Notes under the pieces: model-generated
Seen by the model: only the letters and a program-made list of their open reading frames with translations
Databases searched by the model: none
What the model was told of the DNA's origin: nothing
DNA from: Anaerolineae bacterium
Lineage (GTDB): Bacteria > Chloroflexota > Anaerolineae > J102
Assembly: GCA_027002405.1 (NCBI GenBank)
Contig: JALWZT010000292.1
Coordinates: 1-39,501, forward strand
Reading direction: 5' to 3'
DNA: 39,501 bases
Position numbers and translations under genes: made by a program
Part shown: one piece after another, positions 1-39,501 of the stretch
Position numbering within the stretch: position 1 is the first letter of the stretch
Layout of the letters: each line of letters starts with the position of its first letter

Positions 1-2
1 CC

Positions 3-998
3 CCTGAACCCACCCCCACTCCAACCCCTGCTTACATCGATCCCTGGACCCAGGATGGCTTTTCGTATTACACGGGGCTTCAACCTCAAGACCCCAGCGT
101 GCTGCAACGTCGGCCGCTGGCCATCAAGGTGGCCAACCAGGCCAGCGCCATCCCCCAATCGGGCCTGAGCAAGGCGGATATCGTGGTGGAAAGCCGGGTG
201 GAATTCAATCAGACCCGCTACACCGCGCTCTACCAAAGCCAGGATGCCCCTCGGGTGGGGTCCATTCGCAGCGCCCGCTTGATCGATCTGGAACTCCCCG
301 ACATCTTTGACGCGGTTCTGTGCTTTTCCGGCGCGGTGGAACCTGTCCGGCAGAAGCTGTATCATACCCCGGACCTGGAAGGCCAGGTGCTGGAACAGGT
401 CCTGAACCTCAAAGCCTTTTACCGAGATACCAACCTCAAACCCCCGGACAATCTCTTTGCCGACACCCACACCCTGTGGTCTTACATCGAAAAGAAAGGC
501 TGGAACACGCCCCCCAAGCCACCGGGCCATTGGGTCTTTTCGCCCCAACCCGCGGAAGGGGGCCAGCCCGCCAGCGCGGTGGAGATCCCTTACCCCACCT
601 TCCCGGTACGCTGGGCCTATGACAAGGCCAGTGGCCAATGGCAGCGCTGGCTCAACGGCAACCCCCACATCGACAAGGAAACCGGCGCCCAGTTGACCGC
701 GGACAATGTGCTGGTCATCTATGCCCAGCATGCCATCACCCTGATTGTGGAACACGGGAAGGAGCGTCGCTATTCAGGAGGCGTATGCATCAACTGCTCG
801 GTGGAAATCCAGCTTTGGGGCGAAGGTCGTCTTCAATTGCTGCGAGATGGCCAGGTCTACGAAGGCAAATGGCGTCGCGATGGCCGGGGCGCGCCTTTTG
901 AAATCACCTTTCCGGATGGTCAACCTCTGCCTTTGAAGCCGGGCGTCAGTTGGTGGCAAGTGGTCCGCCCGGATATGCCCGTCCAAATCACCCCCTGA
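3..998 (+). CDS. DUF3048 domain lipoprotein-like protein, 5' end missing
   Basis: The frame is open from the first complete codon of the window, so the gene starts upstream. A GTG at 99 is internal and not the start. The visible 331 residues begin with a Pro/Thr linker (PEPTPTPTPA), which normally separates a lipoprotein anchor from a secreted domain. The DUF3048 signature follows: LQRRPLAIKVANQ, then QSGLSKADIVVESRVE and a GSIRSAR motif. DUF3048 proteins (YerB of Bacillus is one) are cell-envelope proteins of unknown biochemical role. The C-terminal part keeps the family's second domain, with WQVVRPDMPV near the end. A hairpin terminator follows the stop, so this gene probably ends its own transcript. 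Family assignment is good; the function is unknown. Confidence 0.85.
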   Translation, partial: PEPTPTPTPAYIDPWTQDGFSYYTGLQPQDPSVLQRRPLAIKVANQASAIPQSGLSKADIVVESRVEFNQTRYTALYQSQDAPRVGSIRSARLIDLELPDIFDAVLCFSGAVEPVRQKLYHTPDLEGQVLEQVLNLKAFYRDTNLKPPDNLFADTHTLWSYIEKKGWNTPPKPPGHWVFSPQPAEGGQPASAVEIPYPTFPVRWAYDKASGQWQRWLNGNPHIDKETGAQLTADNVLVIYAQHAITLIVEHGKERRYSGGVCINCSVEIQLWGEGRLQLLRDGQVYEGKWRRDGRGAPFEITFPDGQPLPLKPGVSWWQVVRPDMPVQITP

Positions 999-1010
999 GA
1001 CATCCCAGTC

Positions 1011-1042
1011 CCCCCAAGGTTCCCAAACCTGGGGGCTATCTT
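1011..1042 (+). terminator. Rho-independent-like terminator after the DUF3048 gene
   Basis: CCCCC-A-AGGTT (1011-1021) pairs with AACCT-GGGGG (1026-1035) around a CCCA loop with one bulged A. The T-rich tail (ctatcttt) is short. It lies between the DUF3048 stop and the next ribosome binding site. Confidence 0.6.
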
Positions 1043-1061
1043 TCATCATAGGAGACTTTGT

Positions 1062-2486
1062 ATGTGTCCACAAAAAGGTAAGGTCGCTATTTTGCGTACC
1101 TCTCCCCGCACGATTTTTGCGGACTATTATCGGCTGATGAACCTGGCCGCATATCAGGATTTCTTGCCCAAAGAGGCGGAAACCGCGCTGAAGATCAACA
1201 TTTCCTGGCATTATTTCTATCCTGGCAGTTCCACCACCCCCTGGCAGTTGGAAGGGGTCATCCGTACCCTGCTCAAGGATGGCTATGACCGGGAAAAGAT
1301 TCACGCCAGCCACAACCGCACCGTGGTCATTGACGCGCGGCTCGGGGAACGGGAAAATAAGCAGCTCCATGTGGTCGAAGCCTATGGATTGCGCAACGTC
1401 CATCTCTATGAGGAAGGCATCGAATGGATTCACATCCGCGACGCGGTGGGTGATCTGACCGATCGTTTCCTGGCGCTGAACAAGGTCTATCCCGATGGCT
1501 TCTACATCCCCAAAAGCTTCATCGGCGAAAACATCATCCATTTGCCCACGGTGAAAACCCACGTATTCACCACCACCACCGGGGCCATGAAGAACGCGTT
1601 CGGAGGGCTGCTCAACGAACGCCGCCACTGGACCCATCCCGTCATCCACGAAACCCTGGTGGATTTGCTGATGATCCAGCAGAAGATTCATGCCGGGGTG
1701 TTTGCGGTCATGGATGGGACCTTTGCCGGGGATGGGCCTGGCCCTCGGGCCATGATCCCTTACGTTAAAAACGTCATTTTGGCCAGTGCGGATCAAGTGG
1801 CCATCGACGCGGTAGCCGCCAAAATGATGTTGGGCATCAATCCCCTGGAGATCAAATACATCCGCCTGGCCCACGAACTGGGGCTGGGATGCGGTGATCC
1901 CGACAAAATCGAGATCGTAGGGGATGTGGAGGAAACGCGAAAGACCTGGCACTTTACGGGCCCCTTCAAGAAGATGACCTTTGCTTCCCGCATGCAACAC
2001 CTCATCTACTGGGGCCCCCTCAAAGGCCCGGTGGAATGGTCTTTGAAGACCGTGCTCGCGCCCTGGGCCTATGCCGCGTCGGTGCTTTACCACGATACCT
2101 TCTGGTATCCTTTCATCGGCAAAAAGAAGATGCGTCTGGCCCTGGAAAGCGAATGGGGCCGCCTCTTCCGCAATTGGGAACGCCTCACCCCAGACGAAGA
2201 AGGCTTCCCCGAAGTGGGCGAAGAGGCCGCGGAGCTCCATCTGGAAGGCGCGTCCGCGTTCCTCAAATCCTTTGAGATTTTGTGGACCGCGCTGAAAGAA
2301 GCCCCCGAGATCAGCGCCCATCGCCGCCACCAGCAGATCAGCCAGGAAGAATTCGAAGAGCGCTATTATATGAAACGGCACGGTCAGGGCAATCAGTACA
2401 CGGCCACCGTGTTCATCTCCTTCCTGGCCGTTGCGTTCGTTTTCCTGCTCATGCTGTTAGGGCTGAAAAAAGCCCGTCGATCCTGA
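1062..2486 (+). CDS. DUF362 domain-containing protein with C-terminal membrane anchor
   Basis: The 474-aa protein has the DUF362 core: a LPTVKTHVFTTTTGAMKNAFG motif region near residues 163-183 (target-binding Lys and GAMKN), followed by DGTFAGDGPGPR and a SADQVAIDAVAAKMM helix. DUF362 proteins are often linked to iron-sulfur or redox functions, but their reaction is not established. No CxxC ferredoxin motif is visible. Residues of about 447-469 form one transmembrane helix followed by KKARRS, so the protein is probably tail-anchored with its bulk in the cytoplasm. The ATG is preceded by AGGAGA at a good distance. The MscS-like gene starts 4 bases after the stop, which suggests translational coupling. 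Confidence 0.85.
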   Translation: MCPQKGKVAILRTSPRTIFADYYRLMNLAAYQDFLPKEAETALKINISWHYFYPGSSTTPWQLEGVIRTLLKDGYDREKIHASHNRTVVIDARLGERENKQLHVVEAYGLRNVHLYEEGIEWIHIRDAVGDLTDRFLALNKVYPDGFYIPKSFIGENIIHLPTVKTHVFTTTTGAMKNAFGGLLNERRHWTHPVIHETLVDLLMIQQKIHAGVFAVMDGTFAGDGPGPRAMIPYVKNVILASADQVAIDAVAAKMMLGINPLEIKYIRLAHELGLGCGDPDKIEIVGDVEETRKTWHFTGPFKKMTFASRMQHLIYWGPLKGPVEWSLKTVLAPWAYAASVLYHDTFWYPFIGKKKMRLALESEWGRLFRNWERLTPDEEGFPEVGEEAAELHLEGASAFLKSFEILWTALKEAPEISAHRRHQQISQEEFEERYYMKRHGQGNQYTATVFISFLAVAFVFLLMLLGLKKARRS

Positions 2487-2490
2487 ATCC

Positions 2491-3450
2491 ATGTCTCCCG
2501 CGGACTACGCCCACCTTTCCATCCAAACGGCCGAGGCGTTGATGAGCCTGGAAAATAATGTGGCACGGCTCCTCCTCTCCGCGCTGATTATTATCCTGGC
2601 TTTTGTCATTCGCAAACTCTTTCGTCGGCTGATCCTGCGCCAGGAATTGCCCACGGCCGCAGCCTATTTCTGGAACAAGGCCATTAGCTACACAATCATC
2701 ACCATTGCTGCTATCCTGGTCGGCAGCATATGGTTGTATGGATTGCAGAACGTGGCGACCTTCTTGGGGCTTTTCAGCGCAGGATTGGCCGTGGCCCTGC
2801 GGGACCCCATCATCAACCTGGCAGGTTGGCTGTTTATTCTTATCCGCCGCCCCATTACCCTGGGCGATCGTATTGAAATCGAGGGTATCAAGGGAGATGT
2901 CATCGATTTGAGCCCTTTTTTCTTTTCGGTGCTGGAGGTTGGGGAATGGGTGCAAGCGGATCAAAGTACGGGGCGCATCATTCACATCCCCAATGTCAAA
3001 ATTTTTATGACCCCCGTGGCCAACTATACCCAACAGTTTCCCCTCATCTGGGATGAAATTTCGGTCTTGATCACCTTTGAGAGCAATTGGGAAAAAGCCA
3101 AAACCATCCTGGAAAACATCTTGAATGCCATGGCTCCTCACTTCACAGAAGCCGAAGAACAACAATTACGAGAAAGCGCGACCCATTACTACATCAAGCT
3201 AGGGAAACTCACGCCCGCGGTTTACACATCGGTGGTGGATAGTGGCGTTTTGCTGACCATGCGTTATCTCACCCATGCCCGCCAACGTCGCGACCGGGAA
3301 CAGGATATCTGGGAAGCGGTGCTACGAGCCTTTGCTCAAGAAGATGACATTGATCTGGCCTATCCCACACGCCGGGTCTTTTATAATCCCAAGGAAGGCA
3401 AGCCCGGCACCGGGGGGCCTTCCGTAAATAGAGTAATCAGTGATCAGTAA
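2491..3450 (+). CDS. MscS-family mechanosensitive ion channel
   Basis: The 319-aa protein has N-terminal membrane helices (about residues 25-43 and 62-84). The conserved pore-lining helix and beta domain of MscS follow: FLGLFSAGLAVALRDP at about 90-105, then GWLFIL, RRPITLGDRIEIEG and GDVIDLSP. GRIIHIPN is the usual segment of the beta domain. A cytoplasmic alpha/beta domain follows. Such channels open on membrane tension and release solutes during hypo-osmotic shock. The start lies 4 bases after the DUF362 stop and has no clear Shine-Dalgarno, which fits coupled translation. The last codons run into a heptamer repeat (GTAATCAGTGATCAG), so the extreme C-terminus (NRVISDQ) is repeat-derived. 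Confidence 0.9.
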   Translation: MSPADYAHLSIQTAEALMSLENNVARLLLSALIIILAFVIRKLFRRLILRQELPTAAAYFWNKAISYTIITIAAILVGSIWLYGLQNVATFLGLFSAGLAVALRDPIINLAGWLFILIRRPITLGDRIEIEGIKGDVIDLSPFFFSVLEVGEWVQADQSTGRIIHIPNVKIFMTPVANYTQQFPLIWDEISVLITFESNWEKAKTILENILNAMAPHFTEAEEQQLRESATHYYIKLGKLTPAVYTSVVDSGVLLTMRYLTHARQRRDREQDIWEAVLRAFAQEDDIDLAYPTRRVFYNPKEGKPGTGGPSVNRVISDQ

Positions 3451-3556
3451 TCAGTAATCAGTGTGAATCTGCGTTGCATCTGCGTGCATCTGCGTTCCCT
3501 CCATCTGCTACCTGCTACCTGCCACCTGCCACTTGCTACCTGCCACCTGCGCCCCC
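3426..3556 (+). repeat. Mixed short tandem repeats (three families)
   Basis: Three blocks follow one another: an (A)TCAGTNA heptamer block (about 3429-3461, which also encodes the end of the MscS gene), a CATCTGCGTG block (3468-3497), and a CTACCTGCCACCTG heptamer block (3505-3553). Reverse-complement forms of all three occur elsewhere in the window (for example 13690-13787). Confidence 0.85.
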
Positions 3557-3601
3557 TTTTCATCCGTCCCCGCGCGAACGGATTGAACAAATCCTACTCC
3601 C

Positions 3602-4414
3602 ATGCTGCCCAGAACCACGGTCATTCTCAACTGTCGATTGGTAACGCCCAAGGGAGAGATAGATTCGGGCGTGGTGGTGGTCGCGCAGGCCCGTATTGCC
3701 GCGGCCGGGCGGGATTATTTCCTTGCCTTGCCCCCAGACGCGATGGTGGTGGACGCGGGCCGGGGCCTGGTGGGGATGGGCTCTGAGCCGGCCATGGACC
3801 CTGCGCCCCTGGTGGTGGGAGCCCCGGCCCATCTCGTATGCCGGGATCGTTTCCAGCAGGTGGTATGGGTGATGCGAGAGGGGCGTTTCGTCTATCCGCC
3901 TCATCTCTGGCATGCCCAGCCCTGGCCCGAGCGCCGTCAACAGGCTATCCGTGCAGCCATAGCCACGCTGCAGGCCCGTTCTGAACACATCCATCTGGAG
4001 GTTGCTTCCCCATCGCAAGCCCTTTTGGGGATCGATCTGCTCTGGACGTTTCGCACACGCCAGGGCCCGCAGCAGGCGAGCATTCACATCCAACCCATGC
4101 TGGCCGACCTGCCCCTGAGCCTGGCGTTGCTGCACCGGGACGGGGCCCGGGCCCTGGGCCAACCTCCCTTCAGCCATCTTCGGGCCCAATGGTGGTTTTA
4201 TCACCACCTGAAAGACGGTGTGTTTTACACTTTCCGCACCAACCAGCTCAGGCGTTGGCTCAAGGACCATCCTCCTCAGACACCGCCCATGCCTTTTCCT
4301 TCGGCCGCGGCCGCCGAACCTTTGCTTGGCTGGCTTTTTCCTATCGAAAAGTTAGAAGCCGCGGGCATGCAGATTCTGCCCATGGTGGCAAGGGAAACGA
4401 ACAAGGAGCCGTAG
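3602..4414 (+). CDS. Amidohydrolase-like composite domain without the metal barrel, fused to an unknown domain
   Basis: The 270-aa protein opens like a dihydroorotase or amidohydrolase: VILNCRLVTPKGEIDSGVVV, then a buried VVDAGRGLVGMGSE segment. In amidohydrolases this is followed by the metal-binding HxH and the TIM barrel. Here it passes straight into LVVGAPAHLVCRD and VVWVMREGRFVYP, which resemble the C-terminal strands (ADLVVLD...VWVNGR) that complete the same small beta domain. No metal-binding HxH or catalytic Asp motif is present. Residues of about 100-270 are unrecognised; they contain HLEVASPSQALLGIDLLWTF and a WWFYHHLKDGVFY segment. An in-frame TGA lies 18 bases upstream and fixes ATG 3602 as the earliest ATG. 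No Shine-Dalgarno is visible. The amidohydrolase resemblance is inference. Confidence 0.6.
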   Translation: MLPRTTVILNCRLVTPKGEIDSGVVVVAQARIAAAGRDYFLALPPDAMVVDAGRGLVGMGSEPAMDPAPLVVGAPAHLVCRDRFQQVVWVMREGRFVYPPHLWHAQPWPERRQQAIRAAIATLQARSEHIHLEVASPSQALLGIDLLWTFRTRQGPQQASIHIQPMLADLPLSLALLHRDGARALGQPPFSHLRAQWWFYHHLKDGVFYTFRTNQLRRWLKDHPPQTPPMPFPSAAAAEPLLGWLFPIEKLEAAGMQILPMVARETNKEP

Positions 4415-4421
4415 CGGAAGA

Positions 4422-4481
4422 AGTAGTCAGTGATCAGTGATCAGTCATCAGTCAATCCTAATCCTAATCCCAATCCTATCT
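4422..4481 (+). repeat. Heptamer and hexamer repeats between convergent genes
   Basis: A GTCAGTGATCAGTGATCAG block is followed directly by AATCCT hexamers (4456-4479). The block fills the gap between the convergent 3602-4414 and LLM oxidoreductase genes. No conventional terminator is visible here. Confidence 0.85.
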
Positions 4482-5495
4482 TCACACCGCGGCTCGCAGC
4501 ATCCGTTGCCAGGCCTCGTCCTGTTCCCCGGGGCGGAAGGGGGTGTAGAGGGTGACCCTTTGCAACAGAGGACCATACCGGGCCTGGATCGCGGGCCCGA
4601 TCTCCTCCCAGGTGCCTGTCACCGCGAAGACATCCACCATCTCATCCGAAATCAGGGCGGGCATCTCTTGCCAGCGCTTGCGCACAGCCAGCCGTCCCAG
4701 GCGTTCGCCGATCTCGCCCCATCCGTGCTGGTCCAATACCGGGCGATAGGAAGGGGTGGACGCGTAGAAGGCGATTTGAGCCCGCACCTCCTCGCGGCGT
4801 TTGACTCGCTCCGCCTTGCTGTCCCCCACAATGGCGAAAACCGTGGTACTGAACACCACCTGGTCTAGGGAGCGCCCGGCCCGGGCCGCGCCTTCGGCCA
4901 CCCAGGGGCGAATGCGTTCCCGCAAATAATCCACTGTGTGGAAAGGATGGACATGAAAACCATCGCATAGCTCCCCTGCCAACTGACATAGCCGGCGGTT
5001 GACCCCCGCGATGTAGATGGGGATGTGGGGATGTTCAATGGGGCCCGGGTCGAAGAAGGGAGACATGAGGGTCATTTTGTAAAATTCCCCTCGGAAATTC
5101 AGGCGTTCTCCCTCCTGCCATGCTTGCCAGATGTGGCGCAAGGCCAGGATGTATTCCCGCAATCGGGCCGCGGGCTTGCTCCAGGGCATGGCGAAGCGGC
5201 GTTCGATGTGAGGTTTGATCTGGGTTCCCAGGCCCAGGATGAAGCGTCCCTGACTATAACGGGCCATGTCCCAGGCCACGTAAGCCATGTGCATGGGGCT
5301 GCGGGCAAAGGCCACCGCGATCGCGGTGCCCAGGCTTATGTGCCGGGTGTGTTCCGCCACCACAGCAAGCTGGGGAAAGGGATCATGTCGGGTTTCGGGG
5401 GCCCATAGCCCGGCAAACCCCAGGGCCTCGGCCCTGCGGCTGGTTTCCCGGATTTGATCGATGGTGTCAGCATCCAAAACGACGTCGAATAACAT
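4482..5495 (-). CDS. LLM-class, probably F420-dependent, oxidoreductase
   Basis: The 337-aa protein is a luciferase-like monooxygenase TIM barrel. It starts LFDVVLDADTIDQIRETSRR, followed by AEALGFAGLWAPETRHDPF, ISLGTAIAVAFARSP and the GRFILGLGTQ motif. HPHIPIYIAGVN in the middle and a C-terminal FAVTGTWEEIGPAIQARYG are also typical. The pattern matches the F420-dependent branch related to TIGR03617. The substrate is unknown. I chose ATG 5495 because the family's first strand (LFDVVLD) begins immediately there; the frame stays open for another 41 codons upstream, but those residues are repeat-adjacent and not family-like. The gene stands alone, convergent with its left neighbour. Confidence 0.88.
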   Translation of the reverse strand: MLFDVVLDADTIDQIRETSRRAEALGFAGLWAPETRHDPFPQLAVVAEHTRHISLGTAIAVAFARSPMHMAYVAWDMARYSQGRFILGLGTQIKPHIERRFAMPWSKPAARLREYILALRHIWQAWQEGERLNFRGEFYKMTLMSPFFDPGPIEHPHIPIYIAGVNRRLCQLAGELCDGFHVHPFHTVDYLRERIRPWVAEGAARAGRSLDQVVFSTTVFAIVGDSKAERVKRREEVRAQIAFYASTPSYRPVLDQHGWGEIGERLGRLAVRKRWQEMPALISDEMVDVFAVTGTWEEIGPAIQARYGPLLQRVTLYTPFRPGEQDEAWQRMLRAAV

Positions 5496-5584
5496 GAGCA
5501 AAACCCTGTGGAAAACTTGTGGACAATGTGGAAAAATGTGGGGAAAAGGCAGGGAAAGGCGGTGTAAAACATGGCTGCTCCAAA

Positions 5585-5960
5585 GCAGGCGACACGAGCG
5601 GCGGTTCGCCGATACCAAGGAAAACGCCTCGCAGCCAGGCTGGCGGACCGTGAAACGTGATGCGTGATGCGTAAGGCTCTCACGTTTTACGTTTCACGCA
5701 TCACGCCCGTTAGTGCCTCGCTCAACGTGGACCTGGCGATCCGCAATCCTAATCCTGATCCGAATCCTATTTACAAAGCAGTCCAACGGCTGGTTCGCCC
5801 GCGCCGATACCGAAGAAAATGCCTCGCGGCCAGGGCGGCGTGACTCGTATTCCGTATTGCGTAACGACTGGACGGAATACGGAATACGCAATACGAACCT
5901 TTGCCGACTCGCCCAACGTCGGCCTGGCGATTCCTCAGCAACCAGCGATCATTCTATTTT
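5585..5960 (+). repeat. Two tandem copies of a composite repeat with different palindromic inserts
   Basis: This 5496-5948 gap holds no gene. Unit 1 has the scaffold GGTTCGCCGATACC (5603-5616), then a palindromic GATGCGT/ACGCATC block (5649-5706), then CTCAACGTGGACCTGGCGAT, then AATCCT hexamers (5745-5770) and TATTTACAAAGCA. Unit 2 repeats the scaffold (5792-5820), but its palindrome is built from CGTATTC/GAATACG (5847-5899). It then has CCCAACGTCGGCCTGGCGAT and ends in TATTTTCATAGCA. Unit 1 recurs in inverted form at 23735-23940. The right end overlaps the 3' end of the gene at 5949-6338. Confidence 0.85.
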
Positions 5961-6338
5961 CATAGCAGCCAGGGCTTCTTCGGTTTCGGCCAGGCGAGCT
6001 TCCAAATGATCTTTCCAGGCCCGCAGACGGGCCAATCGGGCCTCCAACCAGGCTTGCCGGGTTTCTTTGGAGGGGACGGCTTCCATCTCAAGCCCACGGC
6101 CTCGCGCCCAGGGCGGGGGACCCCATGTCGGCGCTTCCTCCGGCAGCTCTTCGGGCCAGGCTCGAGCCGCCATCGGCCCGGCATCGGCCCAACGACGCCA
6201 TCCATAGCCCGGGCCGGGCTCCCACGCCTGCCCCGCCGCGGGCCGCCACCCGCGGCCCCTGCGTCCATGGCCTCTTCCGCGGGGACCACGCCCCCAGAAC
6301 CCGGGTTCATCACAAGGTACAAAGTGTTTTCTGCGCAT
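5949..6338 (-). CDS. Small Gly/Arg/Pro-rich protein with C-terminal coiled coil (DUF5320-like)
   Basis: The 129-aa protein starts MRRKHFVPCDEPGFWGRGPR, continues with Gly/Arg/Trp-rich sequence, and ends in a heptad-like helix (LEARLARLRAWKDHLEARLA). This matches the general build of DUF5320 proteins, small proteins often found near metal- or redox-related genes, though their role is unknown. A perfect GGAGG lies 8 bases before this ATG (6338) and overlaps an upstream in-frame ATG at 6356, so I take 6338 as the start. The gene lies downstream of the ArsR regulator on the same strand. An operator-like sequence at 6390-6413 resembles the one at the arsR promoter, so the ArsR protein may control it. 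The last codons (LAAMKIE) come from repeat DNA. Confidence 0.65.
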   Translation of the reverse strand: MRRKHFVPCDEPGFWGRGPRGRGHGRRGRGWRPAAGQAWEPGPGYGWRRWADAGPMAARAWPEELPEEAPTWGPPPWARGRGLEMEAVPSKETRQAWLEARLARLRAWKDHLEARLAETEEALAAMKIE

Positions 6339-6389
6339 GATTGGAACCTCCATCAAGAAAAGGATGTTGAGGGTTTGAGTGTGACAACG

Positions 6390-6413
6390 ACTTTATTCCA
6401 GGAATCGAATAAC
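6390..6413 (-). promoter_or_regulatory. Operator-like sequence matching the arsR operator
   Basis: By eye, this 24-bp sequence agrees at 17 positions with 6992-7015, in the same orientation. It shares ACYTTATTCCA and YGAATRA at identical spacing. It contains the exact dyad ATTCC-A-GGAAT and lies 52 bases upstream of the 6338 start codon. A TATATT box (6426-6431) is a possible -10 on the minus strand, without a clear -35. Confidence 0.5.
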
Positions 6414-6439
6414 TTGGCATAAAAAATATAGCAGTCGCC

Positions 6440-6556
6440 ACGCGCGGCGGCTCGCCGATACCGATGAAAATGAGAACGCAGATTTTCGCAGATGCTTCGC
6501 AGATTTCCACTGATTACTGATAACTGATCACTGATTACTTTATTTTCATAGCATCC
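6440..6556 (+). repeat. Composite repeat with GCAGAT and TGATTAC blocks
   Basis: The scaffold GGCTCGCCGATACCGATGAA (6449-6468) is followed by a GCAGAT-type block (6474-6505), a TGATTAC/TGATAAC heptamer block (6509-6540) and the end TATTTTCATAGCA. It sits between the ArsR gene and its downstream neighbour. Confidence 0.85.
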
Positions 6557-6574
6557 CTCATCCGCTTTTCAGCT

Positions 6575-6985
6575 TCATACTTCGTTAGCAAGACGCGCCC
6601 GCTGCCGACAACGGGGGCAACGACATTTGCCGCGACGCCGACGCCGCTCGCCTCCATGTTCTTCCACCAGGGGTTCTCCTGCCAGAGGTTCCCGGGCTCG
6701 TTTCTCCGCCAGGGCCAGGAGGCTATCCAGCACGGTGAAAAGTTCGGGATCGCGAATCTGGTAGAGGACTGTCATCCCTTCGCGGATGGGGATAACCAGG
6801 CCTGCTTCTCGCAGGACCATGAGATGTTGCGAGATATTGGCCTGGGGGCGCCCCAGTACGGTGGTAAGATGCATGACATAAGCGCCACCATCCCGCAACT
6901 CCTGCAGGATTTGCAGGCGCACCGGATGGCTGATGGCCCGGGCAATGCGGGCCGCGTCTTGGATCAAAGCGTTGGGGCGCGTCAT
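6575..6985 (-). CDS. ArsR-family winged-helix transcriptional regulator
   Basis: The 136-aa protein has an ArsR/SmtB fold: ARAISHPVRLQILQELRDGG at about 15-34, the recognition region LGRPQANISQHLMVLREAGL at about 44-63, and a beta wing (VIPIREGMTVLYQIRD). The tail is unusual: a basic RRRRR stretch followed by CRCPRCRQR, three cysteines that could bind metal or sense redox state. The classic ELCVCDL metal motif in helix 3 is absent (HLTTVLG instead). It is transcribed from a consensus promoter containing an inverted repeat, which suggests autorepression. The next gene downstream carries a similar operator. The inducer cannot be read from the sequence. Confidence 0.85.
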   Translation of the reverse strand: MTRPNALIQDAARIARAISHPVRLQILQELRDGGAYVMHLTTVLGRPQANISQHLMVLREAGLVIPIREGMTVLYQIRDPELFTVLDSLLALAEKRAREPLAGEPLVEEHGGERRRRRGKCRCPRCRQRARLANEV

Positions 6986-6991
6986 GGGATA

Positions 6992-7043
6992 ACCTTATTC
7001 CATAAGTTGAATGAAGTATAACACATATCTCCATCTCTGTCAA
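6992..7043 (-). promoter_or_regulatory. Sigma-70-type promoter and operator of the arsR gene
   Basis: On the minus strand TTGACA (7043-7038) and TATACT (7020-7015) are separated by exactly 17 bases. Just downstream lies the inverted repeat CTTAT-TCC-ATAAG (6994-7006), placed where a bound repressor would block the start of transcription. The leader is short and carries AAGG before the ATG. Confidence 0.75.
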
Positions 7044-7071
7044 GAATATCGTGGGGCATTCACGAGTCACT

Positions 7072-7101
7072 TTGACAATAGAGGCATCCATGCTGTATCA
7101 T
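7072..7101 (+). promoter_or_regulatory. Sigma-70-type promoter for the small ORF and AbiEi gene
   Basis: TTGACA (7072-7077) and TATCAT (7096-7101) are spaced by 18 bases. It diverges from the arsR promoter; the two -35 boxes are 28 bases apart. Confidence 0.65.
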
Positions 7102-7144
7102 TCACAGAAACTTAACAGAATTGTTTGGAAACGAGGAGTCATAA

Positions 7145-7267
7145 ATGGATTATCAACTCGCCCGCCAACTCTCTCAGCAGCTCAAAATCTCCATTGACCA
7201 AAAATACCTTCCTCGTAACCACTGGCAGGTAATCGAATCATGGATCGAAACAAACCGAAAGACATAA
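7145..7267 (+). CDS. 40-aa small ORF overlapping the AbiEi antitoxin gene
   Basis: The ORF encodes MDYQLARQLSQQLKI... and ends in WIETNRKT. GAGGAG lies 6 bases before the ATG, and the promoter at 7072-7101 lies just upstream, so translation is plausible. Its last 28 bases overlap the start of the AbiEi gene in another frame. It could be a leader peptide that couples translation of the antitoxin, or a small member of the module. No family was recognised. Confidence 0.5.
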   Translation: MDYQLARQLSQQLKISIDQKYLPRNHWQVIESWIETNRKT

Positions 7268-7908
7268 AGCTGGTGCACATGTTGTTATCCCTCGACAAGC
7301 CTTATTACACCATCTCGGATCTGGAAAAAATCCTGGGCCAGAAACGTCCTTCGCTCTACGTGACCCTCAATCGATTAGTGAAACATGGCGTGCTTACCCG
7401 ATTGCGACGGGGCATCTACCAGGTGTCGCTCCAGGCGCCCGACCTGGCGCGCATTGCCAACCAATTGGTGTACCCTTCTTACCTTTCCTTCGAGTCGGCG
7501 CTATCGCGGTTTGGTATCCTCAGCCAGATCCCCTACACCCTTACCTTTGCCACACCTCTCCGCAGCAGACGCCTGACATTGGGAGATACGGACGTTGAGT
7601 TTCGTCAACTCAAACAGGAGCTCTTTTTCGGTTACCAACTCAAAAACGGGCTTTATCTCGCCGAACCCGAAAAGGCGTTGCTTGACCAGATCTACATGAT
7701 CACGAGAGGACTCAGCGATCTGTCTTTGGAGGAATTGAATCTTGCGCCGGTAAACCCGGAGAAGCTATCCCAATACGCCCAACGATTTCCCAAACCTGTG
7801 CAGGCCATTGTTGCCCAATGGGCGCTTCCGGCCATCGAAGCACTTTCGGCCGAGAGGGAAACCGTCACGGCCGAGGCCCCTGGAAACGCCGATACACATG
7901 CCCGGTGA
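7240..7908 (+). CDS. AbiEi-type antitoxin/transcriptional regulator, no toxin gene following
   Basis: The 222-aa protein has an N-terminal winged helix (ISDLEKILGQKRPSLYVTLN, then LVKHGVLTRLRRGIYQV). The AbiEi C-terminal domain follows: YPSYLSFESALSRFGILSQI, TFATPLRSR and LAEPEKALLDQIYM. In type IV AbiE systems this protein represses the operon and counteracts the AbiEii nucleotidyltransferase. No AbiEii gene follows; the next 330 bases are a structured repeat and then unrelated genes on the other strand. The gene may be an orphan regulator or a remnant of a pair. Residues after about 205 (TVTAEAPGNADTHAR) look less family-like. The start overlaps the small ORF upstream. Confidence 0.8.
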   Translation: MDRNKPKDIKLVHMLLSLDKPYYTISDLEKILGQKRPSLYVTLNRLVKHGVLTRLRRGIYQVSLQAPDLARIANQLVYPSYLSFESALSRFGILSQIPYTLTFATPLRSRRLTLGDTDVEFRQLKQELFFGYQLKNGLYLAEPEKALLDQIYMITRGLSDLSLEELNLAPVNPEKLSQYAQRFPKPVQAIVAQWALPAIEALSAERETVTAEAPGNADTHAR

Positions 7909-7929
7909 CCGCCCCAGACTGGGGTGGTA

Positions 7930-8234
7930 AGCGAGCGTCCAGAAATAACTTCCTTTTTTGCCGCAGCACTTGCCGAGTAAACTCGTGCCTATGGAGGCGC
8001 AAGCCCCCTCCTTTGGTTCCTCCCCCCTCCGAGACAGGCGGGGGAGGAAGTAGGGAAGGCGGATTCGATGGCGCCAATGGTCGCCCTTCGGCGACCCCTT
8101 TTGTCGCCGTTTTGGACGGCAGAGGCTGTCATCTGATCCCCTTCCGCTGTTCTCCCCCGCTTGCGGGGGAGATGTAAGAGGGGGTCTGGCCGTAGGCCTT
8201 CAGTGTTCGACTTCAGTCGATGAGCACAAAAACG
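7930..8234. repeat. Structured dispersed repeat, copy 1 (inverted relative to 18361-18599)
   Basis: This 305-bp element is an inverted near-copy of 18361-18599. It contains several small stem-loops: GGTCGCCCTTCGGCGACC (8079-8096 region), CTCCCCCGCTTGCGGGGGAG (about 8152-8171), and TCGACTTCAGTCGA near the end. Relative to copy 2 it carries about 70 extra bases (8001-8070) between GCGC and GCGCC; these form a hairpin TTCCTCCCCC/GGGGGAGGAA. No coding potential stands out. The rest of the 7909-8245 gap is covered by this element. Confidence 0.85.
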
Positions 8235-8245
8235 GAAACACATTT

Positions 8246-10525
8246 TTAGACGGTTACTAAGGTAGGTGGTGGCGGCGTGGGTTGTTTAGGCACTAGCGTG
8301 GGTGTGGGCGTACCGCAGATACCGCTAGTACAGATGCCTCCAGGACACTCAGACCCATTAAGACATGACTGGGGCGTAGGTGTGGGCGTGGCGGTAGGCG
8401 TGGGCGTCACAAAGGGAATCTTAAGCTCACAAGTGTTCACGCACCCACCGGTCGTGTTTGGCGGCGCTCCAGGTGGGTTGCTCCAAGTGCCGTTCCAGCG
8501 GCAACGGTAGGTGTCATAAACGCCGTCTCCGTCTGGGTCAAGGTCTTTTTTAAGGTTGGCAAAGAACCAGACTGAGTCTTGACCAGCGCCAATGGTGCCG
8601 GTAAGCGTGCAACTGTTGGTTCCGCTGGAACAGAACGTTGAGGCCGAGCCACCGGTAAGCTCGTTAAACTGGTAACGAATACCCGGTGTCCAGTCTGTGC
8701 TGTAGTCGTCTAGGGTATAGGTGAGTGAGTAACTATCGCCTACGTTCCCCACCACTTGCGTTACCGGCTGACCGGTAGCGTCTCTTACGCTGGCGGCGCT
8801 GCAGTGAACGCTGGCGGGCGTGGGAGTAGGGGTAACCCAAATACTGGTTGGCGTGGGATTTGGTAAAGTAGGTGTGGGTGTGGCGGTTGGACAGACGTAG
8901 CTTTGACTTACAAAACTAGATGCGTTGCCCCGCGCGTCTTTGCTTCTTACATCCAGGCGCAGGGTCTGACCTTCATGGCCGCTGCAGCTCTGGGTAACCG
9001 AGCTTTGGGCATTGTTATTATTCTGCAATGTATTACCGGTGCCATCCACCACCACTTGCCAGTAGTACGGGGCGTAACAGTTGGTACACATCGGCGAGTA
9101 GCTGCCCCCTGGCTGACCGTTAATGCAGTAGTTTACCGGCCCTTCGTGGTCGCTGCAGATACCGCTTGAACAGTTGGCGTGGTCGCCTTCCCATGACCAA
9201 TGAAAAGTGACCGTGTTATCTGCGGCGCTGTAGTTTGGCGAATCACTGGCAAAGGTTGGCGGCTCTGGCGCGCCGCTGTCTGCATAGATCCAGTTATCAC
9301 TGGAGCCCGCATAACCGCAGTTGTAGTCTCCAGGCTTGCTTCCACCAGAACAACAGACATAAAAACCATAACCGCCGTTTTTGGGGGGCAGGTTAATGCT
9401 GGTCGTTCTCGTACTGGTGCTTAAAGGATTGGCTGGATTAAAGCCATCCGGTATAAAACTGTCGTTCTCACCAATGTAGTAAGCGGTTAGATGGTCCGCA
9501 CTGGACGGATTGTCCACACTCCAGTTAAGTACATATGGCACGGTGTTTGTGGCTATGTCACTTAGACACATGGGTGCCGTAGAGACGTTCGCGCTGGTCA
9601 CCTTACAAGCAGGCGTAATACAGGTCGTGATATCTGGGTCTCTCCCAACACAGGGAACCGTGTCTGGCACGCCGTTTGACCGCACCCATTTTAGGTGGGC
9701 ATTGACACAGATCTGCCCTCCATGATACTCCCATGTATCCCAGTCGTTGCGCGCGCCTCGGTTGTCGTTGCCACCAGAAGCGGTACAGGTCCAAGGATTG
9801 GCCCCAGACCATAAACCCACACATCCTTTAGACCAAGAAGTAGAGTTTGGGTCTGGACCGATGTTAAAGTCAAGCCGCGGCTCGCACTTGCCGGGGTTGG
9901 GGTTGTTTGGAGCACTGACCACCACGCTCATCTTTACATCATAACGGTCGTTATCGCTTTCGTTATTTGGGTTAATCTGGACTTGAAGGTTAGAGAGTGT
10001 GTTTTGTGGCGCGCTACAGCCCCAGCCGCCAGGCACCCAGTAGCTAGGACAGCTTGAACCAGAAGGACAGGATTTAAGATTGCCGGTATAGTGGCACTGA
10101 CCATTAACACAAGAGATGCTGGAGGTGGAGCTGGGACAGTCGCTGGCTGTGGTGCAGCCGTTGCCTGCCACCACCGTGCCGGGATTAGCGACACAGTTTG
10201 GGTCCCAGGTGGGTGCGGGAGTGTTTGTAGGGGTGATGTTTGTGCTACCGCCACCACCGCCGCCAATCGGCACCGGCGTGGGGGTGGCTGCTTTTGCTTT
10301 CGTCGGCGTCGGCCCGCAACTGGCATCATTATCACAGTAGTTACCAGAAGCACTGGATTTACACTTCTGCCACTCCTCACAAGCACCGCCACACCTGCCA
10401 ACAGTGCAGTCCACCGGCACACCAGCTTTAACGGGCACAACGCCATACCCTGCAAAAACGCTAACCAACAATACTGCACCTATTACTAACTTAGCGGCAG
10501 AAAGAAGCTTGAATGGTTTTTTCAT
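8246..10525 (-). CDS. Secreted cysteine-rich protein with Thr-Pro linkers, unknown function
   Basis: The 759-aa protein begins with a signal peptide (MKKPFKLLSAAKLVIGAVLL, cleavage plausible after VKA near 34). The exported part has 42 cysteines, an even number consistent with disulfide pairing. Linkers TPTPVPIGGGGGG, TPTPTLPNPTPTS and TPTPTATPTPTP separate cysteine-rich and beta-rich segments. Repeated C-x(5-6)-C-x(4)-C clusters (NGSECPGGICTSGICG near the end) resemble small disulfide-stabilised knobs. No enzyme motif was found. The DNA is richer in A/T than its host-like neighbours. The start is 6 bases after the upstream stop and has no Shine-Dalgarno. The style (long Cys-rich, Thr-Pro-rich proteins) recalls candidate-phyla bacteria as well as Chloroflexota, so transfer is possible but not shown. 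Confidence 0.75.
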   Translation of the reverse strand: MKKPFKLLSAAKLVIGAVLLVSVFAGYGVVPVKAGVPVDCTVGRCGGACEEWQKCKSSASGNYCDNDASCGPTPTKAKAATPTPVPIGGGGGGSTNITPTNTPAPTWDPNCVANPGTVVAGNGCTTASDCPSSTSSISCVNGQCHYTGNLKSCPSGSSCPSYWVPGGWGCSAPQNTLSNLQVQINPNNESDNDRYDVKMSVVVSAPNNPNPGKCEPRLDFNIGPDPNSTSWSKGCVGLWSGANPWTCTASGGNDNRGARNDWDTWEYHGGQICVNAHLKWVRSNGVPDTVPCVGRDPDITTCITPACKVTSANVSTAPMCLSDIATNTVPYVLNWSVDNPSSADHLTAYYIGENDSFIPDGFNPANPLSTSTRTTSINLPPKNGGYGFYVCCSGGSKPGDYNCGYAGSSDNWIYADSGAPEPPTFASDSPNYSAADNTVTFHWSWEGDHANCSSGICSDHEGPVNYCINGQPGGSYSPMCTNCYAPYYWQVVVDGTGNTLQNNNNAQSSVTQSCSGHEGQTLRLDVRSKDARGNASSFVSQSYVCPTATPTPTLPNPTPTSIWVTPTPTPASVHCSAASVRDATGQPVTQVVGNVGDSYSLTYTLDDYSTDWTPGIRYQFNELTGGSASTFCSSGTNSCTLTGTIGAGQDSVWFFANLKKDLDPDGDGVYDTYRCRWNGTWSNPPGAPPNTTGGCVNTCELKIPFVTPTPTATPTPTPQSCLNGSECPGGICTSGICGTPTPTLVPKQPTPPPPTLVTV

Positions 10526-10531
10526 AACTTG

Positions 10532-11137
10532 TTATAAAGCATTGGCAGATACTGCCAAAACATAATAATGTCCCTGGTCGTCTGTTACGGGAGCTTGGTT
10601 GCGCAGGTAAAGTATAGCTTTAAGCCAAACATTAGGTCTTAAGATAAAATTTATCTCATCTTCTGAAAGTGAGTCAAAGTACCCCACCTCTCTTAACCGG
10701 GAAGATATACTCTTTCCCTTTGGACTACCAGCGCCAATAACACTAAGCTGGGTCACATAGTCTAGTCCTTCTTCTGGGCGCTTCTCCCCCACAATCCTAA
10801 GCTTACTGTACTTGCTTTCCACTCCATCTAAAAGTAAGTACTTGTCCTTTGAGTTAGGAATGTCTTCTAGCTTTATAAATCGGCCATTCACACTGGTAAC
10901 TACTTCTTTACTTCCATATCTCCTTTTCACCGGCCCTGGCGTTAAAAGGTAGTTTGCAAGTTTTGTATCTACTTCTTTTTCATCCTTAATTTTTAATTCT
11001 TCATTTTTAATTTTTATTTCTTCCCCCTTCTCCGCCGCCAGCCTCTTATCTTCGCTATTTTTATAAATAAACACCCCCACTAAAAAGACGCTTACCAGAA
11101 AAACCATCACCAGTACAGGCAGGATAAATCTTTTCAC
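10532..11137 (-). CDS. Membrane-anchored hypothetical protein, GTG start
   Basis: The 201-aa protein has one N-terminal transmembrane helix (FILPVLVMVFLVSVFLVGVF). A low-complexity charged stretch (KGEEIKIKNEELKIKDEKE) follows, encoded by an AT-rich tandem sequence. The C-terminal domain of about 140 residues is unrecognised; it contains EEGLDYVTQLSVIGAGSPKG and SLSEDEINFILRPNVWLKA. The start is GTG. A promoter-like pair lies so close that the transcript would begin at or next to the start codon (leaderless). It is followed after 6 bases by the cysteine-rich protein gene, so the two probably form an operon. Confidence 0.7.
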   Translation of the reverse strand: MKRFILPVLVMVFLVSVFLVGVFIYKNSEDKRLAAEKGEEIKIKNEELKIKDEKEVDTKLANYLLTPGPVKRRYGSKEVVTSVNGRFIKLEDIPNSKDKYLLLDGVESKYSKLRIVGEKRPEEGLDYVTQLSVIGAGSPKGKSISSRLREVGYFDSLSEDEINFILRPNVWLKAILYLRNQAPVTDDQGHYYVLAVSANAL

Positions 11138-11144
11138 CAGTATC

Positions 11145-11173
11145 AGTATGGAAAATTTTTAGACTGTTGTCAA
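11145..11173 (-). promoter_or_regulatory. Promoter giving a possibly leaderless mRNA
   Basis: On the minus strand TTGACA (11173-11168) and CATACT (11150-11145) are spaced by 17 bases. The GTG of the next gene is at 11137, 7 bases past the -10 box, which is about where transcription would start. No Shine-Dalgarno is present. Confidence 0.6.
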
Positions 11174-11186
11174 CTAGAAATAAAAG

Positions 11187-13634
11187 CTAATTAGCGTTTC
11201 TGTACCGTTTTAAGTTATATTCAATGCCACCTTTTATTTCAGATAAGTCTTTTCTGGTAATATAACCTCTCCGCACCAGCTCATCCCCATGAGTGTTAAA
11301 CCACTCAAGTGCTTTAGTCATGGCATAATGACCAAAGTTCTTGTAAACAGTATCATCCCCTGGAACCATTACCCTGCCATCCTCTACTGATCTTCTGGTT
11401 CCATCAACTTCTCTTGACTCTGATATCAACAAATCTATCCAATACCTTATAGTGGGTTCTTCACTTTTCTTGCCGATAACAACATCAGTGTCACTTGATG
11501 ATACTCGAATATCATTCTTTTCTAACACAATAAACGACGTGCCCATACTGATAAACTTCGTTCCTTTTATACTCTCATCACGAATCTCATTTGGATCTGT
11601 TTCGTTTATGGCTTTATGTGCTTTGATTAGTGCTGCTAGATGTTCCTGACTTAAACCATACTCACCACCCGCAATCGCAATCTGGGCTGGATTACCTTCA
11701 GCATCGACTAAAATATAAATCCCTGCCGCTTTGGCCTCGTTTGCGTTAATCTCCTCTATGCTCTTTTTTTTATAAAGCTCCATCAACCCTCTATTTATCT
11801 CATCCATCGGCTTACCCTCTTTAAGCAACCTCACCGCCTCCGCCACGATCTCTGGGTCTAGGCCCAGTGGGTTTTCGTGGTAAGTGTCGGCATAACGCAC
11901 CTCGTTTAGCTTGTAATTAAGCACATAAGCCATCCGCTCAGCCGGATCACCGTAAACTCGATACTCATCCAGCTCCCTCCACTGCCCTGCTGCCTCGTCC
12001 CATTCATGGGTGACCGTCTGGTACTCGTCCCGGTTTACCAGCTTGTTAGTTTCCGACTCTAACGTTAACTGCTGACCGCGATACCGAGTAATAAACGGCG
12101 CTTGGATAAACTGCTTTTTAACTTGACCATCATTTTCCAACCCCAGCTTAACACCAAGGACCAACCTCTTGTCGTCAGGAAATGATATCGGGTTGCCAAA
12201 AATACGCTTGCCGGCTGGGTAGCTTCTGTCCCAAGGGTCAAGGAATTGGGGCAAGATCGCTATTACTTCTGGTTGGTTTGCTTGGTTTAGGCGAACGGTA
12301 AAGGTCATCCACTCTGGTGGCAGGGGTAAAAATCCACCACTTTGTGCCAGTCGCTCGGCAAACGTCTGCAAGTCTTCTGGATAATCGAGTCTTTTTGTGT
12401 AGTACTCATCGTAATCAAAATACTTTGCTTCCGTCCACTTGCTAAACACCTCTCTATTTTGCTCCTCAAGCGTTTGAAAGAGCTTGGCAGCATCTGAACT
12501 TTCTACGCTCTGTCCCTGCTCCTTCATGTACTTTAGCATCTCCCCAGTAAAAACAACCACTGCCCCGGTCTTTTCATCCCGCACTACCTTAAGCTCTCCC
12601 GCTTGAATCTTCTCTGTTATCTCTGTTTCATCCAAAAATGCACCATCAACCAGCGCATCCGCCACGGCATCTTTTATAACCGGCATGTTCTCTGCCGTGG
12701 GCGCAAGCTCGGTAAAGGCGCGGTAAACCTGCGCCTCCTTCCACCCCCCCGTCTCTTTGTCCTGCGTTAACGTCTTTTCCGTCCCGTCTGCCAGGGTGAC
12801 TTTTAAACTCTCGCCCTTTGCCTGTACTTCTGTGATTTCTTCTGGAAAAGTAAGGGTGTCAAACTGCTGTTTATCCCGGCTCCAGAGATAGAGCGTATCC
12901 GCACTTAAAAAGTAGGTAAGCGGTGCGTTTGCCGTCTCCAGCACCGTAAGCGCCTGCCACTGGTTTTTCTCATTTACCACCACCCGCGGCAGACCCTCCT
13001 TGTCAAACACCAGCCAACGACCATCCATAAACACAGGCCCAGAAAGGCCAAGCTCGGCCATCTGCGCCTCTTTAAGGCCTGCCTGCTTTTCAAGCGCCAG
13101 CCGCGCGCCGTCCAGAGAGAGCGTAAGCATGCCCTTTTCCTTTGTCTCCGGGTCGATGCCGATGGTCAGGACCGCGCCCTCTCCGTACACCTGGGCGGCA
13201 TCCTGACCGGAAAGGCGCAGACCCACCACCAGCCACTGGCCATCCCTCTCGGTCACCACCGGCTGGACTTGGGCGACGTCGGCGGGGGGGTGGGCGCCCG
13301 CGATCGCGTGCACGTCGGCCCAAAGCGCTTCGGCCTGCCGGGTGAGTTCCCGGGCCTCGGCCTCGGTCCATGTCCCACCCGCGGCGCCGGGCTTATCTGG
13401 CAGGACGAGGAGCGGCGTGGTTGGGCTTGTGGGCGAGGGAATAAACGCGGGCTCGCGCGTGGGCGAAGGCGCGAGGGGACGAGTGGGCGCAGTCGCGGGC
13501 GTGAGACCTTGAGAGTCTGTCGAGTTTTCAAGGTCTGAGGCGGGCGCGGGCGCACAGGCCGCGAGGAAGGGAAGGAACGAGCTCAGGATTAGGATTTGGA
13601 TTAGGATGAGGCGGGGGAGGGACGAGCGCGTCAT
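11187..13634 (-). CDS. Large lipoprotein of unknown function; signal peptide core encoded by a repeat
   Basis: From ATG 13634 the protein has 815 residues. The start is MTRSSLPR, the hydrophobic core LILIQILIL, and a lipobox ending LAAC (Cys 27), followed by a Thr/Pro/Ser linker to about residue 75. This predicts a lipid-anchored extracellular protein. The core LILIQILIL is encoded by AATCCT-type repeat units (13583-13607) that otherwise occur between genes. The mature part contains no domain I recognise; it includes WLVVGLRLSGQDAAQVYGEG and a KGTKFISMGTSFIVLEKND segment. Base composition changes along the gene: the first 500 bases are very GC-rich and the rest becomes AT-richer, like the two genes downstream. 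A TTG start at 13652 is possible but less likely. Confidence 0.75.
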   Translation of the reverse strand: MTRSSLPRLILIQILILSSFLPFLAACAPAPASDLENSTDSQGLTPATAPTRPLAPSPTREPAFIPSPTSPTTPLLVLPDKPGAAGGTWTEAEARELTRQAEALWADVHAIAGAHPPADVAQVQPVVTERDGQWLVVGLRLSGQDAAQVYGEGAVLTIGIDPETKEKGMLTLSLDGARLALEKQAGLKEAQMAELGLSGPVFMDGRWLVFDKEGLPRVVVNEKNQWQALTVLETANAPLTYFLSADTLYLWSRDKQQFDTLTFPEEITEVQAKGESLKVTLADGTEKTLTQDKETGGWKEAQVYRAFTELAPTAENMPVIKDAVADALVDGAFLDETEITEKIQAGELKVVRDEKTGAVVVFTGEMLKYMKEQGQSVESSDAAKLFQTLEEQNREVFSKWTEAKYFDYDEYYTKRLDYPEDLQTFAERLAQSGGFLPLPPEWMTFTVRLNQANQPEVIAILPQFLDPWDRSYPAGKRIFGNPISFPDDKRLVLGVKLGLENDGQVKKQFIQAPFITRYRGQQLTLESETNKLVNRDEYQTVTHEWDEAAGQWRELDEYRVYGDPAERMAYVLNYKLNEVRYADTYHENPLGLDPEIVAEAVRLLKEGKPMDEINRGLMELYKKKSIEEINANEAKAAGIYILVDAEGNPAQIAIAGGEYGLSQEHLAALIKAHKAINETDPNEIRDESIKGTKFISMGTSFIVLEKNDIRVSSSDTDVVIGKKSEEPTIRYWIDLLISESREVDGTRRSVEDGRVMVPGDDTVYKNFGHYAMTKALEWFNTHGDELVRRGYITRKDLSEIKGGIEYNLKRYRNAN
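13583..13607 (-). repeat. AATCCT repeat block inside a coding region
   Basis: On the minus strand the block reads CCTAATCC/AAATCC/TAATCC units, the same family as 4456-4479, 5745-5770, 23741-23765 and 23946-23968. It is translated as LILIQILIL in the lipoprotein gene. Confidence 0.8.
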
Positions 13635-13689
13635 CGCTACCAAAGGCTGCAAAAAGGGGTCTCACCGCAGAGACACGAGGGATACAGAG

Positions 13690-13800
13690 AAGTTGGCAAG
13701 TAGCAAGTGGCAGGTGGAGAGGACGCAGATTTGCGCAGATGCGACGCAGATTCCCACTGATTACTGATCACTGATAACTGATTACTCTATTTACGAAGTG
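13690..13800 (+). repeat. Mixed repeats: GCAAGTG, GCAGAT and TGATTAC blocks
   Basis: A GCAAGTGGCAGGTG block (13694-13717) is followed by a GACGCAGATTTGCGCAGAT block (13722-13752), a TGATTAC/TGATCAC heptamer block (13757-13787) and TATTTACGAAGTGG. The right end overlaps the 3' end of the Rpn-like gene. Confidence 0.85.
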
Positions 13801-13803
13801 GCT

Positions 13804-14721
13804 TCACCAACGATACAACTGACGCAGCTCTTCCGGGCTTTGCGCCGTGCGGATGGCTTTTTCCAGGATGCGCAGGATGCCCAGATCGGTGATGGCTTCA
13901 ATCTCGGGCATGAGCTTCAGCCCTTCCACCCCGAACTTCAACTCCAGGCCCAGGGCGATGGCTTCCAACACGCCCTCGCGATAGCCTTGCTCGCGGCCCT
14001 CTTCACGCCCACGCGTCAGGCCCTCCTGAAAACCTTGCTTGAAGCCTTCCTTCAAGCCCTTCTCCAGGCCCTCTTCCAGGCCTTCCTGCTTGATCAGTTC
14101 ATAACCAAAGGATTGTATCATCAGGTCCCTCCGTCGGTTCAAGAGGTGCCGGGCCAGGTCCGTGGATACCAGCCCTGCCATGAGAGTCATATTCGTCAAC
14201 ATATCCGCCTTGACTTCCTCCGCCAGATCACTGTCCACGATGGCCCGCTCCGCCTCCACAACTACATCCACGCCCCCTTGCATCAGCGGCGTCAGGGGCA
14301 TCAGACAGACCTTGTTCTGGCGGAGGACCTCGGCTGCATCCAGCTCATACAGCTTGACCAGGCGGAAGCGGTAGTCCACCTCCCGGTCCTGGTAGTGGTC
14401 CGTGGCCAAGGGGGAGGGCAGAAGGAGCATGACCACGGTGATGGCGTCCAGCTCCTCCCGCAGCACGTGCCGGGCCCGATACTCCAGCAGGCGTTGGGGC
14501 ATGTTCCGCTGCCAGTGGGTCTGGAATTCGATGAGGACGAGGAATTCTTCCCCATCCTCCTGCACGACGCGCAACAGGAAATCGCTGGTGCGCACGCTGG
14601 TGGTCTCCCGCGGGCGTTCCTCCATGAGGGTGCTGCTGGTCACGGAGATGCCCAGCATGTCGCGCAGGATGGCCGCGTGACAGTGGCGCAGGAGTTCTTT
14701 GAGAGCGACGTCGTACTGCAT
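13804..14721 (-). CDS. Rpn/PD-(D/E)XK nuclease-family transposase-like protein
   Basis: The 305-aa protein starts QYDVALKELLRHCHAAIL. It has a PD-(D/E)XK-type core with D47 (TSDFLLRV) and E65-x-Q67 (FLVLIEFQTH), the variant found in Rpn (RpnA-RpnE) recombination-promoting nucleases and related transposase-associated proteins. Residues of about 215-260 are a Gly-Glu/Lys-Gly/Arg-Glu-Gly repeat (EGLEEGLEKGLKEGFKQGF), typical for the family. These proteins are often numerous and variable in Chloroflexota and cyanobacteria. An extended -10 promoter (TGCTATAAT) lies 34 bases upstream of the ATG. Whether it is active in DNA cleavage cannot be read directly, but the core residues are kept. Confidence 0.8.
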   Translation of the reverse strand: MQYDVALKELLRHCHAAILRDMLGISVTSSTLMEERPRETTSVRTSDFLLRVVQEDGEEFLVLIEFQTHWQRNMPQRLLEYRARHVLREELDAITVVMLLLPSPLATDHYQDREVDYRFRLVKLYELDAAEVLRQNKVCLMPLTPLMQGGVDVVVEAERAIVDSDLAEEVKADMLTNMTLMAGLVSTDLARHLLNRRRDLMIQSFGYELIKQEGLEEGLEKGLKEGFKQGFQEGLTRGREEGREQGYREGVLEAIALGLELKFGVEGLKLMPEIEAITDLGILRILEKAIRTAQSPEELRQLYRW

Positions 14722-14754
14722 GGTCTATGAGAGGAGCAAGGGAATTGTAGGGGC

Positions 14755-14763
14755 ATTATAGCA
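14755..14763 (-). promoter_or_regulatory. Extended -10 promoter of the Rpn-like gene
   Basis: TGC-TATAAT on the minus strand, with no good -35. The sequence TGTGCTATAATG is also found at the yebC promoter (20482-20490). Confidence 0.6.
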
Positions 14764-14809
14764 CAGAGAGGGAGGACGGGCTACGGCTCGGCGAAGCATA
14801 GGGGATGCT

Positions 14810-16852
14810 CTACGAATCCTCGATGGGCTCGAGTACAAAGAGGAGCTGGTTTTCCACCACCGTATCATTCAAAGCCACGCAAATCTCCTTCACGTAGGCA
14901 TCAAAGGGCGCGAGGATCGCGTTTTCCATCTTCATGGCTTCCAGGTTCGCAATCTCTTCCCCTTTGTGCACGATGTCCCCCACCTGGATCGGCCCACGTT
15001 CAGGATTCCCAATGCGCCACACGTTGCCATCGATAGGCGAACCGATCTCATGGGGGCCTTTGGCCATGCGGATTTCTTTCTTCTTGGCCCGCGGGGTTTG
15101 AATCTCATAAACCCGGGTCTTGTTATTCACCTTCATCACCACGTGGATCTCCCCATCATGCTCCGCGCCTATAGAAACCAGCTCGATACTGTAAGGCTTG
15201 CCCATAAGTTCAAATTCGACCTTGTCGCCCGGCCGTTTGAGGCCATACCGCCACACATCGGTGGGCAGGACCAGAGGGGCCACGCCAAATTCCTTCACGA
15301 ACTCAAAATACCCCAGGGCATCCTTAGGATGCATGAGATAAAGAATGAACTCCTCTTCCGTTGGTTCGCGCTCGAGGATGTCCGCAAGATCCCGACGGAT
15401 TTTCTCAAGATCATCCTCTTTCAACGCATCAAGGGGTGAAAGGTCCCTTCGTTCCTGGATTTTGGTCTGCCATTCATCGCCAAACGCGCTTTGGTAAACC
15501 CAATCATCCGGCCACCCCATGGGGAGTCTCCCATATCGCCCCAGGAGAAGGTTTTTGAAATCCCCGGGAGCTGTCCTGAAAAGCTCCAAAAGCTCCTCCT
15601 GTTCGGCCTCGGTCATGGCCTCAAAATCTTGATCCTTTTCCTCTACGAACTTGGTGAGCAATTGAATGACATGATCGACCCCTGCCTCCCCATGTTCTTT
15701 GGCATAACGATTGACAATGCCCGAACAGGTCACCCAGGTGATCTGCGAACCGGGCGTCACATCGAAATAACGCACAATCCGGTTGTAAAGGCTCATGACC
15801 TTCAGGATCGCGGGCATGCGATGCAAGAAGCCACCCTTTTGAGCCTGCTCGAAGGAACTGGGAAAAGCACCGCCGGGCATTTTATGCCGGGTCACATTGT
15901 GGTCAAAGCCCTTGAAGGGGGACTCGGCCCAATCATAGTGCCGGATCCATTCCCGGACTTTCTGCACAGCCCCTTCTGCGGCCTCGCGGTTCAGATGCAC
16001 CTGGATGCCCGCTTCTTCCAGGTAGGCCTGCACAGCCAGGATGGGCGGCTGACCATAGAAGCGGGTCAGGGAGTCTTCCTCCGCGTCGACGATCTTCGCG
16101 CCAGCCTGAACCGCGGCCAGCAGGGCAGGCAGGGCCAGGCCATCGGTGGCATGCCGGTGGTATTGGATGACCAGGTCCGGGTATTTATCCAAAATGGCCG
16201 AAACCAGGGAACGAATCCGTTCCGGGCTCCCCACGCCTGCCATGTCCTTGATGCAAAGGATGATTTCATCGGTCCCGCCGCACAGGTCGACGATATCATC
16301 CACACAGCTCAGGTAATAGTCGTTGGTGGTCCAATCGGCCTGGGTGAAGGATATCGCGGGCTCGAAGAGGCGGCCTCGTTTCATCACCACCTCGGCCACG
16401 GTGCGCATGTTCCTGATGTCGTTCAAGAAGGAAAAACAGCGCCACACATCGATATCCACATTGGTCACCACGTGCTCGATGACATTTTTAGGATAGGGCC
16501 GATATCCCCAGAGATTGGTCTCCCTGATCAGGGTTTGCAGCAAGACATTAGGCATCTTTTCCCGCAAGATGCGGATCTCTTCGAATGGGCTTTCTCGCCT
16601 GCTCATAACCCCCACATGCCATCGGGCTCCCCCGTGGCATTCGGTGCTGAAGAGGTTCATGTCATTATAGTAGGGGGCCAGGGTGGCGAGATCAAAGATG
16701 CGAATGCGATTTTTGTAGTCGGATTGGCCAGCATCTCGCATCCCCGTCGAGGTGATCATAACCCCATCCAGGGATCGCAAGACCTGGATGATCTCACCTG
16801 GTGACATGCCAGGTCTGACATAAGGGGGTTGCATACCAAGGGAAGTATTCAT
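14810..16852 (-). CDS. pycB: Carboxyltransferase subunit with biotinyl domain (pyruvate carboxylase subunit B / oxaloacetate decarboxylase alpha type)
   Basis: The 680-aa protein is a DRE-TIM carboxyltransferase followed by a biotinyl domain. Visible catalytic features are D40 and Q43 (MRDAGQS), K202 in CIKDMAG (the lysine carbamylated in pyruvate carboxylase and binding metal), and H232/H234 (YHRHATDG, metal ligands). The C-terminus has the biotin site EAMKMEN, with K641 as the attachment lysine. It transfers CO2 from carboxybiotin to pyruvate, or the reverse. The adjacent biotin carboxylase, 4 bases upstream, argues for two-subunit pyruvate carboxylase, making oxaloacetate. No sodium-pump subunits lie nearby, which argues against oxaloacetate decarboxylase. 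The barrel is divergent (STECHGGARWHV replaces the usual EVWGGATFD), so a related substrate is possible. Confidence 0.82.
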   Translation of the reverse strand: MNTSLGMQPPYVRPGMSPGEIIQVLRSLDGVMITSTGMRDAGQSDYKNRIRIFDLATLAPYYNDMNLFSTECHGGARWHVGVMSRRESPFEEIRILREKMPNVLLQTLIRETNLWGYRPYPKNVIEHVVTNVDIDVWRCFSFLNDIRNMRTVAEVVMKRGRLFEPAISFTQADWTTNDYYLSCVDDIVDLCGGTDEIILCIKDMAGVGSPERIRSLVSAILDKYPDLVIQYHRHATDGLALPALLAAVQAGAKIVDAEEDSLTRFYGQPPILAVQAYLEEAGIQVHLNREAAEGAVQKVREWIRHYDWAESPFKGFDHNVTRHKMPGGAFPSSFEQAQKGGFLHRMPAILKVMSLYNRIVRYFDVTPGSQITWVTCSGIVNRYAKEHGEAGVDHVIQLLTKFVEEKDQDFEAMTEAEQEELLELFRTAPGDFKNLLLGRYGRLPMGWPDDWVYQSAFGDEWQTKIQERRDLSPLDALKEDDLEKIRRDLADILEREPTEEEFILYLMHPKDALGYFEFVKEFGVAPLVLPTDVWRYGLKRPGDKVEFELMGKPYSIELVSIGAEHDGEIHVVMKVNNKTRVYEIQTPRAKKKEIRMAKGPHEIGSPIDGNVWRIGNPERGPIQVGDIVHKGEEIANLEAMKMENAILAPFDAYVKEICVALNDTVVENQLLFVLEPIEDS

Positions 16853-16856
16853 GATG

Positions 16857-18323
16857 TTACATCCACTCCTGGGGTCCTAGGGCGGAAATCCGGGCCACAT
16901 AGTTGGCGATTTTCAGCACCTCATCTTCGCTGCTTTTTTCCTGGAATCCCGAAATAAGCTCGTCCATGTGTTCTTCGATGAATCGGGTGGAAAACTCGCC
17001 GCGGCGAAAAGCTTCATGGCGGATGATGCTCAGAAGCAAGGGATGAAGGGTTTTCACCCCCTCCACCCGGAGGTTGCTGAGGGTGCGATCCATGGCCGCG
17101 ATGGCGCTGTCACGGTCCGGGCCAGCAGCCATGATGAGCATGAAAAGGGAGTCGTAGTAAGGGGGGATATCTGCCCCTTCGTAAACACCTTGGGAGATGC
17201 GTACCCCCGGGCCGTGGGGCACCTGAAGCCTGGTAATGGTACCAAAGGAGGGGTTAAAGGTACGGGGGTCTTCCGCGTTCATCCGGACTTCCAGGGCCCA
17301 ACGGTTGGGCACAATGTCGCTCTGGTGGAAGGGAAACGCCTCGCCGTTGGCCGCGTCCAACATCAACCCCACGATATCCATCCCTGTGACCAGCTCTGTC
17401 ACGCCATGTTCCACCTGGAGCCTGGTATTCACTTCCAGGAAGTAAAATTTCTTGGTTTTGGAATCGAAGAGAAACTCCACGGTCCCTGCCGTCTCGTATC
17501 CGATCTCACGCATCAACCGGGTGGCGGTGTAGCAGATCTCCTGTCGCAGGTCCTCATTCAGGCTGGGGGAGGGCGCTTCTTCGATGATTTTCTGATTCCG
17601 TCTCTGGATGGTGCATTCCCGCTCGTAAAGATGATAGACATTGCCGAACTTATCCGCCACGATCTGGACTTCGATGTGTCGGCCCTTTTCGATGTATTTT
17701 TCCACCAGAAGCTGATCATCCCCAAAAGCCTTTTGGGCCTCACTTTTGGCCTGAGAAAAGGCGATAGAGAGCTGATCATCGTTTTCCACCTTGAGCATGC
17801 CTTTACCCCCGCCCCCGGCTGCAGCCTTGATCATGATGGGATAGGCGACATCCTCTTCGGCCATCCAGGCTTTGATCTGGGCCACATCCTCCACGTTGGA
17901 TATCCCGGGGATGGTGGGGACATTGGCCCTCATGGCGATGCGCTTGGCTTCGATTTTATCCCCCATGGCCCGCAAAATTCTCGGGGGCGGGCCGATCCAA
18001 ATCAGCCCCGCGTCGAGGACCATTTGGGCAAAGTCCGCGTTCTCGGCCAAAAATCCCCAGCCCGGATGGATGGCATTGGCCCCTACCTGAAGCGCGGCAT
18101 CGATGATTTTTTCGGCATGGAGATAGGACTCGATGGGGGGAGCCTCGCCAATGTGCACGGCTTCATCACTCATGAGCACATGATAGGAAAGCCTATCCGG
18201 CGTGCTGTAAACCGCGGCCGTAGGGATCTTCCGGTCTCGGCACGTTTGCATAATCCGTACCGCGGGGACCCCACGATTGGCGATCAACACCTTCTTGATG
18301 GGGTTTATCGAAGTCTTTGTCAT
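16857..18323 (-). CDS. pycA: Biotin carboxylase subunit (pyruvate/acetyl-CoA carboxylase type)
   Basis: The 488-aa protein has the biotin carboxylase order: an N-domain (KVLIANRGVPAVRIMQTCRD), GWGFLAENADFA near 89-100, the ATP-grasp glycine loop AAAGGGGKGM at about 167-176, RGRHIEVQI-like EKGRHIEVQIVAD, and the ERECTIQRRNQKIIEEAPSP motif. FLEVNTRLQVEHGVTELVTG contains the bicarbonate-binding region; the usual EHPVTE reads EHGVTE here, a Pro-to-Gly change. It uses ATP and bicarbonate to carboxylate biotin, probably on the lysine of the downstream carboxyltransferase. AGGAG precedes the ATG. The two genes are 4 bases apart. The 5' side is bounded by the structured repeat copy 2, so the promoter lies in or next to that repeat. 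Confidence 0.9.
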   Translation of the reverse strand: MTKTSINPIKKVLIANRGVPAVRIMQTCRDRKIPTAAVYSTPDRLSYHVLMSDEAVHIGEAPPIESYLHAEKIIDAALQVGANAIHPGWGFLAENADFAQMVLDAGLIWIGPPPRILRAMGDKIEAKRIAMRANVPTIPGISNVEDVAQIKAWMAEEDVAYPIMIKAAAGGGGKGMLKVENDDQLSIAFSQAKSEAQKAFGDDQLLVEKYIEKGRHIEVQIVADKFGNVYHLYERECTIQRRNQKIIEEAPSPSLNEDLRQEICYTATRLMREIGYETAGTVEFLFDSKTKKFYFLEVNTRLQVEHGVTELVTGMDIVGLMLDAANGEAFPFHQSDIVPNRWALEVRMNAEDPRTFNPSFGTITRLQVPHGPGVRISQGVYEGADIPPYYDSLFMLIMAAGPDRDSAIAAMDRTLSNLRVEGVKTLHPLLLSIIRHEAFRRGEFSTRFIEEHMDELISGFQEKSSEDEVLKIANYVARISALGPQEWM

Positions 18324-18360
18324 GAAAACGCTCCTGAACTTGAAAGAAGCGAAGGGGGCA

Positions 18361-18599
18361 CGTTTTTGTGCTCATCGACTGAAGTCGAACACTTAAGGCC
18401 TACGGCCAGACCCCCTCTTTCATCTCCCCCGCAAGCGGGGGAGAACAGCGGAAGGGGATCAAATGACGGCCTCCGCCGTCCAAAACGGCGACAAAAGGGG
18501 TCGCCGAAGGGCGACCATTGGCGCGAAGCGCCTCCATAGGCACGAGTTTACTCGGCAAGTGGCGCGGCAAAAAAGGGAAGTTATTTCTGGACGCTCACT
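18361..18599. repeat. Structured dispersed repeat, copy 2
   Basis: This 239-bp near-copy is inverted relative to 7930-8234. It has TCGACTGAAGTCGA, CTCCCCCGCAAGCGGGGGAG and GGTCGCCGAAGGGCGACC stem-loops and lacks the 70-bp insert of copy 1. Its end overlaps two bases of the ruvA stop codon (18598-18600). With 8-10 short stems in 240 bp it could be transcribed as a structured RNA from either flank, but no known RNA family was recognised. Confidence 0.85.
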
Positions 18600-19176
18600 A
18601 AGGCATCAGTTGAGCCAAGGCGGCTCGCAAGCGCTCTTCCACGCCTGAAATGTCTTTGGGGATGCCTTGAACCGCGCGCTGGGCTTCGACGACGCTGTAT
18701 CCCAACGCGGTCAGGGCTTCGATGACTTCAGCATCCTCATCCGTGATCGCGGCCATGCCTACGCCACCGTATTCGGGGATGCTCATTTTATCCTTAAGAT
18801 GGAACAAAATTTTACGCGCACTTTTGGCGCCGATACCCGGCACCCGGGTAAGAAGCCCGGGCTCATCGTTGGCCACGGCCATACGGATTGTATCCGGGGG
18901 CAGGGTAGAAAGGATACTAAGCGCCAACTTGGGGCCTACCCCACTCACCCCCAGCAAAGTTTGAAAGAGCTCCAAATCCTCTTCGGAAACAAAGCCGAAC
19001 AAGGTCCATTCTTGTTCCCGCACCTGAAGATAGGTGAACAGGGCGACAGCATCCCCCACCCGCCATTCAGCCAGCTGTGCCGCGGGCGCGTAGACGGTGA
19101 GCCCCAAGGGCCCGATGTCTATCACTGCCCGGTCCTCATACAGGGCTTCGATGCGCCCACGTAAACGGCTGATCAT
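18598..19176 (-). CDS. ruvA: Holliday junction branch migration protein RuvA
   Basis: The 192-aa protein has the RuvA N-terminal OB fold (MISRLRGRIEALYEDRAVID). Two helix-hairpin-helix motifs follow (LGVSGVGPKLALSIL and VPGIGAKSARKILFHLKDK), then the small C-terminal domain III that contacts RuvB (EVIEALTALGYSVVEAQRAV). It binds four-way junctions and loads RuvB. I start at ATG 19176, because MISRLRG is the family N-terminus; 23 codons upstream are open but not family-like and lie in the ruvC-ruvA junction. ruvB is not in the window. The stop codon is shared with the repeat boundary. Confidence 0.93.
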   Translation of the reverse strand: MISRLRGRIEALYEDRAVIDIGPLGLTVYAPAAQLAEWRVGDAVALFTYLQVREQEWTLFGFVSEEDLELFQTLLGVSGVGPKLALSILSTLPPDTIRMAVANDEPGLLTRVPGIGAKSARKILFHLKDKMSIPEYGGVGMAAITDEDAEVIEALTALGYSVVEAQRAVQGIPKDISGVEERLRAALAQLMP

Positions 19177-19186
19177 GGGAGGGGTT

Positions 19187-19678
19187 TCAATACACCCACG
19201 CAGAATGAAGGTGACAAAGGGCGATGGCCAAGGCGTCCGCGGCATCGTCAGGCCGGGGGATCTCCTCCAGGCCCAGAAGCATCCTCACCATCTCCTGGAC
19301 CTGGCGCTTATCAGCACCGCCATAACCGGTCACGGCTTGCTTCACCTGGGTGGGCTTGTAATGAAAAAGGGGGATGTTTCGTTGGGCGACAGCTAAAAGC
19401 ACCACACCCCGGGCGTGGCCTACACTCAGGGCCGTGCGAGCGTTTTTGGAGAAAAACACCTCCTCCACGGCCACGGCCCGAGGCTGGTACCGATCCAACA
19501 ACGCGTTCAATTCTGCGTAAATGGTGACCAAACGATGGGGTAAAGGCTGATGCGCAGGTGTACGGATAACACCATAGGCCAGGGCCTGGGCCGATCCGCC
19601 CACTTCAGTCACCACCCCATAGCCGGTGATGGCCGTGCCGGGATCAATGCCCAGGATACTGGAGGATGCTGCGTTCAC
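19187..19678 (-). CDS. ruvC: Holliday junction resolvase RuvC
   Basis: The 163-aa protein has the RNase H-like fold of RuvC: ILGIDPGTAITGYGVV with catalytic D12, VEEVFFSKNARTALSVG with the conserved acidic residues near 71-72, and PDDAADALAIALCHLHS with the last catalytic acids. It nicks Holliday junctions symmetrically. The start codon overlaps the yebC stop (ATGA, 19675-19678), and ruvA begins 10 bases after its stop, so the three genes are one operon. Confidence 0.94.
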   Translation of the reverse strand: MNAASSSILGIDPGTAITGYGVVTEVGGSAQALAYGVIRTPAHQPLPHRLVTIYAELNALLDRYQPRAVAVEEVFFSKNARTALSVGHARGVVLLAVAQRNIPLFHYKPTQVKQAVTGYGGADKRQVQEMVRMLLGLEEIPRPDDAADALAIALCHLHSAWVY

Positions 19679-20427
19679 GCCGCGGCCAACTCCGCGTAGA
19701 GCTCGTCACTCATGGCCAGGTTGGAATGCACCCGCTGCACGTCATCCATATCTTCCAGTTTTTCCAAAAGGGCAGTGACTTTCATGGCTTGATCCAGAGG
19801 AAGGGTCATTTCTGTCTTGGGCACCATGGTCAATTCAGCTTCTTCCACCTGATAGCCCGCGTCCACCAACGCGTTGCGCACGGCGGCCAGGTCGGTGTCT
19901 GCGGTGGTGACCACAGCCGCCCCTTCGTCGAACTCCACATCCTCTGCGCCCGCGTCGGCAGCCACCATAAACAACTCATCTTCATCCACGCCATCCAACT
20001 TCACCGTGATCTGGCCCTTGCGTTCGAACTGCCAGGCGACCGCACCATTGCTGGCCAAATTCCCCCCGGCCTTGGAGAAAATATGACGGAGCTCCGCCAC
20101 GGTGCGGCGCTTGTTATCGGTGAGTACTTCCACAATCACCGCGATACCATGAGGGGCGTAGCCTTCGTAAGTGAGTTCCTCCAGATCATCGCCCTTTTCC
20201 AGGCCCGCACCGCGATTAATAGCCCGTTGGATATTCTCCTTGGGCATGTTCGCAGCTTTGGCTTTGTCCAACGCGAATCGGAGACGGATATTGGCTTCGG
20301 GGTCCGGGCCGCCCATGCGGGCCGCGGCCTGGATTTCTCGAGCGATCTTGGTGAACAACTTGCCGCGCTTGGCGTCTACCGCGGATTTCCGGCGTTTGAT
20401 GTTCGCCCATTTACTGTGTCCGGCCAT
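19675..20427 (-). CDS. yebC: YebC/PmpR-family transcriptional and translation regulator (TACO1 family)
   Basis: The 250-aa protein has the family's opening MAGHSKWANIKRRKSAVDAK (20 residues quoted), then IQAAARMGGPDPEANIRLR and LEELTYEGYAPHGIAVIVE. Its yebC-ruvC-ruvA order is common in bacteria. Family members bind DNA or ribosomes; YebC-type proteins help translate difficult sequences such as polyproline runs, which fits a genome with many Pro-rich linkers (inference). I start at 20427; 49 open codons upstream are not family-like. The promoter box TGCTATAAT lies 55 bases upstream of the start. Confidence 0.93.
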   Translation of the reverse strand: MAGHSKWANIKRRKSAVDAKRGKLFTKIAREIQAAARMGGPDPEANIRLRFALDKAKAANMPKENIQRAINRGAGLEKGDDLEELTYEGYAPHGIAVIVEVLTDNKRRTVAELRHIFSKAGGNLASNGAVAWQFERKGQITVKLDGVDEDELFMVAADAGAEDVEFDEGAAVVTTADTDLAAVRNALVDAGYQVEEAELTMVPKTEMTLPLDQAMKVTALLEKLEDMDDVQRVHSNLAMSDELYAELAAA

Positions 20428-20481
20428 AGATGATTTACACTCCGTGAAAAATCGTGATGAGAATTTGTTTATTTCCCTTTC

Positions 20482-20490
20482 ATTATAGCA
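20482..20490 (-). promoter_or_regulatory. Extended -10 promoter of the yebC-ruvC-ruvA operon
   Basis: TGC-TATAAT on the minus strand with a weak -35. GGAG precedes the yebC ATG by 12 bases. The same TGTGCTATAATG word precedes the Rpn-like gene. Confidence 0.65.
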
Positions 20491-20573
20491 CAATGGGGTG
20501 CTAACGTACCCACAGAAAGCAGGCTTATTTTGCCCTTTTTTCAAGTTCTGTGCTTTTATCAGCGGACTGCCCA

Positions 20574-20636
20574 CACACTGATTACCGATAACTGATAACT
20601 GATTACTGATAACTGATTACTGATAACTGACTACCG
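20574..20636 (+). repeat. TGATAAC/TGATTAC heptamer array
   Basis: This is the longest array of this heptamer in the window, about eight units of TGATNAC (20577-20635). It fills the gap between the divergent yebC operon and the gene at 20663. Confidence 0.9.
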
Positions 20637-20662
20637 CCCCCTCCCCTCCTCTTAATAACTTC

Positions 20663-22042
20663 ATGGACATCCCTACCTACCTCACTCCTTTCAGTCACAG
20701 CATTCTCCATCCAGCACAAGAGCATGCCCTGGCCCGCCTGGCCCGAGTATGCCAGATTGCCATCCCCTCAGTGCCTCCTGCAAACCCAACTCAGGTGCGA
20801 GGCGCGCTGGCACAGATAGCCATCGCATCGTGGCGGGTCCCGCCTTTCCGAATCGAACATCTTTTGGCCGCGGAACAGCTCGAAAACAGCCCCCAGGGCA
20901 AGGGAGGCCCGGGCCATAAACTAGCTCAACAGTTTTTGAAAACCTTTCCATCCGCTTACGCACGCCTGCGCAAATGGGCGCGATGGGTCTTTACGTCAGA
21001 ATGGAGTCAGGCCCAACTTTTGCAAGTGATGGAAGAGATCGAGCCGATGGCAACCGAAGCGCTCTTTTGGGTCGATGGGCTGGCCATGAGCGCGGCCGGC
21101 AGCTATGCCCAATTGGGAGAGCTGGTACGCAAGAAGGAAAAGGACCCAGACCGGGGCGATGTGCTCCTACTGGGTCTGGTGGCGGGGTTGGAAACCCCGG
21201 ATAGTCGATTGATCCAGGCATTGACTTCCGATATATCTCATCAAGAACTCAGCGAGCGTTTTGGGCACCATCCATTGGGCCAAGAAGGGGAGATCGCCCA
21301 GCCCCGCATGGGGGATATGGCGACTTCCTTGTTGGCTCCGGTCGAAGTTTGGAATTGGGACCTGGTTCGGGCCCAGGAACGCCAAATCGACGCCACGCGG
21401 CAGGCTTTGGCCCAGGCAGGGATGCTGGGGCGGTCGGGGCTGCGAAAAACCCTGGACCTTACGCACCGTTTGCTTATCGCCCATGCCGAAGCCCGGGACG
21501 CGCTGGCCTATGTTTTGGCCGCAGCCCGGCATTGGGCCCGGGCCGCGGCCGCCGAAGGCGCTGAGGACAACCGCATTCATCACGAAGAGGAAATTTTTAT
21601 GCTGGAAATCGAAGAAATCAAACAAATGATGACCGGCGAATGGCACAGCCGTGATCATGTGGAAACCCTCATCCATCAACGCCGGCAACGCGACGAAAAT
21701 GCGTCCCCCGAACCCCAGCACCATGATCACCCCTTGGGGGTGGCTGGATATGATACCGAAGGCGACCTGGTCCTCCTGGCCCCGTCTGAGAGATCTTCCC
21801 CCCCCGCTGTCCCCGATGGGTTCATCGCCCTGGCCAAGGCATGGCGGCCGGCCTGGTGGCAGGCGCTGGTACGGGCCGAAGGGATCATCGATCTCGATGG
21901 TCACCTCCTTTCCTGGGCGGCGTCGGTGGCTCGTTCCGGCGACCTGCCCGCGCTGATGGGGGGCGGCCGATATGAGCATTGGCAGGAGCCAGCTCGCGTC
22001 CACCTGGATCCTGCCCGACATCGGGCCAAAATGTGGGCCTAA
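20663..22042 (+). CDS. Degenerate PEP-utilising-enzyme-like protein (mobile domain without catalytic His)
   Basis: The 459-aa protein ends in a segment that resembles the swivelling phosphohistidine domain of PEP synthase and rifampin phosphotransferase: GIIDLDGHLLSWAASVARSG, then DLPALMGGG and a final VHLDP. In active enzymes the matching stretch reads GG-x-x-SHAAIVARE, and the His carries the phosphate; here the SH position reads SW. The preceding helical region (AEDNRIHHEEEIFMLEIEEI, then HQRRQRDEN) resembles the LTxEEL linker found before that domain. No ATP-grasp domain is present, and the N-terminal 250 residues are unrecognised and helical. The role may be structural or regulatory. The family link is inference. 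No Shine-Dalgarno is clear before the ATG. Confidence 0.6.
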   Translation: MDIPTYLTPFSHSILHPAQEHALARLARVCQIAIPSVPPANPTQVRGALAQIAIASWRVPPFRIEHLLAAEQLENSPQGKGGPGHKLAQQFLKTFPSAYARLRKWARWVFTSEWSQAQLLQVMEEIEPMATEALFWVDGLAMSAAGSYAQLGELVRKKEKDPDRGDVLLLGLVAGLETPDSRLIQALTSDISHQELSERFGHHPLGQEGEIAQPRMGDMATSLLAPVEVWNWDLVRAQERQIDATRQALAQAGMLGRSGLRKTLDLTHRLLIAHAEARDALAYVLAAARHWARAAAAEGAEDNRIHHEEEIFMLEIEEIKQMMTGEWHSRDHVETLIHQRRQRDENASPEPQHHDHPLGVAGYDTEGDLVLLAPSERSSPPAVPDGFIALAKAWRPAWWQALVRAEGIIDLDGHLLSWAASVARSGDLPALMGGGRYEHWQEPARVHLDPARHRAKMWA

Positions 22043-22065
22043 TTCCCAACTAATCCTATAGTATT

Positions 22066-22087
22066 AGGCCCTCCAACCGGGCTTTTG
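22066..22087 (+). terminator. Weak terminator-like hairpin
   Basis: GCCC (22068-22071) pairs with GGGC (22079-22082) and is followed by TTTT. The stem is short. Confidence 0.4.
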
Positions 22088-22103
22088 AGCCCTTCGGAGC
22101 AAA

Positions 22104-22150
22104 AATACTCCGCAGGGAGTATTGAAAACATCCGGCCGAGCTGTTACACT
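22104..22150 (+). promoter_or_regulatory. Promoter with a dyad overlapping the -35 box
   Basis: TTGAAA (22122-22127) and TACACT (22145-22150) have a 17-base spacer. A perfect 8-bp inverted repeat, AATACTCC-GCAG-GGAGTATT (22104-22123), overlaps the -35 by two bases and could be an operator. The secreted-protein gene starts 64 bases downstream of the -10. Confidence 0.6.
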
Positions 22151-22213
22151 GGAAGGGACAAGAACGTCACGCATCAGCTCTTTCATTCCATCTTCCCAAA
22201 AGGAGTACACACC

Positions 22214-23665
22214 ATGACCAAACGACGTCTCACCTATGTGCTGGTGGTTGTCGCCATCCTGGCGATGATCGCGTTGCCAGCCGCAGCCCAAAGCTACCCC
22301 AACCCGGGTGTTGGCAGCACCTACACCGAACTGGCCAACAAAACGGACCAGACCGCGACGGCCCGCTTGACCTACTACGACACCAGCGGTGGCGAGCATG
22401 CGGGCCAGCAGTACACCATCCCGGGCAACGGCTCCGTGATGATTGATCCTGACAGCGTCCAATTGCCCCAGAACTTCCAGGGCGCGGGCGTGGTCTCCTC
22501 CAACCAGCCCCTGGCTTCGGTGGTGAAGACCGTGTGGACCGGCGGGCCTGGCGATGGCTATCAGATGGGGTTCTATGCCGGTGTTTCCCAAGGCTCCAGC
22601 AAAATCTGCTTCCCCAGCCTTTTCAAGTCGCCCCCCAACATTTACGCGGCCTTTACGGTGCAGAACACGGGCACGGCCGCGGCAGACATTCGCATCACCT
22701 ACTTCAGCCGCGCCGGCCATAATGAAGGCCAATACACCGATACCATCCCCGCGGGTGCCCAGCACACCTATGATCTGAGTCACCCGGGCGGTGCGGTACC
22801 CAATATCACGGCCCCCTGGAGCGGCTCCGCGGTGGTCGAGGTCACCAATGGTCAGAGCGTGGCCGGTGTGGGTGTGGTCTATCAGCAAGGTCGTACTTCC
22901 ACTTACAATGCCCCGAATTGCGCCGGTGCCAGTGGTCAAACCACCCTGGTCGTTCCCAGTCAATATCGTGTGATTGCTGATGACGGGACCTGGCTGCTGC
23001 TTTCTGCGCTGAACATCCAAAACCTGGAAGGAACGTCGGCGCATGTGCAACTGGACTACCAGCCCCGTGATCCCAGCAAGCCCAGCAAGCACGTGGAGAT
23101 CGACATCCCCGCTTATTCGGCCGCTGGTCTGAATATGCGCTCGGGCTATAACGGTGACCGGACCTTCTTCAATGATCTGGGCAACCGCTGGAGTGGTTCT
23201 GTCACTATCGCCTCGAACAAAGCCATTGTGGCCAATGTGATTACCCAATGGTTCCGCCCCACAGGCCCCGAAGCTGGTTACTATGCTGCCGCGAATGTGA
23301 GCACAGGCACCACCAAGTACTTTGTTCCCGGCGTGCGCCGCGTGCAAGACGGCGGCACTTGGAAGGAGTTCAGCGCCATCATCGTTCAGAACCTCACCGG
23401 TGCTAATAACGCCATCACCGTCAAGTTCTACGACCGCAATGGTAACTTGAAGCTGACGCTGAATGACACGCTGGCTGCCAATGCCGCCATTGGTTACAAT
23501 ACCAAGAACGGTGGCGATCACGACCCTGCCGACTTCAATCCTCTGGGAACCAATTACGAAGGTCATGTCGTGGTCGAAGCCGCGGGCAATGTGGGGGTGG
23601 TCTTGAACGGCATCTCCAAGTCCCCCATGGCTGGCTCTGCCACCACCAACGGTGTCCCTCAATAA
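22214..23665 (+). CDS. Secreted protein with four beta-rich repeats, unknown function
   Basis: The 483-aa protein has a signal peptide (MTKRRLTYVLVVVAILAMIA, cleavage after AAA near residue 25). The mature part consists of about four similar units starting near residues 36, 145, 263 and 386. Each has an N-x(2-4)-T/L strand pattern such as FTVQNTGTAAADIRITYFS and FSAIIVQNLTGANNAITVKF, followed by a polar loop and an IPAGA- or IPAYSAAG-type turn. These look like Ig-like or beta-sandwich surface modules, often found as S-layer-like or extracellular proteins in Chloroflexota. A role in the cell surface is inference. AGGAG lies just before the ATG; 43 open codons upstream are not coding because the promoter lies there. 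It has its own promoter and a strong terminator. Confidence 0.8.
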   Translation: MTKRRLTYVLVVVAILAMIALPAAAQSYPNPGVGSTYTELANKTDQTATARLTYYDTSGGEHAGQQYTIPGNGSVMIDPDSVQLPQNFQGAGVVSSNQPLASVVKTVWTGGPGDGYQMGFYAGVSQGSSKICFPSLFKSPPNIYAAFTVQNTGTAAADIRITYFSRAGHNEGQYTDTIPAGAQHTYDLSHPGGAVPNITAPWSGSAVVEVTNGQSVAGVGVVYQQGRTSTYNAPNCAGASGQTTLVVPSQYRVIADDGTWLLLSALNIQNLEGTSAHVQLDYQPRDPSKPSKHVEIDIPAYSAAGLNMRSGYNGDRTFFNDLGNRWSGSVTIASNKAIVANVITQWFRPTGPEAGYYAAANVSTGTTKYFVPGVRRVQDGGTWKEFSAIIVQNLTGANNAITVKFYDRNGNLKLTLNDTLAANAAIGYNTKNGGDHDPADFNPLGTNYEGHVVVEAAGNVGVVLNGISKSPMAGSATTNGVPQ

Positions 23666-23691
23666 AACCGTTGCTTTCCTCCTGATTCACA

Positions 23692-23723
23692 GCAGCGCAT
23701 CCACCCGGGTGCGCTGCTTTTTT
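23692..23723 (+). terminator. Strong rho-independent terminator
   Basis: GCAGCGCA (23692-23699) pairs with TGCGCTGC (23710-23717), followed by TTTTTT. It ends the secreted-protein transcript. Confidence 0.9.
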
Positions 23724-23734
23724 GCGTCTGCTAT

Positions 23735-24025
23735 GTAAATAGGATTCGGATCAGGATTAGGATTGCGAATCGCCAGGTCCACGTTGAACGAGTCTGCAAC
23801 GGGCGTGATGCGTGAAACGTAAAACGTGAGAGCCTTACGCATCACGCATTACGCATCACGAGCTCGGCTTCCCGCGCCAACGTGGCCGCGAGACGTTTTC
23901 ATTCGTATCGGCGCGGGCGAGCCCGCCGTTGGACTGCTTTGTAAATAGGATCAGGATTAGGATTGAGGATTGTCAGGCCGAGGTTAGGCGCGAGCAGGAG
24001 TAATCAGTTATCAGTAATCAGTGGA
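23735..24025 (-). repeat. Composite repeat, inverted copy of 5585-5800 type, plus heptamers
   Basis: Read on the minus strand it holds the scaffold (GGGCTCGCCCGCGCCGATAC, about 23935-23908), the GATGCGT/ACGCATC palindrome (23812-23861), CAACGTGGACCTGGCGAT and AATCCT hexamers (23741-23765). A second AATCCT block (23946-23968) and an ATCAGTA heptamer block (23999-24023) follow. No gene is present in 23724-24049. Confidence 0.85.
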
Positions 24026-24049
24026 AATCTGGTATCATCTTTAACGCCC

Positions 24050-24907
24050 ATGATCCCACGCTTTTGGAAGAAATCCTCTCCTCCTGCCCAACCCCTCGGT
24101 CCGGTTGTCATTTATCATCACATCGCCAAAACGGGGGGGACTTCGCTGCGTAAGGTGGTGCAGGCTAATTACAAAGGTAAGGCCCTGCTCGAACTTTACG
24201 GACCTTACCGGAACTCGGTGGTCTGGTACGAGAGGTATTATCACTCCCTTTCACCTGCACGCAAAGCAGCGATTCAATGCATCGCCGCCCATTCCGCCCA
24301 TTATATAATCCCTGTGCTCGACCGGCCCTTTCGCGTCTTCACCCTGCTACGGGATCCGGTGGATCGCGTGATTTCGCTTTATTACTTCAGCCAAAGGCTG
24401 GCACAAAAAGGTCGAGGGAAAGGGGCCGACATTGGGCGTTTCCTGGCCGCGCGGGGATGGAGCCTGGAAGATATTTATCTGCACGCGGAGCGAGGCGATA
24501 TCCATGGGGCCCAAGACCCCCTTCTCGCCCCCTTTTTCAATGGTCAAACCCGGGCCATTCTGGGCCCCCACACCGACACTTCGGCCATCCCTTTCCTGCC
24601 TGGTGTGGCCCCGCCTCTTGAAACCCCTTTGCGCCATGCCCTCGACATCCTGGATCGCTATTACGAGCTGGGGATCACGGAAGCTTACGCAGAGTCGGTC
24701 CACCATTTCGCTCGCGTTTTCGGCTGGCAACGAGTGTTCGTGACCCATGTGAATCGTACACGGAAACGACCACCTGCCCATGCATTTCCCTCCGAAATCC
24801 TCCATCTCATCCGGGCCTATAACCAATTGGATACGACCCTGCATGCCTACGCCCGGCGCTATCTGAATGAACATCTGGCATCCCCATGGGTAGATGCCAC
24901 CCTGTGA
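24050..24907 (+). CDS. Sulfotransferase family 2 protein
   Basis: The 285-aa protein has the PAPS-binding features of family 2 sulfotransferases: the 5'-phosphosulfate loop YHHIAKTGGTSLRKVV (about 21-36) and the 3'-phosphate motif FTLLRDPVDRVISLYY (about 97-112). These enzymes move sulfate from PAPS to hydroxyl groups of glycans or peptides. The acceptor cannot be read. No signal peptide or membrane helix is visible, so a soluble cytoplasmic protein is likely. I start at 24050; the 29 open codons upstream include heptamer repeat DNA (SNQLSVISGN), and TATCAT at 24033-24038 is a possible -10. The leader would then be only about 6 bases long. Confidence 0.85.
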   Translation: MIPRFWKKSSPPAQPLGPVVIYHHIAKTGGTSLRKVVQANYKGKALLELYGPYRNSVVWYERYYHSLSPARKAAIQCIAAHSAHYIIPVLDRPFRVFTLLRDPVDRVISLYYFSQRLAQKGRGKGADIGRFLAARGWSLEDIYLHAERGDIHGAQDPLLAPFFNGQTRAILGPHTDTSAIPFLPGVAPPLETPLRHALDILDRYYELGITEAYAESVHHFARVFGWQRVFVTHVNRTRKRPPAHAFPSEILHLIRAYNQLDTTLHAYARRYLNEHLASPWVDATL

Positions 24908-25016
24908 TAGCAACATCTCTGTATTATCTTCGTTCCTTCGAGCCTTCGTGATAGGGGGAGGTGTAGGATACCTGTACAGTTACGAAAAAGATTCGGTCTA
25001 ATCATCCTCTAATGGA

Positions 25017-25046
25017 TTGACAACACTTTTCTTGCGTATAGATATT
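25017..25046 (+). promoter_or_regulatory. Promoter of the two-gene membrane operon
   Basis: TTGACA (25017-25022) and GATATT (25041-25046) have an 18-base spacer. The first gene starts 42 bases downstream. Confidence 0.55.
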
Positions 25047-25088
25047 AAGCTAGATGCAAACTATCCCAATTCTTAAACGAGGTAAATC

Positions 25089-25589
25089 ATGTCAAAACGA
25101 CGCATCTGGCTTATTCTGATCATCGCCGTGCTGGGTTTGTTCATCGGTTTTGGCGCGGGCGGCTATCTCACCGCAAATCGCGTCATCACTGCTATGGAGC
25201 AAATCCCCGCATCCCCCATCGTTTTAGACACCGTGTACGAAAAGGAGGCGAATCAACTGGCGTTGTCCCTGTTCAATCCGGGCCCGGTGCCTCTTCGCCT
25301 GCAAAATTACACGGTGACATTCACACCCGGCTCCGAAACAAAAGAAGCGGCTTATGTGATCTCAGAAATCCCCATAGACCTCACCCTGCCGCCTTTCGAA
25401 GTCGTCACCGTTCTTGCCAACTTGAAGGAGCATACCGAAACGTTGGCCGTGGGCGACTTAGTCACCCTGAGCATTTTCTACACCCATCCTCTCTCCCCAG
25501 ACGTGTACTCGATCATTCATCCGTACATGCAAGGCGCGAGTGAGGAGCCCACATCGACGCCCCCATCAACGCCCACGCCGGCCCAGTAG
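25089..25589 (+). CDS. Single-pass membrane protein with extracytoplasmic beta domain
   Basis: The 166-aa protein has an N-terminal transmembrane helix (IWLILIIAVLGLFIGFGAGG). A beta-rich domain of about 110 residues follows (LALSLFNPGPVPLRLQNYTV, TLPPFEVVTVLANL), and the protein ends in a Pro/Thr tail (TSTPPSTPTPAQ). The domain recalls LEA14-like or Ig-like folds that follow a membrane anchor, but this is not certain. GAGG lies 6 bases before the ATG. The next gene follows after 15 bases, with its own AGGAGG. Confidence 0.7.
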   Translation: MSKRRIWLILIIAVLGLFIGFGAGGYLTANRVITAMEQIPASPIVLDTVYEKEANQLALSLFNPGPVPLRLQNYTVTFTPGSETKEAAYVISEIPIDLTLPPFEVVTVLANLKEHTETLAVGDLVTLSIFYTHPLSPDVYSIIHPYMQGASEEPTSTPPSTPTPAQ

Positions 25590-25604
25590 CCAAGGAGGTT
25601 TTCC

Positions 25605-26186
25605 ATGAGACTGACTGCCGAACGGCTCACCTGGACCCTGATGCTGATCCTTTTGCTAGCCTTTGTCGCGGTTCAGGCGTTGGGGATGATCGCCTTCTGG
25701 CCGCTTTTGCCTGAAGACTGGGCCTTTCTGGCCGGACTGTTGATCTTCTGGTTGTTGGCCAACAAGCTGCTCTTCGGCTACGGCCAGTTCATTCAGGCCG
25801 CGGAAGGCTTCCTGGCCGATGCAGCCATCGATGTCGCGGCCATTCGCGGCCGGGTGCATCATCCTATGGAGTGGTTGGAATCCCTGGCCCTGAGCTCACT
25901 ACTCACGGCCTGGCTCCACGATCTCGACAAATACCGCTACACCTTCTACACGGCCTATCTGGTGGTCGCTCTGTTCACCCTACTCACAAAATTCAATCTG
26001 CTGGGCTACAATCTGGTAGGTAACTACCTGGAAGGCGCGTTCTGGGGCGCGTCGGTGGTAGCGTTCCTGGTCCTGGCTTTGGACCTGGTGGCTCACACCT
26101 ACCCGGCCGACATCCTCGCCCACACGGCGAAGGAGTTGGTCGATCTGCAGGCAGAGGCGCTGGCAACCCCAGAGGCCAGGGCCTGA
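25605..26186 (+). CDS. Integral membrane protein with about five helices, unknown function
   Basis: The 193-aa protein has helices near residues 9-31 (TLMLILLLAFVAVQALGMIA), 35-55, 95-105, 119-138 and 145-165, and a cytoplasmic-type C-terminus (AHTAKELVDLQAEALA). The loop with RVHHPMEWLE and SSLLTAWLHDLDKYRY contains several His and acidic residues. No family was recognised. AAGGAGG precedes the ATG. The gene is co-transcribed with the upstream membrane-anchored protein, so the two may form a complex (inference). Confidence 0.7.
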   Translation: MRLTAERLTWTLMLILLLAFVAVQALGMIAFWPLLPEDWAFLAGLLIFWLLANKLLFGYGQFIQAAEGFLADAAIDVAAIRGRVHHPMEWLESLALSSLLTAWLHDLDKYRYTFYTAYLVVALFTLLTKFNLLGYNLVGNYLEGAFWGASVVAFLVLALDLVAHTYPADILAHTAKELVDLQAEALATPEARA

Positions 26187-26209
26187 TCACCCCCGTCCTG
26201 AACGCAAAT

Positions 26210-26239
26210 GACGCCGAGCCGCATGACGCGGCCGGCGTC
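26210..26239 (+). terminator. Strong hairpin after the membrane operon
   Basis: GACGCCG-A-GCCGC (26210-26222) pairs with GCGGC-CGGCGTC (26228-26239) around ATGAC, with one bulged A. No U-tract follows, so it may act as an mRNA 3' end or a bidirectional barrier rather than a classic terminator. Short GGTATTGGATATT-like repeats follow at 26247-26275. Confidence 0.55.
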
Positions 26240-26386
26240 GTTATGGTATTGGATATTGTTTGGATAGTGGATTGGGTGTGTCCCGATTTTGTCTGGGACG
26301 TACCCGCGCCCCCTGGCCCATTCGCCCAAACGCCCGCATCCCGGGTATAATAGAATCTCTCTCGCCCGTAGGATTGCTTCCCTTTG

Positions 26387-26668
26387 ATGAGTCTCGTCAT
26401 CGTCATCCCCACGTACAACAAAGCGGATAATATGGAAGCCATCACCGCCGAACTGCTGGCCCCGCCCCACATCCCGTGTCATCCTCATATCCTGGAGGAT
26501 CGGTGCATTGGGCGGTGGAAGATGACCATTCCCATCAAGGTCGAGGCCGCGTTCCACACCTGGCAGATCCAGATACGCCACAAACATCCCATTCCCGGTG
26601 AACGCCACACCGGGAGTGAGATGTCAGGAATTAAAGATGGACGCGGTCGTGCAGCGAGGATGACATGA
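26387..26668 (+). pseudogene. Truncated family-2 glycosyltransferase start fused to unrelated DNA
   Basis: The ORF begins SLVIVIPTYNKADNMEAITA, the nucleotide-binding start of dolichol-phosphate mannosyltransferase-like GT2 enzymes. After residue 25 (ELLA) the similarity stops. The remaining 68 residues have no GT2 features (no DxD, no GxG). GT2 proteins of this class have well over 200 residues, so about nine tenths is gone. A TATAAT at 26346-26351 still lies upstream. The frame ends at TGA 26666-26668, overlapping the ATG of the next gene (ATGA), as in a coupled operon. The inserted segment reads in antisense as a protein-like fragment (GLDLDGNGHLPPPNAPILQD). I call it a remnant rather than a working enzyme. 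Confidence 0.7.
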
Positions 26669-28683
26669 CCGGGCGGATGCGGGATGTCATCGGATGGCTT
26701 TGGCTGCCGGGGTTGTTCTTTGTGGCCGTGATGGCGTTGTTCTGGCGATGGTGGTGGCCAGGGATGGCGCATTGGGTCTTTGCGTATGGCGATTTCACCG
26801 AGCAATATTATCCCATGCGGGTGTTTGTGGCCGCGCAATGGCGACTGGGGCAGGTGCCTTTTTGGGACCCCTACGCCTACGGCGGTTATCCTGCGGTGGG
26901 GGCCAGCCTCTACGCGCCGTACTACCCTCTGGGACTCTGGCATATCCTTTTCCCTCCGCCGCTGCCTCTGCGAGCCCTGGAATTCGATGCCCTGCTCCAT
27001 CTCGTCCTGGCCGGATACTTTACCTTTTTGTTCGTTCGGCAACGCACGCGCGACGCCTGGGCAGGCGTAATCGCAGGGATGGCTTTCGCTCTGGGCGGCT
27101 ATCTCACCTCCTATCCCCTCTTGCAGCTCGGCATCCTTTACACCGCGGTTTGGCTCCCCCTGGTGCTTTTCCTGATGGAGTGGGCGCTGGAGCGCAAGGG
27201 CTGGCTGGCCATGGGATTGCCCGGCGCGGCGTTGGGCGTGAGCATCCTGGCCGGCCATCCTCAAACCTTCCTCTATATCGCTTATGTCGCGTTCCCGTAT
27301 CTGGTCTTTCGCCTCTGGCAGACGAAACGGGGATGGCGCGATGGCCTGGCCGCGGTGGGCATGACAGGCGTCGTGGCAGTGGGGGTGGGGGCGGCCCAGT
27401 GGCTGCCCGTGTACGATTTGATGGGACGTTCTCCTCGCGCCCACCTCGGCTTTGATGAGCTGGCTCATGGCTTCCTCCCCACGGAACTCTGGGGACTTTT
27501 GCGCCCCAATCCCAAGGAGTGGTCTCCATTGTATGTGGGATGGCCGGCGTTGGCGCTGACCCTGGCCTCGCTCCTGTTCGCACGTCGCAGCGACGTGGCA
27601 TTTTGGGGGAGCGTGGCCGGCATCGCCCTTTTGCTGAGTCTGGGAGAAAATGGTGGGCTCTATCCTCTTTTCTATCGCTACGCGCCCGGCTTTGCCCTCT
27701 TTCGCAATCAGGAGCGGGCCGCCTTCGTGGTCAGCTTTGCCCTGGCCCTTTTGGCGGGATTGGGGTTGGCGGGCGTTCGGGCCTGGTTGAGAGAACGGCT
27801 GGCTCCCCCGAGAGCAGTCCTCCTCCTTTCCCTCCTGCTGGTAGGAACGCTCTTTGTCGATCTCTTCCACGCCAACGCCAATGGCATCCTCGCCCCCATG
27901 CCCCCCAAAGGCTATTTCGCCTCCAATGCCATCACCGAACGCATCCGGGCCGTCTCTTTGCCCGACTGGCGCATGAGCAGCGAAGGCTTGCTGCCCGGCG
28001 ATGGCAACGCTGGCCAGGTGTATGGCCTTCGGGATGTGGCCGGAAACTCTCCCCTTCATTTGGCCGCGTTTGACCACTTTCTTGAAACGGTCCCCGAGGT
28101 GCGTTGGCTGCCCATGCTCAACGTGCATCATCTGGTCACGCGACGGCAGTTGACGCATGGTGGGGTGCAGGAACGGGCCCGCGTGGGCGATGTGCGGCTG
28201 TATGAAGTGGCGTTGGGCGCAGTTCCCCTGTGGATCACCCACGCGGTTCAGCTTGTGGAGAGCCAAAAGGGGGCCATGCAGGCCACGGCTCAGCTCGATC
28301 TCGACGTGCGCGCCACGGTCGTTTTGGAGGAATCGCCCGAGATCGCGCCCCGCCCTCTGGCGCAGACAGACCCCTCCGAATTCGCCCGCCTCCTTCATTT
28401 CGCCGCGCCGCGTATCGAAGCCGAAGCCGAACTGGCGCAGCCAGGGGTGCTCGTCTTTAGCGAAATCCATGATCCGGGCTGGCGGGTGTGGGTGGATGGC
28501 CAGAGGGCCAAACCCTTGCGGGCCTATGGCCTGTTGCGGGCGGTGGCTCTGCCGGCAGGACATCATACCATCCTCTGGCGCTATCAGCCCCTATGGGCGT
28601 GGCTGGGACTGGCCATCTCACTGCTCACGATAGGCGGGGGGTGCCTCTCAATTTTTGCCAGGCTACAGGTGCAACGCACTTGA
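26665..28683 (+). CDS. YfhO-family multi-pass membrane protein
   Basis: The 672-aa protein has about ten to twelve membrane helices in the first 415 residues. Early motifs are FAYGDFTEQYYPMRVF and PFWDPYAYGGYP, the acidic loop region expected in YfhO and GT-C-like glycosyltransferases. The soluble C-terminal domain ends LVFSEIHDPGWRVWVDGQRA, then RAVALPAGHHTILWRYQP, the signature of YfhO proteins, followed by a last helix. Bacillus YfhO is linked to glycosylation of lipoteichoic acid; a membrane glycosyl transfer role here is inference. The neighbouring GT2 remnant fits an original GT2-YfhO pair, in which the GT2 would charge a lipid carrier with sugar. Start codon overlaps the remnant's stop. 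A hairpin terminator follows. Confidence 0.82.
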   Translation: MTGRMRDVIGWLWLPGLFFVAVMALFWRWWWPGMAHWVFAYGDFTEQYYPMRVFVAAQWRLGQVPFWDPYAYGGYPAVGASLYAPYYPLGLWHILFPPPLPLRALEFDALLHLVLAGYFTFLFVRQRTRDAWAGVIAGMAFALGGYLTSYPLLQLGILYTAVWLPLVLFLMEWALERKGWLAMGLPGAALGVSILAGHPQTFLYIAYVAFPYLVFRLWQTKRGWRDGLAAVGMTGVVAVGVGAAQWLPVYDLMGRSPRAHLGFDELAHGFLPTELWGLLRPNPKEWSPLYVGWPALALTLASLLFARRSDVAFWGSVAGIALLLSLGENGGLYPLFYRYAPGFALFRNQERAAFVVSFALALLAGLGLAGVRAWLRERLAPPRAVLLLSLLLVGTLFVDLFHANANGILAPMPPKGYFASNAITERIRAVSLPDWRMSSEGLLPGDGNAGQVYGLRDVAGNSPLHLAAFDHFLETVPEVRWLPMLNVHHLVTRRQLTHGGVQERARVGDVRLYEVALGAVPLWITHAVQLVESQKGAMQATAQLDLDVRATVVLEESPEIAPRPLAQTDPSEFARLLHFAAPRIEAEAELAQPGVLVFSEIHDPGWRVWVDGQRAKPLRAYGLLRAVALPAGHHTILWRYQPLWAWLGLAISLLTIGGGCLSIFARLQVQRT

Positions 28684-28783
28684 AACAGGCGTTGGCCCCC
28701 CGTGCTCCCGGACAACTCCGGTCGGTTGGATGACGCCAAATTTCTGTGAGAAGACCGCCGGAAGATGGCGCTTCTGCCCCAAA

Positions 28784-28846
28784 CCCTGCTGCCATCTCCT
28801 AGAGATCGTCTGCTAGGCGGCAGTTTGTTTGCAGGGTCTTTTTATT
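28784..28846 (+). terminator. Terminator with branched stem after the YfhO-like gene
   Basis: CCCTGC (28784-28789) pairs with GCAGGG (28831-28836) and is followed by TCTTTTTATT. An inner CTGCC/GGCAG pair (28789-28793 with 28819-28823) may form an alternative stem. Confidence 0.6.
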
Positions 28847-28900
28847 TGCGTTAAACTAAAGGCCGTTTGAAACCGTTTTTGCTCTCCCCTTCCCCCGCAC

Positions 28901-31696
28901 ATGGAACTGAAAGACTATCCCCGTCCCCCAAACGATACTGGCATTGGCATGCACTGGAGCCCCGGCGACACCGGCGCGGTGGGACCAGGTGAATTGCGCT
29001 CTAAATGGATCCCCCAACTGCAGCGCATGGGAGTAAAATGGGTGAAGATGTTGCATTCGGGCGGCCTGGAGTTCGCGGAGCTGCTGCTCGAAGCGGACAT
29101 CATGCCCATCGTGCGCATCTTCCGCCACCGGCCCAATTCAGTCGATCTCAGAAAAGCCGTCCTCGGCCCGAAAGAGCTCCAATGGATCCGGGACTATCTG
29201 GCGGTGGGCGTGCGCTATTTCGAATTCAATAATGAACCCGATCTGAGCGGGGAATGGGTCGAAGGCCGGCCGCCTCCTGAGAACGCCATAGATTACGTGG
29301 CTCGAGCGGCCATTGTGGATATGGAGACCATCCTGGGCCTGGGCGGCTATCCTGCCGTACCTGCCACCGCGGTGGGCACCAAATGGGACCTCATCGGCAA
29401 GATCATCGAACATGGCGGCGATTATCTTTTCGATGAGCCGGTGTGGCTGGCTGTGCACAACTACAACCTCAATCATCCTCTCGATTATCCCTACGACCGC
29501 GTCAACCGCCGTGGCACGCCTCTGAGCCCAAAGGCGTATCAGGAGCTGGGCTCTGAGGCATGGACGGGACCTCGCTGGGGGGCACGCACCCTGGCCTTCG
29601 TCAATGAACAGCGCAAAAAAGGCAAAAATCCCCGGGGGAATATCCACGATGACCCCTCCTGTTTTCTCGCCTTTCAACGCCTGGCCGACCTCTCGATGAA
29701 GCATCTCGGCCGCCATCTGCCTATTATCAGCACAGAGAACGGGCCTATCGTGGGCGAGGATCACGACCCCCGCTACCCGACCACCACGCCCGAGCTCCAC
29801 GCCCAGAGCGTGGCCGATATGGCTCAGATCATGATGGGCGCCAGCCATCGCTATGATCCCGCGCCCGATTACTACTTCGCCACCGCATTTTGGCTGATGG
29901 GCGCGTCGGTGCTTCGGGCCAAAGGATGGGAAGGCCATGCCTGGTTCTCCCCCAGATGGCCCCGTGGTCACCTCCCCGCGGTCGACGCCCTGGAAAAATT
30001 GCCCAAGCACCCCCGTCGTTTCGACTTCGAGGAAGAGCCTCCCCCTATTCCCATGGATGGTCGGGCCCGCAGCGTCGTCAGCGGCGTCGTCTATGGCTAT
30101 CCCAATATGTGGGTCATCTTGCGCTCCGCCGCCTATGCCGTGGATACCTACACCGACGAGCAGGGCCGTTTTCGCCTGGAAAATCTGCCTAAAGGAAAAT
30201 ACCGCCTCTCCCTCCCGGGCACCGAGATCGTACGTCTGGGAATCGAACTGGATGGCCGAAACCATGTGGAGCTCACCATCGGCCAGCCTCCCATTGAACT
30301 AAAACCGGAACCCGTGCCCTCGCCCGACTCTTCCGGCGGCGATTGGCATGTGTGGGTGGAGGATATCGGAGAGGCGTCCGGTTTCAGCATCATCCGCGTC
30401 AGCGTCCAGGGCAAAGCGCGTCTTCCCGTGCGCATCTTTGCCGAAGGCTGGGAAGGCGTCGTGCGAGAGACGGGAAGCAAACCCGAGTATGGGCCCTTTG
30501 CCCTAGAATTTGCACCGCTGGGACCAGGCAAGTATGTGATCCAGCCTGAAGGGCTTGATGTCAAAGCCGTCGTCGAACTGGCTGCCAATCAGATCTTGCA
30601 AGTGACCTTCCGCCCCGTGGACGCGCAGGAAACGCCCGTCGAGACGAATCCGAGCCAAAGCCGCATCGAAGGCGTCATCCAACGCGGCGGAGGAATGCGC
30701 GTCCATCTGGTCGGGCCGGGGGGAAAGACCAGGGAAACCATTGCGGATAAAAAGGGGCGCTTCCACTTCGAGAACCTGCCCGCCGGGACATATGAACTGC
30801 GCCTGCCCGATATCGAGAAGGTCCAGAAAATAACTTTGAACGGCACAGAAACGGCCCGTCTGGAGCTGGAGGCGCCCGACGTGGACATCCCCAGATACAG
30901 TACGATTTCTGGTCGGGTCATCCATGGACAGGGGCGAACCATCTTGTTGAAAGGGCCGGACGTGGAAATGACCACCGCTGTGGACGAAAAGGAACGCTAT
31001 CTGTTCGCCGGTTTGGGGCCGGGCCAGTACTATGTGCGGGTGAAGAACACCCTGTTGCGCCGGGGCGGGCTACGGATGACGGGCCGCAACCATCGGGTGG
31101 TTAACTTCTCCCTGCCCACCGCGGAACCTACCGAAAGTGTGATCTACGGACGCGTGCCCGGCGGTGCGGGCTGGCGGGTTTATATGCGCGCGCCCGATGG
31201 TCGGGAAATCGTCCAGGTTTTGGATGAAGAGGGCGAGTTCGCGTTTACCGATCTGAAAGCGGGAGAATATGAACTCATCCTTCATACAGAGGATGCGACT
31301 TTTGTGGAACGAGTTGTTGTAGACGGCATGAACCAGGTTGAGGCAGATTTCAACCTGCCCGCGGCCGCGGCGTCCGCATCCTGGCCCTGGCAGGTGGAAA
31401 AGGAAATTCCTGTCTTTCTGCTGGTACGTTCCATGCCCTACGATCTCTCTGGCTTCCTCCAGGTCATCCGCTTCGCCGAAACCATCTCCGCGCCCGTGGG
31501 CGATGATCTCGAGAATGCCTTGCGCGCACAAAAAGTCATTGTCCTGGCCAGTCAGAAGGATTTCAGCGACGAGGAGGAAGCCCGGCTCAAGAAAGCCGGT
31601 TGTGAAGTCATCCGCGTGACCCCGCCCCACTATGCCCCAACCCTGCGTGAAATGGCTTCGGTTCTCTCTTCGGAGCCCTCAGAGGAATGCGGATGA
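28901..31696 (+). CDS. Glycoside hydrolase-like protein (clan A type) with beta-sandwich repeats and no signal peptide
   Basis: The 931-aa protein begins with a TIM-barrel-like domain (about 1-380). YFEFNNEPDLSGEW places E112 as the expected acid/base (NEP motif), and LPIISTENGP places E279 as the expected nucleophile of a retaining clan GH-A enzyme. HNYNLNH near 186-192 supplies typical barrel aromatics. Repeats that resemble carboxypeptidase-regulatory or Cna-B domains start near 391, 586, 666 and 745 (for example EGVIQRGGGMRVHLVGPGGK and GRFHFENLPAGTYELRLP); a related domain spans about 479-575. The last 90 residues are unrecognised. No signal peptide is visible at the ATG, which is odd for such a protein. 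No Shine-Dalgarno is evident. Substrate unknown. Confidence 0.75.
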   Translation: MELKDYPRPPNDTGIGMHWSPGDTGAVGPGELRSKWIPQLQRMGVKWVKMLHSGGLEFAELLLEADIMPIVRIFRHRPNSVDLRKAVLGPKELQWIRDYLAVGVRYFEFNNEPDLSGEWVEGRPPPENAIDYVARAAIVDMETILGLGGYPAVPATAVGTKWDLIGKIIEHGGDYLFDEPVWLAVHNYNLNHPLDYPYDRVNRRGTPLSPKAYQELGSEAWTGPRWGARTLAFVNEQRKKGKNPRGNIHDDPSCFLAFQRLADLSMKHLGRHLPIISTENGPIVGEDHDPRYPTTTPELHAQSVADMAQIMMGASHRYDPAPDYYFATAFWLMGASVLRAKGWEGHAWFSPRWPRGHLPAVDALEKLPKHPRRFDFEEEPPPIPMDGRARSVVSGVVYGYPNMWVILRSAAYAVDTYTDEQGRFRLENLPKGKYRLSLPGTEIVRLGIELDGRNHVELTIGQPPIELKPEPVPSPDSSGGDWHVWVEDIGEASGFSIIRVSVQGKARLPVRIFAEGWEGVVRETGSKPEYGPFALEFAPLGPGKYVIQPEGLDVKAVVELAANQILQVTFRPVDAQETPVETNPSQSRIEGVIQRGGGMRVHLVGPGGKTRETIADKKGRFHFENLPAGTYELRLPDIEKVQKITLNGTETARLELEAPDVDIPRYSTISGRVIHGQGRTILLKGPDVEMTTAVDEKERYLFAGLGPGQYYVRVKNTLLRRGGLRMTGRNHRVVNFSLPTAEPTESVIYGRVPGGAGWRVYMRAPDGREIVQVLDEEGEFAFTDLKAGEYELILHTEDATFVERVVVDGMNQVEADFNLPAAAASASWPWQVEKEIPVFLLVRSMPYDLSGFLQVIRFAETISAPVGDDLENALRAQKVIVLASQKDFSDEEEARLKKAGCEVIRVTPPHYAPTLREMASVLSSEPSEECG

Positions 31697-31702
31697 TTCC
31701 AT

Positions 31703-31852
31703 ATGAAAGCGTTCAGCCTGAAACGACTGCTCCTTGTGGCGATCCTGGCGGTGTTGGGGCATGTGGGGAGTGCGCGGGCCTGGGGCCCGGGGTTGACGCC
31801 CCCCATCCCAGGCCAGACCCAGAGCGATGGTTTTCTGGAACAGTCACCATGA
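31703..31852 (+). pseudogene. Truncated secreted-protein start (signal peptide only)
   Basis: The ORF encodes 49 residues: MKAFSLKRLLLVAILAVLGH, a signal peptide ending SARA, then WGPGLTPPIPGQTQSDG before running into repeat DNA (GAACAGTCACCATGAGC). A second fragment at 34405 has the same first 16 codons, nearly base for base. Both lie directly after a TGA stop and the bases TTCCA. They look like 5' pieces of one gene that lost the rest. Confidence 0.65.
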
Positions 31853-32935
31853 GCAATAGCTCACCGCATAACGACGAAAATGGGGACGCAGATTGACGCA
31901 GATGCGACGCAGATTTCCACAGATGTTCGTCATGCTGAGCGACCGAAGGGAGCGAAGCCTGCCCTGAGGAATCGAAGGGCATCTAGCGAGCGAAGCGAGC
32001 GCCATGCCGTGTTTTTTGCGCTTCGCTAGATTCCTCGGTCGCTTCGCTCCCTCGGAATGACGTTTCGTTGTCGCCTTTTTCGTGGCCCTATTTTTTGGCG
32101 TTGTCTAACCGACCGAAGTGGCGTCTGCCACACCCGCCCGCCCGGCGATGAAGTCGCCGGGCTATGAAACGGCGCCGGATAATTCCGGCTAGCCCCGCAA
32201 CTGATTACTGATAACTGATCACTGATTACTCTAATTTACGGAACAGTCGTCATGAGCGATGGCTCACCGCATAACGATGAAAATAGGGCGCAAGTGGCAG
32301 GTGGCAAGTGGCAGGTGGCAGGTGGTCACGGTGTGCGTCTCAGACATTTGGCGTGGTTTAGCCGAGCGAAGTGGCGTCCACCACGCCCGCCCGGCGATGA
32401 AGTGATGCTGGTGGCAAACCTCAAGCCGGTTGCTGGGCGCCTTGGCCCCGCCGACTCGAAGTCGGGGCTGGGGGCCGGCCCCCACCTTGGTTCCTCCCCC
32501 GGTGGGGGAGGACATGAGGAAGGTAGATTGCCTGGGCTGCCTGTCTGCCTGCGCAGAGAGGCCCAAGCGGGCGAGGATATGTCCCCGTCGGGCCAACGCT
32601 GGCCAGACCTTGAAGGGTCTCCCAGACCTTCAAGGTCTTTGACACCCGCCCGGCGATGAAGTCGCCGGGCTATGAAACGGCGCCGGATGAATTCGGCCGG
32701 CACCGCAGGGGCGCTGTTTTTCGGCTCGGAGCTAAACCTCCGAGCTACAGATGCGAAGCCCTGCGGGCTGGCCATGGGAGCCCCGAAGGGGCTTTGCACC
32801 CGTAGCCCGAGGGTTCAGCCTCGGGCGCGGAGGAACCGCGCCCGATGAATCCCCCTCCACAGGGGCGCTGTTTCTAGCCTCGGCGTTACTGAATACTGAA
32901 TACTGAACACTGATTACTGAATTGCGCCGGGCAGT
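31853..32935. repeat. Repeat cluster of 1.1 kb without genes
   Basis: The stretch holds scaffold copies (31856-31882 and 32251-32286), GCAGAT blocks (31885-31918), TGATTAC heptamers (32202-32232 and 32885-32920), and a GCAAGTGGCAGGTG block (32291-32325). A palindromic element (31926-32066) carries GGGAGCGAAGC and GCTTCGCTCCC arms. The stem GCCCGGCGA-TGAAG-TCGCCGGGC occurs twice (32140-32162 and 32648-32670). CCTTGGTTCCTCCCCC/GGGGGAGGA (about 32483-32513) resembles the insert in copy 1 at 8001-8070. I see no convincing gene. Confidence 0.8.
32724..32843. repeat. Run of five perfect stem-loops in 120 bp
   Basis: Stems in order: GCTCGGAG/CTCCGAGC (32724-32745), AGCCC/GGGCT (32757-32769), AGCCCC/GGGGCT (32779-32793), GCCCGAGG/CCTCGGGC (32805-32826) and GGGCGCGG/CCGCGCCC (32823-32843). 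The last two share four bases and so are mutually exclusive at their edge. It could be a structured RNA or a packed group of REP-like palindromes. Confidence 0.75.
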
Positions 32936-33364
32936 CTACTTGCCAGACAGATAACGCTCGATTTCCTCGGCGAAAGCCTCGAAATCCCCCAGACGCCGTT
33001 TCAGAATGCCGTAAACCCGTTCGTCATCGACGCGCGTGTAATCATGGACGATGAGATTTCGGAATCCTACCATTTGTTTTAGTCGAAACGTCAGGTCTGA
33101 AGAAAGCACGCCCGCCTGATGCAATGTCTCAAAGGTCTCCCGATAGGTCAAGGCAGGGGGCAGCCCTTCGATGCTGATGATCCGTTGGCTGATGTCGAAA
33201 CAGACTTCGATGGCCACTTGCAGGGATCGCTCGACCGCTTTTTTGAGACGTTGATTGCGCTGATACGCGCGTAGATTGGGCGTTGCATCCCGTTCCTGTT
33301 TAAGATAAGCGACTTCTTCAGCCAGACGTTTCAGGCGGTTGATAATAATGCCGTTGACGCTCAC
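32936..33364 (-). CDS. hepT: HepT-type toxin (HEPN RNase), GTG start
   Basis: The 142-aa helical protein carries the HEPN signature R-x4-H-x-Y: R102, H107 and Y109 in FRNLIVHDY. HepT toxins are RNases held in check by the partner MntA, which AMPylates the tyrosine next to the active-site histidine; that tyrosine is present here. I choose GTG 33364, since GGGAGGG lies 8 bases upstream and the length then matches the family. An ATG at 33409 would add 15 non-family residues. The gene overlaps the end of mntA by 47 bases, in line with coupled translation. Confidence 0.88.
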   Translation of the reverse strand: MSVNGIIINRLKRLAEEVAYLKQERDATPNLRAYQRNQRLKKAVERSLQVAIEVCFDISQRIISIEGLPPALTYRETFETLHQAGVLSSDLTFRLKQMVGFRNLIVHDYTRVDDERVYGILKRRLGDFEAFAEEIERYLSGK

Positions 33365-33845
33365 CGAATCGTCCCTCCCGAATGTCTTGATGCAAGATGC
33401 GCTCGGCAAATTCCCGCAAGGGCTGTTGATCGAAGTAGAACTTGAAGGTTCGTACCTCGAATTCCACGCGTTCGGCCACTCTGTCGGGGTTTTCGTAAAG
33501 CAATCGCCCGGTGGTCAGCACCTGGAAGCGCAAAAGCAGAGGCGCCCGCTGCAAAAAGACCACATCCAGCCGTCGGCCCTCCACAAAGGCTTCCAGGGCC
33601 TCGATCAGTGCCATCTCTCGCCCGAACTCGGCCATGACCTGGTCCAAATCGGGTTCTTCCTCCTCCCGCGGGGGGGATGCGGCCAACAGGATCGCCAGAT
33701 CGATATCGGAATCAGGCCGTGCGCGGCCATTGACCAGCGAGCCGAAGAGATATGCCGCGATGACGTCGGGCTGGGCGGCCAGAAAATCGACCAGACCCGC
33801 GCGGTCCAGGCCGGGCGTGGGATGCTCCTGGGGTAACCTGCGCAT
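33318..33845 (-). CDS. mntA: MntA-type nucleotidyltransferase antitoxin
   Basis: The 175-aa protein has the minimal nucleotidyltransferase motif GSx10DxD exactly: G35-S36, then D47 and D49 (SDIDLAI). The third catalytic acid is probably in RRLDVVFLQ. MntA antitoxins transfer AMP from ATP to the HepT tyrosine, silencing it. It precedes hepT as usual. Residues 150-175 (REGRFGERQRHYYQPPETSG) extend past the normal core and overlap hepT. A small dyad lies just upstream of the start. Confidence 0.88.
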   Translation of the reverse strand: MRRLPQEHPTPGLDRAGLVDFLAAQPDVIAAYLFGSLVNGRARPDSDIDLAILLAASPPREEEEPDLDQVMAEFGREMALIEALEAFVEGRRLDVVFLQRAPLLLRFQVLTTGRLLYENPDRVAERVEFEVRTFKFYFDQQPLREFAERILHQDIREGRFGERQRHYYQPPETSG

Positions 33846-33860
33846 GATGGCATCATCGTA

Positions 33861-33874
33861 CCATAAAGGTATGG
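33861..33874 (-). promoter_or_regulatory. Inverted repeat upstream of mntA, possible operator
   Basis: CCATA-AAGG-TATGG is a perfect dyad with 5-bp arms, 16 bases upstream of the mntA start. No strong promoter boxes surround it. Its role is a guess. Confidence 0.3.
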
Positions 33875-33903
33875 CTTTTCTGAAAAAAGGCCACGAAGAA
33901 GAA

Positions 33904-34003
33904 AAAGACTAAAGACTAAAGATTATCTGCGGAAATTTGCATCCGTATTGGTGAGCCATCGCTCATGGTGACTGTTCTTCCTGGCGAAACCCACGTTCTC
34001 CGC
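33904..34003 (-). repeat. AAGACTA heptamers and inverted scaffold copy
   Basis: AAGACTAAAGACTAAAGATT (about 33905-33924) is followed by an inverted copy of the scaffold (33938-33983, minus strand GAACAGTCACCATGAGC then GATGGCTCACC and ATACGGATG). The same AGTCTTTA-type block, in the other orientation, follows the scaffold at 35000-35062. Confidence 0.8.
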
Positions 34004-34026
34004 ATTTGAACCCAGGACGGGGTGAG

Positions 34027-34074
34027 TTGCCCGAGAAGCTTCTGTCCATTATAATGACCCTATTCCAGGTCATT
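34027..34074 (+). promoter_or_regulatory. Promoter and operator of the Phd-type antitoxin
   Basis: TTGCCC (34027-34032) and TATAAT (34050-34055) have a 17-base spacer. The perfect dyad AATGACC-N8-GGTCATT (34053-34074) covers the -10 and the expected start of transcription, which fits autorepression by a Phd/YefM protein. AGGAGG follows just before the ATG. Confidence 0.75.
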
Positions 34075-34086
34075 CAGGAGGTCAAC

Positions 34087-34398
34087 ATGGTTGTCGTTTC
34101 CAGCACGCAGGCCAAAGCCCAGTTCAGCAAACTGATCGAGAAAACGCGGGAAGGTGACGAAGTGGTCATCCGGCGACGCGGCCGGCCCGTGGCGGTGATG
34201 CTTTCTTATGAAGATTATCTGAATTTGCAGACTTTGCGCGAGAAAGCCAGGCGGGAGGAAGCGCTCGCCCGATTGCGGGCGCTGGCCCGGGAAGTGCGCG
34301 CTCAAAATGAAGGTCTGACGCCCGAGGATAGCCAGGCGCTGGCGGATGAACTCGTCCGCGAGGCCATCGAAAGCCTGGTGGGCATGGGTCACTTTTGA
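34087..34398 (+). CDS. Phd/YefM-family antitoxin, toxin gene missing
   Basis: The 103-aa protein starts MVVVSSTQAKAQFSKLIEKT, followed by GDEVVIRRRGRPVAVMLSYE, the Phd/YefM DNA-binding fold. The C-terminal helix (LREKARREEALARLRALARE) would wrap a toxin such as Doc or RelE. The ATG at 34087 has a perfect AGGAGG 6 bases upstream. Twenty-seven open codons upstream cover the promoter and are not coding. No toxin gene follows; the next 96 bases are a signal-peptide fragment, then repeats. So it is an orphan antitoxin, either the remnant of a lost pair or a stand-alone repressor. Confidence 0.85.
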   Translation: MVVVSSTQAKAQFSKLIEKTREGDEVVIRRRGRPVAVMLSYEDYLNLQTLREKARREEALARLRALAREVRAQNEGLTPEDSQALADELVREAIESLVGMGHF

Positions 34399-34404
34399 TT
34401 CCAA

Positions 34405-34500
34405 ATGAAAGCGTTCGGCCTGAAACTGCTCCTTGTGGCGATCCTGGCGGTGGCTATAAAACGGCGCCGAATGATGAACGTTTACAAAACAATCTGGTAA
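34405..34500 (+). pseudogene. Second truncated copy of the signal-peptide gene start
   Basis: The ORF encodes 31 residues, MKAFGLKLLLVAILAVAIKR..., sharing codons with 31703-31750 up to LAV. It then runs into repeat-like GGCTATAAAACGGCGCCG DNA, a sequence also seen at 32161-32179 and 32669-32687. It begins just after the antitoxin stop, with the same TTCCA spacer as the first copy. It has no own Shine-Dalgarno. Confidence 0.6.
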
Positions 34501-34558
34501 TAGAATGAGGCCTATGACCCGTTTAATTTGTAAAACTCCATAATTCGGCTGGCCCCGC

Positions 34559-35300
34559 AACTGATTACTGATAACTGATCACTGACTGGAGTCTGGCGAA
34601 ACTTATTTCTGTCGCTTTTTACGCCATTTTTCGACACGAATTAAACGAATTTGGCGAATTTTTTTATTCTTTTTCGTGAAATTCGCGTTCATTCGTGTCA
34701 AAATCAAAAAACGCCAGTGTCCAGTCTGGAACAGGCGCCACGAACGGCTATTCGCCGATACGAACGAAAACGCCGCAGTTACGTCATTCCGACGACCGAA
34801 GAGAGGAGGAATCTAGCGAAGCGCCCTGCGGGCTAGATTCCTCGGTCGCTGCGCTCCCTCGGAATGACGTAACCAGAGGACTTTGCAAACACCCCACCAA
34901 CTTGCAAATCCCTACGTCCCGCTAAAACCAGGTCACCTTGGAAACACCGATAAAAAGGACACGGATGTTCAAAGGGGTGACAGGCGGCGCCAGTGATGGC
35001 TCGCCGATACGGATGAAAAGAGAACGCAGATTCCCGCAGATAATCTTTAATCTTTAGTCTTTGTAACTATACAGCTCCTTCTGCAAGACGTTTTTACCAC
35101 GAAGGCACAAAGGCCCCCCTCCGGCTCTCCCCCGCACGCAGGGGGAGAGGCAAAGACACGAAGAAAATTTTTTATTTTTCCCTTTGTGCCTTCGTGTCCT
35201 TCGTGTCCTTAGTGGTTTTTGCCTTGCTATGAGAGGGTACGTGCTTAGTTACCTTTGATATTGGATATCTGATATTCCAATACCCAATACCAATCCATTC
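34559..35300. repeat. Repeat cluster between antitoxin fragment and FG-GAP gene
   Basis: It contains a TGATTAC block (34559-34586), a CACGAAT/ATTCGTG dyad block (34632-34700), a scaffold copy (34741-34772), and a palindrome with perfect 12-bp outer arms ACGTCATTCCGA/TCGGAATGACGT (34781-34792 and 34859-34870) and inner GAGGAATCTAGC/GCTAGATTCCTC arms. A second scaffold (34995-35020) with AGTCTTTA block follows. Then come ACGAAGGCACAAAGG and CCTTTGTGCCTTCGT arms (35099-35190) interrupted by a C/G-run hairpin, and a GATATTG/CAATACC dyad (35257-35296). No gene is seen. Confidence 0.8.
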
Positions 35301-35344
35301 TCAGCGCGTTTTGCGTGACATTGTTTTTTCCGGAGACCCACATC

Positions 35345-38300
35345 ATGATGAAAACCAGAAAGCTTCTCGTAGGGGGCATAACGTTCACGTTCCTGATGGC
35401 CCTGACCCTGATCGCTCACGCGGCCGGGCCCGTAAGCTGGGGCCAACAGACGCGCGGGGCCTGGGAGGCCAGCACCTTCAACCACACCCAACCCCACCCT
35501 TCCGCCCTCTGGTCTCTCTCCAACCAGGGGGATTACCCCACCCTGTCCGATGTCATTGATCACGTCGCGCTGGACGCGGATGGCGACGGCGACATGGACC
35601 TGGCTGTGCTGGGATGGCAGGAAAGATGGCTGCTTATGAACGACGGTACGGGCGTTTTTACCCAGGTCGAGGCCGGTGATTTCGATGAGCGCAGCGAATG
35701 GGCCGCAGCCCTGACCGCGTTCGACGCGGACGGCGACGGCGATATGGACCTGGCGGTGGTGGAAGAGCATGGCTCCTTGCCCAACCGGGTCTACCTGAAC
35801 GATGGCCACGGTCGTTTCACCCGCATCGACGCCGGAGATTTCGACGACCCGGTCGAGGTCTCCTATCAAGTCGTGGCCCTGGATGCAGACGGCGACGGCG
35901 ATATGGACCTGGCCGTGGGGAACCAAGGCCCGGATCGGCTTTATCTCAACGACGGCGCCGCGCATTTTTCCCGGGTCGATAGCGGCGCGTTCGATGATTG
36001 CCCCTGTCCCGACACCCTCGCCCTGATCGCGTTCGACGCAGACGGCGATGGCGACATGGACCTGGCCCGGGGCGGCTTTGGCGATTCCCAGCCCAATGCC
36101 CTCTTCCTCAACGATGGCCAGGGCGTCTTCACCCGCGGCGATGGCGGCGATTTCGGCCGCGACCCGGTCGATACCTCGGCCCTGGCCGCATTCGATATCG
36201 ATGGCGACGGCGACGCAGACCTGGTCGCGGGCAAAAACAGCCTTGCCACCCCCGAAACCATGTACGACGCGGTGTATCGCAACGACGGCCACGGCCTCTT
36301 CCAGTTGACCGAGGGAGGCGATTTCGACAATGTGCTGAGAAACACCAGCAGGCTGGCCCCCTTCGACGCGGACGGCGATGGTGATCTCGACCTGGCGGTG
36401 GCCTATGGTCTCGGAAGCCGACCCGAAGCCAACGCCTTGTATCGCAACGATGGTCAGGGGCATTTTCTGTGGTGGGATGGCAGCGGCATCGACGATTCTG
36501 AGCAGTGGACGCGTGCGGTCACCCCCTTCGATGTAGATGGGGATGGCGATATGGACCTCGCCTTTGGCAACGCCCGCGGCGCCCAGGCACTTTACATCAA
36601 CCAACAAAACGTATCCACCTGCGTCACCCTGGCCCGAGAAGGATTCACCGCCCGCGCGGCAGGTGATTTCGGAAAGGGCTACGACGGGCCCGGCGCCCTG
36701 GGCGTCACCCTGGATGTGGATGGCGACAGCGATATGGACTTGATCTCCCGCAATGCGGCCGGGCGGCTGGTGCTCTACAAAAACGATGGCTCCGGCCAAT
36801 TGCATCCGGCCGATGGGGGCGCGCTGGCAGCGATCTTGGGCGATATCAGTGCCCTGGCCGCGTTGGACGCGGATGGCGATGGCGACCCCGATCTGGCGGT
36901 GGCCGATTTCCGCGGTCCCAATCGCCTGTTCTTCAATGACGGTCAGGGGGGCTTCCGCCTGGCAGAGGCGGGCGAGTTCGACAACATGCCCCTGAAAACC
37001 CTGGCCCTGGCCGCGTTCGATGCGGATGGCGATGGGGACATGGACCTCATGTCAGGCCACTATCATCAGCCTGCAGGCCTTTACCTCAACGACGGTCAGG
37101 GCGTCTTCCACAAACGCAACACGCCCGACTTCATCAACACAACCCAACGTATCCTGCAGCAGATCCTTCCCTTCGATGCAGACCATGATGGGGATATGGA
37201 TGTCCTCCTGATTGCTCGCGATCCTTCCGATGAGGGATTCGCTCGCCTCTACCTCAATGACGGCCAGGCGCGATTTCAGCAAAAGAATGACAGCGGCCTG
37301 GACGCGGTGAAGGCCTCCCTGCCCATGCAGGCCCGCGATCTGAACCGCGACGGCTTCATGGATCTGGCCTCCCCCAGACAGGTTTTCTTGAACGATGGCC
37401 AGGGTGTGTTTACGGAAGTCCCTCAAAATGATGATTTCACCCAATCGGAATCGCAGAAGTTGGCCTTGTTCGATGCGGATGGCGATGGTGATGCAGACCT
37501 GTTGCGCAACAATACCCGTATGTACGGACTCATCTATGAGACCCTGCAACTCTTCCTCAACAATGGTGCAGGGCATTTCACTTTGAGCCCGGCCGGGGAG
37601 ATAGATCAGGTCATTGTCAGGGGCGATCTTCTTTCTGCAGATATGGATAGCGACGGCCGGATGGATGTCATTGCCTTGGGATGGCATGGTCAGGGTGTCT
37701 ATCGCAACCAGGGCGGAGGCCTCTTCGCGCGCCTGCCCAACGCGGGCGGCATTCCCTCCGACGAAAGCGCCACGTATGACCTGAAAGCTGCGGATATCAA
37801 TGGCGATGGCGCGCTGGATTTGATCGCCGGGGTGGATGGTCCCAACCGGGTCTATCTGGGCGATGGCCGTGGCGCGTTCCGCCAGGCCGATGCTGGCGAC
37901 CTCACCGCGGATGATTTGATGACCCGGGCCGTGGCGCTCTTCGATGCGGATGGCGATGGCGATATCGATGTGGCCGCGGGCCATAGCACACGCGGCGAAG
38001 GGAACACCTCTTCCCTCAACGTCCTCTACCTGAACCAGGGCCAGGGCCGGTTCACCCGCGCGGACGCGGGCGAGTTCGACGACCTGTCCCTGGAAACACT
38101 GACGCTGGCTGCATTCGATGCCGATGGCGATGGGGATATGGACCTGGCCGAAGGGTTGAAAGACGGTCAGAATCGCCTGTGGATCAATGACGGCCGCGGT
38201 CGATTCACCCGCCAAAATGCCGGAGATTTCGAGAACGCCGCCAGCTATCCCCAGTTCCTCCTGGCTTTCGATGCCGATGGCGATGGCGACCAGGATTTAC

Positions 38301-39166
38301 TCGCCCCAGCTTATCCCGACCGTTTGTATCTGAACGACGGTTCCGGCCATTTCAGCGCCAGATCCTGGTCCCATCGTCCCACCTATTTCTCTTACAACGC
38401 CATCGCCTTCGATATGGACCAGGACCAGGATCTGGATTTGGCGATCATGGATGACGAGGGGAATGTCCTCAGCTTCTATCTCAACGACGGCGCGGCCTTC
38501 TTCACCCGCACGCAGGTCATGCCACCCGTGTCCTGGATGACGCCCCAGAGGGGGCTGGCCGCGTTGGATGTGGATGGCGATGGTGACCTGGACCTGGCTG
38601 ACGGCACCGGACGCGTCCTTCTCAATCAGGGCGACGGGCATTTCACGCCCGAAACCATGGGCGATTTCAGCGCCACCGCGCTGCCCCGCTACGTGATGAT
38701 CCCGTTGGACGCAGATGGCGATGGCGACACGGATCTGGCCGCGGGCGGCTCTGGCATCAATCTCATCTTTTTCAACCAGGGCCTTTACGACCAGGGCGAC
38801 GTGACTTCGCCCGTTATCTCACCCCAGGCCCAATGCCCTGGCTGCGGGTCTCTCCTGGCCTGGACTTCCTTGCATGGGCAGATGCAAGCCCCCCCCCGCG
38901 CCCAACTCACCTTCGACGTGCTGGACCCGACCACGAACCAGCCCATCCCCGGCTTCGAAAACCGCACGCTGGACGCCAACCAGCGCCTCGATCTCACCGG
39001 GCTGGACCCTGCGGCCCATCCCGCCATCCGCGTGCGCGCCCGCTTCGCGGACCTGACCCCCGGCCCCGATACCCAGGATCAAACGCCCCGCCTGTGCCGC
39101 TGGACCGTCCTCTACCAGAGGGAGGGCGTGGATGTGGTGGCCTATTGGCCCCTGGTGCAAAGATGA
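35345..39166 (+). CDS. Large secreted FG-GAP/VCBS repeat protein
   Basis: The 1273-aa protein starts with a signal peptide (KTRKLLVGGITFTFLMALTL, ending AHAAG). Twenty-one repeats of about 50-65 residues follow, each with an acidic calcium-binding loop such as FDADGDGDMDLAV and a partner strand like LYLNDGQGRFTR. This is the FG-GAP/VCBS pattern of a beta-propeller; 21 repeats would allow three seven-bladed propellers (inference). The last 120 residues form a separate beta domain with a CPGC pair, and the protein ends VVAYWPLVQR. Many Chloroflexota secreted proteins end in a (L/W)PLVxR-like tail, so this may be a sorting signal. The ATG pair at 35345/35348 follows GGAG; ten upstream codons are ignored. 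Likely a cell-surface adhesion or binding protein. Confidence 0.88.
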   Translation: MMKTRKLLVGGITFTFLMALTLIAHAAGPVSWGQQTRGAWEASTFNHTQPHPSALWSLSNQGDYPTLSDVIDHVALDADGDGDMDLAVLGWQERWLLMNDGTGVFTQVEAGDFDERSEWAAALTAFDADGDGDMDLAVVEEHGSLPNRVYLNDGHGRFTRIDAGDFDDPVEVSYQVVALDADGDGDMDLAVGNQGPDRLYLNDGAAHFSRVDSGAFDDCPCPDTLALIAFDADGDGDMDLARGGFGDSQPNALFLNDGQGVFTRGDGGDFGRDPVDTSALAAFDIDGDGDADLVAGKNSLATPETMYDAVYRNDGHGLFQLTEGGDFDNVLRNTSRLAPFDADGDGDLDLAVAYGLGSRPEANALYRNDGQGHFLWWDGSGIDDSEQWTRAVTPFDVDGDGDMDLAFGNARGAQALYINQQNVSTCVTLAREGFTARAAGDFGKGYDGPGALGVTLDVDGDSDMDLISRNAAGRLVLYKNDGSGQLHPADGGALAAILGDISALAALDADGDGDPDLAVADFRGPNRLFFNDGQGGFRLAEAGEFDNMPLKTLALAAFDADGDGDMDLMSGHYHQPAGLYLNDGQGVFHKRNTPDFINTTQRILQQILPFDADHDGDMDVLLIARDPSDEGFARLYLNDGQARFQQKNDSGLDAVKASLPMQARDLNRDGFMDLASPRQVFLNDGQGVFTEVPQNDDFTQSESQKLALFDADGDGDADLLRNNTRMYGLIYETLQLFLNNGAGHFTLSPAGEIDQVIVRGDLLSADMDSDGRMDVIALGWHGQGVYRNQGGGLFARLPNAGGIPSDESATYDLKAADINGDGALDLIAGVDGPNRVYLGDGRGAFRQADAGDLTADDLMTRAVALFDADGDGDIDVAAGHSTRGEGNTSSLNVLYLNQGQGRFTRADAGEFDDLSLETLTLAAFDADGDGDMDLAEGLKDGQNRLWINDGRGRFTRQNAGDFENAASYPQFLLAFDADGDGDQDLLAPAYPDRLYLNDGSGHFSARSWSHRPTYFSYNAIAFDMDQDQDLDLAIMDDEGNVLSFYLNDGAAFFTRTQVMPPVSWMTPQRGLAALDVDGDGDLDLADGTGRVLLNQGDGHFTPETMGDFSATALPRYVMIPLDADGDGDTDLAAGGSGINLIFFNQGLYDQGDVTSPVISPQAQCPGCGSLLAWTSLHGQMQAPPRAQLTFDVLDPTTNQPIPGFENRTLDANQRLDLTGLDPAAHPAIRVRARFADLTPGPDTQDQTPRLCRWTVLYQREGVDVVAYWPLVQR

Positions 39167-39169
39167 CGT

Positions 39170-39400
39170 AGTCTTTAACCACAAAGCACAAAGAAACAGC
39201 CAACCTACTGAACGTAACTGCTAACGTACTCGACTTTAAGCCACAAGAAGCCACGAAGTCTCGAAGTTTTTTCGACGACACGAAGAAAAAATAAAGAAAA
39301 ATACTTCGTGCCTTTATCTTCTTCGTGTCTTCGTGGCAAAAAGTGTGGCGATATCTTAGTAGTTACTACTGAACACTGATTTAGTTACCTGACAGTTTTA
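39170..39400. repeat. CTTCGTG-type inverted repeats after the FG-GAP gene
   Basis: CCACGAAGTCTCGAAG and ACACGAAGAAAAAATAAAG (39252-39299) pair with CTTCGTGTCTTCGTGGC (39326-39342). Related CTTCGTG sequences lie at 35158-35215. A degenerate TGATTAC-like block follows at about 39364-39392. These are intergenic repeats with no gene. Confidence 0.75.
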
Positions 39401-39501
39401 GCGGAAGTAAGGCTGTAAGCGGAATGGGAGAGGATCAGGACGTTTCAGTCGTCGTTTAATGAAACTCCATCCGATACGAAAGATGCTCAAATCTCTGCGG
39501 T
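39401..39501. other. End of window, nothing recognised
   Basis: I see no ORF, promoter or repeat I can support in the last 100 bases. Confidence 0.6.

Follow-up and report, generated by a model that had tools for sequence, protein, structure and literature searches.

Dispersed DNA repeats can be translated when they come to lie within genes. Here, we describe a tandem hexamer repeat, AATCCT, that is scattered through the genome of an Anaerolineae bacterium, mostly between genes, and that also forms the hydrophobic core of a predicted lipoprotein signal peptide. We consider it likely that this dispersed repeat enters coding DNA and persists where the encoded peptide is tolerated, the gene in the window being one case. 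The window is the whole stretch of DNA that was analyzed, namely 39,501 nucleotides of contig JALWZT010000292.1.

The gene (P0001) lies at positions 11187..13634 on the minus strand and, according to its open reading frame and translation, encodes 815 amino acids, to which no Pfam family could be assigned. No homologue turned up in 99 further genomes of this class or in a pattern scan of genome_contigs. The translation starts at the ATG at 13632-13634 with an n-region, MTRSSLPR, in which two Arg provide the positive charge typical of lipoproteins, followed, as in LILIQILILSSFLPFLAAC, by a hydrophobic core (holding one Gln) and a lipobox of the form [LVI][ASTVI][GAS]C. By translation and motif reading, the lipoprotein signal peptide MTRSSLPRLILIQILILSSFLPFLAAC is predicted at 13554..13634 (minus strand), with the lipobox Cys codon at 13554-13556. 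The protein is thus a predicted lipoprotein, and its start, its signal peptide, and lipidation and cleavage at the Cys are all predicted.

The core of this signal peptide is the repeat. Four AATCCT-type units, one of them AATCCA, occupy 13584..13610 on the minus strand (TRF: 13585-13611, period 6, 4.5 copies, score 40), and their codons, CTC ATC CTA ATC CAA ATC CTA ATC CTG, are read as LILIQILIL; the following ten residues, SSFLPFLAAC, end in the lipobox. The original prediction, that a repeat otherwise seen between genes is read here as LILIQILIL ahead of LAAC, was therefore borne out by the sequence, TRF and the translation. With several AATCCT units in tandem, the array belongs to the dispersed repeat of the genus, and the window has five occurrences of (AATCCT)2, where dinucleotide shuffles predict 0.00. 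The change of composition downstream that had also been noted was confirmed, as GC is about 0.69-0.71 at 13150-13600 vs 0.36-0.56 across the remainder of the lipoprotein gene.

Genome-wide, exact matches to (AATCCT)3 number 303 in the own genome (4.32 Mb, 363 contigs; overlapping registers counted), 37 in G007, two in G002, one in G004, and none in the other 76 genomes of the class that were searched. A 1.24 Mb sample of the own genome, non-random and in part picked for contigs rich in repeats, holds 196 arrays, 183 of them intergenic, in agreement with the description of the repeat as otherwise lying between genes. Gene calling relied on a simple script that scores codons, both start sites and signal peptides being predicted, and the genomes are MAGs whose contigs end at repeats (contamination of the own genome, 4.2%); the loci L045, L134, and L186 (probable wrong starts) and L127 and L175 (weak calls) were set aside. 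A heptamer array lies within 220 bases upstream of 103 of the 196 arrays, and downstream of four. Many arrays are borne by dispersed composite elements with conserved flanks, of which there are at least two types. The first consists of an ACTGATT array and ends in ..GGCCTGACAATCCTC-[AATCCT]n-GATCCTATTTACGGAACAG; the second, ACGTTTCACG, ends in ..CTCAACGT-GGCCTGACGATC-[AATCCT]n-GATCCGAATCCTATTTACAAAGCAG. Composite elements were seen at L045, L073, L127, and many other loci of the own genome, probably with more than 100 copies in all, and the other tandem families of this genome are mainly intergenic too. The window array is solitary: it is flanked by CTCGTCCCTCCCCCGC and GAGCTCGTTCC, and the composite flanks (GGCCTGACAATCCTC.. 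on one side and ..ATTTACGGAACAG or ..ATTTACAAAGCAG on the other) are absent.

Where arrays lie within genes, the reading frame goes together with the place in the protein. Coding DNA can accommodate the repeat, as a unit of six bases is divisible by three and four of the six frames contain no stop. In-gene arrays are read in the Ile-Leu frame in signal peptides or in the Asn-Pro frame in linkers, or else lie at 3' ends. Among clear in-gene arrays that were not found through the lipobox pattern, all nine in the Ile-Leu frame are N-terminal signal peptides and all six in the Asn-Pro frame are internal or C-terminal (Fisher P = 1/5005, calculated by hand). (Asn-Pro)n linkers or tails were observed in long proteins of the own genome (L075, L135) and of G007 (L207, L214, L216, L218), and at L057 (6945-6974) and L073 (3591-3608) arrays over the 3' ends of genes supply the last residues and the stop (..SQSQS*). 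No internal array in an antisense frame was found in the clearly called genes of the own sample, where antisense overlap is confined to the 3' ends of two genes and to one weakly called gene. Clear signal-peptide cases in the own genome, among the 196 arrays, are the window gene and L166, a multihaem cytochrome-like gene whose predicted signal peptide, MQGTLLPILILILILLPSIAHAQ, looks like a signal peptidase I type; the incomplete genes C47 and C332, at contig ends, come in addition.

A search of relatives for signal peptides coded by the hexamer, as suggested in the original prediction, yielded about ten distinct, unrelated lipoproteins in G007, a MAG of the same genus (Anaerolineae bacterium T2_metabat2_scaf2bin.134; ZnuA locus on JALXCB010000078.1). 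On translation, their Ile-Leu cores are in the ATC-CTN frame before a lipobox, and their n-regions are unrelated. The set comprises ZnuA, SBP_bac_6, SBP_bac_11, NMT1, HlyD_3, two Exo_endo_phos proteins, a PD40 propeller, and two unnamed proteins (Pfam names for those scanned). The pattern of two hexamer units plus a lipobox gives 18 matches in G007 vs 0-3 in each of 20 other genomes.

Could Ile- and Leu-rich hydrophobic cores simply happen to resemble the hexamer? Partial resemblance is expected, since 74% of Ile codons in the own genome are ATC and CTN codons are common, and the matches to the two-unit pattern in G006 and G011 may be such coincidences. But the arrays draw on CTA, the least used codon for Leu, which makes up 2.1% of the codons for this residue in the own genome and 1.5% in the stretches of G007. 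When codons were drawn from 17 lipoprotein-like signal peptides of the own genome, a signal peptide with two ATC-CTA pairs in succession had a simulated P of 5e-7, and three pairs never arose in 2 million draws. Furthermore, G007 is alone among 396 genomes of the class in having (ATCCTN)3 with a lipobox, the other 395 showing no three-unit case even when any third base is allowed. Chance and codon preference fail to explain the array, and we regard coincidence as extremely improbable.

Genus-mate orthologues of three G007 proteins, ZnuA (75-84% identity), HlyD (64-80%), and EEP (56-71%), have ordinary signal peptides with mixed codons; for example, the ZnuA signal peptide is MSSKHTPILILILILTLAAC in G007 vs MTRKSLLLFLFLILAFTFSAC in G004. 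Orthologues lacking the repeat thus have different signal peptides, a point that the original prediction had proposed to examine, and the same peptide written in diverse codons, which the original prediction had named as evidence against itself, was not seen in these three. It follows that the array was acquired in the lineage leading to G007, by proteins that already underwent export, where it either took the place of a hydrophobic core or grew within it. The suggestion that the repeat created a secretion signal was accordingly upheld in part: the core is the genome's own dispersed hexamer and recurs in about ten unrelated lipoproteins, but the orthologues already possess complete signal peptides, so the repeat rewrites existing signal peptides rather than demonstrably creating one de novo. 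This replacement reading is drawn from the three conserved G007 lipoproteins, as the window gene is without a detected orthologue. As a separate observation, the heptamer AATCAGT is read as SNQYSVIS in the n-region, before the core, of HlyD-type lipoproteins in G007 (L246), G001 (L249), and G006 (L251).

Each signal-peptide array might instead have arisen by itself, an ATC-CTN pair expanding through local slippage without any relation to the repeat between genes. The flanks of the intergenic composites are missing around most signal-peptide arrays, and short precursors occur in orthologues, for instance ATC CTC ATT CTA in EEP of G002, both of which fit such an origin. Local slippage should, however, mostly amplify CTG or CTC units, whereas the unit seen is AATCCT of the intergenic family, and the signal-peptide arrays are found in genomes that bear this family. 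In addition, the ZnuA, DUF, HlyD, and L166 arrays sit 26-39 bases past a heptamer array, near the spacing of one composite type. We therefore judge an origin by slippage alone to be unlikely.

For the preferred reading, entry of the dispersed repeat into coding DNA, the following course is proposed. A genome bearing AATCCT arrays, mostly between genes, would seed or convert coding sites from its dispersed copies. Signal-peptide cores would readily receive the repeat: with ATC the main codon for Ile and CTN frequent for Leu, the codons present already match about five of the six unit positions. Once there, an array would grow or shrink by slippage, one dipeptide per step and without a frameshift, presumably neutrally with regard to export, and coding copies would persist only where the peptide is tolerated, namely as an (Ile-Leu)n signal-peptide core, as an (Asn-Pro)n linker, or at gene ends. 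In the window, the array would have come to lie within a 5' module that is duplicated in the own genome. As to the route, the data fit insertion, conversion, and independent expansion alike.

Tolerance may not be the whole explanation in G007. Its 21 exact (AATCCT)3 arrays comprise seven in signal peptides, four in Asn-Pro linkers or tails, and ten between genes, and a signal-peptide share of 7/21 against ten intergenic looks above what simple tolerance would give, so that positive retention may be involved. That selection keeps these arrays as a frame-preserving tuning knob in G007 strikes us as quite improbable. If it were true, slippage would lengthen or shorten the core by single Ile-Leu pairs, adjusting the export of many G007 lipoproteins at once.

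The 5' module mentioned above, CTTTTTGCAG..CTTTGGTAGCG-ATGACGCG-CTCGTCC-hexamer array (13584..13665, minus strand), is common to the window and the loci C47, C332, and C212 of the own genome. It is preceded by a mosaic of short tandem arrays at 13662..13786, seen in the sequence and by TRF and made up of CAGAGACACGAGG-type, TGGCAAG, GACGCAGATT, and ACTGATT units. The C47 copy (MTRSSISYPILILIFLLAAC) and the C332 copy (MTRPSLPRPIPILILILILL) are cut by contig ends; the C212 copy reads MTRPSIPHPIPILILLLLL and then a stop, without a gene behind it, and its neighbours are a glycogen-phosphorylase-like gene and a sigma-factor gene, as named from reading their translations. Array length differs by one or two whole units among the four copies. 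The start of the module was also considered as a widespread element and rejected, as its 19-mer matches (at most two mismatches) elsewhere in the class occur singly and resemble chance hits. The gene adjoining the lipoprotein gene, at 13804-14721 on the minus strand, has a Yae1_N match and a weak match to PDDEXK_2, a transposase-type nuclease. On the other side, a TTAATTT array at 10979-11023, within the gene at 10532-11137 (minus strand), is read as IKIKNEELKIKDEKE directly past a transmembrane segment; it was rejected as a second dispersed repeat, being missing from the common repeat families tallied.

A second dispersed sequence accompanies two copies of the module. Just past the lipobox, the coding sequence holds a 33-bp palindrome at 13504..13536, AGACCTTGA...TCAAGGTCT, which reads ..SDLENSTDSQGLTP.. 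in the protein. This palindrome is dispersed, mostly 34 bp long and intergenic: eight of its ten copies in the 1.24 Mb are clearly between genes, and the remaining two lie in the window lipoprotein gene and in the C47 copy, at the same place just past the lipobox. The C47 palindrome was scored as intergenic only because the contig end cuts its gene. Both coding palindromes are 33 bp, a length that keeps the frame; a 34-bp copy, AGACCTTGAAGG..CCTTCAAGGTCT, is found at 32605-32638 of the window.

These copies invite the idea of a leader that moves whole, with upstream mosaic, start codon, repeat core, and lipobox, so that new genes would gain both promoter and secretion signal. Four module copies with different neighbours in the own genome, one of them (C212) without a gene behind it, and a dispersed palindrome in the same place in two of them would be consistent with this. 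Yet C47 and the window protein match across residues 1-59 and could be simple paralogues, the genes at C47 and C332 run off their contigs, and C212 may be a decayed gene. Moreover, no module copy was seen before an unrelated known protein, and the n-regions of the G007 cases are unrelated. Such a mobile leader therefore appears quite improbable.

On the reading that the dispersed repeat enters coding DNA where its peptide is tolerated, one DNA repeat would be read, depending on frame and place, as different useful or harmless peptides, a membrane-crossing core in one case and a linker in another. Dated before-and-after pairs, i.e., repeat-free orthologues and their array-bearing counterparts at 56-84% identity, would indicate how freely signal-peptide cores can be replaced naturally, and repeat turnover could rewrite the export signals of many genes within a single lineage.

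In the open-licence literature, no published case was found in which signal-peptide cores are formed by a dispersed DNA repeat. Three known systems each share one aspect with AATCCT, and none found joins a dispersed intergenic tandem repeat to many signal-peptide cores. The Rickettsia palindromic elements (RPE; Ogata 2000, 2002; reviewed in PMC10969869) are dispersed repeats of about 150 bp, found between and within genes, that encode a conserved peptide. Like them, AATCCT is dispersed between and within genes and is translated in frame inside unrelated proteins. Unlike them, it is a 6-bp tandem unit without a conserved flanking peptide, its location in the protein depends on the frame, and it does not qualify as an RPE; the palindrome near the window array, in turn, is only 33 bp long. 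Leucine repeats in eukaryotic signal peptides (PMC3124433) are likewise repeats at the amino-acid level that are over-represented in the hydrophobic segment of the signal peptide, but they consist of a single residue and have no tie to a dispersed intergenic DNA repeat. Finally, intergenic short tandem repeats of 6-9 bp, such as GGGAATC in Xanthomonas and GGGGATT in Nostoc (PMC4692102), resemble AATCCT in forming hundreds of short, length-variable arrays, mainly between genes. Whereas those heptamers shift the frame, AATCCT, with its length a multiple of three and four stop-free frames of six, enters genes in frame.
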